Virus record (IMG/VR): IMGVR_UViG_3300046756_000343
Location: 1 to 38,012 of that record
DNA: 38,012 nucleotides
Strand: one strand, 5' to 3'
DNA from: a virus
How positions within the stretch are numbered: position 1 is the first letter of the stretch; each line of letters begins with the position of its first letter. The notes beneath the pieces were generated by a model. The model ran no database searches, was not told the DNA's origin, and saw only the letters and a program-made list of their open reading frames with translations. A program made the position numbers and the translations under genes. Positions 1 to 38,012 of the stretch are shown here, piece after piece.

Positions 1-175
1 CTTTGTTCAAAGCTTCCAGGTATTCAGTCTCAGTTAACTTTAATACTTCTAAACAAAAATGATGTTTAGTTCCCTGGTCCGCGCCTGGACTTTGTAAGTA
101 TCCTGGCACCTGGTCAAGTAACTCTTGACGCTTTGCGCCACCTGGTAAGTATTCTGCTTTAATTGTTTTTGTCAT
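1..175 (-). CDS. Hypothetical protein, N-terminal part only
   Basis: An open frame starts at ATG 175 and runs off the left edge, so only the first 58 residues are visible (begins MTKTIKAEYLPGG). An AGAAAGG ribosome binding site lies upstream, and a sigma70-like promoter (202-230) sits just before that, so this gene probably heads its own transcript. The visible part is polar with no membrane segment or motif I recognise. Its promoter is embedded in the 3' end of the preceding gene, which is typical of this compact region. The function is unknown and the C-terminus is missing. Confidence 0.7.
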   Translation of the reverse strand, partial: MTKTIKAEYLPGGAKRQELLDQVPGYLQSPGADQGTKHHFCLEVLKLTETEYLEALNK

Positions 176-201
176 AATATTCCTTTCTTTGTTATAGGAT
201 T

Positions 202-230
202 ATCCTACTCTACAATCTGTCCGTTGTCAA
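202..230 (-). promoter_or_regulatory. Sigma70-like promoter, TTGACA-N17-TAGGAT
   Basis: Read on the minus strand, TTGACA (225-230) is followed by a 17-bp spacer and TAGGAT (202-207), then AAT. It lies across the last codons of the 115-aa gene and points at the gene starting at 175. The same TTGACA plus TATAGGAT-type -10 recurs at 1989, 2666 and 3000, suggesting a shared early promoter class read by host RNA polymerase. Confidence 0.65.
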
Positions 231-552
231 CCCTTTCAATATTATATTCTGGACCCCACCTACTTTCATCATTCTTAACTTTAGCATAGCCACCTGTTTC
301 CCGTCTTTGTCTGATGAACTCAATCGGTCGACCTTGTTCGATGTTCTCCATGTTTTCAGATAACCATTCGATCTTGCAACCTTGACTACAAAAATATTTA
401 TCTGAGGCATTAAAATAATAATGACCATTGTTGTGTTTATCCATATCTAAATATGCATATCTTCCACGAATTACTCCACGCGATTTTAGAAATCTATCTT
501 GTGTAACTCTAGTATGGCAATGTGGTCCTTGGCAAAAATGTTTGTTTGGCAT
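205..552 (-). CDS. Small Cys/His-rich protein, probable zinc finger
   Basis: This 115-residue protein has a Cys/His cluster at its N-terminus (FCQGPHCH, residues 6-13) and a second cluster, FCSQGCKIEW, near residues 54-63. The spacing resembles TRASH/MYM-type zinc knuckles (F-C-S-x-x-C), so one zinc site is likely. The remainder is charged and has no membrane segment. The start ATG overlaps the stop of the upstream gene by one base (TAATG), which indicates translational coupling. A similar CSxxC element appears in the 45-aa protein at 12253-12390. The role is unknown; nucleic-acid binding is only a guess from the fold type. Confidence 0.7.
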   Translation of the reverse strand: MPNKHFCQGPHCHTRVTQDRFLKSRGVIRGRYAYLDMDKHNNGHYYFNASDKYFCSQGCKIEWLSENMENIEQGRPIEFIRQRRETGGYAKVKNDESRWGPEYNIERVDNGQIVE

Positions 553-746
553 TAGATTGCACTCCTTTTCATTCTTCTCATTTCGCTATAAAGTTCTAAC
601 ATTTGAAACTTGTCGCAAGAATTAATCCATTTAATTAGTTCCTGTCGCATTTCTTTTTGTTCTTCATAAGCTTTTGCTTTGTTGCTACTTATAACTTCAA
701 AATGTTCTTCGTTTTGTTGTGCCATTTTTAGTGCCTCACTTTCCAT
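552..746 (-). CDS. Small helical hypothetical protein
   Basis: This 64-residue, strongly charged protein is rich in Glu, Lys and Met, with few glycines or prolines, and looks mostly alpha-helical and possibly coiled coil. It overlaps the upstream 62-aa gene by 19 bases and the downstream 115-aa gene by one base, so it sits inside a three-gene early operon. I recognise no family. The tight overlaps on both sides are the main reason to believe it is translated. Confidence 0.6.
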   Translation of the reverse strand: MESEALKMAQQNEEHFEVISSNKAKAYEEQKEMRQELIKWINSCDKFQMLELYSEMRRMKRSAI

Positions 747-916
747 GTTGTAGTTGCAGTTCTATAACCATGACTATCTAAGTCATAATAAACATAATAT
801 GGAACACCTTGTTTTGATGTGCCATATCTTGACTTGTCGTCATGCTTACCTTTTCTTGTAATGTGTTTTTTGTGCTTACTAGCCCAATATGTAATGTAAA
901 ATGTTTTGTTTGTCAT
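728..916 (-). CDS. Small basic aromatic-rich hypothetical protein
   Basis: This 62-residue protein is very basic and rich in Tyr, Lys and His (ITYWASKHKKHITRKGKHDD near residues 8-27), with no cysteines. The composition suggests nucleic-acid contact, but no domain is recognisable. The ATG at 916 follows AGAAAGG at good spacing. It is the first gene of the 205-916 operon and lies directly downstream of a promoter overlapped by a 32-bp dyad (935-966), so it is probably tightly regulated. Confidence 0.65.
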   Translation of the reverse strand: MTNKTFYITYWASKHKKHITRKGKHDDKSRYGTSKQGVPYYVYYDLDSHGYRTATTTWKVRH

Positions 917-934
917 ATTATACCTTTCTAAGTT

Positions 935-972
935 ATGTAAGGGATATTATAGGATATCCCTTACATTGTCAA
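935..972 (-). promoter_or_regulatory. Promoter overlapped by a 32-bp perfect dyad (operator candidate)
   Basis: A perfect inverted repeat has 13-bp arms, ATGTAAGGGATAT (935-947) and ATATCCCTTACAT (954-966), around a 6-bp centre TATAGG. On the minus strand TTGACA (967-972) abuts the dyad. The -10 candidates lie inside it: TATAAT at 946-951 with a 15-bp spacer, or TAATAT at 944-949 with 17 bp. A symmetric site covering the -10 and spacer is the classic place for a dimeric repressor. It would control the operon starting at 916. Confidence 0.6.
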
Positions 973-975
973 ACT

Positions 976-1944
976 TTAATTTATACTTTCTTCATATTTT
1001 TTTCTTGCCAATATTTTAGCCTCTCTTGATTGATGTTTATTTTTTAACCCTTTAATCATACTTGCAAGGTTGCTAGGATTATAGATAGTCAATCCTGTTG
1101 AGTTAGTTCTAATTAACTCTGCCTCATCAACTTGTATTCCAAGTTCAGTTGCAAGTTCAATACCCTCTGAAAGATATCTATATGCTTTCAATCCAATTTT
1201 TAATTGATCGCATTGTTTGGTAATACTATCAATCCATGTTTTATGTTTAGATACTAGATTACCTTTTGCAATTCGCCATGCCTCAAATTGTTTGTACTCA
1301 TCTTTGGTACATGCGATTGCTCTTGAACGACAGTAAGAAGTTCCAATGACATCAAGATAGTATTGCTCGTTAAAAGTTTTTGCCATACCTGTATTACCAC
1401 TCTCGCCATTATAACTATGACCACTATATCCAAGTGCTTTCATACACGCGTCAACATGTTTTGTTTTGTGTGGGTTATCTTTGTTCTCGGATTGTTGAGC
1501 AAAAATATCTGGGTTGCAATCCATAGCTTTTAAATCTTCTCTATAATATGCAACTGCAAACTCTTTACCCTCGTCGCCACTATACTCACTACCATTTAGA
1601 TTACCAAATAAACCAAAATCAAAATGTGATTTAGTTTCAGTTATCTCGCCCTCATCATCTTTGTCCTCACTATGAGCAAAGTAAAAGCATTTATCTTTTG
1701 CAACAACATCACAAGGGTTTCCATATTTTTTTTTGAAAGTTCTTAAAGTTGCAACATCTTCTGGTGGATATGATCTCTCAACAACATCAACTGCAAGTCT
1801 ATGTGCTTGTTCATATTGTCTATCAACATCTTCTCTTGCTTGAAGAAATGCCTCTCGTTCTTGCGTGTCCTCATTCTCAAAAACATTTTTTATTTTATTA
1901 AAGAGTTTGTTTCGCAACTCTGTATTCATTCTTATTTTTGTCAT
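976..1944 (-). CDS. Hypothetical protein, 322 aa
   Basis: This 322-residue soluble protein has an acidic central segment and charged helical ends. Its N-terminus (residues 1-60) is rich in Arg/Glu. Four cysteines are scattered and do not form an obvious metal site. I recognise no enzyme motif. The ATG at 1944 follows AGAAAGG. The upstream region carries a dyad and divergent TTGACA boxes (1986-2008), so it may share control with the plus-strand RNA region. Its size and isolated position between promoters suggest an early phage protein of unknown role. Confidence 0.7.
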   Translation of the reverse strand: MTKIRMNTELRNKLFNKIKNVFENEDTQEREAFLQAREDVDRQYEQAHRLAVDVVERSYPPEDVATLRTFKKKYGNPCDVVAKDKCFYFAHSEDKDDEGEITETKSHFDFGLFGNLNGSEYSGDEGKEFAVAYYREDLKAMDCNPDIFAQQSENKDNPHKTKHVDACMKALGYSGHSYNGESGNTGMAKTFNEQYYLDVIGTSYCRSRAIACTKDEYKQFEAWRIAKGNLVSKHKTWIDSITKQCDQLKIGLKAYRYLSEGIELATELGIQVDEAELIRTNSTGLTIYNPSNLASMIKGLKNKHQSREAKILARKKYEESIN

Positions 1945-1985
1945 TTTGACCTTTCTGTTAATTATTTTTATTTTTTTGTTTTATA

Positions 1986-2017
1986 CTATTGACATTCTTT
2001 GTCAATAGGATTATATA
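1986..2017 (+). promoter_or_regulatory. Plus-strand promoter with dyad over the -35, driving the structured RNA region
   Basis: TTGACA (1989-1994), a 17-bp spacer and TATATA (2012-2017, followed by GGAT) form a good sigma70 promoter pointing right, with a predicted start near 2024. The -35 lies in an inverted repeat: CTATTGACA (1986-1994), centre TTCTT, TGTCAATAG (2000-2008). The right arm also supplies a minus-strand TTGACA facing the 322-aa gene, although the spacing to a minus-strand -10 is poor. The site could be an operator shared by divergent transcripts. Confidence 0.6.
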
Positions 2018-2023
2018 GGATTT

Positions 2024-2641
2024 ATTCCCTTTTGCTAATATACGGAATTAAAAAACTCAAATTAGCAGGATTACGGCTAGAAAGGTTTGATCCCGAGTAT
2101 AGCCCACTGATCCCTGATCTACTGGATGGATGCATCCATATAGACCCACGCGATTTATGGGTTCAGTAGATCTGGGATCAGTCATTAATGACTGTGAAGA
2201 TAAACACTATAACACGGCGGACGCTTAAGGGTACCCCGAATGTTGACTGAAGGACAGGGCGTCAACTCCCCGCGTAGCATAGTGACTGATCAGTAAAATT
2301 TTATGGATCTACAATGCTCTACCATTGTAGGTCCTAAGATTATTATTTGCTGGACCCTGACAGGTGATAACCTGTTAGGCCTGTTGCCCGGGCTGTTAAA
2401 ATAAAGCACGCCGGCCTCAACTCAGGGTCCTGCTAATGATGACCAAGTTAGGGGTACATATCTTGCCTATGGCATTTCCCTGGACCTAAGCAGTGACCGA
2501 AAGGTAGCGTCGATACTTGGACCAGTTGCGCTGGCTTCCCTGATCAGGATTGCGCAGCTGGTATATGAATTGTGGCCCATTGGTCTTGGACGCTATGCGC
2601 GGCACGCGTTAGGAATAATCTCGGGTGAGACCTACCGAGAG
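2024..2641 (+). ncRNA. Candidate large structured noncoding RNA (about 620 nt)
   Basis: No credible reading frame occupies this stretch. It is near 50% G+C by eye in an otherwise roughly 30% G+C genome. Helices seen directly: 2033-2039/2061-2067; 2106-2124/2164-2182 (19 positions, one T/T mismatch), enclosing hairpins 2126-2139 and 2143-2148/2158-2163; 2242-2247/2261-2266; 2305-2316/2323-2334 (12 bp, 6-nt loop); 2352-2360/2422-2430, enclosing 2361-2365/2370-2374 and 2377-2381/2413-2417; 2443-2448/2515-2520; 2521-2531/2552-2562 (11 bp), enclosing 2539-2548; 2619-2624/2635-2640. A short GAAA tetraloop hairpin lies at 2496-2505. Wobbles T2308/G2331, T2526/G2557 and G2143/T2163 are G-U only in a plus-strand RNA. 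A promoter at 1989-2017 points into it. I do not recognise tRNA, tmRNA, RNase P RNA or a group I/II intron. Length and complexity recall large phage RNAs such as GOLLD or ROOL, but I cannot assign it to either. The 3' end is uncertain. Confidence 0.6.
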
Positions 2642-2643
2642 CC

Positions 2644-2665
2644 ACAAGCAGCAAGCAACAAGCGC
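2644..2665. repeat. AAGCnnC 7-bp repeat array A
   Basis: About three units of the AAGCnnC heptamer end in the palindrome CAAGCGCTTG (2659-2668), which runs directly into the -35 box of the next promoter. The same unit forms arrays at 2948-2994 and 3764-3914. Arrays A and B both sit immediately upstream of a plus-strand TTGACA, so protein binding next to the promoter is a reasonable inference. Confidence 0.65.
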
Positions 2666-2694
2666 TTGACAGCTGGTGAAGGATAATATAGGAT
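2666..2694 (+). promoter_or_regulatory. Sigma70-like promoter, TTGACA-N17-TAGGAT
   Basis: TTGACA (2666-2671), a 17-bp spacer and TAGGAT (2689-2694) match the promoter at 202-230 in form. The site lies between repeat array A and the 47-aa gene starting at 2719, whose AGAAAG ribosome binding site lies just downstream. It would start a second plus-strand transcript after the structured RNA region. Confidence 0.6.
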
Positions 2695-2718
2695 TAATAT
2701 AGAAAGTGAGAAATACAT

Positions 2719-2862
2719 ATGAAAAAAGACGAAGAGTTTATAAGTACTTTAATAAATAACAACCTAACTAAGATTGCACATTGCATGGAGGAGATCCTGC
2801 GGATGGTGAAGGCTGATCAGGAAAAGATGGCGAAAAGGTTCCCGGATGAAGATAAAGAATAA
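2719..2862 (+). CDS. Small hypothetical protein, 47 aa
   Basis: An ATG at 2719 after AGAAAGTGAG opens a 47-residue frame beginning MKKDEEFISTLINNN. The product is charged and looks helical (a heptad-like run through ITxxMEEILRMVKADQ), with a single Cys and no membrane segment. It sits directly behind the promoter at 2666-2694 and overlaps the next gene by 17 bases in another frame. I recognise no family. Start signals and position support it; the short length keeps confidence moderate. Confidence 0.55.
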   Translation: MKKDEEFISTLINNNLTKIAHCMEEILRMVKADQEKMAKRFPDEDKE

Positions 2863-3049
2863 CGATCTTACCCATTATTTCTTGCGGCCGCATAACCAGC
2901 TGCCGCAAGGTTACCTGGACCATTGCAAGAAATTTTTTAAAGAGTTAAGCCTGAAGCAGCAAGCGGCAAGCGAAAAGCAACAAGCCGCAAGCCGGGACCT
3001 TGACAAGTCACCTGAACCATGTTATAGGATAATAAAGGAGAAATTATGA
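2846..3049 (+). CDS. Small hypothetical protein with repeat-derived C-terminus
   Basis: This 67-residue frame starts at ATG 2846 and stops at TGA in an ATGA overlap with the GP88-like gene. Residues 1-34 look like ordinary protein. Residues about 35-50 (LKQQAASEKQQAAS) are the direct translation of AAGCnnC array B. The last ~17 residues are encoded by the promoter and ribosome binding site of the next gene. The repeat may have inserted at the 3' end of a shorter gene and extended it. It could also be read-through without function. No family is recognised. Confidence 0.45.
   Translation: MKIKNNDLTHYFLRPHNQLPQGYLDHCKKFFKELSLKQQAASEKQQAASRDLDKSPEPCYRIIKEKL
2948..2994. repeat. AAGCnnC 7-bp repeat array B
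   Basis: Six to seven AAGCnnC-like units (AAGCAGC, AAGCGGC, AAGCGAA, AAGCAAC, AAGCCGC) end a few bases before TTGACA at 3000. The unit length of 7 is not a multiple of 3, and the unit contains no stop codon in any forward frame, so open frames cross it by default. It translates as KQQAAS in the 67-aa ORF. Confidence 0.65.
3000..3028 (+). promoter_or_regulatory. Sigma70-like promoter for the GP88-like gene
   Basis: TTGACA (3000-3005), a 17-bp spacer and TATAGG (3023-3028, within TATAGGATAATA) are followed by AAAGGAG and ATG at 3046. It lies inside the 3' end of the 67-aa ORF. It repeats the TTGACA / TATAGGAT arrangement seen at 202, 1989 and 2666. Confidence 0.6.
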
Positions 3050-3645
3050 AAGTTACAGAAGCATTAAAAATAACAGACTCATTCACTAGAACCTCTAAGA
3101 TGCCTGGCTTAAGTTACAGCCTGCCAGCGTGGGCCTGCCAGACTGGCTCCAAGCTCAGGAAGGTTAAGACTTCACCGTGTTATGGCTGTTATGCATTAAA
3201 AGGAAATTATACTAGGTACCCTGCAATCAGGGAAGCGCAATATAGAAGGCTGGACGCTATCAGTAATCCTAAATGGGTTCAAGCAATGGCCGCTGTTATC
3301 AAGCGTCAAAAATGGTTTAGATGGCATGACGCGGGAGATGTACAATCTCATGAGCATATGGCAAAAATTATTGAAGTATGCAAGCTCACACCTGACACCA
3401 AACACTGGTTACCAACTCAAGAGCGGCAATACCTGCCAGCGCCTGAAGAGGTTCCAGCAAATTTAATTATTAGGTTATCCGCTGCACGTGTAGACGGGAC
3501 CGCTGGCAACGCCTGGTCGCATTCGTCAACAGTGGTGACCGATGGGAGCCCGAGCTGTCCAGCGCCTAATCAGGGCGGCCAGTGTTTAGACTGTCGAGCA
3601 TGCTGGAATAAAGATATAAAAAATGTTAGTTATGGTAAACACTAA
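3046..3645 (+). CDS. GP88-like phage protein, 199 aa
   Basis: This Cys-rich 199-residue protein resembles the phage gene 88 family (Pfam GP88, named for a mycobacteriophage protein of unknown function). Visible features: an S-P-C-Y-G-C-Y-A motif near residues 43-50; WHDAGD near residue 95; WLPTQER near 122; and a C-terminal cluster CPAPNQGGQCLDCRACW around residues 170-186. Cysteine pairs at both ends suggest a metal or Fe-S site, which is inference. The start is well supported by AAAGGAG and an ATGA overlap with the preceding ORF. G+C is higher than in neighbouring minus-strand genes, consistent with a separate origin for this block. Confidence 0.75.
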   Translation: MKVTEALKITDSFTRTSKMPGLSYSLPAWACQTGSKLRKVKTSPCYGCYALKGNYTRYPAIREAQYRRLDAISNPKWVQAMAAVIKRQKWFRWHDAGDVQSHEHMAKIIEVCKLTPDTKHWLPTQERQYLPAPEEVPANLIIRLSAARVDGTAGNAWSHSSTVVTDGSPSCPAPNQGGQCLDCRACWNKDIKNVSYGKH

Positions 3646-3647
3646 AA

Positions 3648-3872
3648 ATGACATTTGTTTTCAAACATCCAAAATTTTACAGAATCCCTAGGGATAAAAC
3701 GGATCAGGTCATTAGCCGCGAAGACTCGACGGAGGCTAGAAGGCGTGCACCTGGTCCGGGCCAAAGCCACAAGCCTAAAGCAGCAAGCAACAAGCCTGAA
3801 GCAACAAGCAGCAAGCAAGAAGCATCAAGCCCCAAGCTCTTGAAGAAACAAGCAACAAGCAGCAAGCCCTGA
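3648..3872 (+). CDS. Possible small ORF running into repeat array C (doubtful)
   Basis: A 74-residue frame begins 2 bases after the GP88-like stop. Residues 1-37 (MTFVFKHPKFYRIPRD at the start) could be genuine coding sequence. The second half is a translation of the AAGCnnC array (KPKAASNKPEATSSK type). Other frames through the array are equally open, so length is no evidence here. There is no clear ribosome binding site. It may be a short real gene elongated by repeats, or noncoding. Confidence 0.3.
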   Translation: MTFVFKHPKFYRIPRDKTDQVISREDSTEARRRAPGPGQSHKPKAASNKPEATSSKQEASSPKLLKKQATSSKP

Positions 3873-3914
3873 GCAACAAGCCTCAAGCTTAAAGCCGCAA
3901 GCGGCAAGCTCTTG
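3764..3914. repeat. AAGCnnC 7-bp repeat array C (largest)
   Basis: Roughly 18-20 degenerate units of AAGCnnC cover about 150 bp between convergent genes (AAGCAGC, AAGCAAC, AAGCCTG, AAGCATC, AAGCCGC, AAGCGGC and others, with AAGCTCTTG twice). It extends into the 3' end of the VRR-NUC gene on the minus strand and of a weak ORF on the plus strand. Arrays A and B carry the same unit. Function is unknown; iteron-like protein binding, a replication or packaging site, or a mobile repeat are possibilities. Confidence 0.75.
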
Positions 3915-4193
3915 CACATCCTTTCCCTCATAAAGTTTTACGTCTCTAGAGACGAGGTGCTTTACTATGATAAAAGTATTCTTAGGATGTTTCACATGAA
4001 AGGCAATTTGGTGCGGTGAAAGTCTTATTTTGTTACTATTCGTTACTTTCAGTTCTAAGGTAAAAAAAGTGTTATTTTTGTTATAACACAATACATCTGG
4101 TATGCCTGGAAGGCTTAAATTTTCTATGCGATTGAATTGTATATTAGTCCAAGATTTTTTGATTTCTTGGTAAAATTTATGCTCTGGTTTCAA
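3825..4193 (-). CDS. VRR-NUC family nuclease
   Basis: This 122-residue protein matches the VRR-NUC branch of PD-(D/E)XK nucleases, which in phages act on DNA ends or junctions. Visible core: N-terminal helix with acidic residues (E9-E10 area); G-I-P-D at 30-33, where D33 would be the catalytic Asp; and L-E-L-K at 46-49 supplying the E-x-K pair. H57 and the following strand fit the fold. The start appears to be TTG at 4193, because a stop lies only a few codons upstream and no ATG is available. The last ~26 residues (AACGFKLEACCSGLAACC type) are translated from repeat array C, so the natural C-terminus was probably shorter. Confidence 0.7.
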   Translation of the reverse strand: MKPEHKFYQEIKKSWTNIQFNRIENLSLPGIPDVLCYNKNNTFFTLELKVTNSNKIRLSPHQIAFHVKHPKNTFIIVKHLVSRDVKLYEGKDVQELAACGFKLEACCSGLAACCLFLQELGA

Positions 4194-4205
4194 CGTAACA
4201 GGTAT

Positions 4206-4490
4206 TTACGGAAGTATTAGTTTTTTTCTTTTTTTCGGCATGATATTAGGTTGAGTTACATCCATTTGATGTATCATTTTAGTAGCTTGACCCATTTCCG
4301 CAACTTCAACTCTAGGTACAATTACTAGTCTATGTGTTTCCATAGAGCCTATAAGTTTATTCTCCATAAGTCTTATTCCTTGAATATCGTAAAACTTACC
4401 ATTAGGCATAGCTACCTGTATTCTAGCATTTTGAGCTACAGGAGATCTGTTAAACTTTGCTAATATCTGAGCTAAAAATTTACCTGTCAT
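4206..4490 (-). CDS. Hypothetical protein, 94 aa
   Basis: This 94-residue protein begins MTGKFLAQILAKF and ends in a basic tail (PKKRKKLILP). The middle (residues 22-60) looks beta-rich, with a pattern like a small barrel (RIQVAMPNGKFYDIQGIRL). The start overlaps the upstream sulfotransferase stop as ATGA, so it is cotranslated with that gene. I recognise no family, and the sulfotransferase neighbour does not settle its role. Confidence 0.65.
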   Translation of the reverse strand: MTGKFLAQILAKFNRSPVAQNARIQVAMPNGKFYDIQGIRLMENKLIGSMETHRLVIVPRVEVAEMGQATKMIHQMDVTQPNIMPKKRKKLILP

Positions 4491-5038
4491 AATTTCTTTT
4501 CGTAACCAAAATGTTTAAAATCATTATCGTGTATATCATCTACGAGATGTTTTAATTCTTCGGTGTAATATTGCTTATAATCTACCTTCTTTGACTGATA
4601 TATATAACCTAAATCAGAATATCTTTCAACAATATTAATTTTTTCTGCTATATAGTTAAAATCTTTTTCTAAATTTTCAAACTTTCCAACAAAAGAAAGT
4701 GGTATTTTACCATTTAAATTTAATAATCTAAATTGTGTAGGTTCTTTGTCTAAGATAAAATCTTTGAAAGGCTTGTCTATGTAACCTAATCTAGATAAAA
4801 AATTGTAATGACTTACAACTCTAGAATAAGGGTTTCTAACAAAAGTAAATGAGAAATACTGAGATCCATTGTATTTATCCCAAGTAACATCTACTGGGAC
4901 ATGTGTTATTGATCTAGTTATTCTAGGTTCATTAACGTGCGCTGTATCTGCATATTTTAATAATATGTCATTTATACTTGAGCCTGCTGTTTTAGGCATG
5001 TGGTAAAACATGAAATTATGTTTTGTGCTGTAAATCAT
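4487..5038 (-). CDS. Sulfotransferase (Sulfotransfer_2-like)
   Basis: This 183-residue enzyme carries both PAPS-binding signatures of carbohydrate sulfotransferases. The 5'-phosphosulfate loop is M-P-K-T-A-G-S-S at residues 14-21; the 3'-phosphate motif F-V-R-N-P-Y-S-R is at 66-73, with the usual VVSHYNF helix after it. The family moves sulfate from PAPS to a sugar hydroxyl. The Sulfotransfer_2 group includes heparan and chondroitin sulfotransferases, but the acceptor here is unknown. The start at 5038 keeps the typical short lead before the P-loop and overlaps the dioxygenase gene by 23 bases. It is shorter than animal members because it lacks their membrane anchor. Confidence 0.85.
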   Translation of the reverse strand: MIYSTKHNFMFYHMPKTAGSSINDILLKYADTAHVNEPRITRSITHVPVDVTWDKYNGSQYFSFTFVRNPYSRVVSHYNFLSRLGYIDKPFKDFILDKEPTQFRLLNLNGKIPLSFVGKFENLEKDFNYIAEKINIVERYSDLGYIYQSKKVDYKQYYTEELKHLVDDIHDNDFKHFGYEKKL

Positions 5039-5564
5039 TATCCTTATCTAACCAATCTATTAACAAATGTACCCTATCAATATCTGAATTATTTTCTACG
5101 GAATGGTATTTGTCGTTGTTATCTATTTCTACAACTTCGCCTTCTTGCAAATTTCTTTTTTCTTCATCAATAGTAAAAATACATTCAGGGTCTGTAACTA
5201 TTGGAATATGTATTCTATGAATAGCTGCAAAAAAGTCTCCAATATCTTTGTGTCTACTAATTATTTTTTTAGAGGGTAGGTTAATTAACATAGCTGTTGC
5301 CATAATACCTGGACCTATTTTATTTGTTAAAAGTGAATTTACTATAAGTAGTTCGTTTTTATATTTTTTAGATTCATCATATATCTTAGGTTTGCCTATA
5401 ACTTTTTCATCCCAAATTAGTGGTATGGTTTTAGTTTGTTTATGTACATCAAAAGTTTTTTGTCTAAAATCATAACTGTTCCAATTATCCTCTGTATATT
5501 CTAGAGCTTTACTTTTAATACTAGAAACATCTATGTGAGCGTGTGTTTTAAAATTAAATTCCAT
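5016..5564 (-). CDS. Aspartyl/asparaginyl beta-hydroxylase-like dioxygenase
   Basis: This 182-residue protein fits the Asp/Asn beta-hydroxylase family, Fe(II)/2-oxoglutarate enzymes with a jelly-roll core. The iron triad is visible as H105-x-D107 (SRHKDIGDF) and H144 (NDKYHSVENNSD), with R154 positioned to hold 2-oxoglutarate. The sequence H-S-V-E-N-N-S-D-x-D-R is a family hallmark. It is encoded between two sulfotransferases, with start and stop overlapping both, so the three are probably one translational unit. The substrate is unknown: a protein side chain or a small molecule are both possible. Confidence 0.75.
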   Translation of the reverse strand: MEFNFKTHAHIDVSSIKSKALEYTEDNWNSYDFRQKTFDVHKQTKTIPLIWDEKVIGKPKIYDESKKYKNELLIVNSLLTNKIGPGIMATAMLINLPSKKIISRHKDIGDFFAAIHRIHIPIVTDPECIFTIDEEKRNLQEGEVVEIDNNDKYHSVENNSDIDRVHLLIDWLDKDNDLQHKT

Positions 5565-6348
5565 TTAACCAATTATTTGTAAATTCAAAGTTTTTAAATA
5601 TGTTGTCGGGTATATATTTTTTATATTCTGATGAATTTGTTTTTTCAATTTTGTCTGTTTTAATTACATGTAAATTTTTTCCATACATTGAATCATCATA
5701 CTGTTCGTTGTTAACCTTAAATTGGTTAAGGTTTGTGTATGTATGATTAAATGGTTCTATATTTAAAAAACTATATATTTTATCAATTTGTTTTTTAGTG
5801 TCTTTTATCAAATCGTTATATTGAATAAATAAACAATTATCGTACCAACCGTAATACAAATTGTACATTGATTCTAAACTAAGCTTAATTAAAGAATCAT
5901 TTTCTAGTAAAGCATTTACTTTTTCTGAATCGCTTTTAAAAAGTTTATGTAAAAAATAATCCTTATCTTCTTTATAAAGTTTTATGAAAGAAGCTAGTAC
6001 TTCAAAAAAATCTCTGACAAGGACTATGACCTTAAAATCATTTTTGAGATATTTATGAATTACGTTTAATTCAGTAAATGATCCTACAGGAGTTCTTTGA
6101 ATAATTGTATCTCCAGTCCAGTCTTTATAATAATTATACATAATAGGTTCTACGCTATTATGAAAAGATTTATCGTCTGGAAAGTTTTTTGTTTTTTCTG
6201 ACTTTTTATGATCTACTAAAATATTATATATCATGGTGTTAACTCCACTAAGAGGTGTGGTGTTTATTTTTGAGTTTTGATTTAATATAGAACTTAACAA
6301 AGTATTTCCAGATCGAGGTAGTCCTGCTAAGTAATATATTTTCTTCAT
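5554..6348 (-). CDS. Sulfotransferase family protein, 264 aa
   Basis: The N-terminus holds a sulfotransferase P-loop, L-A-G-L-P-R-S-G-N-T-L-L at residues 7-18. The strand V-I-V-L-V-R-D-F-F-E-V near residue 110 supplies the Arg of the 3'-phosphate site. A helical, lysine-rich C-terminal half completes the expected size for a soluble Sulfotransfer_1/3 type enzyme using PAPS. It is the first gene of the minus operon 6348 to 3825 and is divergent from the small terminase gene. The 42-bp gap between them holds a TTTACAT/ATGTAAA dyad (6361-6367/6381-6387). The acceptor is unknown. Confidence 0.8.
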   Translation of the reverse strand: MKKIYYLAGLPRSGNTLLSSILNQNSKINTTPLSGVNTMIYNILVDHKKSEKTKNFPDDKSFHNSVEPIMYNYYKDWTGDTIIQRTPVGSFTELNVIHKYLKNDFKVIVLVRDFFEVLASFIKLYKEDKDYFLHKLFKSDSEKVNALLENDSLIKLSLESMYNLYYGWYDNCLFIQYNDLIKDTKKQIDKIYSFLNIEPFNHTYTNLNQFKVNNEQYDDSMYGKNLHVIKTDKIEKTNSSEYKKYIPDNIFKNFEFTNNWLNGI

Positions 6349-6390
6349 TTCTAGGGTTGTTTTACATTATATTACGGTGTATGTAAAGTA

Positions 6391-6909
6391 ATGGGATTAC
6401 CAAAACAATTGACAGAAATGCAAATGAAGTTTGCTCATGAACTTGTGACAAACGAAGGTAGAAAGACTAAAACAGAATGCGCTATAGATGCAGGTTATAG
6501 CAAAGATAGAGCTACTGTTACTGCTTCTGAACTTACTAATCCTAGAAAGTTTCCTTTAGTAGTTAAATACATTGGTGAACTGCGAGATGAGTTTCAAAAA
6601 AAATATGAAGTTACTTATGAAAGACATATCTCAGAGCTAGCTAAATTGAGAGAAGATTCTAGAAAGAAAGGCGCTTGGTCAGCGGCAATAAACGCAGAAG
6701 TTGCTAGAGGTAAAGCAGCCGGTTTGTATGTTGAACAAAAAATAATACGTACAGGTAAATTGGAAGATTTATCAGCTGAAGAACTAGAAAGTCGTATGAA
6801 ACAAATTATTGATGATTATTCACCAATCCTTGAAGGTGTTGAAGTAGAAGAATTGAAAGAAAAAGTTAAAAATATTCCCGTACCGAAAGATAAAAAAGAT
6901 ATCAATTAG
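6391..6909 (+). CDS. Terminase small subunit
   Basis: This 172-residue protein fits the Terminase_2 small-subunit family, which recognises phage DNA for packaging and loads it onto the large subunit. The N-terminal helix-turn-helix is visible (LTEMQMKFAHELV, then TECAIDAGYS, residues 7-40), with a following helix after the TNPR segment. The central LREDSRKKGAW...AAINAEVARGKAAGLY stretch fits the oligomerisation helices. It is alone on the plus strand, and no large terminase follows it, which is unusual. Its stop overlaps the stop of the convergent 94-aa gene in a TTAG. Confidence 0.85.
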   Translation: MGLPKQLTEMQMKFAHELVTNEGRKTKTECAIDAGYSKDRATVTASELTNPRKFPLVVKYIGELRDEFQKKYEVTYERHISELAKLREDSRKKGAWSAAINAEVARGKAAGLYVEQKIIRTGKLEDLSAEELESRMKQIIDDYSPILEGVEVEELKEKVKNIPVPKDKKDIN

Positions 6910-7190
6910 ATATTAATCTTTTCAAGTTTTTTAATACATCCTGTTGGAAAAACATTTCTGTCTGAAAAAGACTCAGAAGAATTATCGTATGAAGCAAACG
7001 TTTTTAACATCTTATTATCTTTTGAAAATATGTATGCATGTGTGATCATCTCTGCTGGTTTCATATCGTTAAATTCATTTATATCAGCGTGACCGCTGTC
7101 ACCTAAAATGTCGAGCCATACTATTTTGTAAAAATAATACCTTTTCTTGTTAATCACTATTGATCTATATTTAGATTTTTTGTTTATCAT
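6906..7190 (-). CDS. Hypothetical protein, 94 aa
   Basis: This 94-residue protein has a basic, Tyr-rich N-terminus (NKKSKYRSIVINKKRYYFYK) followed by a beta/alpha pattern (VWLDILGDSGHADINEFNDM). The stretch MKPAEMITHAYIFSKDNKML resembles small phage proteins seen in marine genomes, but I cannot name a family. It is convergent with and overlaps the small terminase by 4 bases, and is separated from the upstream gene by a terminator-like hairpin at 7257-7326, so it may have its own promoter. Confidence 0.65.
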   Translation of the reverse strand: MINKKSKYRSIVINKKRYYFYKIVWLDILGDSGHADINEFNDMKPAEMITHAYIFSKDNKMLKTFASYDNSSESFSDRNVFPTGCIKKLEKINI

Positions 7191-7256
7191 TTTGCTACTC
7201 TACTTCACTCTTATAGGTTCTGAAATACTTTTATATAATTACCGTTTTGAAAAATG

Positions 7257-7326
7257 AAAAAAAAAAGTAGAAAAGTAGAAAATATACTAGAACCTATATA
7301 TACCAACGTTTCTAGCTTCTACTTTT
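7257..7326 (-). terminator. Rho-independent-like terminator (minus strand)
   Basis: Arms AAAAGTAGAA (7271-7280) with TTCTACTTTT (7317-7326), and CTAGAA (7287-7292) with TTCTAG (7310-7315), form a long AT-rich stem around a ~17-nt loop. On the minus strand the stem is followed by a run of about ten T residues. It overlaps the stop codon of the 91-aa gene. The stem is AT-rich, so efficiency is uncertain. Confidence 0.5.
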
Positions 7327-7594
7327 CGTTACTTTTTCTACTTTTTCCTAGCCTCTTGCCGCTAGAATCGTTGATACAAGCCACTTCTAGCTCATTTCCT
7401 AAAAAGTAGAGACTCGGACCTTTATTTTCTTTAATAATATCAGAGGTTTGCTTCACTTTTTTTAACCATTCTAAATAAACTTTTTTTCTATTTTCCTTAT
7501 TTTCGGCATAAAATCGTTTAAAAATTTCGTCTAATTTTACCATATTTACCCTAATTTTAGCCTTATTTACCCCTTTTTTACCCTTTTTTAGCAT
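7319..7594 (-). CDS. Hypothetical basic protein, 91 aa
   Basis: This 91-residue Lys-rich protein overlaps the upstream exonuclease gene by 17 bases. The first 17 residues (MLKKGKKGVNKAKIRVN) are encoded by a T-tract/ACCC phased repeat (7533-7592), so the true start may be the second ATG at 7543 (MVKLDEIFKRFYAEN). The C-terminus, SGKRLGKSRKSNEK, lies across one copy of a 19-bp element found three times in the window. The middle looks helical. No family is recognised. Confidence 0.5.
   Translation of the reverse strand: MLKKGKKGVNKAKIRVNMVKLDEIFKRFYAENKENRKKVYLEWLKKVKQTSDIIKENKGPSLYFLGNELEVACINDSSGKRLGKSRKSNEK
7347..7365 (-). repeat. 19-bp dispersed element, copy 1
   Basis: CCTAGCCTCTTGCCGCTAG matches copy 2 (13375-13393) at 17 of 19 positions. 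It lies in the 3' end of the 91-aa gene. All copies have the same orientation, reading on the minus strand as CTAGCGGC...CTAGG in the direction of transcription. Confidence 0.5.
7533..7592. repeat. Helically phased T-tract / TACCC repeat (curved DNA candidate)
   Basis: Six TACC or TAGC blocks start at 7538, 7547, 7558, 7568, 7579 and 7589, each preceded by a T-run of three to six bases, giving a period of 9-11 bp. A-tracts phased with the helical turn are known to bend DNA. The repeat lies at the overlap of the exonuclease and 91-aa genes. It may be a protein or RNA polymerase binding region, or just a lysine-rich coding stretch. Confidence 0.45.
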
Positions 7595-8255
7595 AATATT
7601 CCTCTACTTTTTGCTTCCATTTTTCCGTATATTCACGAAAACGTCGTCCATTGATGATAAAACGTTGAAAAAAACAATCTGGAGTACACATCAAAATGAC
7701 TCCTTGATCTATTTCAGTTCCGTATGTTTCATTATGAGCCAGTGCGTAGGCTACAGACTGCAGGTAATAATCATCTATCCACTCTTCACGTTTAGGCTTG
7801 TTACTTTGTTTAAAGTCTATTATACTTTCGCGTCCCATATAAACCCCACAAAGGTCAGTTGCTCCAGCGTACCTATCCTGATACGATAAAACGGCTTCAG
7901 AACCCCATATTTCATCCAAATCTTTCAAACCCTGATCAATGATCGTATTAGCCATTCGATGGGCCTCTCCGCCCTCCTCAGTCATGTCTAGAATGTTTTT
8001 ATCCTCTACATAACCTTCCAAAATACTATGCATTTTAGTACCCCGTATCGCTGCCGTATTTTTGACACGTTCTGCCTCTTTTTCGCCAACTTTAGCAATC
8101 CACCTTTTTAATGAATCCTGTTTCTCTTGAGTTTGTGTAGTAGAAATTATAGTTGTAACAGAAGGTAATTTATTGTCATCTATTGCATAGTGACGTTTAC
8201 CCTCTATCATTTCACGAATAGACTTTGGATATTTATAAAGTTTATTCCATTTCAC
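7578..8255 (-). CDS. PD-(D/E)XK exonuclease (RecB/Cas4-like)
   Basis: This 225-residue nuclease has a full RecB-type core: H76 in the RGTKMHSILEGY helix, E120, D134 in GATDLCGV, the D147-F-K149 catalytic pair in IIDFKQSNK, and Q166-x-x-x-Y170 in YYLQSVAYALA. Two-metal exonucleases of this sort supply the 5'-3' recombination or DNA-degradation function that T7 gp6 supplies elsewhere. There is no obvious 4Fe-4S cysteine set as in Cas4. It follows an uncharacterised gene closely and overlaps the next, so it is part of an operon with DNA metabolism genes further upstream. Confidence 0.8.
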   Translation of the reverse strand: MKWNKLYKYPKSIREMIEGKRHYAIDDNKLPSVTTIISTTQTQEKQDSLKRWIAKVGEKEAERVKNTAAIRGTKMHSILEGYVEDKNILDMTEEGGEAHRMANTIIDQGLKDLDEIWGSEAVLSYQDRYAGATDLCGVYMGRESIIDFKQSNKPKREEWIDDYYLQSVAYALAHNETYGTEIDQGVILMCTPDCFFQRFIINGRRFREYTEKWKQKVEEYYAKKG

Positions 8256-8642
8256 TTACGCTTCACCCATAGGTTCACTTTTAAATTTACCATTAACAAT
8301 GTAAAGTTCTATCGTTTTAATAAGATCGCTTTTTAAATCAGGGTCTTTAAAAAAACTTTCAACAGCGTCAAATGTTTCTTCTATTTTAATTAACATCTCT
8401 TCTTGCGTAAGGTCTGAAGTTATCTTTTCTTGTCCAGGCATTCTCATTGTAAGAGCTGTAGTTATTATAAAAGCATTCAATGCAGAAAAAATAGGTGCTA
8501 CCTTTTTCTTTTCATCGTTAATTAACACATTATCAAATTTACCTCTTATATCAGGACTTCCATAACTATATTGAAACATATTCAACATATTAGTTACTAA
8601 CGGTGTATTTAATTCTTCATATCTTATTTCTTCTTTACTCAT
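8256..8642 (-). CDS. Hypothetical protein, about 128 aa
   Basis: I chose ATG 8642 because AAGGAG (8650-8655) lies 7 bases upstream of it but only 1 base from the alternative ATG at 8648. The product begins MSKEEIRYEELNTPLV. The middle (KKVAPIFSALNAFIITTAL) is hydrophobic, but as one amphipathic helix rather than a clear membrane span. The rest is acidic and helical. It immediately precedes the exonuclease gene with no gap. No family is recognised; a nuclease partner or recombination accessory is possible from position only. Confidence 0.65.
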   Translation of the reverse strand: MSKEEIRYEELNTPLVTNMLNMFQYSYGSPDIRGKFDNVLINDEKKKVAPIFSALNAFIITTALTMRMPGQEKITSDLTQEEMLIKIEETFDAVESFFKDPDLKSDLIKTIELYIVNGKFKSEPMGEA

Positions 8643-8660
8643 CTTCATTCTCCTTTTTGG

Positions 8661-8822
8661 TTAATTTAATTCTTTAATTGGTTTACCATGATATATTTCA
8701 TACCACGCTTTACAATCCTCATTCATGCATTCATACATACTGACAATTGAATACTCTTCATCATCCTCTGCATCAAAATCATTGTTCCATCTTAAATCAG
8801 ATTTACAATATAAACATTTCAT
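8661..8822 (-). CDS. Small zinc-ribbon protein, 53 aa
   Basis: This 53-residue gene was found by reading the gap between the HNH gene and the 128-aa gene. It begins MKCLYCKSDLRW, giving C-x-x-C at residues 3-6. The second pair is C32 and C37 (ECMNEDCKAW), so a single zinc ribbon is likely, separated by an acidic stretch (DFDAEDDEEYS). Start and stop fit between neighbours, with GAAAGGA upstream. Short one-zinc proteins of this kind are common in phages. The function is unknown. Confidence 0.65.
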   Translation of the reverse strand: MKCLYCKSDLRWNNDFDAEDDEEYSIVSMYECMNEDCKAWYEIYHGKPIKELN

Positions 8823-9370
8823 ATTAAATTTTTTTCCTTTCTAATTTGTTGTATTCTATCAATTATTTCAAATGTTATTGAATGTTTTGAATCATTACAT
8901 TTAGCACAACATAAAACAATATTATCTTCTTGATAAGTCACAGTATTATCTAACCTGTCAATTGAAAAGTTTGTTTCGCATTTTTTTTCACCGCTTTTTT
9001 TATTTTTTTTATAGGTCCAAGTAATTCCACAATACTGACAAGTACGTCCATTTTTTTCTATAAATTCAAAAATAAATTCTTTTAATCTTTCCTTGCTTAT
9101 ATTAGGATATAAACCTCTTCTTTTAATGCTTGATGGTTTAAACACTGAAGATACACGATTAGTTATAAAACCATTTTCTGTATTATCATATAACCAATTT
9201 ATGTGTTTTACTTTTTCAGGATTTTCTTTTCTATATTTTGTTTTTATACTCTTAGCACATTCCTTACAATAATTCTCTAACTTGTCCTTATTTGTAGGAG
9301 CGGAATAAAAATTTTCACGTGTTGCTTCTAAGTTTTTAAAACAAGTGTTACATTGTTTATAAGTAGTCAT
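8819..9370 (-). CDS. HNH endonuclease with N-terminal zinc finger
   Basis: From ATG 9370 (MTTYKQCNTC) this is a 183-residue protein. The longer start at 9379 is possible; starts further out would run deep into the sulfotransferase gene. The N-terminal part has C-x-x-C (CNTC) and a second pair, YCKEC, a zinc finger often paired with HNH domains. The HNH core is in the C-terminal half: CQYC, then FSIDRLDN, then EDNIVLCCAKCNDSK, giving a Cys4 treble-clef zinc site and a D/H-type active site. Phage HNH proteins are often free-standing homing endonucleases; packaging-linked nicking is another known role. It overlaps the sulfotransferase gene by 14 bases. Confidence 0.8.
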   Translation of the reverse strand: MTTYKQCNTCFKNLEATRENFYSAPTNKDKLENYCKECAKSIKTKYRKENPEKVKHINWLYDNTENGFITNRVSSVFKPSSIKRRGLYPNISKERLKEFIFEFIEKNGRTCQYCGITWTYKKNKKSGEKKCETNFSIDRLDNTVTYQEDNIVLCCAKCNDSKHSITFEIIDRIQQIRKEKNLI

Positions 9371-9926
9371 TGATGTCATTCCAATCCACACTGTTATATA
9401 AATCTTTCTTTTCTTCTGGCAAGTTATCAAAATTCATATCCTTACCATAAGTAGAATGTATAGGTGCAAATATTAAAGCCCTAGTCGGTATATCGTCTAC
9501 ACCAAATTTTTTCATAACTTCTTGTAAATAATTAATATCTTTAACCATTCTATGAAAATTAATTCTAACTACCTCTTTGTCTAAACTAGGCATAATTTCT
9601 TTATTAAATTTTTTTAAACTTTCAAAACTTGTTTTTAATTCTTCTGTACGCCATACCATAGATACAAAAATTTCTTTTGGATTTCTTAATAAAACTCCAA
9701 CTTTATCTACTTTTATTTTACCAATGTAATGACGAAGCCTACTATTTACTTCGCCATAATAATCTTTTTCATCAAAACTTTTTTGTATCTTCTCAAGATT
9801 GTCCCTAGCCACATCTTCAGAGTCTCTAGGTTCATGCCTAACAGTATATTTGTTAGACATGTTCATGTTCAATGATAAAAACTTAGTTCCAGATCTTCCA
9901 AAACCAGTTATATAAAATTTTTTCAT
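9357..9926 (-). CDS. Sulfotransferase-like protein, 189 aa
   Basis: The start at ATG 9926 gives a TAATG overlap with the upstream glycosyltransferase stop and places the P-loop at the very N-terminus: I-T-G-F-G-R-S-G-T-K-F-L-S, residues 6-18. The strand V-G-V-L-L-R-N-P-K-E-I-F-V-S near residue 80 has the R-x-P form of the 3'-phosphate motif. Overall size fits a compact bacterial or viral sulfotransferase. The acceptor is unknown, but direct coupling to a glycosyltransferase points to a sugar. An ATG at 9935 is an alternative start with poorer spacing. Confidence 0.75.
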   Translation of the reverse strand: MKKFYITGFGRSGTKFLSLNMNMSNKYTVRHEPRDSEDVARDNLEKIQKSFDEKDYYGEVNSRLRHYIGKIKVDKVGVLLRNPKEIFVSMVWRTEELKTSFESLKKFNKEIMPSLDKEVVRINFHRMVKDINYLQEVMKKFGVDDIPTRALIFAPIHSTYGKDMNFDNLPEEKKDLYNSVDWNDINDYL

Positions 9927-10621
9927 TATTCCCAAATAGCACCAAAGTGTTCATATTTAGGGTACCATTCGAAAAATTTATATATACTATCTGTTACTTC
10001 TGTTCTGTTAGCATCATTTTTTTCCCATAAAGGATCAGACATATCTAATGGTGTTATACCATTCATTATAAAAGAAAAGTTTTGTTCACCAGATGAATAT
10101 GCAAACGATCTAGACATAAATATATCTTCACCATTAAAAACGTTTTGATAGTTTTTATAAAATAGTTTTGCTTGTTGAATAGTTGCCGGTAAATACATGG
10201 TATCAATTAACACTCCACAAGTTAATAATATAGGTGCAACATTTTTATGATTTTCTGGAGGCTGTTTTTGATATTCATTGTCATAAAACCATCTTGGATG
10301 AAATCCAGCCATAGGTTTACTTAAAAGAACTAATCCCCTTATCTGTTTTTCATCATACAACCAATCGTCATCTTGAATTAAAACTGCTCTATTCTTACAA
10401 GATAAAGCAAAAGTATAACGAGATAATAATCCTAAATCAGATTCTTTAGGCATATATATCCATTTAACTTTCCCATTATGCTCAATTGGACATTTTTCTT
10501 GTTTTAAAGATACAATTAATATCTCATCAATTATTTCATAGTCTTGATAAGTTTTTATTATTTTTTCTATATTCTGTGGTCTAGTATTAAATAAACTTAC
10601 AGATATATTAGTTATTTTCAT
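9926..10621 (-). CDS. Exostosin-like (GT64-type) glycosyltransferase
   Basis: This 231-residue GT-A glycosyltransferase resembles the GT64/exostosin catalytic domain. It has an N-terminal nucleotide-binding strand (ISVSLFNTRP); an intermediate LGLLSRYTFALS helix; a D-D-D metal motif at 84-86 (LIQDDDWLYD); and a downstream GEDIFMS acidic motif, followed by DMSDPLW. Family members add a hexosamine or similar sugar to glycan chains in eukaryotes; here the acceptor is unknown. It shares an ATGA overlap with the upstream sulfotransferase-like gene and a TAATG overlap with the downstream one, so the three are translated together. That context supports a glycan-modifying cassette. Confidence 0.75.
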   Translation of the reverse strand: MKITNISVSLFNTRPQNIEKIIKTYQDYEIIDEILIVSLKQEKCPIEHNGKVKWIYMPKESDLGLLSRYTFALSCKNRAVLIQDDDWLYDEKQIRGLVLLSKPMAGFHPRWFYDNEYQKQPPENHKNVAPILLTCGVLIDTMYLPATIQQAKLFYKNYQNVFNGEDIFMSRSFAYSSGEQNFSFIMNGITPLDMSDPLWEKNDANRTEVTDSIYKFFEWYPKYEHFGAIWE

Positions 10622-11175
10622 AAGGGTACTCGCTTTCTATAGTTGTTTACAAAATGTATCTCGCCTGAGAATTTTTTAAATTCTGGTCTATGTTCTAACC
10701 AATCTTTGTAGTCCTGGTCTTCTTCATCATCACGAACATATTTTTTTGTTTCTTCTTCAAATAAATCAAACTTTGTTCCAAGATGTTTGTTAAGTGCATT
10801 AACTCCATCTTGAGTAAACAATTCATCTTTATGTAGTATTAAAAGATTTTTATCTTCACAATGAATAAAATTCATAAATTGATGAAACATTGAACCTAAT
10901 AATTTCATAGGATGATAATCTACTGCTGTAGCGAAATTAGTCATTGTTAGCTTTCCATAATTAATTTGTACAAAGTTTCTTCTTTCCTGTGAGATTAATG
11001 CAGTTCTCATATCTCTATATAAATAAACTATTGGTATACCCAAATCTTTTGGATATGGGTAATGACAGTATGTATGTTTCCATTCATTTGTCCTAGTTCT
11101 TAAACCAACACTTTCTAATTTGTGAGATAAAAAATTACTGGCGCAACCGCCAAAAGAATTTATCCAAACATCCAT
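10618..11175 (-). CDS. Divergent sulfotransferase-like protein
   Basis: I use ATG 11175 (MDVWINSFGGCASNFLS) because it begins just before the first strand and avoids a 20-base overlap. ATG 11205 is the alternative, adding ten residues. The N-terminal N-S-F-G-G-C-A-S-N-F-L-S occupies the place of the PAPS loop, with Cys-Ala instead of the usual Lys/Arg-x-Gly. The strand I-V-Y-L-Y-R-D-M-R-T-A-L-I-S-Q-E-R-R-N provides the 3'-phosphate Arg. Acidic and basic C-terminal segments follow. The variant loop leaves activity uncertain. It overlaps the exostosin-like gene as ATGA. Confidence 0.6.
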   Translation of the reverse strand: MDVWINSFGGCASNFLSHKLESVGLRTRTNEWKHTYCHYPYPKDLGIPIVYLYRDMRTALISQERRNFVQINYGKLTMTNFATAVDYHPMKLLGSMFHQFMNFIHCEDKNLLILHKDELFTQDGVNALNKHLGTKFDLFEEETKKYVRDDEEDQDYKDWLEHRPEFKKFSGEIHFVNNYRKRVPL

Positions 11176-11185
11176 TTTTTGTTTA

Positions 11186-11368
11186 CTATCTTTTTTTAGA
11201 ATCATTTAATTTACCGTTTTGTTTCTTAACTTCTTTCTTTACTAATTGTCTAATAACTTCACTCCTGGAAATTTTCATATCCGGAACAATCGCCCCCTGT
11301 AATTTGGTAACGTTGTCATAAGTACTATTATCAACGGTAATGTTTTTATATTTTGTAAAATCTGTCAT
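11186..11368 (-). CDS. Ribbon-helix-helix DNA-binding protein
   Basis: The start at ATG 11368 (MTDFTKYKNITVDN) has AAAGGA at ideal spacing; an in-frame ATG at 11383 lies upstream of that site. The 60-residue product has the RHH layout: a short beta strand (KNITVDNSTYD), helix A (NVTKLQGA), then KISRSEVIRQLVKKEVKK as helix B and tail. Such dimers bind operator palindromes. A candidate site is the symmetric dyad at 935-966 or the 1986-2008 dyad. It is directly downstream of a good promoter (11397-11424) and first in the glycosyltransferase/sulfotransferase operon, so it may regulate this cluster. Confidence 0.65.
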   Translation of the reverse strand: MTDFTKYKNITVDNSTYDNVTKLQGAIVPDMKISRSEVIRQLVKKEVKKQNGKLNDSKKR

Positions 11369-11396
11369 CTTGTGTCCTTTCATTGATTAAACACAA

Positions 11397-11424
11397 TATA
11401 TAGGATAATAAAATAATTTGTCAA
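11397..11424 (-). promoter_or_regulatory. Sigma70-like promoter, TTGACA-N16-TATATA
   Basis: On the minus strand, TTGACA (11419-11424) is followed by a 16-bp spacer containing TATCC and TATATA (11397-11402). It lies upstream of the RHH gene and its AAAGGA site. Read on the plus strand, the site contains TATAGGATAATA, the same string found at the other promoters. Confidence 0.65.
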
Positions 11425-11439
11425 GGTTAAAAAAACCTA

Positions 11440-11571
11440 TTACTGTTTGCGACCTTGTCGGTTGTAAGCCTTAGAATCTCTTTTCTCTGATTTATTGAGG
11501 TTTTTCTTGTGACGTCTAGGACGTTTTCTAGGCTTGTCACGTGTCTCAAACGATTTAAACTTTTTAGCCAT
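11440..11571 (-). CDS. Very basic small protein, 43 aa
   Basis: This 43-residue protein is dominated by Lys and Arg (RDKPRKRPRRHKKNLNKSEK, residues 11-30), with no Cys or hydrophobic core, suggesting a disordered nucleic-acid-binding peptide. Its ATG at 11571 overlaps the stop region of the upstream zinc-ribbon gene by 8 bases. I think I have seen similar short basic ORFs in marine phage genomes, but I cannot name a family. Confidence 0.6.
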   Translation of the reverse strand: MAKKFKSFETRDKPRKRPRRHKKNLNKSEKRDSKAYNRQGRKQ

Positions 11572-11779
11572 TCTTAATTATTTCTTTGTCTACTTCTCTT
11601 AATTTTAAATATCTTATACTACCATTTTTATACTGTCTTGTGTCTTCACCACAGTTTGTACACTTATAATAATCATCTACAATAGATAATAATATTGAGT
11701 CTTCTCTGCAATATTCACAGTAGCCATTAACTGTATCTATACTTCTTAATAACTTATTAAAATTTTTTAAGTCACTCAT
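11564..11779 (-). CDS. Zinc-ribbon protein, 71 aa
   Basis: This 71-residue protein has two C-x-x-C knuckles, CEYC (residues 21-24) and CTNC (40-43), separated by a beta hairpin, giving a rubredoxin-like zinc ribbon. The N-terminal helix (LKNFNKLLRSIDTV) and the C-terminal charged tail flank it. The start overlaps the endolysin stop as ATGA, so translation is coupled. Ribbons of this kind are seen in transcription or DNA-binding accessory proteins; the role here is unknown. Confidence 0.65.
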   Translation of the reverse strand: MSDLKNFNKLLRSIDTVNGYCEYCREDSILLSIVDDYYKCTNCGEDTRQYKNGSIRYLKLREVDKEIIKNG

Positions 11780-12252
11780 ACTAAGTCTTTCGCCTTTCCT
11801 ATTATTGGTTTGTATTTAGTTTTACCTTCTGATTTATATGCGTGCATAAACTGCTCACGTCTTCCTTCAGGTATCCAACTACAATGTATCCACCCCGAGT
11901 TAGGTTCTCCTGGAGTGTAGAACTCAAGAATCAGCTGATCTGTTTCAAGATTCATTTTAATCCAATCAGCAACCTCAGCATTGTCAACTCCAACACATTC
12001 GAAGTCTGCCGCCTCAGCTTTTGCATGCTGTGAATTTCTAGAGCTGCCTATAGCTAAACATAAATCTTCTGAACGGAACCCTGACGTGACCTTGACTCTA
12101 CCGAAATGGTCCCGGATGGGTTGTAAAATATTTTCACACAAGTCTTTTAATTTTTCTATTTGACCTGAGTTAGGATTGTTATTGATACCTTTACGTATTG
12201 CAGTATCCGACTTGATAAGCTCCTGAAGGGAGAAATTTCTTGAAAGATTCAT
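11776..12252 (-). CDS. Peptidase M15 family endolysin (L,D-/D,D-carboxypeptidase type)
   Basis: This 158-residue protein matches the M15A zinc peptidase family. Visible metal and catalytic residues: SGFRS at 57-61; H76 in SSRNSQHAKAEAADFE, with D83 as second ligand; and H123 in SGWIHCSW. E110 in LILE is the likely catalytic base region. Family members cut peptide cross-links in peptidoglycan, so lysis of a Gram-negative-type cell wall is its probable job. There is no signal peptide, so it would need a holin to reach the wall. It follows two tiny genes, and membrane proteins at 12537-13338 lie upstream. Confidence 0.85.
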   Translation of the reverse strand: MNLSRNFSLQELIKSDTAIRKGINNNPNSGQIEKLKDLCENILQPIRDHFGRVKVTSGFRSEDLCLAIGSSRNSQHAKAEAADFECVGVDNAEVADWIKMNLETDQLILEFYTPGEPNSGWIHCSWIPEGRREQFMHAYKSEGKTKYKPIIGKAKDLV

Positions 12253-12390
12253 TTATTGACAGCTTAAACACTCATCGCTATCTTTGTCAAGGTCTGCGAG
12301 AGCTTCTTCTTTACATTGTTGACTACAAAACATGTCTAATTCATCATTTGCATCAAAAGCTTCTTTACATTTTTTACATTGTTTTCTCAT
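12253..12390 (-). CDS. Tiny Cys-rich zinc-finger protein, 45 aa
   Basis: Reading the region upstream of the endolysin reveals a 45-residue frame beginning MRKQCKKCKEAFD. Cysteines at 5, 8, 22, 26, 41 and 44 form C-x-x-C, C-x-x-x-C and C-x-x-C pairs, enough for one zinc site and a spare pair. FCSQQCKEE in the centre resembles the TRASH/MYM-like cluster at 205-552. Its stop is directly next to the endolysin start, and its start shares an ATGA overlap with the upstream 43-aa gene, which supports it as real. Confidence 0.65.
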   Translation of the reverse strand: MRKQCKKCKEAFDANDELDMFCSQQCKEEALADLDKDSDECLSCQ

Positions 12391-12518
12391 TTTTTGTGTC
12401 TCCCCATATACCAATCACCTGGTTCATAATTCCATCTTTTACCGTGGTGTCCTCTTATATCTGCATACCACATTCTTAATTTTACAATCCATTTTAAATA
12501 ATTTTTAGGTTTGGCCAT
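12387..12518 (-). CDS. Small basic Trp/Tyr-rich protein, 43 aa
   Basis: This 43-residue frame begins MAKPKNYLKWIVKLRMWYAD and continues with a Gly/His/Trp-rich part (GHHGKRWNYEPGDWYMGRHKK). The stop TGA overlaps the next start as ATGA, supporting translation in an operon with the zinc-finger and endolysin genes. It has an amphipathic helix but no clear membrane span. I recognise no family. Confidence 0.55.
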   Translation of the reverse strand: MAKPKNYLKWIVKLRMWYADIRGHHGKRWNYEPGDWYMGRHKK

Positions 12519-12536
12519 AATTCCTAATATCACAAA

Positions 12537-12752
12537 TTAACTTTTTGTCACCTCATTACAACCATATTTCATATATAATTTATTCTCATTTACAATTTCT
12601 CTACCTATATTTTCAAGTTCTATTATAGATTTAAAATTACCTGCTAAAATACAATCATAGAAATCCTTGAAAGGTTTCTTTTCTTCATACATAGGTAGAC
12701 AGGTTCCATCTACAGCAGAACATATTATTAAAGTAAGAATAAAATTCATCAC
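12537..12752 (-). CDS. Small secreted or membrane-associated protein, 71 aa
   Basis: This 71-residue protein starts with a short hydrophobic segment (MMNFILTLIICSAVDGTC) that could be a signal sequence. A charged body follows, with three Cys (DFYDCILAG, YGCNEV). The start overlaps the upstream gene's stop as ATGA. Its pairing with the next protein, which has the same layout, suggests two related periplasmic factors near the lysis genes. A role in lysis is inference only. Confidence 0.55.
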   Translation of the reverse strand: MMNFILTLIICSAVDGTCLPMYEEKKPFKDFYDCILAGNFKSIIELENIGREIVNENKLYMKYGCNEVTKS

Positions 12753-12961
12753 TCTAATATCAATTTCTTGATTGACTTAGAACCATCGATGTTCGACTCG
12801 AGCTCAGCCATCGACTTTATGCACTGATACTGAATATTATTATTTTTATTTGTTCTCATTGCAACCCTCTTCCCCTTAAGGCAATCCGACATAGACTCTT
12901 GAATTCTGTGTTCCTTAATCTCTCCGTTAACAATCATAAGTAGGGCTATAATTAATTCCAT
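12749..12961 (-). CDS. Small secreted or membrane-associated protein, 70 aa
   Basis: This 70-residue protein begins MELIIALLMIVNGEIKEHRI, a hydrophobic N-terminus followed by a charged region with two Cys (MSDCLKGKR, QYQCIKSM) that might form a disulfide outside the cytoplasm. It overlaps the downstream gene as ATGA and the upstream coiled-coil membrane protein by one base. The layout parallels the 71-aa neighbour. The function is unknown; it is probably part of the lysis/membrane cassette. Confidence 0.6.
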   Translation of the reverse strand: MELIIALLMIVNGEIKEHRIQESMSDCLKGKRVAMRTNKNNNIQYQCIKSMAELESNIDGSKSIKKLILE

Positions 12962-13338
12962 TAATGCGCTGTCTTTCCGTTAGCTCTAACTTTATCTTTT
13001 AAATCTTCAATATCAACTAACGCTTTATCTAATTGTTCTCTTAAAAATTCTATATTGACTTTGTTAGTCATGTTCATTTCTTGAGTTTCTTCCATTTTCT
13101 CAACGGACTTGTACAAATCCTCAATTAAAAATATTTGCTCTTGATCAACAGGCACCTGTTCTGATTTCTTTAACAAATCATTTTGAAATAGTTCTCTTGA
13201 TGTCTCTAGAGATACTAATCTTGAAGTCAGCTCGGTATAAGCGAACACGCCCATTGCGACGAGCACGATCAGGCTAGCTACCGTCTTCATTGGCATCTGA
13301 ACTTTTGCCTCTTCTCCGATGTTTAGTGGTTTACTCAT
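12961..13338 (-). CDS. Membrane-anchored coiled-coil protein (lysis-region, spanin- or holin-like)
   Basis: This 125-residue protein has a single N-terminal membrane span (VASLIVLVAMGVFAYTEL, residues 20-37) followed by a long charged coiled coil (residues 40-120, heptad-like LVSLETSRELF, then IEFLREQLDKALVDIEDLKDKV). This is the architecture of inner-membrane spanin (Rz-like) proteins, and some holin partners look similar. The endolysin is encoded about 700 bp downstream. No outer-membrane spanin lipoprotein is evident. The assignment to lysis is context-based. Confidence 0.55.
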   Translation of the reverse strand: MSKPLNIGEEAKVQMPMKTVASLIVLVAMGVFAYTELTSRLVSLETSRELFQNDLLKKSEQVPVDQEQIFLIEDLYKSVEKMEETQEMNMTNKVNIEFLREQLDKALVDIEDLKDKVRANGKTAH

Positions 13339-13374
13339 TTTTATCCTATTCTGTCTAAGTGCGCTAACAAAGCC

Positions 13375-13393
13375 CCTAGACTCTCGCCGCTAG
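13375..13393 (-). repeat. 19-bp dispersed element, copy 2 (intergenic)
   Basis: CCTAGACTCTCGCCGCTAG lies in the 78-bp gap before the coiled-coil membrane gene. It matches copy 1 (7347-7365) at 17 of 19 positions and copy 3 (16778-16796) at 16 of 19. On the minus strand it reads CTAGCGGCGAGAGTCTAGG followed by GG, ending like a phage single-subunit RNA polymerase promoter, and it points into the lysis genes. It could instead be another protein-recognition site. Confidence 0.45.
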
Positions 13394-13416
13394 TTTATAG
13401 GAATTCTAATGTAGGA

Positions 13417-14061
13417 TCAATCTTCTTTTTTTTCTATTTCGTAAAACATTTTGTCACTATCTTCCGTAACCCAATCTGAACCTTCGACATCCCAGTAAGT
13501 ATTTTGGACCGTATAGTCAGGCCAAGATGTATCAGTAGTGTAGCTATTAACATGCCACAAAATACGATTATTAGGCTGAGCTGCATAATTGCCGTTAGCA
13601 AGAGCCAATATATGTGCACACTTGTGTTCTTGAGGAATCTCAGAGTGCTCCGTATCAAGGATATTAGTTTCTGGATGAGCCCAATCAACAGTGAATAGAT
13701 ATTGTCCATGATAAAATTTCTTATCTTTACCTAAATATTTGCCATTTATACCAGCCAACCAATCAAAACAATGGACACTAGGATAATAACTAAAGCAGTT
13801 CCACAGTTCGAGTTGATCCACTCGCATATCTGGCACGTCTTTTCTTTCAAATTCTTTTTGAAAAAATGCTGATATAGGTAAACGCCAAAAGCACGCACCG
13901 TTGGGTAGCATGATATTAAATAAGAGTGCGCGACCTGAAATAGAGACCAGACCAAAGATAACACAGTCAATAAAATCTCCTTGATGTTTTTTAAGATCAT
14001 AAAGATACTCCTTCCTTACTTTGCAATAAATTGGAGGAATGTTTGCGTTTAAATATGCCAT
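13417..14061 (-). CDS. Hypothetical phage protein, 214 aa
   Basis: This 214-residue soluble protein is rich in Trp, Tyr and His, with many short strands (CVIFGLVSISGRALLFNIMLPNGACFWRLP; RILWHVNSYTTDTSW). It looks like a beta-rich, globular domain. I think similar proteins occur next to Pol A genes in marine phages, but no named family comes to mind. It starts 6 bases after the DNA polymerase stop and is first behind it in the replication operon. Two long frames on the same strand inside it are shadows. Confidence 0.65.
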   Translation of the reverse strand: MAYLNANIPPIYCKVRKEYLYDLKKHQGDFIDCVIFGLVSISGRALLFNIMLPNGACFWRLPISAFFQKEFERKDVPDMRVDQLELWNCFSYYPSVHCFDWLAGINGKYLGKDKKFYHGQYLFTVDWAHPETNILDTEHSEIPQEHKCAHILALANGNYAAQPNNRILWHVNSYTTDTSWPDYTVQNTYWDVEGSDWVTEDSDKMFYEIEKKED

Positions 14062-14066
14062 AATAT

Positions 14067-15923
14067 TTACCCATGTATTTCACCCCAAGTATTACCATAT
14101 TCATAATCAACTTTATTTGGGACAGCTAGTTTAACAGCATTTTCCATAATTTCAATTATCTTTTTAGCTTGCGTCTCTGACTCAATAGAAATATCTAATT
14201 CATCATGTATCTGTATGTGAGGTATAATACCTTCTTTATATAAATCTAACATAGCTTTCTTAGTCATGTCAGCTGCAGAACCTTGAATTAATTTATTTAA
14301 AGCTTTGTATGTAAAAGCTCTTTTTATTCTTCCTCTTCCATAAGTTCTTTCTGCTTCTTCCAATGACATTGGTGTATGCATACCAAATGTTGAAGGTTCC
14401 CATTTATTAAATCTACATCTACGACCTAACAATGTACCAATTGAACCAGAAAACTGAGCATGGCTAGAAGTCCGGTTCATTAGTTCACGAACAAAAGGGA
14501 CATTTTCATGATACTGGTTAAATAAATTTTCTGCTTCTTCTTTTGTAGAGAGACCTAATTCTGCTTGTAGTTTTGCTTTACCCATACCATAAAACAAACC
14601 TAGATTAATTGTTTTAGCATTGCTTCTAGATATACCTGCCATATCAGCTACAGTTTGGTGAAAGTCTACAGAATCACTTTTAAATTTATCTACTATGTTT
14701 GTTACAGATTGATCATACATAATAGGATCAGTTGTAGCTGCGTAATGCACAACTAATCTTGGTTCTTGTTGTGAGTAGTCAAAACAACCCCAGGTATGAT
14801 TTTCTTCTGGTAAAAACAATGATCTTATCTTAGGACCTAAATCTTTATTTCTAGCAGGTATCTGCTGTAAATTAGGATTTGAATAACTAAACCTACCAGT
14901 TACTGTTCCACCTTGATCTGATCTAATAGGATTTATATCCGCATGAATACGTCCTCTATGCTCATGTTTTAAAATTGTATCTATAAACGTTGTATGAGCT
15001 TTGTTTATTTCTCTTGCTTTTGCAATTTTTTGAACTAAAGGATGTTTATGTTCAGATAGAAAATTTTTAGTAAAGGAGGGTGCTTGTGTTTTCTGTGTTC
15101 TTTCGTAGTCTAAATCGAGTTTGTCGAAAACTTTCGCAATTGACCTTGCTGCCCATATCTGTGTATCAATTCCTGTTTGCCTTTTTACTTCTAATAGTAG
15201 CGCCTCTTCTTCTTTTAACATGTCTTGTTTTAATTTTTGTGCACCTTCTACGTTTACTCTAACACCTTTAAATTTCATATCTATTAGACAAGGAAATAGC
15301 TGTGTTTCTAGATCAAATATTTCAGATAAATTTTGTTTTTGAATCTCTACCGATAAAATTTTAAACAATCTTAAAGTAAGTTCAGCATCTTTTTCTGCAT
15401 AACCACCTACATACATTGCAGGTAGCTTATACATCTCAGACTTAGGATCTACACCCGCAGCTTCTGCTGCTTCTCTTAAGCCCTTTTCATCTTTAACTTC
15501 TCTAAGATATTCAAAAGCAATACTATTTAAAGCATACGATAATCTATTTTCATCAATTAAAGATGACATTACCATCGTGTCTACTATAAAACCATTTATT
15601 GGAATATTGTATGCTCTTAACCAACAAACATCATACATAGCATTATGAAAAATTTTTGTGTTAGGCGCTTTACAAACATCTTTAACATAGTCTAAAACTA
15701 TTCTCTTATCTAAATTACCTTCTCTATGACCTATTGGATAATATCCAGACCACCCTTCTACAGCTAAAGCTACACCAATTATTTCTCCATCCCCTATAAC
15801 TGCACCAGATCCTCTAGATTTTAAGTTTGGGTCTCTGGTTTCTAAGTCGATTGCTACGTATTCATATTTAGATAGATCAGGAAATGTATCAGGACAAGTC
15901 CACTCTGTTTGCGCTTTAAACAT
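14067..15923 (-). CDS. DNA polymerase I (family A), phage replicative
   Basis: This 618-residue Pol A is the expected size for a T7-type phage polymerase with exonuclease and polymerase domains and no 5' nuclease domain. Exonuclease motifs: D26-L-E28 (YVAIDLETR), NAMYDVCW (94-101) and YAEKDAELT (near 175). Polymerase motifs: A, DYSQQEPRL near 382; B, K-x(6)-FYG near 437-446 (KTINLGLFYG); C, HDE near 573. All catalytic residues appear present, so proofreading and polymerisation are both likely. It lies in a minus-strand operon with primase, helicase and ssDNA-binding candidates. No thioredoxin-binding insert is obvious. Confidence 0.95.
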   Translation of the reverse strand: MFKAQTEWTCPDTFPDLSKYEYVAIDLETRDPNLKSRGSGAVIGDGEIIGVALAVEGWSGYYPIGHREGNLDKRIVLDYVKDVCKAPNTKIFHNAMYDVCWLRAYNIPINGFIVDTMVMSSLIDENRLSYALNSIAFEYLREVKDEKGLREAAEAAGVDPKSEMYKLPAMYVGGYAEKDAELTLRLFKILSVEIQKQNLSEIFDLETQLFPCLIDMKFKGVRVNVEGAQKLKQDMLKEEEALLLEVKRQTGIDTQIWAARSIAKVFDKLDLDYERTQKTQAPSFTKNFLSEHKHPLVQKIAKAREINKAHTTFIDTILKHEHRGRIHADINPIRSDQGGTVTGRFSYSNPNLQQIPARNKDLGPKIRSLFLPEENHTWGCFDYSQQEPRLVVHYAATTDPIMYDQSVTNIVDKFKSDSVDFHQTVADMAGISRSNAKTINLGLFYGMGKAKLQAELGLSTKEEAENLFNQYHENVPFVRELMNRTSSHAQFSGSIGTLLGRRCRFNKWEPSTFGMHTPMSLEEAERTYGRGRIKRAFTYKALNKLIQGSAADMTKKAMLDLYKEGIIPHIQIHDELDISIESETQAKKIIEIMENAVKLAVPNKVDYEYGNTWGEIHG

Positions 15924-15926
15924 AAT

Positions 15927-16142
15927 TTAGTTTACCTTTGGTTCATAGATGTACTTGTTTTTTACTATGCCATCTATTTTATTTTTATTTGAAAAAGCAT
16001 ACAAACAAGATGAATAATCTTGAGGAAATATTTCCCAACAAACATCTTCGTGACCTTCTAAAGCTAAATAAATTTCTAAACGAAATTTATACTTTTTACC
16101 AATCACTAAATCTTTGCTAATTCTAGCTTTAGTCGCTGCCAT
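15927..16142 (-). CDS. Hypothetical protein, 71 aa
   Basis: This 71-residue protein looks beta-rich (DLVIGKKYKFRLEIYLALEG, then CWEIFPQDYSSCLYAF) with a basic N-terminus and no clear motif. It lies 3 bases upstream of the polymerase gene and overlaps the preceding 58-aa gene by 14 bases. A polymerase accessory role is conceivable from position, but nothing in the sequence shows it. Confidence 0.6.
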   Translation of the reverse strand: MAATKARISKDLVIGKKYKFRLEIYLALEGHEDVCWEIFPQDYSSCLYAFSNKNKIDGIVKNKYIYEPKVN

Positions 16143-16305
16143 CTTCTTTTCTCTTTTCTTCTTCGTAACCTTCCATTAATTCTTCATGTAAAGTTTTTTC
16201 TTTTTTTCCAAAAATTTCATCCCAACGTTGTCTATAAGTATCATTGGATATTCTAGACTTACCATCCCATTGTCTTCCGGAATCTTTCTTACTTTTCTTT
16301 TTCAT
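16129..16305 (-). CDS. Small charged hypothetical protein, 58 aa
   Basis: The interval between the DUF3310 gene and the 71-aa gene holds a 58-residue frame. It begins MKKKSKKDSGRQWDGKSR and ends in an acidic helix (HEELMEGYEEEKRKEDGSD). It ends 14 bases into the next gene and starts right after the DUF3310 stop. Coding is supported by position in the operon and an uninterrupted frame. The function is unknown. Confidence 0.55.
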   Translation of the reverse strand: MKKKSKKDSGRQWDGKSRISNDTYRQRWDEIFGKKEKTLHEELMEGYEEEKRKEDGSD

Positions 16306-16306
16306 A

Positions 16307-16552
16307 TTATTTCTTTTTCATATCTTTTATCTTAAGCATTTCTAATTGGCAATAGTGAACAATTTTTTTTAAATCTTCTACTCCTCCCTTTCGTTGATAC
16401 CTGCAAACGTATTTAATAACGTTGCCCTGAAAAAACGAAAGATCATTTTTAGAAATGAATTCGTAAGGTTGAATGGGAAACTTAGTGTAGTGATTCCCGC
16501 CTACCTGAGTGTATTGAGGAAATGATTCCTTAAATATATCTTTATCTGTCAT
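16307..16552 (-). CDS. DUF3310 (SaV-like) phage protein
   Basis: This 81-residue protein contains the DUF3310 pattern: GGNHYTKFPIQPYEFI (residues 18-33), then FFQGNVIKYVCRYQRKGGVEDLKK (40-63), with hydrophobic helix contacts following. The family is common in phage replication regions and is sometimes annotated as nucleotide kinase, without convincing evidence. It overlaps the helicase gene as ATGA and so is translated with it. The exact role is unknown. Confidence 0.8.
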   Translation of the reverse strand: MTDKDIFKESFPQYTQVGGNHYTKFPIQPYEFISKNDLSFFQGNVIKYVCRYQRKGGVEDLKKIVHYCQLEMLKIKDMKKK

Positions 16553-18063
16553 ATTATTTCTTCTCCTATGTTATATTGATATTCATAACCTTGGTTCATT
16601 ATGAATAAATTTTCTTTTGCACGTGTTACACCAACAAAAAATAATCTATGTTCTGTGTCCTTATTTACTTGTGCTGATTCGTAAATAATTCTTTCCAAGT
16701 CTGTAAACAAAACTACATTCTCTGATTCTTCACCTTTAACAGAATGTATTGTTGATAATTTTATTCTAGCAGGCTTACCTAGATCCTCGCCGCTCGTCAT
16801 TAGCTCCTTGATATAATCTTTTTGATAATCTTTAAATCTTAATACATCCCAACCACCAGATACTTTTAGCCCATGATTTAATTTTAATTCATCTATTGTT
16901 ATTGAGTCTACATTCTCTAAAGACTTGCCTCCAGAAAACCCATATTGGACATCTCCTTTTTCATACTTTAAAAACTCGTATATATTTTGAGCTTCTTCTC
17001 CAGATATACTGGCTCCTTTATTTAATCTATTCCAATCATTAATTGCTTTTATAATTTCAGGAGGTAGTAAATCATTAAATTTACAATCAAATCTGTATCC
17101 AGACTCTTGAAAGAAAGGTACTAATTTTTTTAATTGTTCGTTGGTTCTAGTTAACACCATCCATTGTCCAGAACCTAAATGTAAATCTTCTAGTTCTAAA
17201 TTTTCAAATACAGAGCCCTCTGCTTCTCTAGGTTTCCATTCTTTTTCTCTTCTCTCATCTATATTTTCTAAAATAGATAAAGCAACTTTGTGTACAGCTT
17301 TTGGTACTCTTCTTGACTGCGTCTGGTGATCATTAACACCAGATAAATTAATAAAGGTTGTAGGATCAGCTCCTTGAAATGTGTAGATAGCCTGATCGTC
17401 ATCCCCTGCAACGTATGATCTTTTACATATTGATTCTATGTAATAAAACATTTCCCATTGCAAGGGATTTAGATCTTGAGCTTCATCAAGAAAAACTGCA
17501 TCGAGGGAAGGACACTTGCTTTTCTTAACAAATTCTGAAATCATGTCTGAAAATTCATACATGCTGTAGTCTTTTTTATAGTTTATAATATCTTCATTAA
17601 TTTGAATTAATAAAGGTTCACTAATATAATCTATTAAATCTAATTCTATTGCTGCGTCTTGTAGTTTTATTTTACGACATCTAGAGTATTCTATTATTTT
17701 CATGTACTGATTCTTATATTCATGATAACCATTTTCTTTCTCTATAGTTTCAAAATGCATATCATTATGACCATATTTATTTTTAAATGCATTCCAGTTT
17801 TTATCTTTTAATAATTGAGTCGTAGTATCAATACCCAACATTTTAGTTCCCATAGAATGCATTGTAGATATCCATTCAATTTCTTTATTAGGATATTCTT
17901 TTTGAATTCTTTCTCTTGCTTCTTTTGATGCTGCATTACTAAAAGTAATGTAACAAATTTTTTTAGGATCAGTTCTATGTAAAAACAATTCTTTTCTTAA
18001 ATATGTATTTACTAAAGTATGTGTTTTACCTGTTCCTGGTGGTCCTGCTATTACTGTTCTCAT
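16549..18063 (-). CDS. UvrD/Rep-type SF1 DNA helicase
   Basis: This 504-residue protein has the SF1A motifs: Walker A GPPGTGKT (7-14); motif Ia ITFSNAA; Walker B LDEAQDLNPLQW (near 200); GDDDQAIYTFQGA (motif III region, near 222); and the C-terminal LFFVGVTRAKENLFI (motif VI, near 478). It would unwind DNA 3'-5' using ATP in replication or recombination. It is shorter than full UvrD (about 700 aa) because the accessory domains are reduced. The start shares an ATGA overlap with the primase stop. One copy of the 19-bp element (16778-16796) lies within it. Confidence 0.9.
   Translation of the reverse strand: MRTVIAGPPGTGKTHTLVNTYLRKELFLHRTDPKKICYITFSNAASKEARERIQKEYPNKEIEWISTMHSMGTKMLGIDTTTQLLKDKNWNAFKNKYGHNDMHFETIEKENGYHEYKNQYMKIIEYSRCRKIKLQDAAIELDLIDYISEPLLIQINEDIINYKKDYSMYEFSDMISEFVKKSKCPSLDAVFLDEAQDLNPLQWEMFYYIESICKRSYVAGDDDQAIYTFQGADPTTFINLSGVNDHQTQSRRVPKAVHKVALSILENIDERREKEWKPREAEGSVFENLELEDLHLGSGQWMVLTRTNEQLKKLVPFFQESGYRFDCKFNDLLPPEIIKAINDWNRLNKGASISGEEAQNIYEFLKYEKGDVQYGFSGGKSLENVDSITIDELKLNHGLKVSGGWDVLRFKDYQKDYIKELMTSGEDLGKPARIKLSTIHSVKGEESENVVLFTDLERIIYESAQVNKDTEHRLFFVGVTRAKENLFIMNQGYEYQYNIGEEII
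16778..16796 (-). repeat. 19-bp dispersed element, copy 3 (in helicase gene)
   Basis: CCTAGATCCTCGCCGCTCG inside the helicase gene matches copy 2 at 16 of 19 positions. It encodes SGEDLG and could be chance within coding sequence, unlike the intergenic copy at 13375. Confidence 0.35.
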
Positions 18064-19613
18064 TCAAATGGTGCCGGTTGTTTTTCTATTTTTTTAGGTG
18101 TAAATTTTTCAACATCTATTTTTTCAACTGTCCAAACTTTTACACTCTTATCATTTATTTTTACTACTTTTTCTTTTCCTGAAAATAACTCCTCTAATAA
18201 TCTTATTGTTTTATTTTTAGTGTAAGTTTTATCTGGCCACGTTTTACTTCTGATTAAAAATCCCCAGAAATCTTTAAATTTAAAATGACTAATTCCACTT
18301 TCTGTAAACGGTTTTCTTTTTAATACGTCCTCAATACTTTTACCATCACGACTTATAAATTCTGTTAGTAAGTCTTTCATTTGTACATCTAGTCGCGTAT
18401 CATCTGGAGCTTCAATCGCATCAATATTTTTCATTAACTTAGCTAACATTTTTCTCCATACTAATTTTGCAACAGGAAGAAGAGGTGTTCCTAGTTCTGT
18501 CATACATACAACACTAAATTTTTCTGGGTCATGCAATGTTGGTGCATCAACTTCTATAGTTTGTTCGTCTACAGTTACAAAAAATATAGGTGGTTCAGAT
18601 GCATATTTTCTAATAGTTGTAATTGCTGGCATTCTAACTTCCTCACCTTTACCAAAAGGTTTTGAATAACAAACTTTTTCATTACAAAAATTACAAATAG
18701 GTTTATCTTTACATCTAAAATCATAATCTTTCTTCGCAACTTGTTCTTTAATTCTTATAACATCGCTAGATTTTAAAGCTGGTTTGATATATTTTTCTAC
18801 ATTATAATCTTCTATTTTATCTTCCCAACCTGTTGGATCTGATTTTTTTAAATATACTCCAATATTAAATAATCCATTATCTCTACCTGATGCTGCAACG
18901 TCACCATTACCTTCTACAATCGGACCGGTATTAATTATAGTATTTAAGCATGGTGGACCATCAGGAAAATGTTCTTTTATTTTTTTATTATTAACTTTTT
19001 CAATTAAAAAATTTTTAAGCATTTCTTGTGTCTGAACATACTTGTCATATTCTTTTACAAACTCTTCTATGGTAAGTGAATTACCATCATCACCAATAGC
19101 ATACCTAACAGTTCTATCACCGCCATGATAAGGCATGTTTAAAAAATTTCCAATATCACCTCTTTCAGCTTTAATAGTAGATTGTTTTGGAAATATTTCT
19201 GCTTTTGCATATCCTAAATTAGAAGCCATTAATATTAATTTCTGTCTCATCAAAGATGCAGGTATAAACTCTTCAGTAAATAAAAACACATGAGCACCAC
19301 CAGATTTTGATCTGATTACTACTAAAGGATAATTATTTTTTCTAATTTTTTGAATTAATTTTTTATGGTCAAAAGGATATGTATCAATATCAATACAACC
19401 CCATTTACATTCATTGTTTTCATTTATTGGAACAATACCAAGAGCAGGTTCAACTCCTTTTAAATGGTTTTCCCATAACTCATCAGTAACAGGTCTTTTT
19501 ACTGTAAAAGACCTAACCTCATTTTTACCATCATGCCTTATTTCATTGGTAATTTTAGTGGCACCATAAGCGCTTTCCAAACCTGCAAATATACTTCGTA
19601 ATCTTTCTATCAT
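18060..19613 (-). CDS. Archaeo-eukaryotic-type DNA primase (TOTE-like AEP)
   Basis: This 517-residue protein carries AEP primase features: C-I-D-I-D (metal Asp residues D74 and D76) and S-K-S-G-G-A-H-V-F (S102 to H108, nucleotide-binding loop), followed by a long helical region and a zinc-type cluster CKDKPICNFCNEKVC near 325. The C-terminal half has no helicase Walker motif, unlike T7 gp4; the helicase is a separate gene next door. This resembles primases of TOTE-associated phage replication modules. It would make primers for Pol A. The start is supported by AGAGGG, and it is preceded by a 10-bp hairpin in the intergenic gap. Confidence 0.8.
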   Translation of the reverse strand: MIERLRSIFAGLESAYGATKITNEIRHDGKNEVRSFTVKRPVTDELWENHLKGVEPALGIVPINENNECKWGCIDIDTYPFDHKKLIQKIRKNNYPLVVIRSKSGGAHVFLFTEEFIPASLMRQKLILMASNLGYAKAEIFPKQSTIKAERGDIGNFLNMPYHGGDRTVRYAIGDDGNSLTIEEFVKEYDKYVQTQEMLKNFLIEKVNNKKIKEHFPDGPPCLNTIINTGPIVEGNGDVAASGRDNGLFNIGVYLKKSDPTGWEDKIEDYNVEKYIKPALKSSDVIRIKEQVAKKDYDFRCKDKPICNFCNEKVCYSKPFGKGEEVRMPAITTIRKYASEPPIFFVTVDEQTIEVDAPTLHDPEKFSVVCMTELGTPLLPVAKLVWRKMLAKLMKNIDAIEAPDDTRLDVQMKDLLTEFISRDGKSIEDVLKRKPFTESGISHFKFKDFWGFLIRSKTWPDKTYTKNKTIRLLEELFSGKEKVVKINDKSVKVWTVEKIDVEKFTPKKIEKQPAPFE

Positions 19614-19635
19614 TTTCCCTCTGTATTATTTTAAA

Positions 19636-19661
19636 TTGGGCGCTATATTACTAGCGCCCAA
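19636..19661 (-). promoter_or_regulatory. 10-bp perfect hairpin between ssDNA-binding and primase genes
   Basis: TTGGGCGCTA (19636-19645), a 6-nt loop and TAGCGCCCAA (19652-19661) form a GC-rich stem in a 57-bp gap. On the minus strand it is followed by AATTTAAAATAA rather than a clean T-run, so it may be a partial terminator, an RNA-processing (RNase III) site or an mRNA-stabilising hairpin that sets relative expression of the two genes. Confidence 0.6.
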
Positions 19662-19670
19662 ATGTGGTAA

Positions 19671-20399
19671 CTATCTGTTCTGCTTAGATAAAGTGTCATG
19701 AAAATCAGCTGCTTTATCAAAAATTTCTTTTTCAGAAACTTGATTTCCCATAACAACATTATAACCATACCATTGATTACCTTTACCAGAATTTAACACT
19801 GATGTTATTCTGTAAGAGTAAGCAAATGATGCAGGTGTATAAGAACCTTGTTCATCTTTCATAGTTTGTGACATTTGAAGAGATTGCCATTTTCTAGCAA
19901 TCTTTCCTTGAGAACCACTCATTGAAATAAGAGCAGTTTCAGCTTTGCCATCATCACCTAAAATAATTACAAAGTTTTGATGCACAGTCAAAATGTAGTT
20001 ACCATTTTGCAATCTGTCTTTACCACCATCTTTTGTAGTTTTAGATAGGATATCAGAATCAGCAGGATATATTTGTTCTGGTCTACCTGAACCAGTACCA
20101 AATTCAGCCCATTCTTGATACTCCATTTTATAGTAACAAGGAATTACAGTTATTCCTTCTTCACCATTATACAGTCTTTTAGTCACTGTATTTAAAAACA
20201 TACCAGGTTCTGCACCTTCCACGAAATTTTGATTTCGTTTTTGTGCTTCTCCTGATCCGTTTTGTAAAAGTTTTAAGATAGGTAATGCAAGTGATTCTTG
20301 TCTTACGTTCTCAAAACCTTTGTTAGCAGACTCTCTATATAAAATTGTAGAGGGTGTGCCTGCTGTTTGTTTAACAGCTACGTCTTTATTTTCTTCCAT
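19671..20399 (-). CDS. Putative phage ssDNA-binding protein
   Basis: This 242-residue protein begins with a disordered N-terminus and then LPILKLLQNGSGEAQKRN, resembling a family of phage replication proteins with an OB-like fold. The middle is beta-rich and aromatic (VIPCYYKMEYQEWAEF; YILTVHQNFVIILG), and the end is FAYSYRITSVLNSGKGNQWYGYNVV. It has no acidic C-terminal tail of the T7 gp2.5 kind, so the ssDNA-binding function is inferred from position (before primase and helicase) and fold-like pattern. The start has AAGGAG. Confidence 0.5.
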   Translation of the reverse strand: MEENKDVAVKQTAGTPSTILYRESANKGFENVRQESLALPILKLLQNGSGEAQKRNQNFVEGAEPGMFLNTVTKRLYNGEEGITVIPCYYKMEYQEWAEFGTGSGRPEQIYPADSDILSKTTKDGGKDRLQNGNYILTVHQNFVIILGDDGKAETALISMSGSQGKIARKWQSLQMSQTMKDEQGSYTPASFAYSYRITSVLNSGKGNQWYGYNVVMGNQVSEKEIFDKAADFHDTLSKQNR

Positions 20400-20403
20400 A
20401 AGT

Positions 20404-20943
20404 TTAACTCCTTTTTATATTTGTACGGTTACCCACGTAAGTTTTGAAGCAGTCAGGAAGTTCGATTCCAGACTCGTCACATTCTCTAACTACTCCTTTT
20501 AAGGTCTGAGGATGTACTCCCACTTTCTGGACAGGTTCATATCCTTGACCTTTAGCAAGAACAGCATATTCTGCTGCCTTGTTATCTTCGCCACGACCAA
20601 AGGTAACGGTAATATCATTTTTAATAATATCACCTCGACCGTTTTCACGAAGCCATTGAAAAGCTAACTCTTGATCTACAATTGATGCACTATAAAAATT
20701 AGATACTTCAACTGTTTCACCATCAGTCAACTTTAATTTTTTAATATTCATTTCCTTCATCATTTGAGGAATTTCAAATTGTGAAATTACATTTGCTTTC
20801 TCTTTTAATTTTTTTACAGAGTCCTCTGCATTTGTAATTTCGTCTTCTAAATTTTTTAATTGTTGAACTTTATTTGCAAGTTCGTTTGGATTAGCAACAG
20901 ATTTAATCTGTTCTTGTTTGTGTTTTCTATAGTCTATACTCAT
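20404..20943 (-). CDS. Hypothetical coiled-coil replication-region protein, 179 aa
   Basis: This 179-residue protein has an N-terminal coiled coil (residues 20-60, LANKVQQLKNLEDEITNAEDSVKKLKEKAN) and a C-terminal domain with the pattern LPDCFKTYVGNRTNIK. Proteins of this kind occur beside the ssDNA-binding gene in many phages without a known function. A good promoter (20957-20985) and GAAAGGAG precede the ATG at 20943. The coupling to the downstream gene (4-bp gap) supports a shared role. Confidence 0.65.
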   Translation of the reverse strand: MSIDYRKHKQEQIKSVANPNELANKVQQLKNLEDEITNAEDSVKKLKEKANVISQFEIPQMMKEMNIKKLKLTDGETVEVSNFYSASIVDQELAFQWLRENGRGDIIKNDITVTFGRGEDNKAAEYAVLAKGQGYEPVQKVGVHPQTLKGVVRECDESGIELPDCFKTYVGNRTNIKRS

Positions 20944-20956
20944 AATTTCTCCTTTC

Positions 20957-20985
20957 TATATAATTATGTATTATGAATGTGTCAA
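20957..20985 (-). promoter_or_regulatory. Sigma70-like promoter, TTGACA-N17-TATATA
   Basis: On the minus strand, TTGACA (20980-20985), a 17-bp spacer and TATATA (20957-20962) precede GAAAGGAG and ATG 20943. The ribosome binding site directly follows the -10, so the transcript start would be very near the RBS. Either the leader is extremely short or the true start is slightly different. Confidence 0.5.
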
Positions 20986-21329
20986 GATGTTTCCTTTTGA
21001 TATAAGTCTATTTCTATTGGATAATATTTTTTTTCTTGTTTATCCCATTTTAACAAATTGTATTTTCCATTTGCAATGTCGGAAACTACAGAACATGCAA
21101 CTCCAATAATTGCAGGATCACCCGTCAATAATAAATAATCATCTGAAGTAAAATCAGATAACATTTTTTTTAATTTAAAAACTAAAGGACCAGCACTTAA
21201 AATTATTTGTGCATTTTCAGGCAGTAAAACTTTTAAGTCACCATATTCGGACGCACCAATAATATTAATTTTAGGGCGACCCTCTTTAGTTCCAGGTATA
21301 TCCTGAATTACATATACTTTGTTTTTCAT
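20982..21329 (-). CDS. Hypothetical protein, 115 aa
   Basis: This 115-residue protein has a Rossmann-like or beta/alpha appearance: KVYVIQDIPGT strand at the start, then DDYLLLTGDPAIIGVACSVV, resembling a strand-loop-helix, and a charged end. I recognise no family and see no nucleotide-binding motif beyond the GDP-like turn. It lies upstream of and close to the coiled-coil protein gene, and divergently faces the SNF2-type helicase gene. The start has only a weak AAGAAG signal. Confidence 0.6.
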   Translation of the reverse strand: MKNKVYVIQDIPGTKEGRPKINIIGASEYGDLKVLLPENAQIILSAGPLVFKLKKMLSDFTSDDYLLLTGDPAIIGVACSVVSDIANGKYNLLKWDKQEKKYYPIEIDLYQKETS

Positions 21330-21335
21330 AACTTC

Positions 21336-21373
21336 TTGACTACCTATACATTATTTGATATCTATTGCAATAG
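21336..21373 (+). promoter_or_regulatory. Possible promoter and 12-bp palindrome before the SNF2-like gene
   Basis: TTGACT (21336-21341), a 17-bp spacer and TATCTA (21359-21364) form a weak sigma70 match pointing to the helicase at 21389. CTATTGCAATAG (21362-21373) is a perfect palindrome overlapping the -10 end, so it could be an operator. The weak -10 makes this tentative. Confidence 0.3.
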
Positions 21374-21388
21374 AAAGAAGAAAATAAA

Positions 21389-22810
21389 ATGAATTATAAA
21401 TTTAAAAGCAAACCTTTTGCTCATCAACTTAAAGCCTTAGAAATGTCTTGGGATAAAGAAGTTTTTGCGTACTTTATGGAAATGGGTACAGGTAAATCAA
21501 AAGTACTTATAGATAATATAGCCATGCTTTATGATAAAGGTAAAATAAATGGAGCCCTTATTATTGCACCTAAAGGTGTATACAAAAACTGGTTCACAGC
21601 TGAAATACCAAATCATTTACCAGATCATATTGAAAAAAAAATAGGTTTTTGGAAAACAAAACCAGATGCTCCGGATATGATAGAGTTGTTAAAACCAGAC
21701 GAAGATTTACATATCTGTATTATGAATGTTGAAGCGTTCTCTACTAAAAAAGGTTTGATGTATGCATATCAATTTTTAAACTCTCATAGAACTATGATTG
21801 CTATTGATGAATCAACTACTATAAAAAATCCTTCTGCTAAAAGAACTAAAGCAATTTTAGAATTATCTAAACATTCTAAATACAGAAGAATACTTACAGG
21901 TTCACCTGTAACTAAATCTCCTTTAGATTTATTTACACAATGTTATTTTTTAGATCCTTATTTATTAGATCAATCTTCTTATTACGCTTTTAGAGTTAGA
22001 TACGCAAAAATGAGATCAATAAATGTTTCAGGTAGACAAATTCAAATCGTTGTAGGTTATAGAAATTTAGGTGAACTATCAGAAAAACTAAGACCTTTCT
22101 CATACAGATGTTTAAAAGACGATTGTTTTGATCTCCCTAAAAAAACATACATGAAAAGAATTATAGAACTTACTGACGAACAAAGAAAACTATACAAACA
22201 AATGAAAACTCAGGCACTTGCTTTTTTAAACGGTAAGATGACTACAACTGCAACTGTTATTACTCAAATGATGAGATTGCATCAAATAACTTGTGGTCAT
22301 TTCAAAGCAGACGATGGTTCTGTTCAAGAAATAAAGAGTAACAGATTGAATGAGTTTATGGATATCATGGAAGAGGTAGAAGGCAAAGCAGTTATTTGGG
22401 CTCATTATAGAAATGATATTGAAAGTATATATAATGCGTTAGAAAAAAAATTTCCTGGTCAAACTGTTACATATTATGGTGATACATCTACTGATGATAG
22501 ACAAAAAGCAATTGAAGAAATACAAAATCCAGATAGTGAAGTAAGATTTCTTTTAGGAACTCCTCAAACAGGTGGTTATGGTATTACACTTACAGGTGCA
22601 AGTACAATGATATATTATTCTAACGGTTATGATTTAGAAAAACGACAACAATCAGAAGCTCGTATAGATCGTTATGGTCAAGAAAGACCTATGACTTATA
22701 TAGATATAATGGCAGAAGACACTATAGATGAAAAAATTGTTGACGCTTTAAAAAGAAAAGTTAACATAGCTACAGAAATTATGGGAGAGGAATTAAAAGA
22801 ATGGATATAA
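21389..22810 (+). CDS. SNF2-like SF2 helicase
   Basis: This 473-residue protein matches phage SNF2/DEAD-like helicases. Q-like start FKSKPFAHQLKALE; Walker A MGTGKSKV (near 33-40); motif Ia IIAPKGVYKNW; Walker B variant AIDESTTIKNP (near 143-153, DEST instead of DEAH); LTGSPVTKSP (motif III); VIWAHYRND; GTPQTGGYGITLTGAS (motif V, near 400); and RQQSEARIDRYGQ (motif VI, near 430). It translocates on DNA with ATP, perhaps in replication or recombination. It is first in a plus-strand trio with an APS-kinase-like gene. AAAGAAG precedes the ATG. Confidence 0.9.
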   Translation: MNYKFKSKPFAHQLKALEMSWDKEVFAYFMEMGTGKSKVLIDNIAMLYDKGKINGALIIAPKGVYKNWFTAEIPNHLPDHIEKKIGFWKTKPDAPDMIELLKPDEDLHICIMNVEAFSTKKGLMYAYQFLNSHRTMIAIDESTTIKNPSAKRTKAILELSKHSKYRRILTGSPVTKSPLDLFTQCYFLDPYLLDQSSYYAFRVRYAKMRSINVSGRQIQIVVGYRNLGELSEKLRPFSYRCLKDDCFDLPKKTYMKRIIELTDEQRKLYKQMKTQALAFLNGKMTTTATVITQMMRLHQITCGHFKADDGSVQEIKSNRLNEFMDIMEEVEGKAVIWAHYRNDIESIYNALEKKFPGQTVTYYGDTSTDDRQKAIEEIQNPDSEVRFLLGTPQTGGYGITLTGASTMIYYSNGYDLEKRQQSEARIDRYGQERPMTYIDIMAEDTIDEKIVDALKRKVNIATEIMGEELKEWI

Positions 22811-23226
22811 ATAAAATATTAATATTTGGTTTACCTGGTTCTGGCAAAACAACTTTTGCTAAAAGGTTAGTAGATAATATGGATGTTGCATATTTTAACG
22901 CAGATGAAATAAGACGTATATTTCACGATTGGGATTTTTCTGAGGAAGGAAGAATTAGACAAGTTAATAGAATGGAGAAACTGTGTAAGATAGCTGACAA
23001 ACCTTCTGTTATAGAATTCGTATGTCCTTTTGATAAATATAGAAAAGGATATGATGTTGTTATTTGGATGGATACAATAGACGCTGGAAGATATGAAGAC
23101 ACAAATCAAATGTTTGAAAAACCAAAATCTACAGATTCTTTAATTCATATAAAAAATTATGATTACGAAGATGTTATACAAAGGTTACAAAAATCATTAA
23201 TAAAAATTCCATCCATATGGAAATAA
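22801..23226 (+). CDS. Adenylylsulfate kinase-like protein (PAPS synthesis)
   Basis: This 141-residue P-loop kinase resembles CysC, which phosphorylates APS to PAPS. Visible features: P-loop GLPGSGKTT (10-18); NADEIRR at 33-39, in the place of the family's D-G-D-N-V-R; FSEEGRIRQVNRM at 46-58, corresponding to the FS..DR..N.RR segment; FVCPF at 73-77 (the F-I-S-P-F/Y strand); and DT...AGRYEDTNQMFEKP from 91, a form I recall from shorter phage-type members. The enzyme is shorter than bacterial CysC (about 200 aa), so activity needs testing. Four sulfotransferase-like genes in the same window give it a direct purpose. It overlaps its neighbours by 10 bases on each side. Confidence 0.75.
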   Translation: MDINKILIFGLPGSGKTTFAKRLVDNMDVAYFNADEIRRIFHDWDFSEEGRIRQVNRMEKLCKIADKPSVIEFVCPFDKYRKGYDVVIWMDTIDAGRYEDTNQMFEKPKSTDSLIHIKNYDYEDVIQRLQKSLIKIPSIWK

Positions 23227-23408
23227 TTGTATTTCAAAACGAAATATATACACTCTACCCTATTAACTACAATTTTGATTTTTCAAAATGGGGTTTTTAT
23301 GATTACTGCGATATGGTTAGAGAAGCCTTGTCTACCTTTGATAATCAAATAAACAGATGGGTTATGAACAATGGTTCAGGTATTTGGTTTGGTTGTATTG
23401 GACGTTAG
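23217..23408 (+). CDS. Small Trp/Tyr-rich hypothetical protein, 63 aa
   Basis: This 63-residue frame starts 10 bases before the APS-kinase-like stop and is rich in Tyr, Phe and Trp (FSKWGFYDYCDMVREALSTF). It ends in a TTAG shared with the convergent minus-strand gene. No motif is recognised. Overlap with the kinase suggests co-translation. It could be a small partner of the kinase or a neutral overlapping frame. Confidence 0.5.
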   Translation: MEIIVFQNEIYTLYPINYNFDFSKWGFYDYCDMVREALSTFDNQINRWVMNNGSGIWFGCIGR

Positions 23409-23602
23409 AGTTTTTCAACTAAGATAACTATTATAGCAAACATACCACCCACTAAAGCGGTCATTGCGTAACGCATATGATTTTTAATTTCTTTAATATC
23501 GTTTTCTATTCCTGAAATTTTTTGATGAGTTTGCTTTTGCATAATTCGACATAACTTTTCATGAGATTCTATTTTTTCTAAAGCTAAATCTTTTTTTACC
23601 AT
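23405..23602 (-). CDS. Small protein with C-terminal membrane anchor (XhlA-like)
   Basis: This 65-residue protein has a charged, coiled-coil N-terminal half (LEKIESHEKLCRIMQKQT; IENDIKEIKNHMR) and a single C-terminal membrane span (ALVGGMFAIIVILVEKL). This is the layout of XhlA/hemolysin-like holin partners, so it may help lysis or membrane docking during infection. It sits at the 3' end of the virion gene block, separate from the endolysin. Its stop overlaps the convergent gene. The assignment is structural only. Confidence 0.55.
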   Translation of the reverse strand: MVKKDLALEKIESHEKLCRIMQKQTHQKISGIENDIKEIKNHMRYAMTALVGGMFAIIVILVEKL

Positions 23603-23603
23603 T

Positions 23604-24257
23604 TTAATATGTTATGTTTAATTGTTTTAAATATTGATCAATCAAACCACCTTGTGGATTTTCAGATTGTTGAGAAAGCAAAATTTTTCTTAAAGGATTA
23701 TCACCTTGTTCTTGAGGCAAACTATTACCATAAGCATCTGTTTCACCAGATAACCTACCTGACATGTAATCTTGATAAGCATCTTCTAATTGCTGATCCG
23801 ACATATCAGAAACAGTTCCATAGTTTAGACCGGGAATATTACCAGAACCTATCACGTCTTGAAAAAAATCTCTATTCTTAGCAGCTGAAAAATCAGAAAC
23901 TTTTTGTGCAGCGCTTCCTAACATATCATTACCTCCAAACATATTAGTAGCTCCAAATAAATTTCCAAAGCCCAACATATTTGCAAACATGCCTCCTATA
24001 CCTTGTTGTGGGATATTAACTTGAGGTCTATATTTTGTAAACCTGTCCATAGTCTGAATATTTTTTAATCTATTATTTTCAAGATTATTATTTGTTGAAG
24101 TATTATTATTGTCATTTCCACCGTCAGATCCTCCGGTGTTTCCTGCATATCCTATTGAATTATTTCCCATAGATGCACTTTGAGCTTGGTTTTCTTCATT
24201 ACCCCTATCCATTCCGCCACCTCTAAAGAAACTTCTAATTGATGTTATACCTGGCAT
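23604..24257 (-). CDS. Virion-associated protein, Gly/Asn-rich, 217 aa
   Basis: This 217-residue protein begins MPGITSIRSFFRGGGMDRG, with a Gly-rich segment typical of the virion proteins in this window. A Gly/Asn-rich stretch covers residues 25-60 (NGST low complexity), and the C-terminal half is more ordered (NIPGLNYGTVSDMSDQQLEDAYQDYMS). It overlaps the 1335-aa gene as TAATG, so the two are translated together. It probably belongs with the ejection or tail proteins. No named family is recognised. Confidence 0.6.
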   Translation of the reverse strand: MPGITSIRSFFRGGGMDRGNEENQAQSASMGNNSIGYAGNTGGSDGGNDNNNTSTNNNLENNRLKNIQTMDRFTKYRPQVNIPQQGIGGMFANMLGFGNLFGATNMFGGNDMLGSAAQKVSDFSAAKNRDFFQDVIGSGNIPGLNYGTVSDMSDQQLEDAYQDYMSGRLSGETDAYGNSLPQEQGDNPLRKILLSQQSENPQGGLIDQYLKQLNITY

Positions 24258-27200
24258 TATGCTAATCCTCTTTGTCTTAATCTAATTTGTTTTTCTGCAT
24301 CAGAAAGTAAAGCATTTTCAGTAGGTGTCAATCCATCTTGTGATACCTGTGCTAAACCCGGATTAACATTTGGCATTGGTTGTTGTGGCAAAGGTGCTAC
24401 ATTGGTTTGTTGTCCTGGTTTTTTAGGTAAATAGTCTTCTAATCTAATTTGTTGATTAAAATCTTTATTTAGTTTTAATCTATACATTTCTCTTTGCATT
24501 TTAAATAAAATGTTAAGTGTACTTCTTTCTATCCCGGTAGGTATTTGAAGATCATCAAAATTTTCGTTTATCAAATCTGCTTGTCTTTTTGTTTCTCTAA
24601 TTGTGTCTTTAGTTAATTTAAAAGGAGAAAATTTATTTCTTTGTATTAAAGCAAAGTTTTTGCTTTCTTGTCTCTTTCCAAATAACTTAATTAAATCTAC
24701 ATTTTTAGCATTTAAAATTTCAGCTGCTTCTATTTTTCTTTCCATGTCTAAAAATTTTTTAAACCTTTGTTGATTAGCTACATAATATCTTTCAATAATG
24801 TCTTCTTGTTTCATTAAACCACCTTTTAAAACAGGTGAAGTAAATAAAGCTCTTGTATCTCTTATCCCTGATTTAAAATCATTGATTTTGTAGTTTAAAG
24901 ATTTTATTGGATCTATTTTAATTGGTCTCATTCCATAAAGACCAGCTAACTCATCCTTTACTTCATATTTTTCCCCTCTTGGCCCTGGTAAATCAAATCC
25001 AGCTAGTCTTAGTCTTTCCATTTGTTTGTATGATAAAGGAGCAACTTCAGTTAAAGCATATTTAACAGCTTCTTTAATTTTTTCACCCCATGGAGCTTCT
25101 GGATTCCAAAGTCTTCTGCCTTGAGCAGTTCTACCATTTCTAACAAATAAATTATTTATCGTATTTAAATAAATAGATTCATTTACATAAGGACTTACAA
25201 ATCTTCCAACACCACCGGCTAATCCTTTTAACACACCTTTGATTAATGGATCATCCTCGTCAAAAACTCTTTCTCTTTCAACACCTGCCACTACAGATTG
25301 AATAGGGTTAACAACGGTATCGTATACCATCGCACCTGATGTATCGATATATTTAATATCTCCTTTTTCATCTTTGTATACGAAAAGTGTAGAGTCTTCT
25401 GAAAAGCTTGGTAAAAATTCTCTGACAGCAGCGGCGGTAGCTTTAGTTACACCATAAGCTCCTGCTAACATAGCACTTGCCATTTTAGGTGCAGTTCCAA
25501 TTGCGGTTGTAAAACCTAATAATCTTTTAGCTCCAACAGCTCTAAAAATTGGATTACGATATTCTTTTAAACCAAGTTCAGCAATGTTTGCTGCAGTCCT
25601 TGTTACTTCAATAGGAAAAGATACAAAGTTACCTAAAGGTAAACGTCTAGAACCTTGTCCAAAAGGTCCAATGTATCCATAATTTGGAACAGTGTTTCTA
25701 ACAATGTTTGCAGCTTCTTTAGCAATCGTTAAATCTGCAGGCATTCTATTAATTTTTCCTGTTTTTAAAGCATTGGAGTATGCATTTTTATATGTATCAA
25801 ATTCAGATAAGAAATTATATATTTTCCAATTATCATCTTCTGCTACATATACATCTGCTGCTTTTTCATATAATTTTTTTAAACCTTTACCAAATTTTCC
25901 AAATAGTCTCATATATACATCACCACCTTTTCCAATATCATCAAGAAGCCCTGAAATATCTCTAGCAGTTGCAGAAGAACTTACAACTTGTTCTTCTAAT
26001 AAAAATTTATACAAAGCCTGATCTTTTGGTGTGTTACGATAAAGTAATTGAGGTTGAATAGTATTAAATGCTCGTCTAAAATTACTGACTATTTTTCTAG
26101 GATCTTTAAATAAATTACCAGTTCCCAAAGCAAATTGAGAAGATGTAAAAAAGTTTCTAGCATGAGTAAAAGGTCCTAAAATTGTTTTAGATATTTGAGT
26201 TAAACCTTTAGGAATTAAAACTAAATTTTTATAAACTGTAGATTTTGCCAAATCATCAAACATTATTTTTTCACTGAACTGTAAAGCGTCTTTCCATTCT
26301 TGAGATGTAAATTGTCCATTTAAAGGATTAGTATATGTAGATTCTCCTAAAGGAGATTTTAACTGCAATCCTTGTTTATCTGCAATAATATTTTGATTTC
26401 TTAAATTTCTAATTGCTTCGGTACGTGTAGGATAAACAATTGCTCTTTCACCCGATTTAATTAAATCTTGCGATTGTTTATATATATTATTATAGAATCT
26501 ATCTTTTGCAGTTAAAGCAGCTAAATCGGACATTGTGTTTATAATAGTATTTCTTAAATCTCTTTTTTGTCCAAAAAATTTATTAAACGCTCTTAAGTCA
26601 TCTTGAGCTTGTATTAATGTAGTTGGTTTAAATTGTCCTCCTTTTACATTATCTGCTATATTTATAATTTGGGTTGCGTTATCATCTAACACACTCAAAA
26701 CAGTCATAGGAAACTCAGGGGTCTTTGTAAGAGGGTTCATCTTTACATTATTCGTTACGTCCGTGATAATATCATCCAAATCTTGAGGAGATAACTTTAT
26801 ATTATTTTGTTTTGCATATTTATCAAAGACAGCTTTTACTCCATTAATAGCTGATTCTGTAGGTTTGTAATTTAAAAAAGGTAAAATACTTTTACCTTCA
26901 AAAATTTTATATTCTGAAGTAAATATATTTCTCATTCTTTCAGACATGATATCCATAAATTCTTTGTTAGCAGCATTTATATTACCACCTTGAAGTAAAG
27001 AATTTTTAAAAGTATTAAATTTTTTTCTAACTTTAAACATTTCTTTTACAAGTTCCCCACCTTGTTTGTTAGAAACACCTATTTCATCTAAAAATTTATT
27101 AAACTCGGTTATTTTTTCTGGTTTAAAACCTGGAAAAGTAACTTTTCCATTAGATATAATATCATCTGTTGAAGTTAATAATTCATCCAATCTTCCAACT

Positions 27201-28264
27201 AATCTTTTAACTGCAGGATTATTATTTGAAATACCAGATTCTTTTGCTATCTTATAAAGAGTTTGATCAATATCCATAATTAAATCCTTAGCCGTTACTT
27301 GACCCGCAGACATTTCACCTTCTACTCTTTTCACACCTTCAAAAAGTGCTTGAGATTTTTTTCCGCTAGGAGCAAATGGTTCTACAATATATTTATTAAT
27401 CCATTGATCTAATTGATCATCGCTGTATTTTAAATTTTTTCCTGCACTAGCAATTTTTTTAGCAACTGTATTTATTCCATAAGCTATAGGAACTGAAACA
27501 GCTGCGCCTTCAACACCAAATTTTAATCTATTCCAAAGTCTCCTTGCTGACTCATCTTCTGTAGTTTTTCTTTCTTCTCTATCTAAAGCAGAAGGACCAC
27601 CAAATACATCACCAAAAGTACCAACACCTTCTATATCAGCAATCATTGCTGTACCACTTGCACCACCAATAGTTATAGCTGCAAAATTTTGCACCCCTGT
27701 TAGTTTGTTTAAATCTTTTGCTCTAATTCCAGCTTTAGTTACATTACCACCTGCTCTAGCTACTTTGTTAGCTTTAGCTGCAGTAGCATATTTATTATAA
27801 ATTTTTTTCGCTTTTGTAGCAGCTTTTACAGTTGCACTAGCACCTACTCTACCTAATGAATATAATTGAGTGAAAGCCGAAGTTAATTTTCCAATAGCAC
27901 TTTCTTTTACAATATCTTCATTACCTTGTTGTATTTTACCCAATACAGAATTATCAAAATATTTTTCTAGCTGACCAACATAACTTTTATCTATTGGAAC
28001 ATTTTCTTCTCTCAAAGCGTCTGCTATCTCAGCGCTTAAACTCACTACTCCATAAGGTATTTTAATAAGTCCATCTACAACACCGGATGCAATAGCTGTA
28101 TAAGGATCTACATATCCTATTTCGGTAAGATCTTTTTCAGGTACACCTTCTAATCTTTCTTTTATTCTTCTCGCTACTTTTTCTTGAGATCCTAAAAAAG
28201 GAACAAAAGCGTTTATTGTTTCATTTCCGAATATAGTATCAAATTTATCGTCTTTATCAGCCAC
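24257..28264 (-). CDS. Very large virion protein (putative internal or ejection protein)
   Basis: This 1335-residue protein is the largest in the window. It starts at GTG 28264 with AGGAGG upstream, the strongest ribosome binding site here. The N-terminal ~270 residues contain Gly/Ala-rich helices (YTAIASGVVDGLIKIPYGVV; ATVKAATKAKKIYNKYATAA), like membrane-interacting ejection proteins. The middle is Lys/Asn-rich and helical. Residues about 900-990 again have hydrophobic Ala/Gly helices, suggesting a second membrane or DNA-channel segment. There is no clear lysozyme or transglycosylase active site. Its large size and place among structural genes fit an internal virion protein delivered with DNA. 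That role is inference. Confidence 0.6.
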   Translation of the reverse strand: MADKDDKFDTIFGNETINAFVPFLGSQEKVARRIKERLEGVPEKDLTEIGYVDPYTAIASGVVDGLIKIPYGVVSLSAEIADALREENVPIDKSYVGQLEKYFDNSVLGKIQQGNEDIVKESAIGKLTSAFTQLYSLGRVGASATVKAATKAKKIYNKYATAAKANKVARAGGNVTKAGIRAKDLNKLTGVQNFAAITIGGASGTAMIADIEGVGTFGDVFGGPSALDREERKTTEDESARRLWNRLKFGVEGAAVSVPIAYGINTVAKKIASAGKNLKYSDDQLDQWINKYIVEPFAPSGKKSQALFEGVKRVEGEMSAGQVTAKDLIMDIDQTLYKIAKESGISNNNPAVKRLVGRLDELLTSTDDIISNGKVTFPGFKPEKITEFNKFLDEIGVSNKQGGELVKEMFKVRKKFNTFKNSLLQGGNINAANKEFMDIMSERMRNIFTSEYKIFEGKSILPFLNYKPTESAINGVKAVFDKYAKQNNIKLSPQDLDDIITDVTNNVKMNPLTKTPEFPMTVLSVLDDNATQIINIADNVKGGQFKPTTLIQAQDDLRAFNKFFGQKRDLRNTIINTMSDLAALTAKDRFYNNIYKQSQDLIKSGERAIVYPTRTEAIRNLRNQNIIADKQGLQLKSPLGESTYTNPLNGQFTSQEWKDALQFSEKIMFDDLAKSTVYKNLVLIPKGLTQISKTILGPFTHARNFFTSSQFALGTGNLFKDPRKIVSNFRRAFNTIQPQLLYRNTPKDQALYKFLLEEQVVSSSATARDISGLLDDIGKGGDVYMRLFGKFGKGLKKLYEKAADVYVAEDDNWKIYNFLSEFDTYKNAYSNALKTGKINRMPADLTIAKEAANIVRNTVPNYGYIGPFGQGSRRLPLGNFVSFPIEVTRTAANIAELGLKEYRNPIFRAVGAKRLLGFTTAIGTAPKMASAMLAGAYGVTKATAAAVREFLPSFSEDSTLFVYKDEKGDIKYIDTSGAMVYDTVVNPIQSVVAGVERERVFDEDDPLIKGVLKGLAGGVGRFVSPYVNESIYLNTINNLFVRNGRTAQGRRLWNPEAPWGEKIKEAVKYALTEVAPLSYKQMERLRLAGFDLPGPRGEKYEVKDELAGLYGMRPIKIDPIKSLNYKINDFKSGIRDTRALFTSPVLKGGLMKQEDIIERYYVANQQRFKKFLDMERKIEAAEILNAKNVDLIKLFGKRQESKNFALIQRNKFSPFKLTKDTIRETKRQADLINENFDDLQIPTGIERSTLNILFKMQREMYRLKLNKDFNQQIRLEDYLPKKPGQQTNVAPLPQQPMPNVNPGLAQVSQDGLTPTENALLSDAEKQIRLRQRGLA

Positions 28265-28272
28265 GTGCCCTC

Positions 28273-29352
28273 CTATGCGTCAGGCCATACCTGCGTTTTT
28301 GTTTCTCCATCCCAAGTATAAATAGCTCCATCTCTATAGTCAATATATCTTCCTGCAGGTAAGTCTTCATCAAAATCATCACCAGCAGGTAATCTATCTG
28401 CTCCCATTGATATTTCACCTGTTCTTATTTTAACTAAGGTATTAGCTATGTTCATAGCTTGACTATCTGAATAGCCTCCAGTTGGACTTGTTGGATCTGT
28501 TAAATTTTTTATATATTCATCTACAAGAGATCTTTTATATGTTCCTTCTTTTAAAGGACCTTTTAAATAACGAGTTAAGAATAATTGAATAGCTTCTCCT
28601 TCATCCATTCCAGTTTGAGCCGCATATTGTTTTGCGTATCTTATTAATTGATCTGATTCTTTTTTATCAAGATTTTTTAATTGAGCTAATAACACTTCTT
28701 GTTGAAAAGCTTTATCTTTAGCAGCTTTTTCTCTTCTTAAACCACCAGCAATAGTGCCAGCTTTACCTAAAACTTGTGCATAACTTTGAAGTTGTGTTGG
28801 ATCAGAAGGTGTGGTTGCCGCTAGCCCCGCGAAAATATCTTCTAGTTCTGATTTTATAGATTCGTTAGTAGGAGTAAAATAACCAGCCTCAGTTGCAGTT
28901 TTATCTTCTGATAAAACTTCTTCTAAATTATTTTGTCCTAAATCTTCTGATATTCTGTTATCCATAGAACTTTGATCTCTTCTAATTCTCATTAAATCAG
29001 GATCCATAATAGGATCTTTTGTAATTTCAGTAAGCTTTGATATGTCTGTTAATTCTTCTGCCTCTGATTTTGGTTCAATAATTGATTCTTCAATAACAGG
29101 TTCTTTTTTTATAGTTATCTCCGGTTCTGTTTTTGGAGACGATGGCATGCTTTTAAAAAGTTTTTCTAAATCAGGTCCGAAAATATAATCAGTTACATTT
29201 CCACTAGCACCTTCAGGTCTTTCAGGCATTATATCTTCAAGTGTTGTACCCGTAGAAAAATTTTCTCTTTCCCCTAAACCAGAAGTAATTCCAACATTTT
29301 CTGATGCTGTACCACCTCTTCTAAACATTGGTCTTTTCAATATATTTGCCAT
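28273..29352 (-). CDS. Virion-associated protein with acidic linker, 359 aa
   Basis: This 359-residue protein begins MANILKRPMFRRGGTASENV, with the R/F-R-G-G motif shared by several neighbouring virion genes. An acidic, Pro/Glu-rich low-complexity segment (residues 75-130) separates it from a helical middle (LAQLKNLDKKESDQLIRYAK; LFLTRYLKGPLKE) and a short beta end (YIDYRDGAIYTWDGETKTQV). It lies between the 291-aa and 1335-aa genes with gaps of 7-8 bases. It likely forms part of the ejection or tail apparatus; the family is unrecognised. Confidence 0.55.
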   Translation of the reverse strand: MANILKRPMFRRGGTASENVGITSGLGERENFSTGTTLEDIMPERPEGASGNVTDYIFGPDLEKLFKSMPSSPKTEPEITIKKEPVIEESIIEPKSEAEELTDISKLTEITKDPIMDPDLMRIRRDQSSMDNRISEDLGQNNLEEVLSEDKTATEAGYFTPTNESIKSELEDIFAGLAATTPSDPTQLQSYAQVLGKAGTIAGGLRREKAAKDKAFQQEVLLAQLKNLDKKESDQLIRYAKQYAAQTGMDEGEAIQLFLTRYLKGPLKEGTYKRSLVDEYIKNLTDPTSPTGGYSDSQAMNIANTLVKIRTGEISMGADRLPAGDDFDEDLPAGRYIDYRDGAIYTWDGETKTQVWPDA

Positions 29353-29359
29353 TTAATTC

Positions 29360-30235
29360 CTATCTAAAAAATTGAGCCATAGAATTAATACCTTGTCCAG
29401 GAGCACCGCCTAATAAATTAAACGTTCCAGCTGCACCTTGAAGACCAGCAATACCTGGAGATGACATTATAGGAGCTGGAGGAGCACCGGGTACGTTTGA
29501 CGCTAGTGAACCAAAAATATTTGTAGCTGTTTGAATTCTTGATGTTGGATACTCTTGACCTAATAAAGCTCTCTGTCTCTCTGCTTCTAGTAAAGATTGG
29601 TCATAAGTCATTGCACCTGTTCCAATATTTCCTAATGAAGAAATAACATTTGAACTAAGTCCTTGATTCGTTTGAGCAAGTCCTATTTGATTTCGTAAAT
29701 CTTGTTGAGCTAAATTTTGAGCTTGTTGTAATCCTTGTGTTCTCAAGTTTGCCATAATACCAGCATCAGAAATATCTCTACCTCTTTCATATTCTGCTCT
29801 TTGAACACCTTCTCTACCACCACCAAATGCTCCTGCTTCAATAGCTTGAGCTGCTAGCTGCGGTCTTCCAGCTGCTCGTTGTTCATTTAATAAATTTTGA
29901 GTAGCATCTAAAACTTCTGTTTGGTAAGGAGACATGTATTGTTTGTAAGCGTCTGGTCCTGCAGCCGCTTCTGCTTTATCTAAAAAACGTTCGTATGATG
30001 CAACTCCTGTACCGGAACCAACTCCTGTAATGGCTCCTGTTGTTGGATCAAATTCTAAAGATCCAAGACCTGCTTCACTCGCTGCTCTTTTTTGAGCTTC
30101 TTGAATTAATGGATTAACTCCTGTAACCTTTGGAGAAATAGCTCCAATGTCCATTGGTTTACCTAATTCTTTCATCAACAGGTCAAATAATTTTTGACCT
30201 CCTGGTTCTACAAATGCTGCTGGGTTTTGTGCCAT
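29360..30235 (-). CDS. Helical virion-associated protein, 291 aa
   Basis: This 291-residue protein is Ala/Gln-rich, with a long helical middle (AARGRQLA-type repeats, then QGLQQAQNLAQQDLRNQIGLAQTN) and a Gly/Pro-rich C-terminus (APPAPIMSSPGIAGLQGAAG). The pattern resembles T7-like internal virion proteins that line the ejection channel. It overlaps the upstream gene as TAATG and sits 7 bases from the next gene. No catalytic motif is visible. The role is inferred from composition and position. Confidence 0.55.
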   Translation of the reverse strand: MAQNPAAFVEPGGQKLFDLLMKELGKPMDIGAISPKVTGVNPLIQEAQKRAASEAGLGSLEFDPTTGAITGVGSGTGVASYERFLDKAEAAAGPDAYKQYMSPYQTEVLDATQNLLNEQRAAGRPQLAAQAIEAGAFGGGREGVQRAEYERGRDISDAGIMANLRTQGLQQAQNLAQQDLRNQIGLAQTNQGLSSNVISSLGNIGTGAMTYDQSLLEAERQRALLGQEYPTSRIQTATNIFGSLASNVPGAPPAPIMSSPGIAGLQGAAGTFNLLGGAPGQGINSMAQFFR

Positions 30236-31365
30236 TATGCTCTACCTTTTCCTTCTGATTCTCTCATTAGTGCATATAATTTTTTAGCACCTTTTTTTAC
30301 ACTGCCGTCACCAATTCCTCTTACCGAGTCTGCTGTCATTACAAATTCATTGTTTGATAACATTGCAGGAATGTCATCGGCTTTTTCTTTAATTCCTATT
30401 GGTGGAACAAAACCACCCATTTCTCTGTAGTCTCTTTCAATAGTTCCTGCTTCATTAGTTCTCATAATACCTGTTGGCATTCCACCCATAGCTAAAGATT
30501 TTCTTCCAAGCTCGTCTCTAGCGGCTTCAATCGCTTCTTCTAGATTAAATCCTGCTTCCATAAACTCATCTACAAGTCTCATAAATTCTAGTTCGTTTTC
30601 TTCCATAGAAGCCATCATCGTTGTACCACCGTCATTGTAATTAACTCTACCACCATTAGCCATTCTAATATCTAGCTCAGGCACTACGTCTTCTAGTTGA
30701 GAAGAAACAGCACTTCTTCTTGCAACATAATCATCATATTCTTTTTGTCTTGCTTCGTTAATTCTTTTCTGATCATCATATGCCATTTTTCCACCAGCTA
30801 TAGAAGTAGCTCCTTTTAATACGTCCGAAAGTATATTTCTTTTCTTTTCATCTTGAAAAAAATCTGCCAACACAGATTTGATACCACCTTCATTTTTTTC
30901 TTTTCCTGATAATAATCTAGAAAAAACATCGATATTTTTACCACCTGTTGGTTTCGCATATCCTCCACTTATTTCAAAATCATCTAATCTTGTAGGGAGG
31001 TATCGACTTTTATCATCGCTTAAAAGCATTTCTACGTTTTTAGGTTTTCTTAAAAAATCAGCACCTTTACTTTTTAAAAAATTACCAGCTGTTGAAGCTT
31101 TAGATCCTAAGTTCCCTAAAAAACTACCTAGACCACCTGAAGCTTTAATACCAATTCCAGGCATAAAATATGCACCCGCAGCTAACATAGCTGCTTTACC
31201 TAAATCAGATTTAGCAAATTTTTTAACACCTTTACCTATTTTTTTAACGCCTTTTTTAAGACCCTTTGCAAGTTTACCTAAAAAATAACCTTCTCTAGGT
31301 ACAGCGTCCATAATTCCGCCTTGATTATATAAATTTCTCTGCATTTGTCCTCTTGTAATAGTCAT
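30235..31365 (-). CDS. Virion-associated protein with membrane-active N-terminus, 376 aa
   Basis: This 376-residue protein begins MTITRGQMQRNLYNQGGIMD. It has a basic-hydrophobic N-terminal segment (residues 28-75: KLAKGLKKGVKKIGKGVKKF, then AAMLAAGAYFMPGIG) that looks membrane-active or DNA-binding. The C-terminal half carries repeated Gly-pair motifs (ANGGRVNYNDGG, LAMGGMPTG, REMGGFVPP) and ends VKKGAKKLYALMRE. It probably acts in the ejection or entry complex. A weak promoter is possible just upstream (31408-31436). Confidence 0.55.
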   Translation of the reverse strand: MTITRGQMQRNLYNQGGIMDAVPREGYFLGKLAKGLKKGVKKIGKGVKKFAKSDLGKAAMLAAGAYFMPGIGIKASGGLGSFLGNLGSKASTAGNFLKSKGADFLRKPKNVEMLLSDDKSRYLPTRLDDFEISGGYAKPTGGKNIDVFSRLLSGKEKNEGGIKSVLADFFQDEKKRNILSDVLKGATSIAGGKMAYDDQKRINEARQKEYDDYVARRSAVSSQLEDVVPELDIRMANGGRVNYNDGGTTMMASMEENELEFMRLVDEFMEAGFNLEEAIEAARDELGRKSLAMGGMPTGIMRTNEAGTIERDYREMGGFVPPIGIKEKADDIPAMLSNNEFVMTADSVRGIGDGSVKKGAKKLYALMRESEGKGRA

Positions 31366-31407
31366 AGTTTTTAAATGAAAAGCAGGCGTAATTCCTGAAA
31401 GTAAGTT

Positions 31408-31436
31408 AATTTACTAGTTTTTTAAACACTAGTCAA
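31408..31436 (-). promoter_or_regulatory. Weak sigma70-like promoter candidate before virion genes
   Basis: On the minus strand, TTGACT (31431-31436), a 17-bp spacer and TAAATT (31408-31413) precede the 376-aa gene. It overlaps the stop of the glycosyltransferase gene and an ACTAGT/ACTAGT inverted pair (31413-31418, 31428-31433) that could be a hairpin. The -10 is only a partial match. Confidence 0.3.
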
Positions 31437-32265
31437 CTTTTTTAAGAGCATGTATTGGAGTACCTTCATATCTATACTCTCCTACATGAACAACGTTTTC
31501 TGTCATAATAGCGTGTACTTTACCACCAATATTTTTCCATAATCTACAAAAATTAAAATCTTCCCCATAATACTTACCTGTCTTTTCATCAAAATAAGTA
31601 TCAAAAAAGTTATATAACCATTCATGTGTAGTATTATTTCCATTGACATTTGTAGGTTGGTTGATCTTTAAATGTTGATATTCTTTCATCATTTTCTCAA
31701 AAACATGTCTTTTAATTAAAAGACATCCAGCAGGCACGCTTTCTACTTCTGCAATTCCGTTTTCATATAATTTTAAATTATTGTTTTCATCTGCTTTAAT
31801 TGGCCATTCACAGCCTATCGTTTTTAAATTATCTTTATCGGTTATTCCTTGATCTTTTACTGCACTTATTATTTTATCCCAAGTAATACATTTCATTGGA
31901 TAAGGAGCAGCAATCACGTCTTTGTCTGCATCAATCATTTTCATAATTGTTTCATATTTAAATTCAATATCAGAATCAATAAATAATAAATAATCAGTTT
32001 TTGGATTATTTTCAGGTTTAAAAAAATCATTTACACATAAATTTCTTCCTTGAGTAACTAAAGAAGACTTATTAATTCCTACATTTAAAAGAGTTTTGTT
32101 AATAAAACATCTGTTTTGAAATGAAAGAACAGATAAAAAATAGTGTATTGATAAATTACTATGAACTGGAGTTGCTAAAAATATACCTGGTTTTTTATTA
32201 TTTTCTTTTTTAGGTGTATCGTCGTTATTTATCCATATGGGTTCATTATTTTTAAAATTACTCAT
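31429..32265 (-). CDS. GT-A fold glycosyltransferase, 278 aa
   Basis: This 278-residue enzyme has a GT-A core: FLATPVHSNLSIHYF at the first strand, YLLFIDSDIEF with D97-x-D99 as the metal motif, AAPYPMK, a GCLLIKRHVFEKM acceptor-side element, and YGEDFNFCRLW, which contains the usual E-D catalytic pair. The C-terminal VVHVGEYRY suits a metal His. It moves a sugar from a nucleotide donor. It overlaps the GT4-like gene by 8 bases, and both lie between virion genes. The acceptor could be a virion protein or host glycan; this is not shown by sequence. Confidence 0.75.
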   Translation of the reverse strand: MSNFKNNEPIWINNDDTPKKENNKKPGIFLATPVHSNLSIHYFLSVLSFQNRCFINKTLLNVGINKSSLVTQGRNLCVNDFFKPENNPKTDYLLFIDSDIEFKYETIMKMIDADKDVIAAPYPMKCITWDKIISAVKDQGITDKDNLKTIGCEWPIKADENNNLKLYENGIAEVESVPAGCLLIKRHVFEKMMKEYQHLKINQPTNVNGNNTTHEWLYNFFDTYFDEKTGKYYGEDFNFCRLWKNIGGKVHAIMTENVVHVGEYRYEGTPIHALKKVD

Positions 32266-33184
32266 TTGTTACTCCCTCTATAAACGAGCTCCATTGATTA
32301 CCTATTTTATTCCAATTATAATTTAAATGAGTATAGTTAACCTGATGTTTAAGATGTTGAATACTTTGTTCGGTGTAAAGGTAATCCGCACAAGCTTCAA
32401 TTGATCTAGCAAATGTTTTTGCTAAGTTTAGAGGATCTTTTTGATATGGAATATAAGAACAGTATTCAGCCCCTGTTTCAAATAAAGCCCCATAATTTGT
32501 TGTTATACAATGTAAACCTGCTCGCATAGATTCTAATAAAGAAATACAAAAAGTTTCTTCCCAAATACTAGGATAAGCAAATATATCATACTTATGTAAA
32601 TTTTCTTTTATATATTCATTTGGTTTATAGCCAATGTAATTTACATTAGGTAATTGCTCTGCCTGATCATACAAAGCTTTAAATTCATTATCATGATTTT
32701 TTTTAAAATTTTCTCCATATACTTCAGTTGAAGAATATACATCTAAAATAATATTTCTATTATTTATCATTTGCATTGCAGCAAGTAAAACACTTAAACC
32801 TCTCCAAGGTGTAGGTTGAAATATAAGTCTAATTTTATCTTTTTTATTTTCTAAATCTCTTACCTTTATATGATCTAAACCATTTTTAATAACAAGACAT
32901 TTTTCTCCTGGTAAATCAAACATCATTCTAAATTTTTCAAAGTTCCAATGTGAATTAAATACATACCAGTCATATTTATTATGATTAGATTTATCTTTAA
33001 ACCATGGATGTAAATTAGGTTGATCATAAGAATTTTTTTGCCATAAAATATTTTTCTTTTCTGGATGAAGAGATATTTTTTCTGGCACAGAAGTACATAT
33101 TTGTACTTTATCCAATAGTTTTGGATCTACATGGTTTTTTAAATATTCGAACTGAAGCTCAGTTCCTCCTCTAGGTTCTTTCAT
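32258..33184 (-). CDS. GT-B fold glycosyltransferase (GT4-like), 308 aa
   Basis: This 308-residue protein resembles GT4 enzymes: N-terminal acceptor part (EPRGGTELQFEYLKNHV), linker, and a C-terminal donor domain with LIFQPTPWRGLSVLLAAM (near 130), VNYIGYKPNEYIKENLHKYD, IFAYPSIWEETFCISLLESM (containing the E-x(7)-E motif, near 216) and AGLHCITTNYGALFE. It would transfer a hexose to a growing glycan or protein. It is followed by a GT-A gene, so the two may act sequentially. GAGGATAT lies before the ATG. Confidence 0.8.
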   Translation of the reverse strand: MKEPRGGTELQFEYLKNHVDPKLLDKVQICTSVPEKISLHPEKKNILWQKNSYDQPNLHPWFKDKSNHNKYDWYVFNSHWNFEKFRMMFDLPGEKCLVIKNGLDHIKVRDLENKKDKIRLIFQPTPWRGLSVLLAAMQMINNRNIILDVYSSTEVYGENFKKNHDNEFKALYDQAEQLPNVNYIGYKPNEYIKENLHKYDIFAYPSIWEETFCISLLESMRAGLHCITTNYGALFETGAEYCSYIPYQKDPLNLAKTFARSIEACADYLYTEQSIQHLKHQVNYTHLNYNWNKIGNQWSSFIEGVTNE

Positions 33185-33192
33185 ATATCCTC

Positions 33193-33381
33193 TTATTTCA
33201 TTATTTTATGTAAAACTTCTAAACCTTTAGGACTTACTTGAACAGTAACATCTTTTATAATATCATCTGGTCCAGCTTCTATATCCATTTTAGCAGCTTT
33301 CTCAGTTTTAAAAGTCTGCCCTGTTTTTTTGTTTCTCCAGGTTTCGACTGTCTTACATTCTATTTTTTCTAACTTATCCAT
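33193..33381 (-). CDS. Small hypothetical protein, 62 aa
   Basis: This 62-residue protein reads MDKLEKIECKTVETWRNKKT then a mixed alpha/beta end (VTVQVSPKGLEVLHKIMK). It overlaps the 111-aa virion protein gene by 8 bases and lies directly upstream of the GT4-like gene. No family is recognised. It may be a virion accessory or assembly factor. Confidence 0.55.
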   Translation of the reverse strand: MDKLEKIECKTVETWRNKKTGQTFKTEKAAKMDIEAGPDDIIKDVTVQVSPKGLEVLHKIMK

Positions 33382-33709
33382 TCTCTTGTGATCTATCTAC
33401 CAGAAGATAGCTCACTTGTCCAGTAATCTCATTAGCAGAACCAGCTTGCATTTTTAATACATCCCCTGCTTCCATATTAACAACATTAGTAATCATGTCT
33501 GCAGTTCCTTTATTAATTTCTACATAAGCAATTTTTATATCTGAACCACCTGCTTTTTTTAAACTTAAATGTGTATCTACATTACTAGCTGTATCATGAA
33601 CAGCTGTCACAGATTTTACTATCGCAATAGACGAAGTATTAATTGTTAATACAGTTGTTAAATCTGTAGTTGTTAAATCAAATGTTTCACTTTTATAAAA
33701 ATTTGCCAT
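33374..33709 (-). CDS. Small beta-rich virion protein, 111 aa
   Basis: This 111-residue protein is all beta in appearance: repeated Thr/Ser-rich strands (FDLTTTDLTTVLTINTSSIA; DTHLSLKKAGGSDIKIAYVE) with a VVNMEAGDVLKMQAGSANEI strand near the end. This is typical of phage capsid-decoration or tail-tip accessory proteins. It sits among structural genes, overlapping the upstream 54-aa gene by one base (TAATG). Decoration or tail accessory are equally possible. Confidence 0.6.
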   Translation of the reverse strand: MANFYKSETFDLTTTDLTTVLTINTSSIAIVKSVTAVHDTASNVDTHLSLKKAGGSDIKIAYVEINKGTADMITNVVNMEAGDVLKMQAGSANEITGQVSYLLVDRSQENG

Positions 33710-33873
33710 TAGCTAAGAAACCATTCAAATTGTTTTTGTTCATTTTTAATATCTTCTTGATAACCAAAGTTAAGTTGGTTTTTCATTGTATCCAATGCTT
33801 CTAATTGTTGACGTTGATTAGATACATCATATTCTTGAGAAGGCTCTGGTATGTAAGTTGTAACTTTTGCCAT
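33709..33873 (-). CDS. Small hypothetical protein, 54 aa
   Basis: Reading the gap between two virion genes reveals a 54-residue frame beginning MAKVTTYIPEPSQEYDVSNQ and ending in a helical Gln/Asn-rich part. The start overlaps the stop of the 789-aa gene as TAATG, and its stop overlaps the next start the same way. That pattern supports translation. It could be a tail accessory or chaperone; no family is recognised. Confidence 0.55.
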   Translation of the reverse strand: MAKVTTYIPEPSQEYDVSNQRQQLEALDTMKNQLNFGYQEDIKNEQKQFEWFLS

Positions 33874-36242
33874 TATTTTCTACCATCTGGTTGTATATCA
33901 ACACGGAAGGTACCATATCTCCAGTTATCATTCAATTGAGTGTTTTCTACTTTTATACTTGCAAATCTTCCTCTAACTCTTGTATCTACTTTATTTGTAG
34001 TAGGTTCAACTGTAAAAGAAGACGTAGTGGTATTTCCTCCTTTTGAGTAATCTTTAGTATTTAAAATCACATCTGCACTTCCTACAAGGTTTTTAAAATC
34101 GGGTAAAAATCTTCTAATGTGTAACATAAATTCTCCATCCCCACCTTGAGTTAAATCAAAATCTCCTGATTGAATATAGGCTTCAATCGGAGTAGGGTTT
34201 GCATTTAATCCAATTTCATTAACTCCAGTTTCGTGAGCAAAGTAAGTAGAAGCACCAAATTTATCTGTAGCTCCTTTTATAACTGGAAACTGTGGAACAG
34301 CTGAAGCATTGTAAGAAGTTGCATAAGGTAAACTATATGTACCAGAATCAGCATAAGTTGTTCTACTTAAAGTATTTATAGACCAAACGTTTTCTACATA
34401 ATTGTAAATTAAACCTCTATTATTTTGAACAGCAGGATTACCTGAAGGTGTCCCTGTTGGATAAAACCATACAATTTCGTTATATAAAGAATTGTGTGCT
34501 GCATAAATTATCTCAGCGGAATTAAAGTTTACACCCGGATTATTTCCTCTTGTTGTAAACACAAAATCTTCTACGAGCGATGGTAGTATTTTTACAGTAC
34601 CATCATAAACAAAAAAACCACCGGATAGACCCATCCAATATACACTACCATTAGCAAACGCTACAGCATGTTGACCAATACATCCACAGTTTGTACCTAC
34701 TTGTCTAATAGAAAAAGTAAATGGTGGACCTACAAATTGCATTACATACGCTGCAGTGTCAGTTAAAACTAAAACATAATCTTTACCAGAAACAGCTGCT
34801 ACGATTTTGTTTCCTGCATCTAGTCTAAATGTACCCGCAGTGTTTGTTGCAGTTGGTAAATAATTACTTAAAGATTCTTGATCAGAAAATCTTATAAACA
34901 TAGGGTCTTGTGTATTAGGGTCACCAATGTCTTGCTCTGTTCCAAGATGAAATAAATGCCTATCTCTATCGGAAACAACTGTTAAACGAGAAGATGTGGG
35001 TGCTCCTGATATAGCAGTTGCTCTCGTGTCTAACGGATTTGAAACTCCTGGATTCCATGAAAAAGTTCTACCATCTTTAATCGTTGCAACCAATATTTCT
35101 CCAAAGTTATCTAAAGACCAACTTCCTGGTTCTAAAATAACGTTTGTTTCATCCGTTTCTTCTCCCCATGAGTTATACTCATCGTCATTTATAACTGTGC
35201 TTCCGGTTGCGTGATAAACAGCTTCGGTACTTTCTTGACCACGAACACAACCTGTTAAATCATTTGACGATTTACCACTATATGTAATTATTTCTCCTCT
35301 AGTTGTAACAGTTGCTGTATTATCGTGAGCAGCTGCAGGTGTATCATCTACACCTCTTGTTAACCCTGTTAAATCATTTGAGGATTTACCGCTGTAGGTA
35401 ATTTTTTCATCACCAATAAATATAATTCCTTGAGATGGAAATGTGCTTGCATCTATTAAAGTTAATGAAGTTGCAGAATCTGTAATTCCTCCATTTAAAC
35501 TACTAGAAGTACCTCTTATTAAAATTGATCCAGAAGTTGGAAAAGCACTCGCATTTGTTAAAGTAATTGTAGTTGCTATATCTGTTATCTCACCATTCAA
35601 AGTTGTAGAAGTTGCACCATCATCTTCTCCTCCCCATGTTTCTGTTCCCCAACCATAACCATAGGTTTGAAAGGTAGGACCAATACTTACATAAGGTGTA
35701 ATTGTTGCTGTTCCACCCGTAGCAGAAGAAGTTGCGTCCTTTTCTAAATCAATTGTAAAAGTTGTAGCGGTTGGCACAGTTAAGACTTCAAAAACGTCTG
35801 TTGTAAAATCTGTATCTATATAACCACCAGGTAAACTACCTACTGCACTAAATTTTATATAACGACCAACTGATAAATTGTGAGAGGAAGATGTTATCAC
35901 AGTTACAAGAGATGATCCACTAACTGTAACAAAAGCATTACTCGCAATAGTAATCGCAGTGTCTAAAGGTGTTATATCATAAAATTTATCTTCATAATAA
36001 ATTGCTAAAATTTGTGATGTCCCTAATGCTGCATATTTTTTTCCATCTAATGCAGACCATGTGTGCTGATCTCTTGCAGGTCCTGCAAAAGTTTCTTGAC
36101 CTATTGCTTGCCAACCACCTATTTTTTCAGGTTGACTATATCTAAATCTAATATTATCAGCGTCAATCCACTGCCCTTCTGCTCCAGAAGGTGTGTCAGT
36201 CTTGTTAATACCGGGACGAATAATTGTATTTTTTAAAGCCAT
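33873..36242 (-). CDS. Tail accessory/stabilisation protein (P22 gp10-like)
   Basis: This 789-residue beta-rich protein resembles phage stabilisation proteins (Pfam Phage_stabilise, P22 gp10-like), which form the tail hub that plugs the portal. The N-terminus has NTIIRPGINKTDTPSGAEGQ and WIDADNIRFRYSQPEKIGGW; the middle carries VVSDRDRHLF and the LGGFFVYDG-type repeats of the family. Residues about 210-330 contain a duplicated module: two copies each of a LNGxITDxATxxTL-AS-FP-SG string and an ITYSGKSSNDLTG string, suggesting an inserted repeat domain. It has no enzymatic motif. Assignment to tail hub is by resemblance. Confidence 0.65.
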   Translation of the reverse strand: MALKNTIIRPGINKTDTPSGAEGQWIDADNIRFRYSQPEKIGGWQAIGQETFAGPARDQHTWSALDGKKYAALGTSQILAIYYEDKFYDITPLDTAITIASNAFVTVSGSSLVTVITSSSHNLSVGRYIKFSAVGSLPGGYIDTDFTTDVFEVLTVPTATTFTIDLEKDATSSATGGTATITPYVSIGPTFQTYGYGWGTETWGGEDDGATSTTLNGEITDIATTITLTNASAFPTSGSILIRGTSSSLNGGITDSATSLTLIDASTFPSQGIIFIGDEKITYSGKSSNDLTGLTRGVDDTPAAAHDNTATVTTRGEIITYSGKSSNDLTGCVRGQESTEAVYHATGSTVINDDEYNSWGEETDETNVILEPGSWSLDNFGEILVATIKDGRTFSWNPGVSNPLDTRATAISGAPTSSRLTVVSDRDRHLFHLGTEQDIGDPNTQDPMFIRFSDQESLSNYLPTATNTAGTFRLDAGNKIVAAVSGKDYVLVLTDTAAYVMQFVGPPFTFSIRQVGTNCGCIGQHAVAFANGSVYWMGLSGGFFVYDGTVKILPSLVEDFVFTTRGNNPGVNFNSAEIIYAAHNSLYNEIVWFYPTGTPSGNPAVQNNRGLIYNYVENVWSINTLSRTTYADSGTYSLPYATSYNASAVPQFPVIKGATDKFGASTYFAHETGVNEIGLNANPTPIEAYIQSGDFDLTQGGDGEFMLHIRRFLPDFKNLVGSADVILNTKDYSKGGNTTTSSFTVEPTTNKVDTRVRGRFASIKVENTQLNDNWRYGTFRVDIQPDGRK

Positions 36243-36274
36243 AACTTATGTATATAAACAAATTATGGAAAAAT

Positions 36275-36571
36275 CTATTTTTTTTCTGGTAATATTTTTA
36301 AGTTTTTTTGATTATTTAAAATATTATAAGTCTTTTCATTAGATTTTACCATTTCATTTCTAAAACTTTCAATAGCTGCTCCTGCTTGTCTTGTTTGTTG
36401 AGAATTTTCTATTGTTAACAAAGGTAAATAAGAAACAGCACATCCATATTCATCTTGTGGTTCACCTGTTTGTGGATTAGTTCCTCGTATATGAATAAAC
36501 CATGCGCAATCAAATTTTTTACAAGGTTTAAAGTTATGTAAAGGACAATTGTTCTTTATCTCTAGTTTCAT
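36275..36571 (-). CDS. Small conserved-looking hypothetical protein, 98 aa
   Basis: This 98-residue protein has a Cys cluster at its N-terminus (NNCPLHNFKPCKKFDCAWFI, C9, C17 and C22) that could bind a metal, followed by a Gly-pair region (GTNPQTGEPQDEYGCAVSYLPLL) and a charged C-terminus. It lies upstream of the tail hub gene and overlaps the fibre gene's stop by one base. The role is unknown; tail or fibre accessory is likely from position. Confidence 0.6.
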   Translation of the reverse strand: MKLEIKNNCPLHNFKPCKKFDCAWFIHIRGTNPQTGEPQDEYGCAVSYLPLLTIENSQQTRQAGAAIESFRNEMVKSNEKTYNILNNQKNLKILPEKK

Positions 36572-37437
36572 TAATCCTTTGAAGCTAATATAATATCAAC
36601 GTATTCTATATCTAAATTAAAATTGTGATTGTGTGAAGCTCCAGCTAAACTACCCTTACCATGAGAGTGACCTGAACCACTACCTTGATAATCAGTGTAA
36701 AACCTTTTTGCTCCACCAGCATTTCCATCATTTCTAGTACCTGCTCCAACACTAGCGCCTGTACCAAATTCACTATGACCACCTGCTAAGTGTCTGTGTG
36801 AAGGCATTTGAGATATACTTAAAGCATGAGAAGAAGTGCTTCCAGATATACTAACGGATTTACTGCTAGTGTTTTTACTAGTATTTAATGCATCTGTAAA
36901 AGAGTTGGTTCCACCTGTTGTAACAGAACCGTTTACAACTCTTAAAGCTTTATTATTATGTGTTGTAATTTTAGTAAAACCTGTAGGAGCTGCCGTTTGT
37001 TGAAATAACATAACTGTTCCCGAAGGTATTGTGCTTCCTACTGCATTTATATTTGTTCCATCAGAAAAAACTATCTGACTTTGATCTTGTTGTAAATTTA
37101 TTCCTGCGACTTCTGATACAGTTTTGAAAGTTAAATTATTTCCATTGTGTGTAGTTGAATCCTTTAAAACATACATTTTTTCTATGTTATCTGGAATAGT
37201 AATAGTAGTGTCTGTACTTAGAGCCCCTGTAAACTCAAGAACCATATTTCTAGCGTTTGAGATAGAACCATTAGACATAACTAATGACACATCCGAACTT
37301 GCATCTATTTCTTGGTAACCACCAACTGCTTGTTGTACTAAATTTAAATTTGTATTTGTTTTAGTTCCCCATGTACCAGCGTTTTCACCGGTAGCCATAA
37401 GTTCTAGTTTAAGATCTGATGAATATGTTGATGCCAT
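36571..37437 (-). CDS. Tail fibre/tail collar protein with His-rich tip
   Basis: This 288-residue protein is a beta-rich fibre. The N-terminus has LKLELMATGENAGTWGTKTN, a common attachment signature in marine phage fibres. The middle is followed by the collar-type sequence IPSGTVMLFQQTAAPTGFTK (near 138-157). The distal end is Gly/His-rich (MPSHRHLAGGHSEFG, SGHSHGKG, SHNHNFNLDIEYVDIIL), giving H-x-H sites that can bind iron or zinc, as in T4 gp37 fibres. It probably contacts the host receptor. It is followed closely by another tail-like gene to the right. Confidence 0.75.
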   Translation of the reverse strand: MASTYSSDLKLELMATGENAGTWGTKTNTNLNLVQQAVGGYQEIDASSDVSLVMSNGSISNARNMVLEFTGALSTDTTITIPDNIEKMYVLKDSTTHNGNNLTFKTVSEVAGINLQQDQSQIVFSDGTNINAVGSTIPSGTVMLFQQTAAPTGFTKITTHNNKALRVVNGSVTTGGTNSFTDALNTSKNTSSKSVSISGSTSSHALSISQMPSHRHLAGGHSEFGTGASVGAGTRNDGNAGGAKRFYTDYQGSGSGHSHGKGSLAGASHNHNFNLDIEYVDIILASKD

Positions 37438-37471
37438 ACTTTACTTTATCCTTTATGTGTAATTTTGTCAA

Positions 37472-38012
37472 TTACCCTGTGTCTACTTCTTTCCAATTTG
37501 TAGTAATTCCTGTTTGAATTTTTGACCATATTACAGGTATGTTTACACTTCCTAAACTAGCATTTGCAGTAAGTTGTGTTACTGGAACAAGAACACCTAA
37601 ACCGGCTCCTACACTAGACAGTGATGAGGTTAAACTAATACCAGTTAAGCTAACTGGTTCATTTACTTCGGTATTAATATTTCCTAAAGCAATACCGGCA
37701 AAATTTGTATTTAATTGAATTGGATAGTTTGCGTTGTTCTCTTCTACTGTTGTAATACTACCTAATCTAGTGCCCGCATACTCAGAAATATCAGTGCTTG
37801 AAGCTAAAGGATTATATGTTTGTAAGTAAGAGTCAAAAAAACCATTAATATTAGAACCATTATCCGATGAGTCAACACCATTACCACTATTGGTATAAAG
37901 TTGACCAGTTGCAGAAGAATAATGATATAATTCTAACATTCCATCTTCATCACCAGTGTATTCTGATGTTGGACAAGTAACTGTTCCTGAAAAAGGTGCT
38001 CCTTTTCTTACC
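37472..38012 (-). CDS. Tail fibre-like structural protein, C-terminal part only
   Basis: This minus-strand frame is open from the right edge to a stop at 37472, so its start lies beyond 38012. About 179 residues are visible. They are Ser/Thr/Asn/Gly-rich and beta-like (ATGQLYTNSGNGVDSSDNGS; EPVSLTGISLTSSLSSVGAGLGVLVPVTQLTANASLGSVN). This composition fits a fibre, tail spike or other structural protein. An internal ATG exists at 37939, but coding runs upstream through it. No enzymatic motif is visible. Confidence 0.65.
   Translation of the reverse strand, partial: VRKGAPFSGTVTCPTSEYTGDEDGMLELYHYSSATGQLYTNSGNGVDSSDNGSNINGFFDSYLQTYNPLASSTDISEYAGTRLGSITTVEENNANYPIQLNTNFAGIALGNINTEVNEPVSLTGISLTSSLSSVGAGLGVLVPVTQLTANASLGSVNIPVIWSKIQTGITTNWKEVDTG

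Follow-up and report, generated by a model that had tools for sequence, protein, structure and literature searches.

A probable multi-domain, trans-acting and self-dimerising noncoding RNA with fast-evolving peripheral domains in pelagiphages

What is encoded in a gap of some 620 nt between two divergent genes of a virus that infects the marine bacterium SAR11 and whose relatives include the cultured pelagiphage HTVC027P? The sequence analysed here (the window) is an IMG/VR virus record of 38,012 bases, and the region in question spans 2024–2641. One flank is formed by a gene for a 322-aa protein (976..1944, minus strand; 520 IMG/VR relatives), used here as a synteny marker and without a match in a Pfam search. 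The other is a GP88 protein gene (3046..3645, plus strand; PF17338, E = 1.2e-28). The same divergent pair encloses the region in nearly all homologous loci. The initial annotation proposed a single large structured RNA of unrecognised class, lying in a gene-free, GC-rich block.

A protein-coding explanation fails. As first reported, the region holds no credible ORF: none is listed for 2024–2641 and none of at least 60 aa occurs in 1993–2845. The longest stop-free stretch in 2000–2700 reaches 93 codons, with no start that would give 60 aa, and the length of the inner part of module B (described below) changes by amounts not divisible by three. A conserved protein frame across the region, named at the outset as evidence against an RNA, was not found. 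The region is GC-rich (47.6% vs 32.2% for the rest of the window), but the enrichment is 1.5-fold rather than the near doubling first described, and the block is not confined to gene-free DNA, since it extends to about 4000 through coding sequence. ARAGORN detected no tRNA or tmRNA in the window. Short GC-rich direct repeats (GCAAGCAACAAGC...) occur at 2640–2664, 2955–2995 and 3765–3912, reaching into ORF ends; the first two groups lie immediately 5′ of TTGACA promoter-like sites, and related stretches are found in most homologous gaps.

A conserved promoter precedes the region in most homologues. On the plus strand, TTGACA-N17-TATATA (1989..2017) has its −35 box inside the palindrome TTGACATTCTTTGTCAA and a predicted start near 2024. 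Of 144 unique homologous gaps, 101 have TTGAC[AT]-N17-TATA within their first 250 nt; allowing spacers of 15–18 gives a first promoter in 84 of 121 complete gaps (vs 0.2 in shuffles). The −35 palindrome (TTGACA..TGTCAA, 1981–2017) is shared with the divergent 322-aa gene and is possibly a bidirectional promoter or an operator.

Folding energy was rejected as evidence of strand: the plus strand folds at −233 kcal/mol vs −196.8 ± 8.7 in shuffles (z = −4.2), and the minus strand also folds better than its shuffles (z = −5.1), which leaves the strand undecided by energy alone. Evidence for the plus strand comes from the promoter, from the uniform orientation of modules and from base-pair chemistry. 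Relative to the flanking genes, modules B (190/190) and D (102/102) always lie on the GP88 strand, in loci that partly overlap in sequence. In group G1 of module B, a tally gave about 47 G-U cells vs about 3 A-C cells, mostly pseudoknot cells in related sequences. The stems first drawn at 2106–2182, 2305–2334, 2352–2430 and 2521–2562 are present base by base, as are the wobbles T2308–G2331 and T2526–G2557. A long-range helix of the minimum-energy fold (2061–2070/2427–2436) was set aside because both of its strands have better-supported local partners. Covariation against a tree-preserving null, together with an Rfam match, upholds the proposal of a structured noncoding RNA, and that the region is a structured plus-strand RNA can be held with high confidence.

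The Rfam match identifies one domain, and all module coordinates given here are on the plus strand. Module E (2443..2562) is Flavobacterium-1 RNA (RF02976): it fits the full model (positions 1–121 of 121) with 115.5 bits, twice the gathering score of 58.9, and is the one family found by cmscan at the gathering threshold across the whole window. It covers 120 of about 620 nt, and 2024–2641 as a whole therefore lies outside the family. About one fifth of what was called unrecognised is thus a catalogued RNA, but for the leader and modules B, C, D and F, which lack an Rfam match, that description holds; these modules of the chain are new. When 2010–2680 (671 nt) was compared with 4227 Rfam families at E ≤ 10, the matches besides RF02976 were two very weak and evidently chance ones. 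Of 19 further pelagiphage-type loci that were scanned, 9 also contain Flavobacterium-1. Differences from the catalogued RNA are that E is here one domain of a longer pelagiphage array, in some cases lies at a second site, and always carries a self-complementary loop in its 3′ hairpin. Covariation and RNAalifold analysis of the whole E alignment were uninformative because the variable hairpin was misaligned. A scan of a genome collection with an 18-nt core of E gave 20 matches: L115 lacked an Rfam match, L119 was partial and the remainder had no match to a module profile. The L119 match (974–1061, in a Rhodospirillaceae MAG) is a weak, partial resemblance to E.

Modules C and F are smaller. C (2297..2341; 8 homologues) is a hairpin with a 12-bp stem (2305–2316/2323–2334), while F (2570..2647; 18 homologues) is closed by TTGTGGC/GCCACAA. 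Fragments of F occur at 94–97% identity in pelagiphages Kolga, Aegir, HTVC021P and HTVC048P. Hairpins of F are intergenic in the unrelated pelagiphages Aegir, Kolga and HTVC021P (L027:2997-3037, L028:2997-3037 and L029:2082-2125).

Module B (2176..2292) is a new structured RNA, present in about 136 distinct IMG/VR loci among the matches listed and in HTVC027P, consistently on one strand of the 322-aa/GP88 gap, and without a match in Rfam. Its helices are P0 (2176–2183/2284–2291), P1 (CACTA 2205–2209/TAGTG 2280–2284), P2 (2215–2221/2267–2272), P3 (2229–2230/2235–2236) and P4 (2242–2245/2263–2266), with a pseudoknot (2221–2224/2259–2262) and a conserved internal loop AACA/CGTAGC. The outer parts are nearly invariant (GATCAGTC ... 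AACACTATAACA ... CGTAGCATAGTGACTGATC). Hypervariable in sequence (96 distinct versions, almost all 51–64 nt long), the inner domain is constant in architecture: P2 is followed by a joining strand (X) and by hairpins P3 and P4, and X pairs with the P4 loop at its 3′ end. The compact pseudoknot suggested a self-cleaving ribozyme, a candidate rejected for want of an Rfam match at a permissive threshold.

The initial annotation made covariation in homologous gaps a test of the RNA, and covariation above background was found in B and in the socket stems described below. The null preserves the tree: substitutions reconstructed by FastTree and Fitch were reassigned among columns, following the approach of R-scape. 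In four alignments of B, a test of all column pairs gave four significant pairs, all of them base pairs, one being seen twice. Limited to the proposed pairs, the test was significant for P2, P4 and the pseudoknot in groups G1 (36 sequences) and G2 (32), and for P3, P4 and the pseudoknot in G3 (17). Swapping X among 26 cluster representatives lowered the pseudoknot pairing score (p = 0.001). P0 and P1 give little covariation because they hardly vary; P0 is near-invariant, with compensated exceptions from C-G to T-A (G1) and from G-C to A-T (G3).

These pairs bear on a DNA-level reading, in which the region is a recombination hot spot or a packaging or replication site and its palindromes are protein-binding sites in DNA. 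Free recombination of modules would suit it, as would the position of the locus in HTVC027P between the large and small terminase genes. Against this, the pseudoknot, P2, P4 and the socket stems covary as RNA pairs, the strand is uniform, and the GP88 relative 023Pt_psg01, in the same terminase neighbourhood, matches none of the modules. A DNA element is accordingly very improbable, and the region is treated below as RNA.

Around B lie elements that change in a different manner: as whole pieces. The 5′ leader (2024..2067; alpha type, 31 homologues of the same type) is an H-type pseudoknot with an ATTCC/GGAAT stem, in which the loop GCTAAT (2034–2039) pairs with ATTAGC (2061–2066); loop and partner change together in a compensated variant (GTTATT/AATAAC), and in homologues other leader types replace the alpha type after the promoter. 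Socket 1 (2106..2182), ACTGATCCC-U-GATCTACT / AGTAGATC-U-GGGATCAGT, holds the exchangeable cap H. A complement test supports it: GGGATCAG (GGGAT(C/T)AG copies) at the 5′ edge of B has an exact 8-nt complement upstream in 118 of 120 cases, a match that shuffled 8-mers reach at 0.5%. Three variants, GAGATCAG, GCGATCAG and AGGATCAG (GAG, GCG, AGG), have correspondingly changed partners, and four loci without the triplet also lack the partner. Socket 2 (2343..2437), with cap D, has the stem TTAGC-U-GGACC/GGTCC-U-GCTAA. Under the tree-preserving null, socket 2 and D show 16 column pairs at E ≤ 0.05 in 43 sequences, 10 of which are at least 80% standard-paired, and the unit is always found in the 322-aa/GP88 gap on the same strand. 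Both sockets share one plan: helix, U-U mismatch, helix.

The hairpin caps are exchanged between the two sockets and between genomes. Cap H (2126..2163; 38 nt, two small hairpins) recurs after module B elsewhere, including a 100% identical copy in L018. Caps in the first slot of 29 loci are also present after B in other genomes; L082 and L160, for example, share 70 nt at 100% in this way. Among 130 loci the caps form 63 clusters, and each common cap occurs with several types of B. As a description of the genomes, a multi-domain RNA whose peripheral hairpins are exchanged is very likely correct. A more specific form, in which constant sockets around a dimerising pseudoknot core take interchangeable caps traded between phages, is proposed tentatively, at somewhat less than even likelihood.

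How widespread and how stable this arrangement is was assessed by three IMG/VR searches: a scan with a 22-nt core of Flavobacterium-1, a search with the 322-aa protein (520 relatives, 80 kept) and a scan with a 20-nt core of B (at least 119 stretches). Combined, they gave some 200 loci and 95 or more distinct inner B sequences among the matches listed. The protein search gave 63 loci in which both flanks are present; 53 of them have B, 22 E, 21 D and 9 F. Gaps between the same genes lack B, D and E in 8 of the 63, and the RNA is therefore not universal. Across 20 long virus records and three complete phage genomes there is one B per B-bearing and one E per E-bearing record; each of the 13 long records with B has a single copy of it, and the shorter contig L008 has two copies.

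The claim that all this is one large RNA was only partly borne out: the modules lie nearly end to end, but they are separable, and E stands elsewhere in 13–14 loci. Among loci with both flanks, 13 have E at another position of the locus and one (L042) has it at both positions; relocated copies are on the opposite strand, kilobases away. Flavobacterium-1 is seen at other phage-genome sites on the opposite strand in L017, L040, L052, L071, L088, L096, L103, L152, L186, L205, L226 and L244; module F sometimes lies alongside a relocated copy (L229, L264, L270). The separability of E from B weakens the single-molecule reading, and its relocation leaves one large RNA not established. Several separate small RNAs, processed or independently transcribed, with B and E acting independently, are a rival reading, given clearly less than even likelihood. 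Occurrence of E once per genome, either here or at the distant site, a variable module order (D before or after B) and a closing stem on each module all suit such RNAs. The near end-to-end packing behind a single promoter does not, nor does the adjacency of B and E in the same order in most loci, and a promoter scan of 2024–2640 found no internal plus-strand promoter.

Two sets of loops suggest how copies of the RNA might meet. L3 of B (2231..2234) is a self-complementary tetraloop, GUAC here; across homologues it takes at least eight palindromic states (GATC, GTAC, AGCT, ATAT, TTAA, CTAG, CCGG, GGCC). A palindromic hexamer occurs in the P3 region of 62 of 96 B sequences (vs 26 ± 4 in shuffles); at one start position 39 of the 96 have one, of seven kinds, six of which recur in at least two sequences. 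Exceptions to the palindromic L3 are ATTC, CTTAG, one subgroup and a few single sequences. The loop of the 3′ hairpin of E, CCTGATCAGG (2539..2548), is self-complementary in all 155 E copies (TGATCA, TGGCCA, GTGCAC, GTCGAC). A self-complementary loop cannot pair with itself within one molecule. Pairing between the B and E loops was considered and rejected: their palindromes are unmatched within genomes, and like-with-like pairing is therefore the simplest reading. Retroviral dimer-initiation kissing loops are likewise self-complementary hexamer loops that vary as palindromes; those RNAs are unrelated to this one, and the apparent likeness lies in the palindromic variation of the loop sequence. 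In OLE and GOLLD, palindrome switching has been taken as support for conserved intermolecular kissing loops (PMC12286853), and the loops of both B and E switch between palindromes in the way of such symmetric contacts. By this analogy, RNA copies joined through like loops of B and E are moderately favoured.

The resemblance to those RNAs raises the possibility of a GOLLD/ROOL-kind cage, i.e. a closed homo-oligomer self-assembled from copies of one long RNA. The locus RNA is phage-borne, about 600 nt long, multi-domain and pseudoknotted, with variable regions like those of GOLLD and ROOL, and its palindrome-switching loops recall L21a of GOLLD and L9.3 of OLE, the latter (GGCC, GAUC, AGCU) joining two OLE copies (PMC12286853). 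The suggested GOLLD/ROOL-type identity was not confirmed, however: cmscan gave no match to GOLLD, ROOL, HEARO or IMES, the RNA is shorter than GOLLD, and domain content is mosaic, with turnover far above that expected of a precisely packed cage. The window contains no tRNA, whereas GOLLD and ROOL often lie near tRNA islands (PMC12286853). OLE is a cellular rather than a phage RNA, and cmscan found no match to it either. The likeness to all three is best taken as an analogy, drawn from large size, carriage by a phage and loops that switch between palindromes, and a cage is unlikely.

A role in cis must also be weighed, in which the region would act as a riboregulator, the 5′ leader of the ORF2719/GP88 transcription unit that lies downstream. 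The RNA lies on the same strand, directly upstream in HTVC027P (L026) of gp33/gp34 (the GP88 protein and a small ORF), and RNA-seq of that phage places these two genes in a temporal cluster of their own at 6–9 h (PMC12753301). However, the downstream ORFs have their own promoter, TTGACA-N17-TAGGAT (2666..2694, plus strand; 10/12 consensus matches), and 92 of 121 gaps have a TTGAC[AT]-N15-18-TATA site within their last 700 nt (vs 0.6 in shuffles). A search for a terminator-like stem between the RNA and the ORFs found none, and E is present at unrelated sites too. A cis-acting leader is thus also improbable.

The preferred reading is a multi-domain phage noncoding RNA that probably acts in trans, dimerises with itself and has fast-evolving peripheral domains. 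Its domains, covariation, strand, exchangeability and conserved promoter were established by computation. A sigma-70-type promoter at 1989–2017 would drive a noncoding transcript of about 620 nt from the plus strand, which is consistent with HTVC027P having no RNA polymerase of its own and depending on that of the host (PMC12753301). The separate 6–9 h cluster of gp34 and gp33 also counts in favour of this reading. Transcribed as one molecule, the RNA would consist of independently folding domains: the leader, two capped sockets, the pseudoknotted core B, Flavobacterium-1 (E) and the 3′ domain F. The palindromic loops in B and E might let copies pair, and the dimer or multimer might act in trans, early to middle in infection. 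It could serve as a multivalent scaffold or decoy, with rapidly changing caps that would bind factors of the host or of rival phages. This scaffold or decoy function, to which module turnover points, is the most tentative step, at clearly less than even likelihood; the explanation taken whole, from one self-pairing trans-acting RNA to scaffold or decoy, is judged about evenly balanced.

Few organisms on Earth are as abundant as SAR11 and its phages. If the more specific form with traded caps is right, the SAR11 phage population carries a combinatorial library of RNA effectors. A fast-evolving modular RNA in such common phages would give them a new means of taking over the host or of conflict. 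The orphan Flavobacterium-1 RNA gains a testable context in the cultured phage HTVC027P, for which directional RNA-seq libraries exist (PRJNA1253180), counted per annotated gene with the RNA region unannotated (PMC12753301). The locus would also add to the natural examples of palindrome switching as a pointer to RNA–RNA self-assembly.
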